From a virus, in the IMG/VR virus record IMGVR_UViG_3300042465_001064, positions 1 to 36,207 of that record: a stretch of DNA of 36,207 bases. One strand, 5' to 3'. Positions within the stretch are counted from its first letter, which is position 1, and the number at the start of each line of letters is the position of its first letter. The notes beneath the pieces are model-generated. The model ran no database searches. It was not told the origin of the DNA and was given only the letters and a program-made list of their open reading frames with translations. Positions 1 to 36,207 of the stretch are shown one piece after another. The position numbers and the translations under genes were made by a program.

Positions 1-127
1 GCTGGCGCTTTTAAATTGCTGCCAGTTTCACGGTTGTACTTTTCACGGCCTTTGGCTGTCAAGCCCGCGCCCTTAGACACTGGCAATTTCTCGCCCCGCC
101 CGACAGATAGTGAAACGCTTTTCTTAG
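1..127. repeat. Terminal direct repeat, left copy (circular contig overlap)
   Basis: Bases 1-127 are identical to 36081-36207. A length of exactly 127 equals the largest k-mer commonly used by short-read assemblers, so this is best read as the overlap left when a circular graph is cut open. A gene (DUF6321-like) runs in frame through the join, which fits a circular or circularly permuted genome as made by P22-type headful packaging. A true short terminal repeat of that length cannot be excluded. Confidence 0.95.
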
Positions 128-131
128 CCAT
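1..131 (-). CDS. DUF6321-like small phage protein, 5' part (continues at the right end of the window)
   Basis: The ATG is at 131-129 and overlaps the TAA of terL by one base (TAATG). The reading frame leaves the window at base 1 and continues, on the circular genome, from 36080 down to 35954, giving 85 residues. It begins MAKKSVSLSVGRGEK and continues into a GAGLTAKGREKYNRETGSN stretch. This small, basic, Lys/Gly-rich protein is frequent next to terminase and portal genes in environmental phages. Its function is unknown. The TAATG join shows it is translated with terL. Confidence 0.8.
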   Translation of the reverse strand, partial: MAKKSVSLSVGRGEKLPVSKGAGLTAKGREKYNRETGSNLKAP

Positions 132-1657
132 TAAGACCCCATCCAAGAAGTTGTAATTCCAACGCTGCCGGCATAAGACCGGCGCTTAACAATCTCATTG
201 TACTCACGATGAGCCACCGGATACGCAAAAGTTACGCATATCGCGTCAGCCGCATCAGGCGAGGCCAAGCCTCTAGCCTTCATATCTTTTTTCGACTCTA
301 AGAAAATTGTACCCTTAGAGTCGGGCTTCATCATAGGCGAAATTAGATCGGTTTTAAGAAATCTGTCAAGTGGTATTGCAGCAGTTTTAAGCCAATCTTT
401 CATTGACCCCCACATTTCAGCCCGTTTATTGCCATACATGATGGGATTTTTAGACTTATTCCCAAAGTTAATGCCCTTGACCTTGTAGCGCTGCTCTTTC
501 AAGCGGTCGACAATACCGGCGCCCAAGCCGCCTTCGTCAATTACCACCAGCGCGGGCTTAAATTCCTCAATCGCCTCGATGATGTAGCCCACCACCGTCA
601 TGGTGTCGTCGCCTCTGTGCCTGTCAATGCGCACAATGTCGCGTCCTTGCCGGATAGCAATCACCGTTGCGTCAGCGCCAAACCGTGCAGGGTCAACGCC
701 GATCACAATCGGGGCGCTGGCGTCTTGGTATTTCTCACGTTTCATGGCCTCATCGACCAAATGGGCCGGTATGAACTGGTCGTCGCCCTCAGAGGGGAAC
801 ATGCCGTAGACCTCGACGTGCGCTTGGCTGGAATCTGGCCCATATTCATCAATAATGCCCTGATATACCTGTTTATCCGTGCCTTCGACAGTCCTGGCAT
901 CCACCACTTTGGTCGTCCAAAAGTTGCGTTTGCTGTTAAAAGTCTCGTAAAAGTAGCCTGTATTGCGGCGCGGATTGGAAAACGCCATCCAAAACCTGTT
1001 GGGCGTGTTTTCGGTAAAGAAACCAGCCGTCACCGCCCAGATTGAGTCGTCGATACCGGACGCTTCGTCAAATACCACCAACACGCCGTCAAAGTTGTGT
1101 ACGCCAGCGTACGCATCTGGGTTCTCAGCTGACCAAAGCCTGCCTTCTACACCCCAATAACGTGTGCCCTTCTTAAGATCACGCTCGACCAATTCGGTGA
1201 GCCACTTAGCCGGCATGACGCGGGTGGCTGACACCTCAAACCAGTGGCTGTTAATTGCCGTAGCCAGCCACTTGGTAATCTCGGCCCAAGTGACGCTGCG
1301 TAGCTGCGATTCTGAGTTAGCCGAAATGATGGTCGTTGAGCCAATCCTTGTGGACAGCATCCAGATCGTGATCCAACTGACTAAGGCCGACTTGCCAATA
1401 CCACGGCCAGAACTTACGGCGGTGCGCAAGGTGTCAAAGTCAATCTTGCCCTGGTTCTGCTTGATATGTTCGGCAATTTGGGTGAGTACTTCACGCTGCC
1501 ATTTGCGCGGGCCTTTGAAATGTTCAAGCGGCGTACCTTGTTGACCCCAAGGAAACGCAAACATTACAAACGCTAACGGGTTGTCCTTGATCGCTGGCGC
1601 CCACAGACGCGCCATTAACTCTTGTTCGTCTTCAGCGCTGTATATGGTCGATTGCAT
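131..1657 (-). CDS. terL: Terminase large subunit (packaging ATPase and nuclease)
   Basis: 508 residues, the usual size of a large terminase. It powers DNA translocation into the procapsid and cuts the concatemer. The N-terminal ATPase has Walker A GRGIGKS (residues 84-90) and Walker B LVVFDEA (about 193-199). The C-terminal RNase H-like nuclease shows its acidic residues in GVDPARFGAD (D322), VVIDEGG (D374) and SPDAADA (D468/D471). The start overlaps the end of terS by 26 bp, the normal small-then-large order. The strong upstream Shine-Dalgarno site expected of an independent gene is missing, so translational coupling to terS is likely. The gene is intact, and its TAA overlaps the next gene's ATG. 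Confidence 0.95.
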   Translation of the reverse strand: MQSTIYSAEDEQELMARLWAPAIKDNPLAFVMFAFPWGQQGTPLEHFKGPRKWQREVLTQIAEHIKQNQGKIDFDTLRTAVSSGRGIGKSALVSWITIWMLSTRIGSTTIISANSESQLRSVTWAEITKWLATAINSHWFEVSATRVMPAKWLTELVERDLKKGTRYWGVEGRLWSAENPDAYAGVHNFDGVLVVFDEASGIDDSIWAVTAGFFTENTPNRFWMAFSNPRRNTGYFYETFNSKRNFWTTKVVDARTVEGTDKQVYQGIIDEYGPDSSQAHVEVYGMFPSEGDDQFIPAHLVDEAMKREKYQDASAPIVIGVDPARFGADATVIAIRQGRDIVRIDRHRGDDTMTVVGYIIEAIEEFKPALVVIDEGGLGAGIVDRLKEQRYKVKGINFGNKSKNPIMYGNKRAEMWGSMKDWLKTAAIPLDRFLKTDLISPMMKPDSKGTIFLESKKDMKARGLASPDAADAICVTFAYPVAHREYNEIVKRRSYAGSVGITTSWMGS

Positions 1658-2072
1658 GTTGTACCGATGGTTCGATTATCTGGGCGTCTTCGATGGTTAG
1701 TGCGCGCTTCTGTGCCTCAGCCAGCGCGCCTGTGATGGATATGCGCTGATCCACTTCGACAGATATAGCTTGCTTGGCCACCCAGCCGTGCTGGTGTTTC
1801 AAGACTTCTAGCGCCATCTTGGCGTCACCCTCTAGGGCAGCCGCGCGCATGATGTTGGCCATTTCAATCTCGCCGTCGGCTTTGCCTTTTTGCGCAGCCA
1901 TTTCCACAACGGGGTCAAGTTGCGTAAGTTGTCGGTATTCGGCGGGGAGCATGCCAGCGGCCAGCGCTAAGGTATCGCCTTTGAGGCCAAGTTTGGCAGC
2001 GTCATACACCGCTTTCAAGCGTGACTCTGTCGCTTGCACGTTGCGCGGTGTAAATGGTATTGAATGGAACAT
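1632..2072 (-). CDS. terS: Terminase small subunit (probable)
   Basis: 146 residues directly upstream of and overlapping terL, where the DNA-recognition subunit of the packaging motor is normally found. The sequence is mostly helical with an acidic/alanine-rich middle, compatible with a ring-forming small terminase, but I see no diagnostic motif; the call rests on position and size. A good GGAG Shine-Dalgarno lies just before the ATG. It is the first gene of the long leftward late block, so a late promoter should lie in 2073-2200. TAGAAT (rc of 2103-2108) is a possible -10, but I see no convincing -35. Confidence 0.75.
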   Translation of the reverse strand: MFHSIPFTPRNVQATESRLKAVYDAAKLGLKGDTLALAAGMLPAEYRQLTQLDPVVEMAAQKGKADGEIEMANIMRAAALEGDAKMALEVLKHQHGWVAKQAISVEVDQRISITGALAEAQKRALTIEDAQIIEPSVQHAIDHIQR

Positions 2073-2209
2073 GTGTTCTCCATGCTGGTTGCACGTGGCG
2101 TCATTCTACACAATAAAAAAATTTTGTTCGTGACCCATTAGCGCCGGCGTTGGCCCTGTGCCGGCCCTCCCCCACCCCCCTCCGGCCGTCGGCCAAAAAA
2201 CTTGGTGAC

Positions 2210-2237
2210 TGTGGACAAGGTGGACAAGGTGGACAAC
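2210..2237 (+). repeat. Three head-to-tail 9-mers (GTGGACAA family)
   Basis: GTGGACAAG, GTGGACAAG and GTGGACAAC follow each other without a gap at 2211-2237. The first is preceded by T, making an exact TGTGGACAA at 2210-2218. The period is exactly 9 bp. Confidence 0.9.
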
Positions 2238-2251
2238 AGATTTTAAGTCGC

Positions 2252-2288
2252 ATACCCCAACCGGTAAGAGTGTGGACAATGTGGACAA
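2252..2288 (+). repeat. 37-bp direct repeat, copy 1 (carries two 9-mers)
   Basis: 2252-2288 and 2311-2347 match at 36 of 37 positions (59-bp offset). Each unit is ATACCCCAACCGGTA plus a short linker and two tandem TGTGGACAA boxes. The ATACCCCAA part occurs a third time inverted, as TTGGGGTAT at 2410-2418. Confidence 0.9.
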
Positions 2289-2310
2289 CAGTTTGCAAGT
2301 CGCGCACCCG

Positions 2311-2347
2311 ATACCCCAACCGGTAGGAGTGTGGACAATGTGGACAA
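2311..2347 (+). repeat. 37-bp direct repeat, copy 2 (carries two 9-mers)
   Basis: Second copy of the unit at 2252-2288. The only difference is TAGGAG in place of TAAGAG. The two TGTGGACAA boxes are at 2330-2338 and 2339-2347. Confidence 0.9.
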
Positions 2348-2359
2348 TGTCTTTTTAGG

Positions 2360-2488
2360 TTGTCCAACTTGTCCACAAGTTACGCACAGGGTGTGGATAA
2401 CAAACCCCTTGGGGTATCAGTTATGCACAGGCTTTGGTCTTATATAAGACTTGAATCTGTGGATAACCAGCACTTGCACTGTGGACAA
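2360..2488. promoter_or_regulatory. Mixed DnaA-box cluster with two perfect TTATCCACA boxes
   Basis: In order: TTGTCCAAC (2360-2368), TTGTCCACA (2369-2377), TTACGCACA (2380-2388), TGTGGATAA (2392-2400, perfect box on the minus strand), TTATGCACA (2421-2429, fits TTATNCACA), TGTGGATAA (2458-2466, perfect) and TGTGGACAA (2480-2488). Between them lie an ACCCC-TT-GGGGT inverted repeat (2405-2416) and the A/T-rich TTATATAAG (about 2440-2448). This is the part of the region that looks most like a bacterial oriC. Confidence 0.75.
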
Positions 2489-2547
2489 CTTTGAGCAAGG
2501 GGGTAGTGGCTTGGAGGGTCACTTTGACATCTGAGGGCTTCTAATCG

Positions 2548-2583
2548 CGTGGACATTTGTGGACAATGTGGACAATGTGGACG
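2548..2583 (+). repeat. Further 9-mer array in the origin region
   Basis: CGTGGACAT is followed by TGTGGACAA at 2558-2566 and 2567-2575 and TGTGGACGC at 2576, the last three head to tail with a 9-bp period. Confidence 0.85.
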
Positions 2584-2635
2584 CCCTTTTTAAATTGGTG
2601 GCGGACGAGGTGTCAACGTGCCGTTACAGTCTTAC

Positions 2636-2690
2636 TAGGTATTAACCCTTATATCAAAATCTTTAACTTTAGTTGCTAGAAAATGATTGT
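2636..2690. other. A/T-rich stretch, candidate DNA-unwinding element
   Basis: The stretch from the TAGGTATTAACC sequence to AAAATGATTG is the longest A/T-rich segment of the region. It lies between the forward-oriented 9-mers (up to 2583) and the inverted ones (from 2687), where a duplex-opening element would be expected. No repeated 13-mers are evident. Confidence 0.4.
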
Positions 2691-2794
2691 CCACATTGTC
2701 CACACTATTCTGCAAGCCGCGCCTTTGCTACGTTTGCGCGTGGGTCAAAATTCAATCTATACAGTGTCCACCGATAGTCCACCCATTGTCCACA
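2687..2794 (-). repeat. Inverted 9-mer group at the right edge of the origin region
   Basis: TTGTCCACA occurs at 2687-2695 and 2696-2704 (tandem) and at 2786-2794. Weaker relatives are GTGTCCACC (2764-2772) and TAGTCCACC (2775-2783). All have the opposite orientation to the 9-mers left of 2583, so the region is roughly symmetric. Confidence 0.85.
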
Positions 2795-2839
2795 CACAAA
2801 CTTTTTTTCAACTGCGCGGTTTATTGCAAAGAAATCCTT

Positions 2840-2871
2840 TACAATAATTCATCGACACAAAAACAGTCGAT
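2840..2871 (+). promoter_or_regulatory. Candidate early promoter -10 and operator-like inverted repeat
   Basis: TACAAT at 2840-2845 is a good -10 hexamer, but there is no strong -35 at the normal distance (TTGCAA at 2824 is too close). Just downstream ATCGAC (2851-2856) and GTCGAT (2866-2871) form a 6-bp inverted repeat with a 9-nt spacer. It lies in the leader of the first early gene and could be an operator or a 5' hairpin. This is a weak call. Confidence 0.35.
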
Positions 2872-2895
2872 AAAACCTAACCTAAAGGAAACACT

Positions 2896-3090
2896 ATGCA
2901 AACAGCACTCATTAAAGACTTGCCAAAAGGCGAATTTTTCAAGCGCAAGGCCGACTCTGTGAAGGTTTATCAGCGCGACGAATACAACCGCGAAGCGAAG
3001 AAATACGACTGCGCCGACATGCTCGACGTGTGGGGCAACGGCCTCCAGTTGAAGGGCACGACTGTTGTTTATATTGGTTTTGACTATTAA
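2896..3090 (+). CDS. Small early protein, 64 aa, function unknown
   Basis: First gene of the rightward early operon, with AAAGGA placed before the ATG. The protein starts with a basic, Phe-containing stretch (LPKGEFFKRK) and ends with GTTVVYIGFDY. This layout, a short beta-rich protein with a K/R-rich front and a VYxGFxY end, recurs in small early proteins of other phages as I know them, without an assigned function. It is probably an early host-interaction or regulatory protein by position only. Confidence 0.8.
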   Translation: MQTALIKDLPKGEFFKRKADSVKVYQRDEYNREAKKYDCADMLDVWGNGLQLKGTTVVYIGFDY

Positions 3091-3101
3091 GGGGCCACCT
3101 A

Positions 3102-3449
3102 ATGAAAACTGAAGCTATATTTTTTGCCCAAAAAACAAGCCGTAATTGGACAAACCGCGACGTTGCCCGCTTTCATTATTTCAACGAAGGCCACGGCCTG
3201 AACGCCCAAAAAAGGGTCGTTGATCTTGAGATTGACAAGCTAGTCGAAGACGGCCTGTGCAAGTCAGGCGCGATCATTGCCTATGGTGGCCTGAACTATT
3301 TCTACACCGACATTCTTAGAAAATTAACTACGCAAAAACGCGTTAATTCTATTGAACTAAGCGTTTGCTTAGAAGGCCTGCAAAGAGATATTGAAAAAGC
3401 GAAGGCTTTTATTGTCGAAACAAGTAGCGCTCAAACGGAGGCCGTATGA
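3102..3449 (+). CDS. Early hypothetical protein, 115 aa, possible winged-helix fold
   Basis: Starts 11 bp after the previous stop. Residues 15-60 (NWTNRDVARFHYFNEG and a following helix with VVDLEIDKLVEDGL) have the rhythm of a small winged-helix domain: helix, helix, then GAIIAYGGLNYFY as a possible wing. A charged C-terminal helix follows. I do not recognise a family, and a DNA-binding role is only a guess. Its TGA overlaps the next ATG (ATGA). Confidence 0.7.
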   Translation: MKTEAIFFAQKTSRNWTNRDVARFHYFNEGHGLNAQKRVVDLEIDKLVEDGLCKSGAIIAYGGLNYFYTDILRKLTTQKRVNSIELSVCLEGLQRDIEKAKAFIVETSSAQTEAV

Positions 3450-3607
3450 CTAAAGGCGAGATTGACTTCATCAAAACGATTAACTGGATTGAAGAAAACT
3501 TAAAAACTGAATTAAGAAAAGGAACGATTGAGGACACATGGCAGCGCTTGCTTGAGACTCAGATTGAACTTAGAAAAGCCCTCAAAGATTTAAACGATTC
3601 ATATTAA
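3446..3607 (+). CDS. Early hypothetical protein, 53 aa, helical
   Basis: ATGA overlap with the gene before it. It encodes a short, highly charged helical peptide beginning MTKGEIDFIKTINWIEENLK and ending ALKDLNDSY, consistent with a coiled coil or helical hairpin. Function unknown. Support is the overlap with its neighbour and the continuous spacing pattern of the operon. Confidence 0.6.
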   Translation: MTKGEIDFIKTINWIEENLKTELRKGTIEDTWQRLLETQIELRKALKDLNDSY

Positions 3608-3618
3608 GGAGAAACAAA

Positions 3619-3813
3619 ATGATAAAAGAAACACAAATAGCACATGAGTGCATCGCTATGAGCCGTGAGTGCAATAGCAGTTGGGAGATTTTGGAATATG
3701 TAAGGGGCGAGGGCTACCCTTACAAAATGGCCGTGAACATTGTCACCCGCGCTTTGCGACTGGATGACGAAGAAATCTTCGAGATGCAAGACCGCTATAA
3801 CGACTGCATCTAA
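3619..3813 (+). CDS. Early hypothetical protein, 64 aa
   Basis: A strong AAGGAGA Shine-Dalgarno precedes the ATG. The protein is acidic and mostly helical; the segment SSWEILEYVRGEGYPYKMAV followed by NIVTRALRLDDEEI looks like a compact helical domain. I do not recognise a family. Confidence 0.75.
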   Translation: MIKETQIAHECIAMSRECNSSWEILEYVRGEGYPYKMAVNIVTRALRLDDEEIFEMQDRYNDCI

Positions 3814-3823
3814 GGGGCAAACC

Positions 3824-4078
3824 ATGACTTACAAATTCAACATTAAATTGCACCCATGGGGCGAAAGCCCCGAGCATGGCAACGTCGAGATCGACGAGTC
3901 GGCCATGTATGGCGCTTGGGAATATAAAAACGGCATGGAGGGCGGTGGCCTATGGTTTGAACGCCTCCAAGATGGCCGGCTTGACCTTGTGGACTATGAC
4001 GGGGCGTTTGCGTTGCCTAAGGCCGTCGTCACCGCTTTGCGCGCCTCGGGCGTATCAGTTGAGGAGATTTTTGAATGA
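3824..4078 (+). CDS. Early hypothetical protein, 84 aa, beta-rich
   Basis: The start was chosen at ATG 3824, which follows AAGGGGC and leaves an 11-bp gap to the previous gene; longer readings would run into that gene. The sequence alternates polar and aromatic residues (GAWEYKNGMEGGGLWFERL) and ends in a helical AVVTALRASGVSVEEIFE. Function unknown. Its TGA overlaps the next ATG. Confidence 0.75.
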   Translation: MTYKFNIKLHPWGESPEHGNVEIDESAMYGAWEYKNGMEGGGLWFERLQDGRLDLVDYDGAFALPKAVVTALRASGVSVEEIFE

Positions 4079-4212
4079 ACCGCCACACTTTGCACTATAT
4101 CGACCTGAACCCTGAGCCGGTTCAGGAACCCTCAGACGGCCTAATCATCGCGGGGGCGGTTGCCCTTGTCGTTGCTTTGGCCTGTGTGATTCTTTTTGCT
4201 TTTTCTTTTTAA
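4075..4212 (+). CDS. Single-pass membrane micropeptide, 45 aa
   Basis: ATGA overlap with the upstream gene. A polar N-terminal 22 residues (rich in Pro and Glu) is followed by a continuous hydrophobic segment, residues 23-45 (LIIAGAVALVVALACVILFA), that runs to the C-terminus. It is therefore probably an inner-membrane protein of unknown role, made early. Confidence 0.65.
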   Translation: MNRHTLHYIDLNPEPVQEPSDGLIIAGAVALVVALACVILFAFSF

Positions 4213-4221
4213 GGACTGACC

Positions 4222-4554
4222 ATGACTGATCTTTTTCAAAATTTTCAAGGCGCGGACATTGACCGCCTTGTCTTATGTATTCAAGCAGCGCGCGCAGCCG
4301 GTCTAAGTATTGACAAATACACCTCGGCCGGTATCAATGACAACTCGGGCAACGTATGGTTAGCGTCTGAGGACTGGACAGGCTGCGTTTATTGTTCCAT
4401 CGGTTTTGACGTCCAGTGGAACTTTTCGTGCATGAACTGCGGCGAAGAATACGACTTCGACAGCTACACCGAAATGGTGGAATTTGAGACGGCTCAATAT
4501 GAGAAACATGACAGCGAGTGCGACGCCTGCGCAACTGAGACGGAGGCAGCATGA
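4222..4554 (+). CDS. Early protein with CxxC zinc-ribbon-like pairs, 110 aa
   Basis: The protein has three CxxC pairs: C55/C58, C70/C73 and C100/C103, plus H96. C70-x2-C73 and C100-x2-C103 could form a zinc ribbon. The N-terminal half contains a helix (DIDRLVLCIQAARAAGLSID). Zinc ribbons in small phage proteins often act in transcription takeover, but nothing here proves that. The stop overlaps the next ATG. Confidence 0.75.
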   Translation: MTDLFQNFQGADIDRLVLCIQAARAAGLSIDKYTSAGINDNSGNVWLASEDWTGCVYCSIGFDVQWNFSCMNCGEEYDFDSYTEMVEFETAQYEKHDSECDACATETEAA

Positions 4555-4721
4555 CCAAAGATCAAATTCACGCGCTAAAAATGGCGTTGTTTCTTGCTCA
4601 ATATTTTGTCGAGGAACATTATGGCGATTTTATGGACAGTGAGCAGGCGAAAACAGACAACGAGCGCGTCATATTGGCGCGGGCGATCTTGCAAGAATTG
4701 GAGGCGACATGCACGACATAA
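4551..4721 (+). CDS. Early hypothetical protein, 56 aa
   Basis: ATGA overlap with the zinc-ribbon-like gene; GGAGGC lies just upstream as Shine-Dalgarno. A short amphipathic helical protein (KMALFLAQYFVEEHYGDFMD, then ERVILARAILQELEAT). The 3' end overlaps the next gene by 13 bp. Function unknown. Confidence 0.6.
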   Translation: MTKDQIHALKMALFLAQYFVEEHYGDFMDSEQAKTDNERVILARAILQELEATCTT

Positions 4722-4861
4722 AAGAACAACTGGACATCGTGTGGGCGGCCTTGGAAGCCTACCGCGCCGATCTAATACCCGAGGGTGATGAGCAATTTGA
4801 CGAAATCTGGAATGACATCTGCACCGCGATGGCGGTCATTGAGGAGGACTTGCAACCATGA
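4709..4861 (+). CDS. Early hypothetical protein, 50 aa, acidic
   Basis: Starts inside the end of the previous gene, with GGAGG upstream. The acidic helical sequence begins MHDIKEQLDIVWAALEAYR and ends in AVIEEDLQP. Its TGA overlaps the next ATG. A small, strongly acidic early phage protein could be a DNA-mimic type inhibitor, but this is speculative. Confidence 0.6.
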   Translation: MHDIKEQLDIVWAALEAYRADLIPEGDEQFDEIWNDICTAMAVIEEDLQP

Positions 4862-5073
4862 CCCATTACGACAAAACCCGCGTGACCTTCCATTATGGGA
4901 ACACGTTCACGGCCGAGGGCATAGCAGCCGAGCCGTTCGCCACGCTCACAATCGACAGCCTTGTTGGGCGTGAACTAATCGACACAATCTGCGCGCTTAT
5001 CCGCGCCCATGTCAATGAAACGCACATGGATTTCTGCAATATTAAATTATCAACCGAAAATTGGGACACCTAA
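4858..5073 (+). CDS. Early hypothetical protein, 71 aa
   Basis: ATGA overlap with the upstream gene, and GGAGG at a good distance. Beta-rich N-terminus (TRVTFHYGNTFTAEG) followed by a helix (LIDTICALIRAHVNETH). No family recognised. Confidence 0.7.
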   Translation: MTHYDKTRVTFHYGNTFTAEGIAAEPFATLTIDSLVGRELIDTICALIRAHVNETHMDFCNIKLSTENWDT

Positions 5074-5074
5074 A

Positions 5075-5485
5075 ATGATTGAATTCACACACCACGGCAT
5101 AACCGTAAAATGCAAACCCGAAAACGCGATGCAATACCGCGCGGCCATGGACAAACCGCCAAAGGCTAAAGCGGCCAACGAAAAGCGCGATTATCCCAAG
5201 TGGACGCCGGCCATGACGACCGCCGATTATTTGCAGGCATACATTAGGTTAAACGACCGCCGCCGCATGCTTGAATGTGGCCACACATGCGCCAACTATC
5301 ACGGCACGGCCACACTGTACGACGGCGCGTTTCCCGAGGTTTTGGAAGAACCAGACGCGGATTATGTGCCAACGGTTAAGGCGCGCAAAATCACGCCTAA
5401 GCAGGCCATTGTGCAAGCCCTTGACGCTCTCAAGGCGGGCGATATTGACACGGCTCAATGTATCTTGACGGAGGCGCTTAAATGA
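5075..5485 (+). CDS. Early hypothetical protein with a Cys/His cluster, 136 aa
   Basis: The start at ATG 5075 leaves a 1-bp gap to the upstream stop; a longer reading in this frame would overlap that gene. A basic N-terminal half (PPKAKAANEKRDYPKW) leads to C68-G-H70-T-C72 with H76, a possible metal site. The C-terminal part, ITPKQAIVQALDALKAGDID, is helical. Function unknown. The stop overlaps the next ATG. Confidence 0.75.
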   Translation: MIEFTHHGITVKCKPENAMQYRAAMDKPPKAKAANEKRDYPKWTPAMTTADYLQAYIRLNDRRRMLECGHTCANYHGTATLYDGAFPEVLEEPDADYVPTVKARKITPKQAIVQALDALKAGDIDTAQCILTEALK

Positions 5486-5673
5486 ACGACGTCATGCTTT
5501 ACGCCATTTCACCCTTCCGGCCACTGACTTACGCCGACCATTATTACGTTGACCTTGGTTATCGCTACGAACTAGGCAAGGCCGAAGATTACGAATACAA
5601 ACAAGCGCAGGCCGAGGGGCCACAAGCCCGCAGATTGCTCAGTCGAGGCGCGATGGAGGCAATGATGCGATGA
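5482..5673 (+). CDS. Early hypothetical protein, 63 aa
   Basis: ATGA overlap and GGAGG upstream. Tyr-rich (eight Tyr), for example YADHYYVDLGYRYELG, with a basic tail. No family recognised. Its TGA overlaps the following micropeptide start. Confidence 0.7.
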   Translation: MNDVMLYAISPFRPLTYADHYYVDLGYRYELGKAEDYEYKQAQAEGPQARRLLSRGAMEAMMR

Positions 5674-5732
5674 TTTTTGTATTGATTGCAGTTATACTGG
5701 CAGGGCTACTGGCCATCCTCCTTGACCTTTAG
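5670..5732 (+). CDS. 20-aa hydrophobic micropeptide ending the early operon
   Basis: ATGA overlap with the preceding gene, with GGAGG about 12 bases before the ATG. It encodes MIFVLIAVILAGLLAILLDL, just one membrane-spanning helix with almost no soluble part. It ends 16 bp before the terminator. The overlap pattern and position support expression, but a chance reading frame is possible. Confidence 0.5.
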   Translation: MIFVLIAVILAGLLAILLDL

Positions 5733-5748
5733 CAGTTGCCTACCTCAT

Positions 5749-5776
5749 AAGCCCCCATCACTGGGGGCTTTTTTTT
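5749..5776 (+). terminator. Rho-independent terminator of the early operon
   Basis: AAGCCCCC (5749-5756), a 6-nt loop, then GGGGGCTT (5763-5770) continuing into a run of T to 5776. On the + strand this is a textbook terminator. The facing primase-helicase gene ends at 5775 inside the T-run. On the minus strand the hairpin is followed only by TTATGAGG, so it stops leftward transcripts less well. Confidence 0.9.
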
Positions 5777-8078
5777 ACTTCACCAAACGCACAGACAAGG
5801 GCGCGGGCACATCTTCAACCAGTCGCCTCAATTCTGACTTGCTCACATCGCGCATGTCAGGCGCGCAGAAAATATGTTTCTTAGAATCAAACTCACGCGA
5901 TTTTAATCGACCACAGTCAACCCATCCTGCCTCCTTCAGTGCATGCAACAAGGCGGGTTGAGGCACTTTCACACCACTAGGGGCTGCCCCCGCAAGGCGG
6001 TCACATAGTGCATGGAAAGGCGATGCCACCACGCCTTTAGAAAACTCGCCCATGCGGTTGCGCATAAGTTCGACAAGGTAACTTTCTGCCATGCTCATTC
6101 CATGCTCGACTAGATTCATTTTGAACTCGGTCATCATTGGAGGCGCGCCCGCATTGAACGCGGTCACATCACGGGTGGCAAGCCAGTCACCAATAGATGC
6201 AAACCCGCCCGACTTATACCACTTCCACATCTTCTCAGCAGATTGGGGTGTCATGCGCGGGGCATGCGACCAAACGCAAAACCATCTGCGATCCTGAGAG
6301 TCCAAACTAATTGGAACTGGGTCATTGGAAAATGCCAGAACGAAAACCCTGTTTGCCATTTGATAGGGGTGCAAGCCCTTGCGGTTCACTGTCAACATCT
6401 CAGGCGGGGCTGCGATGATTGGCTTTAATTTATTGGCCAAGGCGCGGCGTTCTTTTGCGTCAGGCTCTTTCAATTCATTCAAGATCAAGATTTCGGATTC
6501 AAGGGCGTAGCCAAATTGGGACGACATGGTGTCGTTGTCCAAGAGGCCGCGATTCTTGAGGTGTTCACCGCAAACTGCCCAGATGAACGGCGCCCACATG
6601 GTGTCCTTGCCTGATCCTTGATCACCGCCATGAAGCACGGCGTGGTTGATCTTGACCTCTGGGTGTTGCACCTTGAACGCCATCACGTTAAAGATGTGTT
6701 CCAACTCATCAGGATCAGGCACAAGCGTTTTGCAATGCTCAAGCCAAGGTGTTATGTCCCCTTCGCTAACTGGTGGCCTAGCATCGCGCCAACGATTGCC
6801 ATACAGGTCGCCATCACGGGCGACAATGACTGACTCGCCTGCGGCATAGGTGATGCCCACCAGTGCCTTCGCGCCATGCTTTTGGCGGTTCTCATCAAAA
6901 CAAATTGACGCCTCAACCTTGGGGTTCTTGCCATGGATGGACTTGCAAGAAATATGGCGAAACAAAGCATTGAAAGTACTGCGCGACACTTCGCGTCTGT
7001 CTTGCATGTCAAAATAAGACTCATCGTCTTGGATGTATGCAAAGCGCTCATACCACTGCGACTTCTCAACACGACCAAGTTCTTTTCGCTCAACCTCAGC
7101 GATCACGGCTGCGGCGTCATCTGTGAACATGTCGGACGGCGTCAGTTTGGAAAGCGCAGCGTCCATGGCCAAGGCAAGTAACTCATCCCGAAGACCGGGG
7201 GCATGCTTGGGGCCGCCATTGTCAGCGACCCATTTTAAAAACGCATTAGAGTCAAATTCAATGCAATGGCTATGCAGGCAACGATAGGCGCGGTTCGCCG
7301 GCATATAACGGCCTTCGGGGTTGCCATCGGTATGCTCGGCGTTGTTGGGGCAGATCACGCCAGCCCAGCCTTCATTGTTGGGGCGCGACAGTAGCGCGCC
7401 GTGGCCACTAAGCCATGCCATGACATCGTCGGCGCCGTCATCTGACAATCGGATCGGCCGCACACCGACCGACTCGGCAGGGGCCGGCGTCACGTTTAAG
7501 GCGGTGCAGATTTGGTCTAGGGTAAAGTCACGCGTTGGGTGAAACTCCACCAGCTTGGCTGCAAAGTTATCGCGGCCGGGCTTTAAGTTGATCGAGCCAG
7601 GCAGGCGAAAGTTGCGCACGGCGTTGACCGCGCCCTTGTCGGTATAACCCGCATCGGCGATTGCTTTGATGGCGGCGGCAAAATCGGCCTTGGTGGGCTG
7701 CTCGACAAAAGCATAGCCCCATTGAAAAGAACCCGGCGACGTTTCTATTTTCCAAGTCGGCTCAAGCGATGGGATGTTAGGCGCCTTCTCAGGGTCGCCC
7801 ACGTCATCTAACACCATGACAAGCACATACTCGCAATGAGCCACGCTGGCGCTTGGATAGCCGTCTTTGAAGCGGTCGACAATGAAGCTGGCCGTGTTGC
7901 CATAAATTGCCCATTCGGGCTTGATCTTGGCGGTCGGCAACATAGCCGGCCATGTGCATTTGATCGCGCCGTCTGGGAAGAATTGCATCTGCCCATCTTT
8001 CAATTGGGGCTTCTGACGCACGATTAGCGCAGTCTCGCCTTCGGGAGCCAAGGACGTTAAAAATTCAAGAAAGTTCAT
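5775..8078 (-). CDS. Replicative primase-helicase (RepB-like primase plus DUF5906/D5-like helicase)
   Basis: 767 residues, combining priming and unwinding at the phage fork. The N-terminal part (about 80-190) resembles RepB/AEP-type primases: LVMVLDDVGD (acidic pair D91/D92) and FRLPGSINLKPG (157-168), a signature of that group. A zinc-binding motif follows: C243, H249, C267, H271 (ending CLHSHC). The C-terminal SF3-type AAA+ helicase has Walker A GGDQGSGKD (484-492), a Walker B-like ILILNEL (530-536) and a sensor/arginine region FSNDPVPISLDSQDRRW (583-599). It starts in an ATGA overlap with the polymerase. As last gene of the leftward replication operon it works with that polymerase. Confidence 0.85.
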   Translation of the reverse strand: MNFLEFLTSLAPEGETALIVRQKPQLKDGQMQFFPDGAIKCTWPAMLPTAKIKPEWAIYGNTASFIVDRFKDGYPSASVAHCEYVLVMVLDDVGDPEKAPNIPSLEPTWKIETSPGSFQWGYAFVEQPTKADFAAAIKAIADAGYTDKGAVNAVRNFRLPGSINLKPGRDNFAAKLVEFHPTRDFTLDQICTALNVTPAPAESVGVRPIRLSDDGADDVMAWLSGHGALLSRPNNEGWAGVICPNNAEHTDGNPEGRYMPANRAYRCLHSHCIEFDSNAFLKWVADNGGPKHAPGLRDELLALAMDAALSKLTPSDMFTDDAAAVIAEVERKELGRVEKSQWYERFAYIQDDESYFDMQDRREVSRSTFNALFRHISCKSIHGKNPKVEASICFDENRQKHGAKALVGITYAAGESVIVARDGDLYGNRWRDARPPVSEGDITPWLEHCKTLVPDPDELEHIFNVMAFKVQHPEVKINHAVLHGGDQGSGKDTMWAPFIWAVCGEHLKNRGLLDNDTMSSQFGYALESEILILNELKEPDAKERRALANKLKPIIAAPPEMLTVNRKGLHPYQMANRVFVLAFSNDPVPISLDSQDRRWFCVWSHAPRMTPQSAEKMWKWYKSGGFASIGDWLATRDVTAFNAGAPPMMTEFKMNLVEHGMSMAESYLVELMRNRMGEFSKGVVASPFHALCDRLAGAAPSGVKVPQPALLHALKEAGWVDCGRLKSREFDSKKHIFCAPDMRDVSKSELRRLVEDVPAPLSVRLVK

Positions 8079-9976
8079 TTGCCATACCTTTTCATAGTTT
8101 CAACTTCAGCGTTCAAGGGCAGGCCATCTGCCCATGCTGGCGCTGTACACATCACACGTTTTAGATTTTGTTCTGCATCGGGATCAGAGGTTTCAAGTAC
8201 GATTTCATCATGCACATGCAGCACAACGTCATCGAGTTGGCGCAGGGCGTGGCGAAGCAAATCGTTGGCCACGGCCTGGGTTACATTTTCACATGCCAAG
8301 CCTTTCCAAAGGCGGGCGCGTGGCCATTCTTTTGCATCTTGCGCAGGCTTCCATGCCGCTTTGGCATAACTGACACCCTCAGGTTCTAATTTTGCATAGG
8401 GGTAGCACAAAATGCGTCCTGAAGGTAGGGCATACCATAGGTGCTGGCCATCATATAAATATGTTATACGGCCGGCCTTAAATTCACGCCCTTTGTTGCG
8501 CATGGCGCGGGTATAAGATTCTTCTAGCGCCGACCAATAAGGAACGCTCCAAGCATTAGCGCGGCGCCAGCTATCCACCATGCGTTTAGCCACATGTTCT
8601 GGAAGGCTAATTCCATAAGCGCGGCCCATGGCAGCAAAAGCGCCGACGCCACCAGCAAAGCCACAGGCAAGTTCCTGAACTTTTCCGATCTGGCGCTGGT
8701 CTTTAGTGACGTCGGCCACTCGGACGCTGAAGGTGGCGGCTGCATTGACTTTATAAACGTCTTCCCCAGTGCGGAATAGTTCCAGCTTGTCTTGACCTCG
8801 GCCGGAGAGCCAGGGATTGACTCGGGCTTCAATGGCTGCCCAATCGGCGACGACAAGGTGCTTGCCGACGGCGGGGATGATTGCAGGCCGGAGCATTCCT
8901 TTAAGAACATCGGTAACGCGCTTTCCATACCTTGGCACGATTGCATGGCCTCGCACCATTGCGTGACGGACATCGTCGGGTTCTTCAGCGCACTTTCGGG
9001 TGAAGTTATGCACTTGCGCTCCGTATGAAGAAGCGCGGCCTGTTGCTGAACCGCCTGCAAATACGAACGCTCCTCGGACTCGCTGATCTTCGTCGTCTGC
9101 CAAAGCTGCAAGTCTGCTGAATTTTGCGACGGAGGATGCCCAAAGGTCGTCTGCGCATTGAATGACTTCTTGAACATCGGCTGGGACTTCATCGGGGTTC
9201 TCCATCAAAAGTAAATTGGCTCGGACTGTTTTGTCAATCGAATACTTGCCGTCTTTCTCCATTAGCTTCTTAGCCTCTGGCCCGACACGCTCAAGTACCC
9301 ATTCACGCATGCGCGGCGACCGGACGCTGGCAATAGCGCCGCCCGTAACTTCTTGCACGATTTGCTCAATCTCAGTTAGTTCTTCTGAGGCAAACTTAAC
9401 GGCGGCGTTGCATAACGGCACGTCGACCAACACGCCGCGATCGTTGATGCGTTCGTTAACGTGGTAGTCCAATAATTCTTCGTCAGATAGGTCGCGCATG
9501 GCCTTGCTGATTGCCCGCATGGCGCGCACGTCTTGCTCACAATACTGGATCATCTCGGCCATAAGTTCTGGCGAGTCTTTGAACGGTGGCACACACATCA
9601 AGCGGATCAGTTGCGCGCCTCTGTGATCTTTCTTCATGGACGCGCCAGCGAAGCGGCCAACGTCCTCCAGACTGCCAGGCGCGCAGTTGGCGCGGGCTTG
9701 TGTTGCAGTGCAGTAAAACTGCTCCAACTTAAAATTTATTTGTAAAACATACCAAAAGATCAAGCGCTCGAACGCGGCGTTGTGCGCCCTGATCTGGCCG
9801 GTGTAGTTGCGCACACGGGCGGGGAAAGGTTGGCTAGGCAGCCACGTCACCACGTCTTCGTCGTCGAACGCATACGACATGCACAGCACGTCGGTGCTGG
9901 CGTCTTGCGCGTAGTTATACACGCCTTTGGCGCGTAGGTCGCATTCACTGCGGGTTTCAAAATCTAACCAAAGCAT
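8075..9976 (-). CDS. Family A DNA polymerase with 3'-5' exonuclease
   Basis: 633 residues from ATG 9976. AAAGGAG (9990-9984) sits 7 nt before this ATG but only 1 nt before the alternative ATG at 9982, so 9976 is preferred. The exonuclease domain is intact: LDFET (D5, E7), HNAAFE (N66) and YCEQD (Y145, D149). Polymerase motif A is DWAAIEAR (D378, E383), motif B is R428-x3-K432-x7-F440, and motif C is HDE (589-591). The residue equivalent to E. coli Phe762, K432+4, is Leu436. There is no 5'-3' exonuclease domain. It overlaps the primase-helicase start. Confidence 0.93.
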   Translation of the reverse strand: MLWLDFETRSECDLRAKGVYNYAQDASTDVLCMSYAFDDEDVVTWLPSQPFPARVRNYTGQIRAHNAAFERLIFWYVLQINFKLEQFYCTATQARANCAPGSLEDVGRFAGASMKKDHRGAQLIRLMCVPPFKDSPELMAEMIQYCEQDVRAMRAISKAMRDLSDEELLDYHVNERINDRGVLVDVPLCNAAVKFASEELTEIEQIVQEVTGGAIASVRSPRMREWVLERVGPEAKKLMEKDGKYSIDKTVRANLLLMENPDEVPADVQEVIQCADDLWASSVAKFSRLAALADDEDQRVRGAFVFAGGSATGRASSYGAQVHNFTRKCAEEPDDVRHAMVRGHAIVPRYGKRVTDVLKGMLRPAIIPAVGKHLVVADWAAIEARVNPWLSGRGQDKLELFRTGEDVYKVNAAATFSVRVADVTKDQRQIGKVQELACGFAGGVGAFAAMGRAYGISLPEHVAKRMVDSWRRANAWSVPYWSALEESYTRAMRNKGREFKAGRITYLYDGQHLWYALPSGRILCYPYAKLEPEGVSYAKAAWKPAQDAKEWPRARLWKGLACENVTQAVANDLLRHALRQLDDVVLHVHDEIVLETSDPDAEQNLKRVMCTAPAWADGLPLNAEVETMKRYGK

Positions 9977-9992
9977 TGGCATCTCCTTTCCA

Positions 9993-10013
9993 ATGGGCGC
10001 TCATAACGCCCAT
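9993..10013 (-). other. Hairpin in the leader of the DNA polymerase gene
   Basis: ATGGGCG (9993-9999) and CGCCCAT (10007-10013) form a perfect 7-bp stem with a 7-nt loop, in the 45-nt space between the 218-aa gene and the polymerase. No T-run follows on the minus strand, so it is not a standard terminator. It may protect or process the mRNA, or lower polymerase output relative to the upstream genes. Confidence 0.6.
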
Positions 10014-10021
10014 CAGAAAGG

Positions 10022-10678
10022 TTACGCTGCGCGGCGGCGACGTGCAGGCGCTTTGGCAGCTTCCTGTTCGGCAGTTGGCCAAGCTGGCTCATCAGCCTTT
10101 GGATTCTCGCCATCCATGCTCACCCACTCGACAAGTTCAAACACCGGCGTATAAATCTTGCCGTAGGATTTGTGAGCGTAGTGGTCTTTTTTCAGACGCA
10201 CGATAGGCACTGGCTTGGTTTGGTCTTTTTCAACCTGTTCAGCCAACGCAACAGCCAAGGTTTGAACTGCACGTTTGCCGCCCACTGACGTGGTAGTGAA
10301 GCGCGCTTCCATGCCCTTGTCTTCGCCGGAAATACACTTGAGCGACATGCCGACTTGAGTCTCCCAACCCTTCTTGGCTTGAGGTGGCGCCTCATCCAAT
10401 TCAGGCAGTGGGTTACTAACGCTGGTCATCTTCTCGCCCAGCACTTCGCCATCGCCCCAAGCGATAAAGCCATGCACAAAAGAGAAAGGATTGACAGCCC
10501 AAACAGCGTCGTCTTCGACTTCGGTTTGATCTGCACCGAAGACCCAGTGGCCGGTCTTGTCCATCTTGAGGATGACAATGCCAGCAGGGCCGACTTCGGC
10601 TTGGATCGAACGCAAAGCGCTAGACAAAGTTGAAACAGCGGGAAGATTAGCTTGAGAGAAGGTTACTAAATTTGACAT
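10022..10678 (-). CDS. Replication-operon protein, 218 aa, possible DNA-binding protein
   Basis: AAGGA lies 5 nt before the ATG. The gene sits between the DUF2800 nuclease and the polymerase. The middle contains GWETQVGMSLKCISGED and MEARFTTTSVGGKRAVQTLA, alternating as expected of a beta-barrel, and FELVEWVSMDGENP near the end. The tail is basic (APARRRRAA) rather than the acidic tail of bacterial SSB. Single-strand binding proteins of the DUF2815/Enc34 type often sit in this slot, but I do not see their signature. The DNA-binding role is inferred from position. Confidence 0.75.
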   Translation of the reverse strand: MSNLVTFSQANLPAVSTLSSALRSIQAEVGPAGIVILKMDKTGHWVFGADQTEVEDDAVWAVNPFSFVHGFIAWGDGEVLGEKMTSVSNPLPELDEAPPQAKKGWETQVGMSLKCISGEDKGMEARFTTTSVGGKRAVQTLAVALAEQVEKDQTKPVPIVRLKKDHYAHKSYGKIYTPVFELVEWVSMDGENPKADEPAWPTAEQEAAKAPARRRRAA

Positions 10679-10686
10679 GATTGTCC

Positions 10687-11814
10687 TTATTGAAGTTTAG
10701 AAAGGGCCGCAGATAACTGCTTCCCGAGGAGCATCACTTCGGGGCGCGGGTCATCCGCGCTTGCCAAAGTGTTACCTGAAGAAATGGCGACAACTAAGTC
10801 TTCCGGTAGGCCGATCTTGCGCTTTTTAAGCGCCTTTTCGGCCTTGGCGGGGGAGACGACTGTTGTCTCCATCACTTCAGATTCTGTGAGGCCATATGCG
10901 AAAAGGGCGATCTTTGCCTTTTCCTCATCCGACCATGAACGAATGGCGCGCTTGGCCACCAGTTTGTATTCCGGCAGCTTGGCGCCAGACTCAAGCATTT
11001 GCAACGCAAGGGCGCGCAAGTCTTTGATCCATTCCTCAAGCATGTCAGCGGTTTTGAGGTAGTCGCTAATCTGCGGTGCAGGCAGGGCTTCGATTTGCAC
11101 CTTCAATGCGCGGTCAGCAGCGCCGGTCATCTTTGGGCATACGGGCTTGGCCGCGCACCAACGGCAGTGATCACCCACGGCCAGCTTGGCGTCAGGTTGT
11201 TCTGCTTGTTTAACTGCCTGCACCAATTCTTTTTCAAACTGAGCAATGCGCTTAGGTGTTGTCACCCAGCGACGCACTTCGGGTGGCTGCACAATGACGC
11301 ACTCAATTTCGGTCACGCCATCAAACGCCCACTGCGCGTCAGGTGTGCGCATAGCGGCCGCCGCATAGAACATCAACTGTGGGTTTTCTTCCACCTCGAC
11401 CATGACACCGTCACCGAATTTCCAATCCAAAACGACGGCGCGGTTACCAAGGCGGCCAATGAGATCAGTAGACCCAAACACGCCAGGCAACAGATCACCA
11501 AAGCCAACTCTAGTCTCTGCCTCAATTTCCATAACACGTTCGGGGTCGATTGCATCTAGCGCCTCCAAAGCTGGTTTGATTTTATTGTCGATCAATTCTT
11601 GCGTAAGAACTTGGTCTTCGTAACGTGTGCCAAGGTAATGCTCAGGGGCTTCGTCGCCCATGATCAATTCAGCAATGACGTTGTGTAGAAGTGTGCCTTC
11701 GTCAGCGTATTTGTTAGAAGGTTTGGGCGGCATCTTTTGCACCATGGCCACACTGCCGGGGCAGTTGATGACGCGCTTTGCTGTTGAGCCGCCGACTATA
11801 TTTGAGTGTTGCAC
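10687..11814 (-). CDS. DUF2800 PD-(D/E)XK nuclease (RecB/Cas4-like) with probable Fe-S cluster
   Basis: 375 residues. The nuclease core shows YADEGTLLH (E39), GVFGSTDLIG (D117), VVLDWKFG (D130 and K132) and NPQLMFYAAA (Q146, Y150), the ordered motifs of RecB-family nucleases. C18 (in INCPGS) together with C217, C220 and C226 matches the four-cysteine layout that holds an iron-sulfur cluster in AddB/Cas4 nucleases. It probably resects DNA ends in phage recombination or degrades host DNA. It is the first gene of the leftward replication operon, with a strong promoter at 11843-11871 and an AAAGGA site. Confidence 0.87.
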   Translation of the reverse strand: MQHSNIVGGSTAKRVINCPGSVAMVQKMPPKPSNKYADEGTLLHNVIAELIMGDEAPEHYLGTRYEDQVLTQELIDNKIKPALEALDAIDPERVMEIEAETRVGFGDLLPGVFGSTDLIGRLGNRAVVLDWKFGDGVMVEVEENPQLMFYAAAAMRTPDAQWAFDGVTEIECVIVQPPEVRRWVTTPKRIAQFEKELVQAVKQAEQPDAKLAVGDHCRWCAAKPVCPKMTGAADRALKVQIEALPAPQISDYLKTADMLEEWIKDLRALALQMLESGAKLPEYKLVAKRAIRSWSDEEKAKIALFAYGLTESEVMETTVVSPAKAEKALKKRKIGLPEDLVVAISSGNTLASADDPRPEVMLLGKQLSAALSKLQ

Positions 11815-11842
11815 TGTACTGTCCTTTAGTTAATGAGACTCA

Positions 11843-11871
11843 AATATAGCACAGAAATAATTGTTGTGCAA
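11843..11871 (-). promoter_or_regulatory. Sigma70-type promoter for the leftward replication operon
   Basis: Read on the minus strand: -35 TTGCAC (11871-11866), a 17-bp spacer and -10 TATATT (11848-11843), four and five matches to consensus. It lies 29 bp before the DUF2800 start codon with AAAGGA between them. It is the clearest promoter in the window. Confidence 0.75.
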
Positions 11872-11891
11872 ATCTTTTTTACATGTATACT
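11864..11891 (+). promoter_or_regulatory. Sigma70-type promoter for the rightward nuclease-helicase operon, with flanking inverted repeat
   Basis: -35 TTGTGC (11864-11869), 16-bp spacer, -10 TATACT (11886-11891). The -35 overlaps the -35 of the leftward promoter (11866-11871), so both promoters share one RNA polymerase contact site. The ATG of the first gene begins only 7 nt after the -10, so the transcript would be leaderless or nearly so. TGTTGTG (11862-11868) and CACAACA (11893-11899) form a 7-bp inverted repeat around the promoter, a possible operator. Confidence 0.6.
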
Positions 11892-11898
11892 TCACAAC

Positions 11899-12186
11899 AT
11901 GAGAGAAAAAGAAATTGAAGTTTATTTTGATTGGGCGGTGCAGCGCATCGGTGGCCGGACTTGGAAGTTTACTTCGCCTGGACGCAAAGGTGTGGCAGAT
12001 CGCATTGCGTGTTTACCCGATGGCCAGACATGGTTTGTGGAACTCAAAACCAAAGGCGGGCGCATGTCTGAACTGCAAAAATTATTTCAGTCAGAGATGG
12101 CGCTGTTGCGCCAAAACTACGCATGTTTGTGGACTAAGGAACAAGTTGATGGTTTCATTACGACCGTATCAAGAGACAGCCGCTGA
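11899..12186 (+). CDS. VRR-NUC domain nuclease
   Basis: 95 residues, the size of stand-alone phage VRR-NUC proteins, which are PD-(D/E)XK nucleases. Catalytic residues are visible in GVADRI (D34) and FVELKTKGG (E48, K50); an N-terminal helix with E5 completes the site. VRR-NUC proteins cut branched or nicked DNA and in phages often precede a SNF2 helicase, as here. I chose ATG 11899 because the upstream alternative adds 22 residues that overlap the promoter and are unlike the family. No Shine-Dalgarno is present, and translation may be leaderless. Confidence 0.88.
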   Translation: MREKEIEVYFDWAVQRIGGRTWKFTSPGRKGVADRIACLPDGQTWFVELKTKGGRMSELQKLFQSEMALLRQNYACLWTKEQVDGFITTVSRDSR

Positions 12187-13468
12187 CTTTCTTTTTGAGC
12201 ATGACCGCGCCATGATTTTGGCGCCGGTGGGCGCGGGTAAGACAGCCATCACGCTTACGGCCATGTGGGAGATGCTGCGCGACGGCCACGTCAAGCGCTG
12301 GCTGGTGCTGGCGCCTAAGCGCGTCTGCACCGACGTGTGGCCAATTGAGCGCCCTAAGTGGGCTGACCGCATTAGCATGGCTCTGTGCGTTGGCACACCT
12401 AAGCAGCGCTTGGCGGCGCTAAAAGGCAACGCCCAGGTGGTTGTGACCAACTACGACAATTTGCAGTGGCTGGCCGAACAAAAGCTAAACTTTGACGGCG
12501 TCGTGTTTGACGAACTGACAAGGCTCAAAAACCCCTCTGGCACACGTTTTAAAGCGTTCCTTAAAGTGGTTGACCCTATGACAACGCGCTGGGGCTTGAC
12601 CGGCTCATTCACTAGCAACGGCTTAGAAGACGTCTTTGGCCAGTGCAAGATCGTTGACCAAAGCCTGCTTGGTCGGTCTAAGGGCGCGTTCATGCAGCAA
12701 TACTTTGTGCTGATCAATAAAGAGTTTGGTGAATGGGCGCCCAGAGTGGGTTCGCTTGAGAAGGTTATGAACGTGATCAAGCCTGCCACATTTGTGCTAG
12801 AGGCAGGCGAGTATAAGGACAAGCTGCCGCCTTTGCATACAGTCGAGGTTAAGTGCGACATGGATTTGACGCCTTACCAGACCCTTAAAAAAGACTTTGT
12901 GTTGGACGGCATCACGGCCATTAACGCGGCGGTTGTCACCGGCAAGCTACAACAACTGGCGTCAGGTTTTGTTTACGACACGACCACCACGCCATCTGAC
13001 TCGCCTGGCAAGTTTACCGTAACGCAAAAGCCAATCTGGTACAGCATGCACAAGTTTGAAAGGTTAGAGGAAATCATTCAAGAGAACCAACATGCCAACA
13101 CCATCATTGCTTACACCTACCAAGAAGAACTTGCCGAACTCAAGCGACGCTTTAATGTCACAACCCTTGACGACGACAGAGCCATCGAGCGATGGAATGA
13201 TGGAAAGGTCAGGTTACTGGCCGTCCATCCAAAGTCAGCAGGCCACGGGCTTAACCTTCAGCACGGCGGCTGTCACATGGTGTTTCTGTCACTGCCGTGG
13301 AGTCTGGAATTGTACGAACAGACCATTGGCCGTTTGCACCGCAGCGGGCAAAAATACCCTGTGTGGTGCTACATCTTAATGACCAATAAAACGGTAGATG
13401 AAAAAATTTGGGCGGCGCTTCACGACAAGCGCGATATATCTGATATTGCAATGGAGGAATTAAAGTGA
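12149..13468 (+). CDS. SNF2/DEAD-type SF2 helicase
   Basis: 439 residues from ATG 12149, which overlaps the VRR-NUC gene by 38 bp and has AAGGA 8 nt upstream. An N-terminal LRPYQETAADF Q-motif is followed by Walker A APVGAGKT (25-32), motif II DELT (121-124), TGS (151-153), motif V SAGHGLNL (363-370) and motif VI QTIGRLHRSGQ (391-401). This complete SNF2-like ATPase translocates on duplex DNA. Pairing with VRR-NUC suggests a joint role in branch processing, recombination or host DNA attack. A longer reading upstream (from 11915) is an open-frame artefact inside the nuclease gene. Confidence 0.93.
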   Translation: MVSLRPYQETAADFLFEHDRAMILAPVGAGKTAITLTAMWEMLRDGHVKRWLVLAPKRVCTDVWPIERPKWADRISMALCVGTPKQRLAALKGNAQVVVTNYDNLQWLAEQKLNFDGVVFDELTRLKNPSGTRFKAFLKVVDPMTTRWGLTGSFTSNGLEDVFGQCKIVDQSLLGRSKGAFMQQYFVLINKEFGEWAPRVGSLEKVMNVIKPATFVLEAGEYKDKLPPLHTVEVKCDMDLTPYQTLKKDFVLDGITAINAAVVTGKLQQLASGFVYDTTTTPSDSPGKFTVTQKPIWYSMHKFERLEEIIQENQHANTIIAYTYQEELAELKRRFNVTTLDDDRAIERWNDGKVRLLAVHPKSAGHGLNLQHGGCHMVFLSLPWSLELYEQTIGRLHRSGQKYPVWCYILMTNKTVDEKIWAALHDKRDISDIAMEELK

Positions 13469-13626
13469 AACGATTTGATTTATGGAAGGCCAAACTAAAA
13501 ATGGCCAAAGCAGAACTGCGCATTAGAGGCCGCGAGGCCAACGCCGCCGCCCGCGCTGTCATTCGCGTACAAACAACAATAACGCAATTGGAGAAGAAAA
13601 TTGACAACTACCTGGCGAAGCCTTAA
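13465..13626 (+). CDS. Small basic helical protein, 53 aa, GTG start
   Basis: GTG at 13465 overlaps the helicase TGA (GTGA), with GGAGG 12 nt upstream inside the helicase end. It encodes a basic, continuous helix beginning VKRFDLWKAKLKMAKAELR and ending QLEKKIDNYLAKP, likely a coiled coil. The 3' end overlaps the next gene by 26 bp. Function unknown; probably an accessory to the helicase or nuclease by position. Confidence 0.6.
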   Translation: MKRFDLWKAKLKMAKAELRIRGREANAAARAVIRVQTTITQLEKKIDNYLAKP

Positions 13627-13792
13627 CAATGAATTAAGCCGTCTGAGTGAAGAAGAAGTCCTCAGATTGCTCAATGAAGAACGTGAGGGTGCCAAGCGCG
13701 CCACCATGCTTCAGCGCCTTCACCAGCGCTACAACACCCTGCGCGTAGCGCGGGAGAGACTAGAACTACTCAAAGGAGCAACACAATGTTAG
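13601..13792 (+). CDS. Small helical protein, 63 aa, TTG start
   Basis: Starts with TTG at 13601 after GGAGAAG, overlapping the previous gene. Sequence: TTTWRSLNNELSRLSEEEVL then a long charged helix with Leu at heptad spacing (QRLHQRYNTLRVARERLELL), a likely coiled coil. The N-terminal SRLSEEEVLRLLNEE is a helical motif. Function unknown. The last 7 bases overlap the next gene. Confidence 0.65.
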   Translation: MTTTWRSLNNELSRLSEEEVLRLLNEEREGAKRATMLQRLHQRYNTLRVARERLELLKGATQC

Positions 13793-13974
13793 AAAAACCA
13801 CCATATTCAAAGATCAGTTATCCCTCTGTGGCAAACAAAGATTTTAAATGGGAGTCTGGTTCAGACGTCCAAGCCATTTGGCGCAAGTACGGCTGGACGC
13901 CGCCGTCTGAGACTATGACCCCGCCACCACCGCCAGCAGAAAAGTACATTGAGCCTTTAAGGAGAGTTAGGTAA
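13786..13974 (+). CDS. Small protein, 62 aa, proline-rich C-terminus
   Basis: AAAGGAG lies before the ATG. Contains a short globular front (FKWESGSDVQAIWRKYGWTP) and a proline run TPPPPPAEKY near the end. Function unknown. The stop is immediately followed by the next ATG. Confidence 0.7.
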   Translation: MLEKPPYSKISYPSVANKDFKWESGSDVQAIWRKYGWTPPSETMTPPPPPAEKYIEPLRRVR

Positions 13975-14166
13975 ATGCCAAGACCAAAACCACCTGAACC
14001 ACTATTAGGCCGACAAATCCGAATGTCTGACAGACATTGGATGATCTTGCAAGAACTTGGCGGCGCTGAATGGCTGCGCAAACAACTGGATAAGAACGCC
14101 AAGATGCCGGCCAAGTATTACCGCATGGAAGTAGACGCACCTTCAAAGAGAGAACCCAATGACTAA
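13975..14166 (+). CDS. Small basic protein, 63 aa, possible ribbon- or helix-type DNA binder
   Basis: AAGGAG lies about 10 nt before the ATG. RPKPPEPLLGRQIRMSDRHW then ILQELGGAEWLRKQLDK: an arginine-rich strand followed by a helix that ends in GGAEWLR. Similar short proteins occur in phages and plasmids and look like small DNA binders of the ribbon-helix-helix size class. This is inference from shape only. Confidence 0.7.
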   Translation: MPRPKPPEPLLGRQIRMSDRHWMILQELGGAEWLRKQLDKNAKMPAKYYRMEVDAPSKREPND

Positions 14167-14175
14167 GGAAAACAC

Positions 14176-14808
14176 ATGAGTTATATCGTGGCATCGTTGC
14201 CGCCCATGAAATGCTTTGTAAAGCGCGAGTTTTTATACAACGACCACAAGGGGCACGGCGAGTTAGAGCCGGCCATCTGGGTCAGCCTTAAAGCCTTGCG
14301 TGGCCAAGTGTTCCGCATTGAATCGCTGTTGCCGGCCTACGGCGCGCTGTATGACAAGCTGCCGATCCACGCCTACGTCTGGCATGCTGACGCCGGTAAC
14401 TTGCCTGTTGACACTTTGCAACTGTGGGACTGTATGGGCTACCGATTTACAATCATTGAAAAAATTGGCCTGCGCAATCTTGGCGTAAAGTTCTTGGGCA
14501 AAGACCGTGAGTGGCACTTTGGGCGCTATCTGTTTACGGTGGACTTCTGCGCCGAGGGCATGGACTTGGACACGGGCTTTACCGAGCAGGCCGAGGAACA
14601 CAAGTCTTTTAACTGGATTGCTTTGGACAACGGCCAGTTTGCCTGCCAGCCGAACAACCGATGCTTGTGGTACGACCAGAGCCTGATCCCCGCTGAGACA
14701 AAGTTTCCCGACTTCCAAGCTGCGCAAAGATTGTGGACGGTTGACGGCACACGCAAGTGGTCAGCCGGCGATGATTGGTTCTACGATATTAAGGCGAGAA
14801 ATGACTAA
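14176..14808 (+). CDS. Conserved phage protein of unknown function, 210 aa
   Basis: AAGGAAA precedes the ATG. Rich in aromatic residues and tryptophan, with regularly spaced beta segments (YRFTIIEKIGL, DREWHFGRYLFTVDF, HKSFNWIALDNGQFACQPNN). It contains no catalytic motif I recognise. The fold looks beta-sandwich-like. It belongs to the nuclease-helicase operon and overlaps the next gene by 8 bp. Confidence 0.78.
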   Translation: MSYIVASLPPMKCFVKREFLYNDHKGHGELEPAIWVSLKALRGQVFRIESLLPAYGALYDKLPIHAYVWHADAGNLPVDTLQLWDCMGYRFTIIEKIGLRNLGVKFLGKDREWHFGRYLFTVDFCAEGMDLDTGFTEQAEEHKSFNWIALDNGQFACQPNNRCLWYDQSLIPAETKFPDFQAAQRLWTVDGTRKWSAGDDWFYDIKARND

Positions 14809-15001
14809 CAGACCAGACTTTGCAACGTGGAGCCAAGCTAACTTGGCCAAGTTTGCCGATGAAGCCTACGCCAAGTTATGTGAGCAAGACGACCGCATCC
14901 AGCACTTGCAATGCGATCTGAAGACCGCCATTGAAGCCTACCGAGCGTTAAGTAAGGAACAGGGCGCGCTCGTCGATGCGCCGGTTCTGAAGACCCCGTA
15001 A
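14801..15001 (+). CDS. Small helical protein, 66 aa, overlapping the endolysin gene tail to tail
   Basis: Starts 8 bp inside the preceding gene, with AAGGCGAG upstream. The front is tryptophan/asparagine-containing (FATWSQANLAKFADEAYAKL), then a charged helix (CDLKTAIEAYRALSKEQGAL). The last 54 bp (14948-15001) overlap the 3' end of the endolysin on the other strand. Function unknown. Confidence 0.65.
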   Translation: MTNRPDFATWSQANLAKFADEAYAKLCEQDDRIQHLQCDLKTAIEAYRALSKEQGALVDAPVLKTP

Positions 15002-15424
15002 GACTTTGCCGCCAGCCATGCAATACTTCAAAAGTTCTTCGGCAGCGCCCGCCATGTCGCCCCGAAGAACTTTCTGGCGCATGGTTGACCTTTGGAGCGT
15101 GCCAAGGCCTACATTAAAAGAAAATGATACGAGAGCGTCAAACTGTCCTTGAGTAAGAGGCACAGGACAATAAGTAGCCACGCCTTTCTCAAACCGAGCA
15201 AGATCGGCCCTAAGAATCGCATTTACTTCGTCTTTTGAAAACGATCGGTTATCTTCTGGATGAAGCGCGTAACCGCCTCTTTGATCAATTGGCATCTTGC
15301 CTTGATTTGGGTAAAGAACATGGCCTACTCCTATTGTCCACAGCTTGGCTGGGCACTGGTATGGTTTAAATCGAACACCCTCATGGTGTTTGATCATCTC
15401 AATGGTTTTGGGGCTGACGTTCAT
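14948..15424 (-). CDS. Endolysin, T4/P22-type lysozyme (GH24)
   Basis: 158 residues. It cleaves the glycan strand of peptidoglycan at the end of infection. The GH24 triad follows the E-x8-C-x5-T spacing: E15, C24 and T30 within HHEGVRFKPYQCPAKLWTIG, followed by GVGH. C24 replaces the Asp of T4 lysozyme, as in many phage relatives. The C-terminal RGLQNRRIDERALF is also typical. There is no signal peptide or SAR segment, so it needs the holin to reach the wall. The start overlaps the holin stop (ATGA). Confidence 0.92.
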   Translation of the reverse strand: MNVSPKTIEMIKHHEGVRFKPYQCPAKLWTIGVGHVLYPNQGKMPIDQRGGYALHPEDNRSFSKDEVNAILRADLARFEKGVATYCPVPLTQGQFDALVSFSFNVGLGTLQRSTMRQKVLRGDMAGAAEELLKYCMAGGKVLRGLQNRRIDERALFLT

Positions 15425-15936
15425 TTGCCAAAGGCCCGACCGCCAAAGTGAAAAGCAATGATGCTGGCAAACAGCGCTTGGGTGTCAGAGTCCCACAGCA
15501 TCTCGGCCAACTCAACAAACGTGACGCCGTTGTGCCATCCGTAGGCAAACAGGCCAACGTCAACAAAGACTAACAGAAAAAAGAACCCGTAGGTAATGAC
15601 AGGGCGAACGCTGGCGCGTAAGTTTTTCATCCAAGTAGATGTGCCTTCGTTTAGACTTTCATCGTGGGCATAGATGGCCTGCATTTCAGCTTGCTGCGCG
15701 CCAATTAGGACTTGCTGGGTATTGGCTGCGCTTTCGGTGGCCAGTTGCTCTGACCGAATATGCTCAATGCGTTCTTGCGCTTCAAAGCCGGCTTTGCGCA
15801 GTTCTAGTTCACGCTCAATCTGCATCCGAGCAAGGTTTAACTCATGCGCTTTGTCAGACCGGTCTTGAAAGAAATCCAATAGCTTGGGCAAGCCGCCCAT
15901 CAGGAAAGAGATCAGGGTTGATAGTAATGTCAGCAT
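15421..15936 (-). CDS. Holin-like membrane protein (3TM holin type)
   Basis: 171 residues. Hydrophobic N-terminus (1-20, LLSTLISFLMGGLPKLL), a long charged helix (24-100), then two membrane segments: about 112-133 (PVITYGFFFLLVFVDVGLFA) and 153-167, ending GGRAFGK. This resembles the gene-transfer-agent/phage 3TM holins, which also carry an Arg-Pro just before the second membrane segment (RP at 111-112). Position immediately before the endolysin with an ATGA overlap supports the call. It probably forms the membrane lesion that releases endolysin. Confidence 0.8.
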   Translation of the reverse strand: MLTLLSTLISFLMGGLPKLLDFFQDRSDKAHELNLARMQIERELELRKAGFEAQERIEHIRSEQLATESAANTQQVLIGAQQAEMQAIYAHDESLNEGTSTWMKNLRASVRPVITYGFFFLLVFVDVGLFAYGWHNGVTFVELAEMLWDSDTQALFASIIAFHFGGRAFGK

Positions 15937-16088
15937 TATCCTAGTCCAATCATTCCAAGTAGTTTATTGACAATCTTGTCCGACAAATCGTCAGGCAAGA
16001 ACCGCAAAAGCCCAAGCACCCACCAAGCGATGCACAGGCGCACAAACACTTTGAGAAACAGGTCAAATTGTTTCTGGTATTCATTCAC
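15936..16088 (-). CDS. 50-aa membrane protein, GTG start, in the lysis cluster
   Basis: The GTG at 16088 overlaps the TGA of the upstream gene (GTGA), and its own TAA overlaps the holin ATG (TAATG). Starting further upstream would add a Cys-rich stretch overlapping the previous gene. Residues 12-29 (KVFVRLCIAWWVLGLLRF) form one membrane helix; the tail DKIVNKLLGMIGLG is amphipathic. It could be an antiholin or second holin; this is not shown. Confidence 0.65.
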   Translation of the reverse strand: MNEYQKQFDLFLKVFVRLCIAWWVLGLLRFLPDDLSDKIVNKLLGMIGLG

Positions 16089-16582
16089 CGACCACACCGT
16101 ACTCTGGCGCAAACTTCGGAAACCTCCGCAATAACCCAGCCGATGCCGCCAATTAGTAAAACAATGGCAACAATACCGATCGCCCACGCCATCTGTTCAT
16201 CTTCGGCTTCTTTGCGTTTCTTTTCTTCAGCTTTGGCTTGACGTGCTAAATGCGCGTCTTCAATGTCCATTTGCTGCTGGCGCTCTTTAATCTTTTGCCA
16301 CACGTCTATGCGGCCCGTCTGCATAAAAAGCATTTGTAACTCGGCTTCAAAGCGTTTGGTTTCATCAAGCGCCATCTCAATTTGAAGGGCCGTGCCAAGG
16401 TTTGATTTGTTGCCAGATCGTTTGGCCTCCACCATGGCCTTGGTGGCCACGCTTTTGGCGTCAAACATCTTAGCGATCATGGGCGCTAGGCCCGCTAGAT
16501 CGTTGGCTACTTTACTTGCCTTTTTGACAAGTCCTATGGCTTGCTGTAGTCCCTCAAGCGCCGTGATGGGGTCGATGATCAT
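16085..16582 (-). CDS. Coiled-coil protein with C-terminal membrane segment, 165 aa
   Basis: Helical throughout. The charged segment 92-130 (DVWQKIKERQQQMDIEDAHL and a K/E-rich follow-on) is a coiled coil. A membrane helix at 131-152 (MAWAIGIVAIVLLIGGIGWV) lies close to the C-terminus, opposite to an i-spanin. Similar proteins lie next to lysis genes in other phages. A virion or lysis role is possible. Linked to neighbours by ATGA/GTGA overlaps. Confidence 0.75.
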   Translation of the reverse strand: MIIDPITALEGLQQAIGLVKKASKVANDLAGLAPMIAKMFDAKSVATKAMVEAKRSGNKSNLGTALQIEMALDETKRFEAELQMLFMQTGRIDVWQKIKERQQQMDIEDAHLARQAKAEEKKRKEAEDEQMAWAIGIVAIVLLIGGIGWVIAEVSEVCARVRCGR

Positions 16583-16800
16583 TTGTCAACTTTAGCATCC
16601 AGTTTGTCAAAGATCTTTCCCAACATGTCTTTAACTTCACGCATGTCAGACCGATAGTCATCCCGCGTGACGTAGTTCAATGGCATCGCCCGCACGTCGG
16701 TGTCTAGGCGCTCAAGCGATCGGTAAATGTTGTTTAACACCCACCCGCCTAAGAACCCCGCCAAACTGACGGCGATGTTAAATAAGACTTGAGAATCCAT
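16579..16800 (-). CDS. Small membrane-anchored protein, 73 aa
   Basis: One membrane helix near the N-terminus (about 8-24, NIAVSLAGFLGGWVLNN) followed by a charged helix ending MLGKIFDKLDAKVDK. The layout resembles XhlA-like lysis accessory proteins but with the membrane segment at the front. Its ATG overlaps the stop of the large ejection-type protein (TAATG), and its stop overlaps the next gene. Confidence 0.75.
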   Translation of the reverse strand: MDSQVLFNIAVSLAGFLGGWVLNNIYRSLERLDTDVRAMPLNYVTRDDYRSDMREVKDMLGKIFDKLDAKVDK

Positions 16801-18941
16801 TACGGTCTTCCAGGCGCCATGTTGTTTAAAATGATTCGCGCTGGCTGGTTTGCCAAAGCGTTATCGTAACGATCTGGCGCCAAAGCATTGACGCCCATAG
16901 TTGTCGTGCCCGTAGCAACCGCTTTAGTGCCAGACTTCCATTGGCTTGGATCAGACAACAGTTTTAGCACTTTGACGCGTTCCTCACCGGGCAGTGTGGC
17001 CAATAGGTCAGCCGCGCCTTGGGGAGTCTTAAGCGCCTCTGTCAGCGTTGTCATGGTTTTAGCGCCAATCTTGGTTTCCAAAATTTGCAACGCTTTGTTG
17101 GTCGTGGCGGCCACAGCGTTTAGATACGACGGGACGCGTAACTTGGACATGTTGTCAAGCAACAACTGTTTCAAAGCGTCTTGGCCTGCGGTAACTTGTT
17201 CCTTGACGGCAATGTCAGTCAGGCGCTTTTTAGCCTGTTCTTGCAAAACTGCCATAGTGTTGTCAGCTAGTTCAGTGGCAATGTTGTATTTGCCTGGGCC
17301 AAGAATCTTTTCCACAACTTCTGGCGATTCGTTTTGCACCAGACGAACAAATTCGTCTTTGTTATTTTTAAAAAGTTCAAGCGCTTTGCCGGCCAGTTTC
17401 TTTTCAGCAATTGCGCTCATGCCTTTGGTGTAATCAGCCAAGTATTGACGGTAACCAGTACCACCGGCTGATTCGATGGCATCGACCAAAGCGGGGCGAA
17501 TATCTGTCAAAACACTGGCCGCAAGGTTGCGCTGGGCAGTTGCATCCATGCCTGGGCGCAATTTTTGAATGGCGGCGTTGACAGAATTCTTACGAATGGC
17601 GTCCAAAGCGCGTGCGTCAATAACGCCGCCGCTGCTAGTCCATTTAACAATGTCATCAGCCACGGTTTTAACTGCGCCAGCCAACACATCGTTACCCGCA
17701 AACTCAGGTTTGTTGGCAATTGTAGATATGCTCTGCGCTAGTTTTTGACCTTCGAGAGGTTTAATACCGACTGAACGAAGCGCGTCTGCCGCGCTTTGCG
17801 CAAATCTAGCACCTTGGCCAAGATCAAGCGAAGCCTGCGCAGCTTTGTTTGACCACTCACCAAAGGCTTTTTCAGCCAATTCGCTGCCATATGTATATTT
17901 AGTTAAGCCAACAGGCAAATTACGTTTGATCAAGTCAAGGCGCGCCCATGCTTCAGCGGCATTGCCCGCGCTAATAAGATCACGCACTTTTTGAACTTCA
18001 GCCGCCGCTTCAGCACTAAGTTTGCCAGCCCGCGCTTCAAAATCTGCAACATCTTTACCTAAGTTTGTGCGGTTAAGCGCAGTCTCGCGTTGTGGGCCAG
18101 TCATTGCGTTAAGATTTGCTTTAGCTTGCTCAACCGTACCGCGCGCTTCTGCCGCTGTTGCGCCGCCTGCCATCTTGGCAAGGGCGTTCACGGCTTCTTT
18201 GCCTTGAGTGTCTTCTAGCGCACGAAGGAATCGTGGATCGCGGGCAGTAGCCCGATCAATCAGCGCTTGGAATGTTGGGTTGTTGATGTCAGCAGTTGCC
18301 TGCGCCGCGCTAACACCTTTGCCTTGCGCTGCGCGTAAAGCATTGGTAACTTGTTGAAAATCAGGGCCAAGCGCTTCTTTTACAATTTTGGCGGCCTTTT
18401 GTTGAGGAATCTGGCGCAAGTCGGCGATCTTGCCGCCAACATAACTAACTGCGGGGCCAAGCAAACGGCCCGCTGTTTCATATAGTCCACCTTCAACAAC
18501 ATTACGAACAGGTTCGACAATTTGAGCCGCGCCCTGACGGGGGGCTTTCATGCCCATTGCCACGTCGGCCATCTCCAAACCTTCCTTAGCCATACCATAA
18601 CCAAGGCCCGCACCAGTAACGCCTAGCGTTGCCATGCCCACAGGGCTGGTTGGAACACCAGCGGCAGTGCCTACTAGGCCGCCAGCAATTGCACCGCCAG
18701 CTTCAACTAAAGGCGCAACATAAGGACGAACGGTTTGATATACCCGCTGGCCAGTGGTCAAATCTTGACGGGGGCCAGGCATGCCAGTTTCTGTGCTAAT
18801 GCTAGGCTGAAGCGCCGTAGGCAATTCAGCAGGCGCAGTGCGAACTCGTCGAATTTCGTCAGCAAGTGCTTTGGCGTCTGCGGCGTTGCCCGCAGCATCG
18901 GCCTTGACCAACGCTGCTGTGAGTTGTTCAAGTGTGGCCAT
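16800..18941 (-). CDS. Large virion protein, probable DNA-ejection protein (P22 gp16-like position)
   Basis: 713 residues, alanine-rich and mostly helical. Near the N-terminus lies a glycine/alanine segment (VEAGGAIAGGLVGTAAGVPT, about 80-100) that could insert into a membrane. This composition and the position, last of three large Ala-rich genes after the tail genes, match the ejection proteins gp7, gp20 and gp16 of P22, which leave the virion with the DNA and form a channel across the envelope. I see no peptidoglycan hydrolase motif. No strong sequence signature, so the assignment rests on order and composition. Confidence 0.7.
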   Translation of the reverse strand: MATLEQLTAALVKADAAGNAADAKALADEIRRVRTAPAELPTALQPSISTETGMPGPRQDLTTGQRVYQTVRPYVAPLVEAGGAIAGGLVGTAAGVPTSPVGMATLGVTGAGLGYGMAKEGLEMADVAMGMKAPRQGAAQIVEPVRNVVEGGLYETAGRLLGPAVSYVGGKIADLRQIPQQKAAKIVKEALGPDFQQVTNALRAAQGKGVSAAQATADINNPTFQALIDRATARDPRFLRALEDTQGKEAVNALAKMAGGATAAEARGTVEQAKANLNAMTGPQRETALNRTNLGKDVADFEARAGKLSAEAAAEVQKVRDLISAGNAAEAWARLDLIKRNLPVGLTKYTYGSELAEKAFGEWSNKAAQASLDLGQGARFAQSAADALRSVGIKPLEGQKLAQSISTIANKPEFAGNDVLAGAVKTVADDIVKWTSSGGVIDARALDAIRKNSVNAAIQKLRPGMDATAQRNLAASVLTDIRPALVDAIESAGGTGYRQYLADYTKGMSAIAEKKLAGKALELFKNNKDEFVRLVQNESPEVVEKILGPGKYNIATELADNTMAVLQEQAKKRLTDIAVKEQVTAGQDALKQLLLDNMSKLRVPSYLNAVAATTNKALQILETKIGAKTMTTLTEALKTPQGAADLLATLPGEERVKVLKLLSDPSQWKSGTKAVATGTTTMGVNALAPDRYDNALANQPARIILNNMAPGRP

Positions 18942-18943
18942 AA

Positions 18944-20275
18944 TTATTTGTACTTATCAAGAAGGGCGTCAATGTTTGCACCGCCAGCGGCGGGGGCTGC
19001 ACCACCAGCACCAAATTTTCGGCGGGCGTTGTCTACGCCTGTTCGCACAACATCTTGGAACTCGCGCGCGGCTTTAACATACTCAACCTCACTCTGAGCC
19101 AACTTCATGCGAAGTTTGGCCGCTGTGGCTTTTGCGCCTTCCTTCTCAGAAATAGCGCCGCCACCTTTGAGTGCCTCAAACGCTGACAAGAACGCGGCGC
19201 CTTCAATTTGGTCTTGATAAGATTGAAAGTCAGACGCGTCTGTGCCGGGGATAAACCGGAAGCCAGGCTTCCATGTAGCGCCCACGGCATCGTTGAAACC
19301 GGGGTGTGGTTTAGTAGCAGGCTGAATGACTTTACCACTGGCGTCTTTAACTGCCTGCCTGCCGATCATGTCATCAACGGCGTTAACCGCTATCATTGCG
19401 TTTGTAATAACGCCCGGCAGCGCTTGTTGCGCGGCCACAGTGCCTTTGGCAATTGCCTCGCCCGTGGCTTTGGCGCCGGCCATAGCTTGCTGAAACACGG
19501 GGTCTTTGGCGCGTTTTTCTTGTTCTTCCAAAACTGCCACACGGCGGCCTTCCAGACCAATCCGCTGACCTTCTTGTTTGATACGAGTTTCAGAATCTTT
19601 GGCTTCGCGTAGTTGAGCCGGAGTCATTGTGGTTGTAACTGTACCGCCTGCAACTTCTTGGGCAGGGCCGCCCAATCCGGGGACACTAACAATTCGTTTG
19701 GTACCGCCGACGTCTTGCTGGAGGAATTGAGGTTTGTTTTGCTTGATGTATTCGCCCAAGCCCAAAGCGGCTTTGTTTTTCCACTCGGCGAAACCCGCAG
19801 GGTCGGCTGGAATTGATCGAGCAGCGTCCATGATCGAAACCTTGGCAACAGGAGAGCCCGCCATGTCAGGGTCTTGTTGCTGGGTCTGAAGCCACTGAAG
19901 CGCAGAACGCTGGTCAGTAACATCCCGAAGCGCGTCACGATATAAACCGGTTTTTGATACGACCAACTCATTACGGCGTTTTGCTTCTTCGGTTTGCGCT
20001 TTACCAATTTCAGTCACACCAGTAGAAAGTTTACGGCCGCTTTCACCAAACTGGGTCGCCAACTTGTAACGGGTTTCTGGCTGAGTCAAATCGGGGTTTC
20101 CAGCTAAAAAAGTTTGCAAGCCTTTACGCTCTTTCAACGTAAGCGCATTCAACTCGCCCTCTTGGTCAAGTTGCTTAAACTTCATTGCAGTCATCAGCGT
20201 GTTGACCGGCGAAAATTGCGCTAGATCAATTTGTGTTGGCCTTGCACCAAGAATAATACTAGGATCGAGTGGCAT
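18944..20275 (-). CDS. Virion protein, probable DNA-ejection protein (P22 gp20-like position)
   Basis: 443 residues, helical with many Ala, Gln and Lys; it lies 2 bp upstream of the larger ejection-type gene. The C-terminal third contains a Gly-rich region (KFGAGGAAPAAGGANIDALL, about 422-441). Long charged helices dominate the middle (RIKQEGQRIGLEGRRVAVLE). No enzymatic motif is visible. The ejection role is inferred from position. Confidence 0.68.
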   Translation of the reverse strand: MPLDPSIILGARPTQIDLAQFSPVNTLMTAMKFKQLDQEGELNALTLKERKGLQTFLAGNPDLTQPETRYKLATQFGESGRKLSTGVTEIGKAQTEEAKRRNELVVSKTGLYRDALRDVTDQRSALQWLQTQQQDPDMAGSPVAKVSIMDAARSIPADPAGFAEWKNKAALGLGEYIKQNKPQFLQQDVGGTKRIVSVPGLGGPAQEVAGGTVTTTMTPAQLREAKDSETRIKQEGQRIGLEGRRVAVLEEQEKRAKDPVFQQAMAGAKATGEAIAKGTVAAQQALPGVITNAMIAVNAVDDMIGRQAVKDASGKVIQPATKPHPGFNDAVGATWKPGFRFIPGTDASDFQSYQDQIEGAAFLSAFEALKGGGAISEKEGAKATAAKLRMKLAQSEVEYVKAAREFQDVVRTGVDNARRKFGAGGAAPAAGGANIDALLDKYK

Positions 20276-20277
20276 TT

Positions 20278-21537
20278 TTAACCTCTTGTAAGGTACTTGT
20301 TCAGTAACTGATTTTGGTTGTACATACCGTACACACTGGTGGCTTGGTTTAAAGCATTAGAAAATGCGTTTGCTGAACCAATTCTTCCCGCGGCACTAGC
20401 GTTGGCTGCACCGGTAATTGCATTGATTTGGTTAGAACCTTGGTTGCCATAGATGTTAGTCAAATTACTTCCATACCCACTATACGCGCTTTGACGCGCA
20501 GCGTTAGAGCCAGCATACGTGTTTGACGTACCAGCGCCGTAATTACCATACGCAGCAGATGCGCCTGCGCCAGTTCGTGCGGCAATATCACTAGCGGTTG
20601 CGCCGTAATTACCGTAAGCAGTGCTTGCGCCAGCACCAGCATTTTGAATGGCTTGTGACGCGCCAGATGCAAAATTACCAGCAGCCGCAGCTTGTCCAGA
20701 CGCTGAAGCCTGACCGCTTGCTGTCAAAGACAGCAACGGTGCAAGTTGGTTTTGGCGCTCAGTTGTAAAGCGATTAAAAGCGTTGCCGTACTCTTGGGCT
20801 TGAAATGCTTTGTTGGCTTGAAAACGGTTAAACGCGTTCTGGTATTCCTGAGAACCCATTTCTTGGCCAAATCGGGCAGCAGCTTTAAGTGCAGAACCAG
20901 ACTGCAAACCGCCTTTGGCGGCCGTTGATCTTTCAATGGCTTTTTGACCTTCGGACAAACGAAACGCATAGCCTGGGTCTTCTTCCATTTGTTTGGCGTT
21001 GAATTGCTCAAACAACGTGTTGGGATCAAACCCTTCCACTTTAAATGTAGCGGCTGCTGAACCATAACCGGGGGCTTTAGTGTTACCACTTAAACCCAGT
21101 AAGTCCATTAAGCGGGCTTGACCAGTTTCACCCGCTTCTTTGAACGAACTAAGGTTTTCAACTTGCTTGTTAAATAATTCGCGCTGTAAACCAAGAGTTT
21201 TGTCAAGTGCTTCTTTTTGCGCCGCAAGTTGTTTGTCAAGTGCTGCGGCCGCAGCGGCGTTGCCAGCATCTGCGGCTGCTCTTTGAGCCGCAAGAGTTTG
21301 TGTTAATGTATTTTGTTGCGCCGCAATTTGCTTATCAACACTGTCTTTGTCGGCAGCAAGTTGTAACGCTAACGCATCTTTTTGCGCAGCAATTTGTTTT
21401 TCGGCGATTGTTAACGCCACTTCGCCTGATTTTTCAGCGCCAGCAACTTGAGTTGCTGCTGCACCTTCGGCAGCATTTGACGATATTATTGCGCTACCAA
21501 GGATAGCACCACCAACAGCTACAAATCCCCATGTCAT
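20278..21537 (-). CDS. Virion protein, probable DNA-transfer/ejection protein (P22 gp7-like position)
   Basis: 419 residues. The N-terminus is hydrophobic (WGFVAVGGAILGSAIISSNA, 2-21), like the cleaved front of P22 gp7. Residues about 40-125 are a coiled coil built from a recurring KQIAAQKDAL / KQIAAQQNTL / KQLAAQKEAL unit. The C-terminal third is low complexity with repeated AYGNYG (GASTAYGNYG, GASAAYGNYG) and Ser/Asn/Gly. First of the three ejection-type genes. Confidence 0.72.
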   Translation of the reverse strand: MTWGFVAVGGAILGSAIISSNAAEGAAATQVAGAEKSGEVALTIAEKQIAAQKDALALQLAADKDSVDKQIAAQQNTLTQTLAAQRAAADAGNAAAAAALDKQLAAQKEALDKTLGLQRELFNKQVENLSSFKEAGETGQARLMDLLGLSGNTKAPGYGSAAATFKVEGFDPNTLFEQFNAKQMEEDPGYAFRLSEGQKAIERSTAAKGGLQSGSALKAAARFGQEMGSQEYQNAFNRFQANKAFQAQEYGNAFNRFTTERQNQLAPLLSLTASGQASASGQAAAAGNFASGASQAIQNAGAGASTAYGNYGATASDIAARTGAGASAAYGNYGAGTSNTYAGSNAARQSAYSGYGSNLTNIYGNQGSNQINAITGAANASAAGRIGSANAFSNALNQATSVYGMYNQNQLLNKYLTRG

Positions 21538-22091
21538 AATTTATCTCCTTGCGCCGTCAGTTTCGGCAAAGCGTCAACAGATGCAATTAAACCCATTTCA
21601 TCATACGACGGTGAAATGACTTCTTGCTCGATTTTATCCAGTTCTGCTTCAGATTGGAACTCTGTTAAATGGACAGTTGTCCATAGTGTATCTTCTTCAG
21701 CGTAAACTGCACGTTTTAAACCTACTTCAGACACAAAAGTACATGGGCCTTGTAGGTGTTTTTGACCGAATTCTGTAAAAACGGTCACTTTACCCTTGGC
21801 AATAAAATTCAAATGCTGGTGGCGATGAATCTTGCCAATAATTAATGTTCCTTTTGGGATCATCATTTCGCGGGCGTAAGTGCAGCATCCATACTTTTCA
21901 TCTTTTGGCGTGAAGTAATGGGTTAAGGTGCAATCTTCAAGGGTTGACTGAACCACACCGCTGTCAATCAAATCTTGCAAACCTTTTTCAATGACCAATA
22001 TTTTCTCTCGAAATTGCACTTTGACGCGCTCGGGATCGGCAATAGCAAAGCCTTTGCCGTAAGTTACTGAGGATGGTGCGTATGTGATCAT
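21534..22091 (-). CDS. Cupin-fold protein, 185 aa
   Basis: Start at ATG 22091, chosen because it overlaps the stop of the upstream gene (ATGA). The core, residues 70-142, has the cupin pattern: REMMIPKGTLIIGKIHRHQH, then NFIAKGKVTVFTEFG, PCTFVSEVGLKRAVYAEEDT and WTTVH. H89, H91, H93 and H141 are candidate metal ligands. Such single-cupin proteins occur among tail genes of many environmental phages, without a proven role; they may be structural or modify sugars. Placed between a fibre-like gene and the ejection genes. Confidence 0.75.
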   Translation of the reverse strand: MITYAPSSVTYGKGFAIADPERVKVQFREKILVIEKGLQDLIDSGVVQSTLEDCTLTHYFTPKDEKYGCCTYAREMMIPKGTLIIGKIHRHQHLNFIAKGKVTVFTEFGQKHLQGPCTFVSEVGLKRAVYAEEDTLWTTVHLTEFQSEAELDKIEQEVISPSYDEMGLIASVDALPKLTAQGDKL

Positions 22092-22813
22092 GATGCCATG
22101 ATTACCCAATTTGTGCCGTCAGATACAAGCGTGGCCCATGAACCTACGGTGGCTGGAAGGATCGCTGTGCCCGGCGTAGTGCCGCCAATAGGCACGACGT
22201 TGCTGGTCGCCGACACAAGCGTTTGCGCCTGCAAGTTTTTAAACGTTACTGCACGGCCACTCCATGATGACGCAGCGGGGAGCGTGGCCGTGCAAGTCGA
22301 ACCGGACTTGTTGTTGATAATCCAACCTTCGTCATCGGCAAGCACAAAGTCAGCAATTTTGGCCACAACTGTGGGCCGCACGGCCAAGCCTGTGCCGCCG
22401 TTGGCAACAGGCAAAACGCCTGTTACACGGGTGGCAAGGTTAAGATTACCCGAGGTCTGGGTATCAAGGTCAATAGTTCCCTCAAGGTTACTGGAACTGA
22501 CAACAACAGTGCCTGCAAGGGTAATTGTGCCTGTAGTAGTAATGTCACCGGTTAACGTCAAGCCGCTGGTAGAACCCGCAGCAAGCACCCTAGTGACTGT
22601 ACCGTTGCCAGTACCCGCGCCCAAATTTGCCCGTGCCTGTGCTGCGTTATCCGCGCCAGTTCCACCATTAACTATTTGCGCAACGCCTTGAGTAGCACCG
22701 CCCGTAATAACGTAAATGTTATTAAAAAATCGAAACCATTCACGCGAAATTAACCCCGTGCGCTCATCAAGTAACGGGACTCGCGGGGCGGGGATTTTGG
22801 TAATGTTAGGCAT
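22088..22813 (-). CDS. Tail fibre-like protein, 241 aa
   Basis: Start at ATG 22813 (MPNITKIPAPRVPLLDERTG), which overlaps the gp10-like gene by 8 bp; an upstream start would overlap it further. The N-terminal LISREWFRFFNNIY is a frequent opening of fibre proteins next to tail connector genes. The rest is low-complexity beta repeats rich in Gly/Thr (GGTGADNAAQARANLGAG, VLPVANGGTGL) as in trimeric fibres, ending in a beta domain (WATLVSDGTNWVIMAS). It may hold the fibre or plug place taken by gp26 in P22. Confidence 0.75.
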   Translation of the reverse strand: MPNITKIPAPRVPLLDERTGLISREWFRFFNNIYVITGGATQGVAQIVNGGTGADNAAQARANLGAGTGNGTVTRVLAAGSTSGLTLTGDITTTGTITLAGTVVVSSSNLEGTIDLDTQTSGNLNLATRVTGVLPVANGGTGLAVRPTVVAKIADFVLADDEGWIINNKSGSTCTATLPAASSWSGRAVTFKNLQAQTLVSATSNVVPIGGTTPGTAILPATVGSWATLVSDGTNWVIMAS

Positions 22814-24461
22814 TTGTCGGGCTTGCGGTAAGTTCAGCACCCATAATTGCAATCTTTATGGGGTCAGTTCCTGACACCTCATACACACGGTCGCGCAGTT
22901 TTAAAGTCATACCTAATCTACGCCAAATAACACGACGGCCCCATTGACCAACCAAACCCATTGAGCGCCAATGTTCATTGCTCCATGTATGACCGCCGTC
23001 ATCAGACCAGCGAAGCATGACTTGTGGGTCTTTTGCTGTTGAAGTTGCTTGCCCTACTTCAACTAATATTTTGCCCCCAATTGCGGTAATAAACTCTATT
23101 ACAAGTTGACCGCCGTCTTCTTGAACTAATTGATCGCCGCTTTCAGTTAAAATTACATCGTTTGTAGGTGGATCAATATATTCCCACACAAGAAAATCAC
23201 CGTTTTCAGCCAATAAATCTTCATTTGGAACTGAAACGTCAATGATTACAACAGGAGTGGCAAAACTATCACCGACCGCGCCAGTTTCAGCGTCAAGTTG
23301 AAGTGAATGATGGGCGCTACGTTTAAGATCGTTTTGACCGGTCGGCAATGCTCTCCATGACCGAAGCCACTTCTGCGCTGCGCCAGCATCGGAAAACACA
23401 TCTAAATCAAACGCGTAAATGTTTCCAAGTTCATGGTCGCCTACAACAACTTCGTTGCTAAACGACATTTGACAATTTGAACGATGGCGGGTAAATGACC
23501 CATTTATAAATGCCGCACGTTCATGCCACAAACTTGTGGCCACATCAAACACCCATGTGGTGTTGGCTGAAGGAAATATCAGCACATAGAACGAATGGCC
23601 GTCTTGTTGATATGTATAGGCAATGGCATCTGAAAGGTTGCCGTACTGCTGAATTTGCCACTCTACAGCATGCGTAGATACGCGCTGGGCCGTGTAACCA
23701 TTGGCGCGGTAAACAATGCCCTTGCCGCGCGCATCAGCGCCCAACCAAAAGATGCCGTTGTCCAGCTTGGCCACTGAAAAGGCCGCAATACAACCCACTT
23801 CATTAAACGCGCCTTGAACGGGCGTTAAGGGAAAATCAGTAGCGCCAGAGTCATACCAAACCTCAACTGAGTTAGTTCCGAACAACCATGCTTCGCGGTG
23901 GTCAATTAAAATCGACACCAAGCCATCAGGCGAGCCTTCAGCGCTTGCAAAATCTAGCGGTTCTATGGATGTACCGTCTAACAACTGAGTAATCCACAAA
24001 CGCTGGCTATTTGGTTCATTGAACACAAAGTAGCCGTCCAAATAACCCACGGTAACTGCGCCGGGGAAATCGGGGTCAGTAATTTGAGCAAACGCTAGTG
24101 TTAGGCTATTGTAGATAAAACTAGGGCCATTACACGCAATAAATAGCTGTGTACCATTGTCCGACATGCTGACAGGGCCAGATGATCCAGCTACTGTGCC
24201 AATTACCGTAGTGTTCCAAATAGAATCAATTTTGTATAGCGTTTCGCCTGATACAGCGTACCCATACCCGCCAAACTGCCATAGCCCGCGAATCGGCCCA
24301 TCGCCCATGTTTGCAAGAAGTTTTAAACCAGGGGCGCGGTTTAGAAACCCCGGCTCTTTACCGCCTTCAGGTATGGCCTCGGGAAAAAGGTTGACCATGC
24401 GAGCATCGGCAGCATTTACCGATCGCGCAACATAAGTGCCGCCCAGAATCGGTGTTTTCAT
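22806..24461 (-). CDS. Packaged-DNA stabilisation/tail hub protein, P22 gp10-like
   Basis: 551 residues, with the order and motifs of the gp10 family: N-terminal YVARSVNAADARMVNLFPEA, then WQFGGYGYAVSGETLY, and C-terminal WSDDGGHTWSNEHW, QWGRRVIWRRLG and VYEVSGTDPI. In P22 it closes the portal channel below gp4 after packaging. An inserted-looking segment at 416-457 carries repeats of the form L-x-E-x-G-D-x-L-V-x-E (LLAENGDFLVWE, ILTESGDQLVQE). It lies directly downstream of the gp4-like gene. Confidence 0.87.
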   Translation of the reverse strand: MKTPILGGTYVARSVNAADARMVNLFPEAIPEGGKEPGFLNRAPGLKLLANMGDGPIRGLWQFGGYGYAVSGETLYKIDSIWNTTVIGTVAGSSGPVSMSDNGTQLFIACNGPSFIYNSLTLAFAQITDPDFPGAVTVGYLDGYFVFNEPNSQRLWITQLLDGTSIEPLDFASAEGSPDGLVSILIDHREAWLFGTNSVEVWYDSGATDFPLTPVQGAFNEVGCIAAFSVAKLDNGIFWLGADARGKGIVYRANGYTAQRVSTHAVEWQIQQYGNLSDAIAYTYQQDGHSFYVLIFPSANTTWVFDVATSLWHERAAFINGSFTRHRSNCQMSFSNEVVVGDHELGNIYAFDLDVFSDAGAAQKWLRSWRALPTGQNDLKRSAHHSLQLDAETGAVGDSFATPVVIIDVSVPNEDLLAENGDFLVWEYIDPPTNDVILTESGDQLVQEDGGQLVIEFITAIGGKILVEVGQATSTAKDPQVMLRWSDDGGHTWSNEHWRSMGLVGQWGRRVIWRRLGMTLKLRDRVYEVSGTDPIKIAIMGAELTASPTNA

Positions 24462-25177
24462 TAGTAGTTACCGGCGTAAATGTTGAAACGCTGGCGCGTC
24501 GCCACAATTGCATAAGGCAACGACATCACATCATCTGGGTTATTGATGCGCTTGAGATTGCGTTTGCTGGTCATAGCAATGCGCTGCACTTGTGGGCTTG
24601 GCTCAACGCCAAACTCAGGTGCAATTTCCATTGCCAAGTTGTAGGTAAACGCCCGCAAATAACCGGGTGGAAACAACATTTGTGTTGCCAACGTAGCAGG
24701 CTGATTTATTTTTTCAACCGAAATGAAGTGCCATTCCAAGTCCCGTGTGGGTTGGGGGTACACCGTCATTGTAAAGTTGGGGTAGGTGTTATTGACAAAA
24801 ATAACTTGCGGGTATGTAGATGTCACGGTCTTAACCGCAATGCCGTCATACTGTTGCTGATTAATGAACTTAATGCCAAAAGACACGTTTGTGCCTGGGT
24901 CACGGTAATAAGTTGCATCGTCTAGCAACACGGGGCGCAAGCCCACAAAGTTACCTGTTGGGCCAAGCGTTCGTGTAATCTGACCAGCAGGCCAAGTAAA
25001 AATTTGATCTTGTGTAGCAAACACCGACAGTCTCTCGGTGTTCCATGAGTCGATCATCTGATCAAGCGCGGTCAGCGCGTCATTTGACATGTCTGCCGAA
25101 GGTGTTTCACCTTCAGCCAGTACACCTAGCAAGCGCAATGCTCGGTTGATTTGTTCGCCAGCGGTGTACGTTGCCAT
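24461..25177 (-). CDS. Head-tail connector, P22 gp4-like tail accessory factor
   Basis: 238 residues. The N-terminal ALRLLGVLAEGETPSADMSN, then LTALDQMIDSWNTERL and IFTWPAGQITRTLGPTGNF, are the usual signature of gp4-type proteins, which bind the portal after packaging and carry the tail. It starts 2 bp downstream of the 69-aa gene and its stop overlaps the gp10-like start. No cell-wall hydrolase motif is obvious. Confidence 0.87.
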   Translation of the reverse strand: MATYTAGEQINRALRLLGVLAEGETPSADMSNDALTALDQMIDSWNTERLSVFATQDQIFTWPAGQITRTLGPTGNFVGLRPVLLDDATYYRDPGTNVSFGIKFINQQQYDGIAVKTVTSTYPQVIFVNNTYPNFTMTVYPQPTRDLEWHFISVEKINQPATLATQMLFPPGYLRAFTYNLAMEIAPEFGVEPSPQVQRIAMTSKRNLKRINNPDDVMSLPYAIVATRQRFNIYAGNY

Positions 25178-25179
25178 TC

Positions 25180-25389
25180 TCAGACTCCTTCGGTTGCACC
25201 CTCGACAACTTGAGTTCGACGGGTAGATTTGCGCTTTGTCCCCAACACGTTTACAGGGGCCGCATCTTCGATGTCCGAAGGCGTGTCTACATTGTAGCGT
25301 GTCCAGCCATTATTTTCATCTGCAACAGCTTCAAGTTCCATTGTGGCAACTTTACAGCCGTGAATTGGGTGGCTAAGATAAATGTTCAT
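25180..25389 (-). CDS. Small conserved phage protein, 69 aa
   Basis: MNIYLSHPIHGCKVATMELE and ENNGWTRYNVDTPS recur as a unit in small phage proteins between capsid and connector genes. The C-terminus is basic (GTKRKSTRRTQ). The N-terminal HPIHGCKVA with a Cys and two His might bind metal. No Shine-Dalgarno is present: the ATG follows a terminator T-run by only 3 nt. Function unknown, possibly a head completion factor by position. Confidence 0.78.
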   Translation of the reverse strand: MNIYLSHPIHGCKVATMELEAVADENNGWTRYNVDTPSDIEDAAPVNVLGTKRKSTRRTQVVEGATEGV

Positions 25390-25392
25390 ATT

Positions 25393-25421
25393 AAAAAAAA
25401 GGGGGTGATTAGCCCCCTTTT
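25393..25421 (-). terminator. Rho-independent terminator after the capsid gene group
   Basis: Read on the minus strand: AAAAGGGGG, a loop, CCCCC and eight T, with A residues upstream that extend the stem. It follows the last capsid-associated gene (stop at 25424) and its T-run ends 3 nt before the ATG of the 69-aa gene, so tail genes need read-through or another promoter. Confidence 0.88.
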
Positions 25422-25423
25422 GG

Positions 25424-25888
25424 TTAGGATGCTACTAATGGAACAGAATACCACTGAGTAGTAGACGATGCCACCAACAACGAACTGGTAAGGTTTGTAA
25501 TGCTATATGCACCGTTAGCCGCAACCGCATTGATTGCCCCGCCAGTGGCGGGATAAATATTCAACGCGCCAGCAGCGGTGTTTTTAACAATAATTACCAT
25601 ACCAGCTACCGCTGTAGGCAAAATTACGCCTTTAGTGCCATCTGCCGCCGAAACGACATTGATACCTTCAGCTAGTGCAGCAGCATTGCCTTGATTACTG
25701 CCAGCCGCCGCAACAGCAGCAACAGGAAGACGAATAGCGCCAGTTGACGTGCCGGTTAAATTGCCGGTTACGGTTGTAGCGGTTATGGTCGTAGCAGTTA
25801 CCGCTTGCAACGCTGACGCGCCGGTTACGGTTACGCTTTCAAATTCAGGGTCGCTAAACGCGACTCCTACAGCTTTTGTATTTGGCAT
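25424..25888 (-). CDS. Capsid-associated beta protein, 154 aa
   Basis: ATG 25888 with AAAGGAAAC upstream. MPNTKAVGVAFSDPEFESV then Thr/Ala-rich strands, and a C-terminal SIIxxLTSSLLVASSTTQWY-like end (ITNLTSSLLVASSTTQWYSV). It resembles the short proteins that decorate heads or form head fibres in environmental podoviruses. The role is inferred from place, just after coat and another small beta protein. Confidence 0.7.
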   Translation of the reverse strand: MPNTKAVGVAFSDPEFESVTVTGASALQAVTATTITATTVTGNLTGTSTGAIRLPVAAVAAAGSNQGNAAALAEGINVVSAADGTKGVILPTAVAGMVIIVKNTAAGALNIYPATGGAINAVAANGAYSITNLTSSLLVASSTTQWYSVPLVAS

Positions 25889-25907
25889 GATGTTTCCTTT
25901 AAAAACA

Positions 25908-25921
25908 GGGGCCGAAGCCCC
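25908..25921 (-). terminator. UUCG hairpin with T-run between two capsid-associated genes
   Basis: Minus strand: GGGGC-TTCG-GCCCC followed by TGTTTTT. The cUUCGg tetraloop is unusually stable. It is a possible partial terminator or mRNA end stabiliser. The next gene's Shine-Dalgarno (AAAGGA) directly follows the T-run, so read-through must occur. Confidence 0.6.
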
Positions 25922-25929
25922 CATTTAAT

Positions 25930-26328
25930 TTAAATGCGGTAAGCAGTCCAAGTGCCGTCGCCTGTTTTACGAGCGCGGAAATGGGCCGAAGTATTAACCG
26001 CTACAGCAGCGACACCAACAATTGTCCAACCAGTGCCAACAGCCAAAGTGACTGAGTCAGAACCAGATGAGTCAATATTGATGATAAAAAAGTCAAACGC
26101 TGCGTTTACTTTAGAAGCACTAGAAATGTCTGCTTCAACCAAAGCCACTGTTGGCAATGTCAAGTTGCCAGCAGCGCCGTCAAATACAAACAAACCATTT
26201 GCTAATTCAGCAGTTGTCATTGTCGCAGCAGCAGCTACGGCTGTAGGAGCGCCTTGAACAAACAGTTGTGCTTCGCCGATATTACCGTCGCCAAGCTGGT
26301 AGCCACCAGCACCATTAGGGAGAGCCAT
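25930..26328 (-). CDS. Capsid-associated protein, 132 aa, possible head decoration protein
   Basis: ATG 26328 preceded by AAAGGAAAA. MALPNGAGGYQLGDGNIGEA opens a family of small phage proteins lying just after the coat gene. Beta-rich and Ala/Val-rich, it ends in AHFRARKTGDGTWTAYRI. Likely bound to the capsid surface; there is no direct proof. Confidence 0.72.
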   Translation of the reverse strand: MALPNGAGGYQLGDGNIGEAQLFVQGAPTAVAAAATMTTAELANGLFVFDGAAGNLTLPTVALVEADISSASKVNAAFDFFIINIDSSGSDSVTLAVGTGWTIVGVAAVAVNTSAHFRARKTGDGTWTAYRI

Positions 26329-26361
26329 GATATTTTCCTTTAAAAGATGTTACGAAATGAA

Positions 26362-26375
26362 GCCCCCGAGGGGGC
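26362..26375 (-). other. GC-rich hairpin after the coat gene
   Basis: GCCCCCGAGGGGGC folds into a short stem with a 4-nt loop, 8 bp downstream of the coat stop. No real T-run follows (TTCATTTCG). It could be a weak terminator or protect the abundant coat mRNA from 3' decay. Confidence 0.55.
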
Positions 26376-26382
26376 ATTCAGA

Positions 26383-27594
26383 TTAGCCCCAGATACGGCA
26401 GGCCATTTGTGGACGAATTGTGCTGAAACCGTACAAAACGTCAATACGGCAAGGCATACGATCGTTGTTGATGTCGTACTGGCGAACCACACGCAAGCTG
26501 ATACCGTTATGAACGGCACGGGCAGCCATGTCAACGCCTTGGGGCAACAACAAGTCAGCGGTCGCAAATGTGATCGCATCTTTGTGGTAAACCAAGTTTT
26601 GCGCGTACTGAGTAGATGCAGCACCAACAAAGGTTACAACACCACCAGTTGCAGGCAATGCGCTCATAGTGGCCAAAGCGTGTGCAGCAGAGTACATAGG
26701 AGCAACGGTCACAGTCCAAGTACCAGACGAGGCAGTAGCAGTAGTCAAAGCCACGAATTGGAACAATGAGCCAGTAGACTCGCGGGTCTGTGGGTTAACA
26801 GCATTGCAACCGCTGATAGTAAACACGTCACCAGCATTGATTGTTGTTGTTACAGAACCTTGCTCCAACAGAATGGTTGATGAACCTTCGGAAGTAACGC
26901 CAGGGGTCTTAACCAATGTAGAAGCAGAAGCGCTGCGTGAACCAGTTGTGTGTTGCTTGATAGACTGAGACATGTTGACTTCTTCAAAGCCCAACACGCC
27001 CATGCCCATCATGCCGTTCTTGAATTGCTTGCTGATAGTGTCTGTTGGGTTAAACAGACCTTTCATGCCTTCAACCAAACCAGCGTTAGCAGCAGGGTTT
27101 ACGGTAGCATAACGTGGAGACATCACAGCAGCGTTTTCGTTCAGCTTCTGCTGGGCTTGCAACAAGACCAAAGAAGTGGCGGGGGTTGTGCCAGGAGTAC
27201 CAACAGTGTTACCAATGGTTTTGTATGCGTTGGCAACGTCAGCATCGATAGAAGATGCCAACTGGCTGATACGAGGCTTAAGCACACGTTCTGCGAAGTC
27301 GTCCAACTGCATTGTCAATTCAGCAGATGTGAAGTTGACACCAATGTGCTTTTGTGAAGCAACGCTCAAAGTTGTGAACTGTTCGTTGTCGTCTTGCACT
27401 TGCAAGGCAGCACCATCAGTTACCAAAGCGCGATCGGGTAAGCGAATACGCAGTGTAGAACCGATTTTAGCGCCTTCAACAGCAAAACTGTCGTCATACT
27501 GGCGGTTCACGTTACGAGTTAAAACAAGGTTGTTCTCGAGAATTTCGAGAGCCTTACGGGTGATCATGTCGATCGTCAGAATACTATTAGACAT
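26383..27594 (-). CDS. Major capsid protein, P22 coat-like
   Basis: 403 residues against 430 in P22 gp5. N-terminal SNSILTIDMITRKALEILEN then NRQYDDSFAVEGAKIGSTL, with EQFTTLSVASQKHIGVNFTS and a C-terminal SLRVVRQYDINNDRMPCRID / VLYGFSTIRPQMACRI, all typical of the P22 coat family. AAAGGAC lies just before the ATG. It lies directly downstream of the scaffold gene. It builds the icosahedral shell with the scaffold. The coat gene is intact. Confidence 0.93.
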   Translation of the reverse strand: MSNSILTIDMITRKALEILENNLVLTRNVNRQYDDSFAVEGAKIGSTLRIRLPDRALVTDGAALQVQDDNEQFTTLSVASQKHIGVNFTSAELTMQLDDFAERVLKPRISQLASSIDADVANAYKTIGNTVGTPGTTPATSLVLLQAQQKLNENAAVMSPRYATVNPAANAGLVEGMKGLFNPTDTISKQFKNGMMGMGVLGFEEVNMSQSIKQHTTGSRSASASTLVKTPGVTSEGSSTILLEQGSVTTTINAGDVFTISGCNAVNPQTRESTGSLFQFVALTTATASSGTWTVTVAPMYSAAHALATMSALPATGGVVTFVGAASTQYAQNLVYHKDAITFATADLLLPQGVDMAARAVHNGISLRVVRQYDINNDRMPCRIDVLYGFSTIRPQMACRIWG

Positions 27595-27614
27595 TTAAAA
27601 GTCCTTTCAAAAGA

Positions 27615-28388
27615 TTAACGGTTGCGTTGCGCTTCGTACTTACGAATCTGGCGATTGCGTTCGGCCTCAATCCACTCCGATGTGTTCATGGTTTTGATTG
27701 ACCTTGGGTCAGTCGTATCATGGCTCGGGCTTCCCGAAGACCGCGCAGTCACCGGACTAATAGGTGTTGGCGCAGAAGTTGTTTTCTTCACCGGAGGATT
27801 GTCAGACAATCTGACTTCAATCTTTCCGATTTCCCTTGCCTGCAAAATAGGTGACAAACGGGCAATGCGTTCAGCCTCCTTGGGGTTTGAACCTAGCCAA
27901 TAAGCTAGATCAGGCCCAAGATCAGAATACTGAATTGTCTCAGCCATTACGTCGGTGATTCGCAGCTTGGGGTTGTACACGACATCTTCAAAATCGTCGT
28001 ATTTGTCCCGAGCCTTTTCCTCACGTTCGCTGTAAGCCTCTACAATTTCAGCTTGTTCCTTTTGGCGATCCCGTTGAGCAAGCAATTCTTCGGCTTTTCT
28101 GAGCGCCAGCGCTTCCGCATAGGCATCAGTGCTTTCAAAATTGTCAATCGACGGCATTTCCTTGGGAGCAACTGGCACGGTTTGCCGTGCAGCTTGTTCA
28201 CGTTCCCACTTGCGCTGTTCTCTTGCGAGGCGCTTGCCAATAGCAGCGTCAAGTTCCTCTTGCGAGAATGTCTTGGCAGGCTGGTTATCAGCTACTTCCG
28301 GCGAAGATACTGCAACTTCAGGTGTGGCCGTCACATCCTTCGTTGGCGCGGAGTCTACTTCCGCTAGGTTTTGGACTTCTTCAGTCAT
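27615..28388 (-). CDS. Scaffolding protein, P22 gp8-like
   Basis: 257 residues, highly charged and almost wholly helical, directly before the coat gene. The middle AAIGKRLAREQRKWEREQAA and EELLAQRDRQKEQAEIVEAY are coiled-coil-like. The C-terminal helix EWIEAERNRQIRKYEAQRNR is strongly basic, like the coat-binding helix-turn-helix at the end of P22 scaffold. It directs procapsid assembly and leaves before packaging. Its Shine-Dalgarno is buried in a hairpin at 28394-28407. Confidence 0.87.
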   Translation of the reverse strand: MTEEVQNLAEVDSAPTKDVTATPEVAVSSPEVADNQPAKTFSQEELDAAIGKRLAREQRKWEREQAARQTVPVAPKEMPSIDNFESTDAYAEALALRKAEELLAQRDRQKEQAEIVEAYSEREEKARDKYDDFEDVVYNPKLRITDVMAETIQYSDLGPDLAYWLGSNPKEAERIARLSPILQAREIGKIEVRLSDNPPVKKTTSAPTPISPVTARSSGSPSHDTTDPRSIKTMNTSEWIEAERNRQIRKYEAQRNR

Positions 28389-28393
28389 TGCAT

Positions 28394-28407
28394 GAATCCT
28401 TGGATTC
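28394..28407 (-). promoter_or_regulatory. Inverted repeat covering the scaffold ribosome-binding site
   Basis: GAATCC-TT-GGATTC is a perfect 6-bp inverted repeat. On the mRNA it holds AAGGA, the only Shine-Dalgarno of the scaffold gene, in one arm. An ATG at 28393-28391 opens a two-codon frame (ATG CAA TGA) whose stop overlaps the scaffold start. Confidence 0.55.
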
Positions 28408-28408
28408 C

Positions 28409-28425
28409 CCGGTGAACCTCACCGG
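28409..28425 (-). other. Second hairpin upstream of the scaffold gene
   Basis: CCGGTGA-ACC-TCACCGG: a perfect 7-bp stem with a 3-nt loop between the fibre gene stop (28432) and the scaffold leader. No T-run follows. It may be an mRNA processing or stability element, or part of the scaffold translation control. Confidence 0.6.
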
Positions 28426-28431
28426 TAAGGT

Positions 28432-28911
28432 TTAAATCATTCGAGTAATTACGCGTTGCCCAGCGGTAAGGCCACTTGCAAACGTAATACTTGTTGTGGT
28501 TGTTTCAGTATAGTCTGTATTGAACTCTTTTAGAATTCCATTAACAAAAACCATCAAATATCCACCAAGACCGTACTCAGGCACGGTAAACACCGTTTGC
28601 CCCGATGCGGCCACAATAACTGGATTTTGAACGCCTTGAACACTATTTATGCCCGCAGCAGTCCAAATTAAATTATCCAATGAATCTTTAAGAACTAGCG
28701 TGTAGCGTGATGGGCCAAACCACACATTTGCTTCACCACGTGAATCAAGAATAACCGGGTTGGTGTTTGTTGTATTTGCGGTGCTATCTGTATATGTAGC
28801 CAATGGCGTTGTTGTGCCGCTGGCGTATGTAAACAATTTTCCACCAACCAAGGGAACACCCGCAGCCGTAAAAAACTGCATTTTTGGTGATGGGCTAAGA
28901 GTAGCAATCAT
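28432..28911 (-). CDS. Tail fibre / head-binding-domain protein, 159 aa
   Basis: Residues 1-95 follow the pattern of fibre and tailspike head-binding modules: PKMQFFTAAGVPLVGGKLFT, then YTDSTANTTNTNPVILDSRG and VWFGPSRYTLVLKDS. Residues 100-159 (SGQTVFTVPEYGLGGYLMVF, then FNTDYTETTTTSITFASG) are a common beta module of fibres. There is no catalytic or large receptor domain, so it may be a short fibre or an adaptor that attaches another fibre to the virion. Confidence 0.78.
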   Translation of the reverse strand: MIATLSPSPKMQFFTAAGVPLVGGKLFTYASGTTTPLATYTDSTANTTNTNPVILDSRGEANVWFGPSRYTLVLKDSLDNLIWTAAGINSVQGVQNPVIVAASGQTVFTVPEYGLGGYLMVFVNGILKEFNTDYTETTTTSITFASGLTAGQRVITRMI

Positions 28912-29162
28912 ACGGTTTCCAATTGTTTTATGCTTGCAGAGATCGTGGCCGTTGACGTGTCGCGGTCAATGCTTAAGTATCCCTTACATACGATGTTGTA
29001 GTCAACCCCGTTAACGTCTTTTTCGCTTTTGATTGGGGTGGTAATGTCAAGGTTCTTAAACAAAAACTCTTTACCGTTTTCAAAAACGCGCCAAACGTGA
29101 TCCATTGAACCGCGCCCAGCTTGGCCTCGGCTTTTGTTGAATCTGATCTGGTACGTGTTCAT
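28908..29162 (-). CDS. Small phage protein, 84 aa
   Basis: ATG 29162 overlaps the oxygenase stop (ATGA), favoured over a start 10 codons upstream that would lie inside the oxygenase gene. NTYQIRFNKSRGQAGRGSMD then HVWRVFENGKEFLFKNLDI and DYNIVCKGYLSIDRDTSTA: beta-rich. Function unknown; always translated with the oxygenase here. The stop overlaps the fibre gene start. Confidence 0.75.
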   Translation of the reverse strand: MNTYQIRFNKSRGQAGRGSMDHVWRVFENGKEFLFKNLDITTPIKSEKDVNGVDYNIVCKGYLSIDRDTSTATISASIKQLETV

Positions 29163-29875
29163 ACAATTTCTGCGGCTGGTGGGATAGCACAAGCCTGTGG
29201 TTGGTGAATCACTGTAAGGTTGAAATGCACAAACTTAATAGGCAGATCAGCAGCGTGTCGTGTAAACGAGTGCATCAGCCATGAGTTTGCAAAGATCATC
29301 ATGCCGGGTTTGGGCGCGAAGTTAATCATCTTACTGGCGGGTGTCGCCATACCCATGTCTTGCTCGGGCAAGTCAATCTGCACTTTGGCCGCACGGGGGT
29401 CGTGGAACACCACGCGAGAACAATCCTCTGGAGTCTCAAGGAAATAAAAGCCCACAATCTGTGAGCCAAACCCGTGAACGTGCGCGTCCATTGCAGAGTG
29501 CTTGTAATGCTCTTGTGTCCACATCTCAGTAAACTGCACCGCTTTGTCTTGCATGGCGTAGCCCTGCTCATTGAGAATGTTCCAAGCAGTTGCGCCTACA
29601 AACTCAGAGAAGCCCGCCATGCGAGAGTCGCCAAAGTAGTTACCCGTCATGTAGAGTGGGTAGATTTCGTTAAGCGATTGCGTCTTGCGGGCTTCAGCCA
29701 AGCCTTCTTCAGAAACCGTATTGACCACATCTAAAAAGTCAGGGCGCTCAATAATGTAGATTGGGCAAGGGAAATGGTGTGCAACTTGAAGTTGCGTGTT
29801 TAACACAACTTGAGCCACTGACTCAGCGGCTTTGCATACTTTTTGTTTTGACTTCTTAGTGGCAGTCTTGGCCAT
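29159..29875 (-). CDS. 2-oxoglutarate/Fe(II)-dependent oxygenase (putative)
   Basis: 238 residues with the double-stranded beta-helix pattern of putative 2OG-Fe(II) oxygenases of the PF13759 type: AHVHGFGSQIVGFYFLETPE (H132/H134), SRVVFHDPRA (D159), then KPGMMIFANSWLMHSFTRH (H202) and KFVHFNLTV with K214 in the usual cosubstrate position. The enzyme would hydroxylate a protein side chain, base or small molecule with Fe(II) and 2-oxoglutarate. The basic N-terminus MAKTATKKSKQK is unstructured. It lies among tail fibre genes, so a virion protein may be the substrate (inference). AAGGAGAG precedes the ATG. Confidence 0.8.
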   Translation of the reverse strand: MAKTATKKSKQKVCKAAESVAQVVLNTQLQVAHHFPCPIYIIERPDFLDVVNTVSEEGLAEARKTQSLNEIYPLYMTGNYFGDSRMAGFSEFVGATAWNILNEQGYAMQDKAVQFTEMWTQEHYKHSAMDAHVHGFGSQIVGFYFLETPEDCSRVVFHDPRAAKVQIDLPEQDMGMATPASKMINFAPKPGMMIFANSWLMHSFTRHAADLPIKFVHFNLTVIHQPQACAIPPAAEIV

Positions 29876-29900
29876 GGTTCTCTCCTTGTTGGTTGAGTTA

Positions 29901-30401
29901 TCAGTTTACAACCTGAACCCATTCCCAAGCAAAGAAATCAAACTTATATTGATGTTCATCAACGGGTTTAGCTGGAGTGTCTTTCCAGTTTGCATCCGCG
30001 CCACACCAGAAAGTCATAATGCCAGCGGCAGTCTTAGTCTCATCTGCGGCAGGGCGTGGGATAGGGGGAACCATTGTGTTGGTAGCCTCATCCAAAGTCC
30101 AAGCTGACCAATTCTCGGCTTGTTCACGGGCGGCAAACGCATCACGAATAGTTTGTTGAATCGGAGCCTTTTCTTCGGTAGTCATTTCACGTACTGTCCA
30201 CACATCAGTCCACACGCCATCTATTTTTGTGTAAACAGGGTTATCGGAAGCTAAGACTTGATACATACCCGGCACAGGGGGTTCAACGCGGATAAATGGC
30301 TCCCAATGTGATGGGATTGAACCAAACGCTTGAATGAGGTTGTCCTCAAAAGCAGGGTGGTTCTTAGTCGCGCCGTTTTCAGTTTCAATATAAAGATTCA
30401 T
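29901..30401 (-). CDS. Virion-associated protein, 166 aa, possible fibre assembly protein
   Basis: Trp-rich (WTDVWTVREMTTEEKAPIQQ, AENWSAWTLDEATNTMVPPI, ending AWEWVQVV). The Trp/Pro pattern with a helix bearing MTTEEK resembles phage tail-fibre assembly or tail proteins. It lies between the FN3/polyglycine fibre gene and the oxygenase. The function is not established. Confidence 0.68.
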   Translation of the reverse strand: MNLYIETENGATKNHPAFEDNLIQAFGSIPSHWEPFIRVEPPVPGMYQVLASDNPVYTKIDGVWTDVWTVREMTTEEKAPIQQTIRDAFAAREQAENWSAWTLDEATNTMVPPIPRPAADETKTAAGIMTFWCGADANWKDTPAKPVDEHQYKFDFFAWEWVQVVN

Positions 30402-30413
30402 GTTATCGCCTGA

Positions 30414-31451
30414 TTAGAGATCGCCAGTGCAAGTTGATGGGAATGAACGGCTAGAACCGGGGTAGATAATACGAACTGCGCCAGAACCGGGGGTTGTAAA
30501 GACAGGCGCACCAGCGCAGCTTATTGGGCCAGAGCCGCCACCGCCGCCGTAAGCTCCCCCTGTTGTCCCAGAAGCATTTCCACCACCAGAACCGCCAACA
30601 CCACCAGCACAACCATTAGCGCCAGCCCCTAATAATCCTACGCCACCACCGCCTGATGTGTTACCCCCGCCACCGCCGCCGCCAGAACCAGCAGTTGAGC
30701 CACTACTATTACCGCCATTACCGCCGTTTCCTGAATAGCCACCCGCCCCGCTACCACCAACAGACGCACCGCCACCGCCAGTTTGTCGGAAACCAACAGT
30801 TTGCCCGCCATATCCACCACCATCTCCAACACTACCGCTAGTTCCACATCCAGTTGGCGCGGATTTCAATACACCGGTACTTACAAAAGATGAGCCAACA
30901 CCAGCGCCTGTTGCGCCAATAACTACTGCGTAGCTACAGCCAGGAGTAACAGAAATTGAATTTTTATACGACAACGCCCCGCCTACACCGCCTACTTGAA
31001 GATATTGGCAACAAGTTCTAAACGAATACCCACGATTTCCAGTAGTAACAGCAACAGCCGAAACAGAAGTTACTCCAGCAGGTGCAACCCAAGAATAAGT
31101 GCCAGCGCCTGTAAAGACATCTTGACCAATGACTGCTGGCGTAACCGAGTTACTAGCTGCGCTTAATGCGCCGTAGCCAACAATATTTGATGCCCGTGCT
31201 TTAAATGTATACGCCGTTCCCGTTGTTAGACCAGATACGACAATAGGAGAAGATGCACCTGTATTAGAAATACAGCCGGGCGTTGAAAGCACTTGATACC
31301 CGGTTATGCCCGGAGGAACACCTGTACAGGCTGGTGCTGTAAACGTAACTGAAACTGAAGTTGTACTTGCTACTGTAGCTGTGCCAATAGTAGGAGCACC
31401 TGGCGGTTGTCCATAGCTACCACCTACAAAAGAAGTAATGATTCCACTCAT
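30414..31451 (-). CDS. Tail fibre with FN3 domain and polyglycine tip, 345 aa
   Basis: ATG 31451 overlaps the upstream stop (ATGA); an upstream start lies inside the neighbouring gene. Residues 17-107 form a fibronectin type III domain (PPGAPTIGTATVASTTSVSV, SGLTTGTAYTFKARASN). After a linker domain, residues 205-310 are extremely Gly-rich (runs such as GGGGGGG), like the polyglycine-sandwich tips of phage adhesins. The end GSGAVRIIYPGSSRSFPST recurs in such tail proteins. Nine Cys (42, 60, 147, 148, 172, 202, 281, 312, 341) are unusual. Likely receptor-binding protein. Confidence 0.8.
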   Translation of the reverse strand: MSGIITSFVGGSYGQPPGAPTIGTATVASTTSVSVTFTAPACTGVPPGITGYQVLSTPGCISNTGASSPIVVSGLTTGTAYTFKARASNIVGYGALSAASNSVTPAVIGQDVFTGAGTYSWVAPAGVTSVSAVAVTTGNRGYSFRTCCQYLQVGGVGGALSYKNSISVTPGCSYAVVIGATGAGVGSSFVSTGVLKSAPTGCGTSGSVGDGGGYGGQTVGFRQTGGGGASVGGSGAGGYSGNGGNGGNSSGSTAGSGGGGGGGNTSGGGGVGLLGAGANGCAGGVGGSGGGNASGTTGGAYGGGGGSGPISCAGAPVFTTPGSGAVRIIYPGSSRSFPSTCTGDL

Positions 31452-32068
31452 GATACATTTCCGGTTACAACACAAACTGTACCGCTGATGAACAAGATAT
31501 TGCAAATACCGCGTGTTGCTAATGTAAGCGTTGCTTTATCTGCGTCTGTCCCGCCTTGGTATGCGGTAGTAATTGAAAGCGTAATCGTAATATTGCCCGA
31601 TGTGTTGTTAAAAAGAACAACTGCATCACCGGCTGAAAATGTAGCATTGGGCACAGTAATCGCGCCGCCTGAGCCAATTTCAATAAACTCACCCACGTCA
31701 GTTGTCGCCAATACGTAAGTTGTGGTTTTGGCCGCGCCAGATTGAGGAATTGCGCGGAGTTTTCCCGCGCCGTCGCTGTAAGTAGCGGCGGTTGTTACTA
31801 TGCCAGTGCCTTTGGGCGTTAATGTCAAGCTGATGTCTGCATCAGTGCCATCAGCAGCCAGTGTTGTACCAGCTAAAGTTACGCCCGCAGCAGCCACGCT
31901 TGTGTCAAAAGTTGTGGCGTTGACAGTGGTTGCCGTAACAGTTTTGCCTGTCGTCAAGTTATCAATAGTTACTTGCTTGGTCGTACCTGATTGGACGATA
32001 GGCAAAACCTCAGTACCAGCAAGGGGAACCGTTGCCGCTGGCAATTGGGAAATTTTTAAGTCAGCCAT
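31448..32068 (-). CDS. Tail fibre-like protein, 206 aa
   Basis: N-terminal MADLKISQLPAATVPLAGTE then VLPIVQSGTTKQVTIDNL is the usual opening of fibre/appendage proteins in environmental podoviruses. Thr/Ala/Gly-rich beta strands follow (ATTVNATTFDTSVAAAGVTL) and a C-terminal beta domain with AVVLFNNTSGNITITLS. Probably trimeric, and it may be the base that carries the FN3/polyglycine protein whose start overlaps its stop. Confidence 0.75.
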   Translation of the reverse strand: MADLKISQLPAATVPLAGTEVLPIVQSGTTKQVTIDNLTTGKTVTATTVNATTFDTSVAAAGVTLAGTTLAADGTDADISLTLTPKGTGIVTTAATYSDGAGKLRAIPQSGAAKTTTYVLATTDVGEFIEIGSGGAITVPNATFSAGDAVVLFNNTSGNITITLSITTAYQGGTDADKATLTLATRGICNILFISGTVCVVTGNVS

Positions 32069-32072
32069 TTAA

Positions 32073-32237
32073 TTACTCCAAAAGAATATAGTCGCCATTT
32101 TCTTGCACAAGGTTTGCCCCAGATTCTGTCAGCAGATTATCTACTGTCAAGCTGCTATCAAAAGTACCTGAAAAAAGCGTGGCGATGCCGCCAAGCCCAA
32201 TTGACACAGCATTTCTGAGAGCAACACCAAAACTCAT
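32073..32237 (-). CDS. Small tail-region protein, 54 aa
   Basis: ATG 32237 overlaps the upstream stop (ATGA). MSFGVALRNAVSIGLGGIAT then FDSSLTVDNLLTES and NLVQENGDYILLE. The last 20 residues repeat the L-x-E-S-G-x-x-L-V-Q-E-x-G pattern found in the gp10-like tail protein (416-457). The N-terminal half is hydrophobic with glycine (12-24). Real by overlap and motif; function unknown. Confidence 0.65.
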   Translation of the reverse strand: MSFGVALRNAVSIGLGGIATLFSGTFDSSLTVDNLLTESGANLVQENGDYILLE

Positions 32238-32536
32238 CGAATGTTTACCGGTTTACAGTAAATCGATCCGGTCGCTGATACTTGAATAGCACTTACCCTC
32301 CACTGCCCGCCAGTGCCTTCAGGCACAGCAAACGGGATAGGGGTAAAAGCTGGAATGGGGGTGCTGGCAGTAGTAGCGGTGACACCTTCGCCAACTACAA
32401 CGTAGGCGGGGGTTGTTGACCACACTACGACACCTTGAGGGCCAGCCGCCCAAGTGCTAGTCGAGCCAGCCGAGCCAGAATACGAAACAGTCGCGGCGGG
32501 AAACACCGTGTCGGCTAGAGGTTTTAAAAGTTCCAT
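32234..32536 (-). CDS. Small structural-type protein, 100 aa
   Basis: AAGGAG precedes the ATG. MELLKPLADTVFPAATVSYS then Gly/Ser/Thr-rich beta strands with PIPAFTPIPFAVPEGTGGQW. Looks like a small beta-sandwich appendage protein. The stop overlaps the next gene. No known function. Confidence 0.7.
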   Translation of the reverse strand: MELLKPLADTVFPAATVSYSGSAGSTSTWAAGPQGVVVWSTTPAYVVVGEGVTATTASTPIPAFTPIPFAVPEGTGGQWRVSAIQVSATGSIYCKPVNIR

Positions 32537-32555
32537 GATGGCTCCTTATGCCTTA

Positions 32556-32584
32556 AATATACCATAGCGATGAAATTACGCCAA
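32556..32584 (-). promoter_or_regulatory. Candidate promoter for the tail-fibre cassette
   Basis: Minus strand: TTGGCG (32584-32579), 17-bp spacer, TATATT (32561-32556): four and five matches to sigma70 consensus, in the gap between the DUF5856-like gene and the 100-aa gene. It would let the fibre cassette be transcribed apart from the terminase-portal message. Confidence 0.4.
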
Positions 32585-32938
32585 AAATTTTAACTTGTAA
32601 AGTGTACGCAAGTAAACCTCAATGATGTTGTCAATCAACTGTTGCAATGAACTGTCAGACTTATCACACACTTCATACCTTGCATCTTCGATCTGCTTGA
32701 GCGAGTCTTCCAAGAATTCAATGACATTGTTTGTCTTTTTGACAGAGTGCAGTGTAATTGGCCCAATCAACCCGTTTCTGCCCTGATAGGCTTCAGCAAA
32801 GTCATCGGCTGCACCAACAATGCGTTCATAAAAAATGTTCAGCGCTTTATGTTTGGAATAGCTGCGCGTGTTCAGGTGCACACTGTGGGTGACATCCCTA
32901 GCTAAAAACAACAAACCTATAAATTCAGCGGCTTTCAT
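32576..32938 (-). CDS. DUF5856-like helical protein, 120 aa
   Basis: MKAAEFIGLLFLARDVTHSV then HLNTRSYSKHKALNIFYERI and DDFAEAYQGRNGLIGPI: this helical pattern, with a conserved RDV-xH...H-x-xTxSYxxHKAL stretch and AEAYQGR, matches small four-helix-bundle proteins next to portals in several phage groups, as I recall DUF5856. The arrangement (H18, H21, H30, E38, E49) recalls ferritin-like metal binding, but that is untested. Its start overlaps the portal stop. Confidence 0.72.
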   Translation of the reverse strand: MKAAEFIGLLFLARDVTHSVHLNTRSYSKHKALNIFYERIVGAADDFAEAYQGRNGLIGPITLHSVKKTNNVIEFLEDSLKQIEDARYEVCDKSDSSLQQLIDNIIEVYLRTLYKLKFLA

Positions 32939-35133
32939 TGTGGCATTCCTTGTGGTGGCATACCTTGAGGTAACATCATTTCAGGTGGCATCATCTCACC
33001 GCCCATTGGGTCACGGCCGGGCATTTCGTTTACAAGGTCACCACTGGTAATCATGCCGCTAATTGTGCCCATCACAATGTCTTGAATTTGTTCTAGCGAC
33101 ATGCCGGCTTGAACAGCAGAAATCCGCTGTGTTTCAGCCGCGTATGCTTTAACCATAGCTTCAAACTCTTTGATCTCATTTGTGCGAACAATCTCAGAAC
33201 TCTGTACGTTGTCGATCATTCCAACCAGTTGATCCATTTGCTGGCTCATGGCTTGAATCTGCTGCTGGGCCGCCTGCAACTCAGGTGATTCTTGATCGTC
33301 GCCAATAATTTTAGGATCAATGGTTTTGGCAAAGCGTTTAGCCATTTCTTGGGCGCCAGGCCAATCCATGTTCTTAACAAACAAGTCGCCGGCCACAGTC
33401 CACAGTTGGGGGTTGCCCTGCAACAATTGACCCATTGCTTCCAACGCCTCTTGCCGCTTGGTAGCGTAGCCGGGGCCAGTGGTTGCCACAACGTCGTACT
33501 TGCCAACACCGGGGTTGTAGATTTTCTCAATGACAATGCCTTCTTGGTTGCGCACTTCGCGCACGGGCACGGCCTGCTCGGGGTCAATCTTGGCCATCTT
33601 TGTTTCGCCGTCTTCGCCAATGATTCGAGCAATACGCTGGGTATCGTAAATCTTAGGGATCAGATCAACCAATTGACGGGCAATGTGACGAACGCCGCGA
33701 GTCAAGTTGTCACCATAATGGTAAGTACCTACGTCGCCTTCGCGCTGACGCGCAAGAATGGCTCTACCTGAACGCTCATTGCCGCCTTGGCCTAATGATG
33801 CGTTGTACTGGCCAGTTGTAGACTTAATGTCTTCAGATGCGCCAGCTTTAGCCTGCAACAAACCAGACGAAGCCATTGGGGGCTGTGCGCGCTGGGGCAG
33901 TGGCAATGCGCTGCCTTGGCCGTCGGTCACATCGGGGTTGACTTCCAAATAAGGCCAGTTGTTTGTGTTGGCCGTTTTCCATTTGTCTTCGTAGCCTTCA
34001 AACTGACCGCCGTATCCAATGAACGGTGCTTTAGGCGCCAGAGCCAACATTTCAGCTTCTTGTGACACCCAATAGTTATACATGCGCTGGGCGTCCTTGG
34101 CATTACGCACAAGGCCCGAGACATACAAACGGCCGTCAACTTCAAATTCGTTACCAACAATGCGGATCACGGGAATGTACCGGCCAGCCCATTCGTTTTG
34201 CTCAAGGATTTCGTATCCATTAATCTTGCAATACCGAACACGGGGACGGTCAGATTCGCGTGAGCGCTTGGGCTTGCCGTAAGCTGCCCGCAAAGACTTG
34301 TCTTCAGGCGTACCCTCAAACGCCGTAGCGTTGCCGGGGTACAAATTCAGCGTAGCGCGGTCGTATTCAATGTAGTAGTAATCCGCGATGCGGATCGTGT
34401 CTTCATTGAGCCAGTTGGAGATTGACTGATCGCCTACACCCAAAGATTGCAAAGTTGTAATGGGCGCTGCATTTGGGTACATGCGCTCATAGTCTTCTCT
34501 GGATACATCTTCGGTAACAAAACAATACTTGGCGTCTGATCCCGTCGGGTCTTGGATCATTGGATCCATGTAGACCGAAAAGCTGTTACGAACGCGGCCA
34601 ATCTTAATGTCTTGATTAAAGTTGTCGTCGTCGCAATACTCGGTCAGCAATCTAATGTAGCCTTCGCCATAAGCCACTTGGTTCTCGCAGGCCGTGTCGT
34701 ATGCAACGTCAGCGTCGCTGATGTATTCGATGTGGCGAATCATGCCGTTGAATATTTCAGCAACTTGTAAGTCAGCTTTGTCGTCTACGGGGATAACCTT
34801 GGCGCCTGGGCGATTCTGGCGCATGTCGTTGGTCACTTGACGAACGTGTTGCGGCAGCTTGTTGATTGTCAGGCACGGCCTAGCGTTGATTGTTTGGCCC
34901 TGCACCGCGCCGCGAGTCGCCAGCACATCGGCAGGCCACTGCCACTGGTTGTCAGGTGATCCGGCATAAAAGCGCAGATCGTCAATTTCGTCCTCGCGGG
35001 ACTCAGAAAGCGCAGACATCGCCATGTCAAGACGTGACCTAGCAGTCGCCAAAATGTCGGCGTTACTTTTGTCTTTGGCCGAACCGCCAACAGCAACTGC
35101 TGCTGCGGCTACGATGCCGGTAGGATCAGCCAT
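32935..35133 (-). CDS. Portal protein, P22-like
   Basis: 732 residues from ATG 35133, which follows GGAG by 6-7 nt; an upstream TTG would add four residues. The sequence holds typical P22-portal landmarks: INKLPQHVRQVTNDMRQNRP, then VIPVDDKADLQVAEIFNGMI, DTACENQVAYGEGYIRL, FSVYMDPMIQDPTGSDAKYC and SGRAILARQREGDVGTYHYG. The C-terminal part (about 620-680) is a Gln/Met-rich coiled coil like the P22 portal barrel, ending in a Met/Pro-rich tail. The dodecameric ring is the DNA gate and tail docking site. It overlaps the next gene by ATGA. Confidence 0.93.
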   Translation of the reverse strand: MADPTGIVAAAAVAVGGSAKDKSNADILATARSRLDMAMSALSESREDEIDDLRFYAGSPDNQWQWPADVLATRGAVQGQTINARPCLTINKLPQHVRQVTNDMRQNRPGAKVIPVDDKADLQVAEIFNGMIRHIEYISDADVAYDTACENQVAYGEGYIRLLTEYCDDDNFNQDIKIGRVRNSFSVYMDPMIQDPTGSDAKYCFVTEDVSREDYERMYPNAAPITTLQSLGVGDQSISNWLNEDTIRIADYYYIEYDRATLNLYPGNATAFEGTPEDKSLRAAYGKPKRSRESDRPRVRYCKINGYEILEQNEWAGRYIPVIRIVGNEFEVDGRLYVSGLVRNAKDAQRMYNYWVSQEAEMLALAPKAPFIGYGGQFEGYEDKWKTANTNNWPYLEVNPDVTDGQGSALPLPQRAQPPMASSGLLQAKAGASEDIKSTTGQYNASLGQGGNERSGRAILARQREGDVGTYHYGDNLTRGVRHIARQLVDLIPKIYDTQRIARIIGEDGETKMAKIDPEQAVPVREVRNQEGIVIEKIYNPGVGKYDVVATTGPGYATKRQEALEAMGQLLQGNPQLWTVAGDLFVKNMDWPGAQEMAKRFAKTIDPKIIGDDQESPELQAAQQQIQAMSQQMDQLVGMIDNVQSSEIVRTNEIKEFEAMVKAYAAETQRISAVQAGMSLEQIQDIVMGTISGMITSGDLVNEMPGRDPMGGEMMPPEMMLPQGMPPQGMPQ

Positions 35134-35194
35134 TAAAAACTCCAATCACGTCGGGTTCACGCATCATAAGGTATTCTTTGCCTTTGTGCTTCAT
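35126..35194 (-). CDS. Possible 22-aa micropeptide before the portal gene
   Basis: An ATG overlaps the stop of the 45-aa gene (ATGA) and the frame ends 8 bp inside the portal gene, filling the gap exactly. It would encode MKHKGKEYLMMREPDVIGVF plus two residues. The overlap pattern matches its neighbours, but the peptide is short and unlike anything I recognise; it may serve translational coupling only. Confidence 0.35.
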   Translation of the reverse strand: MKHKGKEYLMMREPDVIGVFNG

Positions 35195-35328
35195 TTTTTC
35201 TTTTTCTCTGCTTCGCGCTTAACCGAATACGCAATCGCTACGGCCTGCTTGACGGGTTTGCCTGCTTGCACTTCAGCCTTGACGTTTTTGCGAAAGGCTT
35301 CGGGTGTTTTTGATTTGACCAGTGGCAT
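35191..35328 (-). CDS. Small basic phage protein, 45 aa
   Basis: MPLVKSKTPEAFRKNVKAEV then QAGKPVKQAVAIAYSVKREA and a Lys-rich end. This pattern (PLVKSKxxxAFxKNVxxEMxAGKPxKQAxAIAYxVKR) is very common in phage genomes close to portal or terminase genes and in my reading has no known function; the basic amphipathic helix suggests nucleic-acid binding. Confidence 0.8.
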   Translation of the reverse strand: MPLVKSKTPEAFRKNVKAEVQAGKPVKQAVAIAYSVKREAEKKKK

Positions 35329-35336
35329 AACAGTCC

Positions 35337-35798
35337 TTATTCGTCGCGGTTGTGGATAGTGCTAAATGTGATTTTTACAGCTTCACTTAAAGAGCCGCCG
35401 CCACCTTTGCGGTTAGCCAATGCAATGTCAGCATAGCCTGTACCAATATCGCCAACATACGCCAAATATTGACCTACGCCAGCCACGCCGCCCGATATGT
35501 TTAAGATTAACACATCATTGGTTTTAATAGTGCTGTTGTTCATGCGAAAAATGACTGTTGCGTTATTGCCCAGCGACGCGTCGTCCATAGTGATGCGCCC
35601 AGTCGGAGTGTTCAGTGTCACAGGCGTGGATTTGCTAGTCAACTGAGTTACTTCACCAAAAGCGCACGAACAGTAGCCCAACTCCTCGGTGGCGTACACC
35701 GTAGTGCCACGCATAAACTGAGGGTTGGTTTTTCCAATGACGCCGCCATCAATGTCTTGATCGCGGTACGCAACGCCAATAGACTTTGTATCGCCCAT
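35337..35798 (-). CDS. Virion structural-type protein, 153 aa
   Basis: The ATG abuts the stop of the 50-aa gene. The N-terminal MGDTKSIGVAYRDQDIDGGV is followed by a beta module, about 50-150, that recurs in phage structural proteins: VTQLTSKSTPVTLNTPTGRI, then AVKITFSTIHNRDE at the end. Such modules form small decoration or fibre proteins. Which one is not known. Confidence 0.72.
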   Translation of the reverse strand: MGDTKSIGVAYRDQDIDGGVIGKTNPQFMRGTTVYATEELGYCSCAFGEVTQLTSKSTPVTLNTPTGRITMDDASLGNNATVIFRMNNSTIKTNDVLILNISGGVAGVGQYLAYVGDIGTGYADIALANRKGGGGSLSEAVKITFSTIHNRDE

Positions 35799-35951
35799 TT
35801 ACTTTTTCTTTGCAGTTTTAGCCGACTCTTTAAAGTCTTTGGCTGTTGGCGCGCCGGGTGCGCCGGGCTTTCGCATTTTCTCTTTAGAGCCAGCGGCTAT
35901 ACGCTCACGTTTTGCCGCAATATTGGCATAGAGTCCGGGTTTAGTAGCCAT
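35799..35951 (-). CDS. Small basic phage protein, 50 aa
   Basis: MATKPGLYANIAAKRERIAA then GSKEKMRKPGAPGAPTAKDF and a Lys/Ala tail. This is a widespread small phage protein pattern (LYxNIxxKRxRIxxGSxEKMRKPGxxGAPTxxxFxxxAKTAK). Function unknown. GGAAG lies about 9 nt before the ATG. Its stop abuts the next ATG, so the small genes here form one translation unit. Confidence 0.8.
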   Translation of the reverse strand: MATKPGLYANIAAKRERIAAGSKEKMRKPGAPGAPTAKDFKESAKTAKKK

Positions 35952-35953
35952 GA

Positions 35954-36207
35954 TTAACACTTCCATCGTTTAAGGGCTGCTTTAGCGCGTTCGCCGTCCT
36001 TGGCGTTAGCTGCCACTGCGCCCATTCTCGCACAAAATGAATCCTTGCGGCCTTGGTCGGCTTTGGTCTTTGGATTAGGCGCTGGCGCTTTTAAATTGCT
36101 GCCAGTTTCACGGTTGTACTTTTCACGGCCTTTGGCTGTCAAGCCCGCGCCCTTAGACACTGGCAATTTCTCGCCCCGCCCGACAGATAGTGAAACGCTT
36201 TTCTTAG
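35954..36207 (-). CDS. DUF6321-like small protein, main part (first 4 bases lie beyond the join)
   Basis: This copy holds codons 2 to stop of the 85-aa protein; only the ATG and the first base of codon 2 are missing at the right edge, and they are present at 131-128. The core is KGAGLTAKGREKYNRETGSN then APAPNPKTKADQGRKDSFCA and the end ERAKAALKRWKC. A start at 36166 (TTG) would cut off the conserved MAKKSVSLSVGRGEK front. Lys/Arg-rich, so perhaps DNA- or capsid-bound; function unknown. Confidence 0.82.
   Translation of the reverse strand, partial: KKSVSLSVGRGEKLPVSKGAGLTAKGREKYNRETGSNLKAPAPNPKTKADQGRKDSFCARMGAVAANAKDGERAKAALKRWKC
36081..36207. repeat. Terminal direct repeat, right copy
   Basis: Identical to 1-127; see the left copy. 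Remove one of the two for a circular map of 36,080 bp. Confidence 0.95.

Follow-up and report, generated by a model that had tools for sequence, protein, structure and literature searches.

A DnaA-box-like 9-mer array as the probable replication origin of a freshwater-type phage and its own primase-helicase as the proposed reader

A dense array of DnaA-box-like 9-mers in a freshwater-type phage is, judging from sequence comparisons, very probably an iteron replication origin that is read by the phage's own primase-helicase, with the specificity of the protein exchanged together with the array; its likeness to the DnaA box would then be accidental. In the best reading, this reader resembles the SaPI-Rep/P4-alpha-like primase-helicases. 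The anatomy of the array, the switching of its motif among relatives and the covariation of that motif with the protein all come directly out of computation. Perfect DnaA boxes in a phage are naturally taken to involve DnaA, a misreading that this case corrects: they need not.

Anatomy of the array

The window, meaning the whole 36,207-base virus record, opens with terminase genes at its left end, followed by an early operon and by the primase-helicase and family-A polymerase genes (Table 1). It also holds P22-like head genes (portal, coat and head closure) and two possible auxiliary metabolic genes, one 2OG-Fe(II) oxygenase-like (29159-29875) and one in a PHROG labelled ferredoxin (14176-14808). 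Genome matches for a host were scattered metagenome bins and uninformative, and no named phage matched the region in a blastn search.

Table 1. Features of the window discussed in the text
Feature	Position	Strand	Remarks
Large terminase subunit	131..1657	-	
Small terminase-like gene (by position)	1632..2072	-	no covariation with the array motif
Gene-free region with the putative origin array	2073..2895		between small-terminase-like gene (-) and early operon (+)
Iteron array, allele TTGTCCACA	2210..2794		12 exact copies plus variants
59-bp imperfect tandem repeats	2220..2347		with further iteron pairs (2271-2288, 2330-2347, minus)
Secondary element, GTTAYSCACA boxes	2366-2467 (boxes 2380..2466)		TTACGCACA 2380+, TTATCCACA 2392-, TTATGCACA 2421+, TTATCCACA 2458-
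Inner tandem iteron pair, left arm	2558..2575	-	2 x TTGTCCACA, 9-bp period
111-bp core between inverted pairs	2576..2686		AT-rich tract (TTTTGATATAAGGGTTAATACC on minus strand)
Inner tandem iteron pair, right arm	2687..2704	+	
Early operon	2896..5673	+	small genes of unknown function; block-replaced with array in near relatives
Primase-helicase, proposed origin-binding initiator	5775..8078	-	767 aa
Predicted C-terminal winged-helix domain	5814..6131	-	residues about 650-755
Wing loop	5880..5903	-	residues 726-733 (KSREFDSK); K726, R728 and D731 track bases 6, 8 and 4/2
DNA polymerase family A	8075..9982	-	no covariation with the array motif

The sequence-only reading had counted 12 exact copies of TTGTCCACA, two of TTATCCACA and one of TTATGCACA in the gene-free region, and our recount agrees. 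The exact TTGTCCACA copies lie at 2210, 2271, 2280, 2330, 2339, 2480, 2558 and 2567 on the minus strand and at 2369, 2687, 2696 and 2786 on the plus strand; near matches include TTGTCCACC at 2219 and 2228 as well as the TTACGCACA box. Copies had also been described as touching one another with a 9-bp period, and we detected two such arrays (2211-2236 and 2549-2582). A comparison with the rest of the window and with shuffled sequence bears out the density: TTRTCCACA occurs 15 times against 0.67 expected window-wide, with 14 of the 15 in the gene-free stretch and a single stray copy at 15334, while shuffled sequences held 3 at most and none of 100 reached 15.

To place this array among its relatives, we used 371 loci with a related primase, calling a 9-mer cluster where at least 3 copies were present. 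By this measure 253 loci were positive, compared to 13 of 335 reversed controls; about a third were lost, 82 with no clear 9-mer cluster and 36 with too little flank. Because motifs were sought in the form TNNYYNANA, unusual alleles may have been missed. Two inverted tandem iteron pairs around an AT-rich core, as in the window, recur at 125 of the 253 loci, and 124 of these 125 share one orientation. The spacing of the pairs is typically about 80-120 bp, and the lowest 40-bp GC content at the loci has a median of about 0.2. Such repeated iterons around an AT-rich core are what marks the origins of D5/SF3-type initiators. The core at 2576..2686 is likely a DNA unwinding element, and inverted pairs with a melting core form the layout expected for loading a helicase ring on both sides. 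GC skew showed no switch at the array, and a promoter scan stayed at chance level.

Alleles of the array among relatives

Relatives whose terminase is 84-99% identical carry an array at the same site that is built from other 9-mers, namely TGACCCAAA, TGAC[CT]CACA, TTGCCCACA, TTGCCTACA, TTGTCCATA or TGACCTACA, and wider relatives have TAGCCAACA, TAGCCGACA, TAGCCTAGA and more. Loci of allele A (27) average 1.2 copies of TTATCCACA and 9.3 of TTGTCCACA; the 21 loci of allele B together have no TTATCCACA and 2 copies of TTGTCCACA, and the 20 of allele C have neither. Boxes of the TTATNCACA type are found at 0 of the 21 allele B loci and only 3 times in the 20 allele C loci. The near relative L199 matches the window at 99% in the large terminase, 97% in the small terminase and 98% in the polymerase, and differs from it in a single block (2187-5512) that contains both array and early operon, and in having a divergent primase C-terminus. 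This block was also seen swapped as one piece between phages otherwise about 90% identical. Most likely, the boxes of the window represent a single version of a phage origin repeat that comes in about a dozen interchangeable forms.

These relatives bear directly on the idea that host DnaA binds the array and makes it a DnaA-dependent phage origin. Although TTATCCACA and TTATGCACA are canonical DnaA boxes, and the GTTAYSCACA boxes keep a fixed arrangement among near relatives, alleles B and C lack the TTGTCCACA array while their other genes are nearly the same, and the motif follows wing residues of a phage protein (below). DnaA boxes are thus lost in close relatives that keep the gene order, which goes against the earlier reading. 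Since near-identical phages carry non-DnaA 9-mers, the reader shared by all alleles cannot be a host protein like DnaA; we regard a host-DnaA origin as very unlikely, and the main boxes are most likely not host DnaA sites. Of the earlier proposal, the origin itself is upheld as the probable function, and the assignment of the main boxes to host DnaA is not. A datA-like trap that starves the host of DnaA, the other role proposed at first sight, would explain the high density of DnaA-like boxes. It is scarcely credible, however, given that near-identical phages replace every box, that the motif tracks residues of the phage primase-helicase and that fixed inverted pairs around an AT-rich core resemble an origin.

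The secondary element is a separate matter. It is common to 12 near relatives including the window, all of one subclade, with its boxes in a fixed arrangement, and some of these boxes have a G at base 5, outside the iteron pattern. The four GTTAYSCACA boxes may be true DnaA sites or variant iterons. In a mixed origin, the primase-helicase would read the TTGTCCACA iterons and 2380-2466 would add true host DnaA sites in this subclade, in keeping with the conservation of the boxes and their base-5 G. Other TTGTCCACA phages lack the element, however, as do alleles B and C, and it is therefore dispensable in the family; we consider a mixed origin rather unlikely. The boxes surround a AACCCCTTGGGGT palindrome.

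Other repeats occur at the edges of the family. Phages L058, L059, L061, L064, L066 and others, with a large terminase 84-86% identical, carry a different repeat, TGTACCGAA; no match to the window primase was found in the records checked for L058, L059, L056 and L066, which therefore seem to have a different replication module. Inverted GTTAGTG...CACTAAC hairpin arrays form a second repeat type beside the iterons in L075 (9180-9400), L080 and L264. Among unrelated viruses, the 10 pattern-scan loci without any family gene hold only 2-3 copies of TTGTCCACA.

Covariation of the motif with the primase-helicase

Among close relatives, primase identity is 0.916 between phages of the same allele class and 0.768 between classes, and this correlation is confined to the second half of the protein. 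The corresponding values are 0.874 and 0.872 for the small terminase, 0.940 and 0.937 for the large terminase, 0.921 and 0.920 for the polymerase, and 0.912 and 0.920 for the protein at the SSB position. On a tree of the last 150 primase residues, two class changes suffice, the fewest that three classes allow, compared to 22.4 after shuffling, and this number stands with the wing excluded. On the trees of the polymerase and the terminases, by contrast, allele type is scattered at random (14 changes against 14.9 shuffled for the polymerase, 16 against 17.0 for the large and 23 against 22.6 for the small terminase). We rejected the polymerase, the SSB-position protein and the small terminase as covarying partners on these grounds.

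The small terminase result also argues against a pac/cos packaging site recognised by that protein. The array does adjoin the small-terminase-like gene, but its motif fails to covary with the protein as such a site calls for, and L199 has another motif despite its 97% identical small terminase, leaving a packaging site exceedingly improbable. A role as operator sites for a regulator of early-operon transcription, such as early protein e10, would suit the overlap with the divergent promoter region and the strong class difference of e10 itself (0.741 within, 0.302 between classes). Closer to the array than e10, early genes are mixed across classes (e9, 0.538 versus 0.498), so physical linkage alone is an insufficient explanation for the covariation with the primase-helicase. 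A recognisable e10 is missing from most TTGTCCACA loci, however, and we rejected it as the partner although it is class-linked; with residue-level covariation pointing to the primase wing, an operator array is highly doubtful. Primase binding may regulate transcription as a side role.

The primase-helicase contains a DUF5906 helicase domain (Pfam, 1e-12) and a weak RepB_primase match at its N-terminus; a DUF5906/D5-type helicase encoded by the element itself is a hallmark of the self-loading D5/SF3-type initiators of the SaPI Rep, P4 alpha and Cch2 kind. The top fold match of the helicase part is NrS-1 6k9c (Foldseek, 2.9e-12). In a profile search against PDB sequences, NrS-1 was the sole match (E 1.7e-11), with none to the P4 origin-binding domain. 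Residues 638-767 are modeled as a winged helix with a pLDDT of about 95 at the wing, and the modeled loop 726-733, between strands 720-725 and 734-738, holds K726, R728 and D731. Fold matches of this domain are generic winged helices, RFX5 among them (Z up to 6.3), and neither the P4 origin-binding domain nor RFX1 is established as a specific match. RFX1-type wing recognition has been noted for D5 (PMC9611036).

An unbiased scan for motif-linked residues, covering all 635 variable columns of the primase in 96 representatives, put D731 at the top for bases 2 and 4; K726 led for base 6 and R728 for base 8, while no wing column leads for bases 3 and 5. Across 238 aligned loci, base 8 is C in 180 of the 183 that have R728 and another base in 54 of the 55 that have a different residue, where G or A accompanies A8, T or V accompanies G8, and S accompanies A8 or T8. 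K726 occurs with C6 at 119 of 121 loci and S726 with G6 at 3 of 3, whereas A726 is seen with C, T, A and G, and residue 726 alone is insufficient for base 6. With D731, T4 is found at 79 of 98 loci, compared to 1 of 136 for residues other than D or E. Phylogenetically independent pairs, taken from different branches of a tree that omits the primase C-terminus, agree 6:0, about 10:0 and 12:0.5.

Predictions from the near clade extend to other loci. The distant L260, an independent lineage, pairs ASGDYP with TGACCTAAA, as predicted, and further contigs with TGACCCAAA have A726 and non-R728 in 33 of 34 scored wings, again as predicted; L506, a split gene judged by eye, adds one agreement. The exception is L510, in which a class-C wing stands beside a TGACCCAAA array (1055-1328, primase fragment), possibly a recent recombinant or else a chimeric contig. 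A scan for the rare allele TTGTCCATA yielded no new locus with a readable wing, and KSRDHD phages have mixed TTGCCCACA and TTGTCCACA arrays.

The sequence-only reading had allowed that the repeats might be iterons for an unknown phage protein. This idea gains from the tracking of the motif by three primase-helicase residues, and we can now propose the protein. The array would be the phage's replication origin, and the C-terminal winged helix of the primase-helicase would bind its 9-bp iterons, with the wing loop reading base 8 through R728, base 6 through K726 and bases 4 and 2 through D731. The inverted tandem pairs would load helicase at both flanks of the AT-rich core, and likeness to the DnaA box would be an accident of the TTGTCCACA allele. 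Specificity would switch by exchange of the array together with the C-terminal half of the protein, with point changes in the wing as an occasional second route. From the comparisons we infer that the protein physically binds the array, that the strands open and helicase is loaded there, and that the array is active as an origin. Counted against this reading are the roughly 3 kb between array and primase gene, the L510 mismatch, the ambiguity of A726, the mixed KSRDHD arrays, the class difference of e10 and the steady GC skew. We hold with about even confidence that the wing is a modular three-residue code (bases 2/4, 6 and 8) and that orthogonal origin-initiator pairs circulate by recombination, plausibly escaping origin-directed parasites or competing relatives.

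Relation to known initiators

The closest parallels share a working principle with the window protein, and we keep homology of the C-terminal domains apart from that claim. In P4 alpha, origin recognition resides in the C-terminal domain. No sequence match of the window protein to that origin-binding domain was seen, and its own primase is a weak RepB_primase match. P4 alpha unites primase, helicase and origin recognition in one protein (Ziegelin 1993, as cited in PMC9611036). SaPI Rep and SCCmec Cch2 bind origin iterons through a C-terminal domain, and for Cch2 the isolated domain was shown to bind direct repeats (PMC7581432, citing Ubeda 2007). The likeness lies in a D5-type initiator helicase with short origin iterons, to which the window protein would bind by analogy. 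In contrast to SaPI Rep and Cch2, its origin lies about 3 kb from the gene, the 9-mers reach a dozen copies, a primase is fused to the helicase, and one phage family holds many specificities with a readable wing code. The NrS-1 primase-polymerase (6k9c) has the nearest solved helicase region; it recognises TTTGGTTA/GTGG through its primase part, and the portions of PMC8718748 and PMC9611036 available to us describe no iteron array or wing code for it.

The RepA/ori modules of PLE, satellites in Vibrio, swap repeatedly while the rest of RepA is conserved, and the DNA-binding domain covaries with the iterons, an origin-directed nuclease being the likely driver (PMC8263062). PLE RepA differs from the window protein as a RepA_N initiator with an N-terminal binding domain, ~30-bp iterons and two specificities rather than a dozen. 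New here are how many specificities one phage family contains, the wing code and the precise DnaA-box likeness of one allele. The hundreds of loci amount to a natural experiment that lets initiator specificity be followed one residue at a time, and they supply candidate orthogonal origin-initiator pairs for testing. They also raise the question of why close phages keep swapping origin specificity, for which PLE/ICP1 is a precedent, as origin-directed nucleases can drive such swapping there (PMC8263062).

The array also resembles DnaA/oriC in having TTATCCACA-like 9-mers near an AT-rich tract, but non-DnaA alleles replace the boxes in near relatives, and the window encodes no DnaA domain IV. 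A relative with a 78% identical large terminase, L276 (MW202483), encodes a 98-aa helix-turn-helix protein resembling DnaA domain IV (7083-7379) and has a palindromic TGTTTACATAAACA array at the site of the putative origin.
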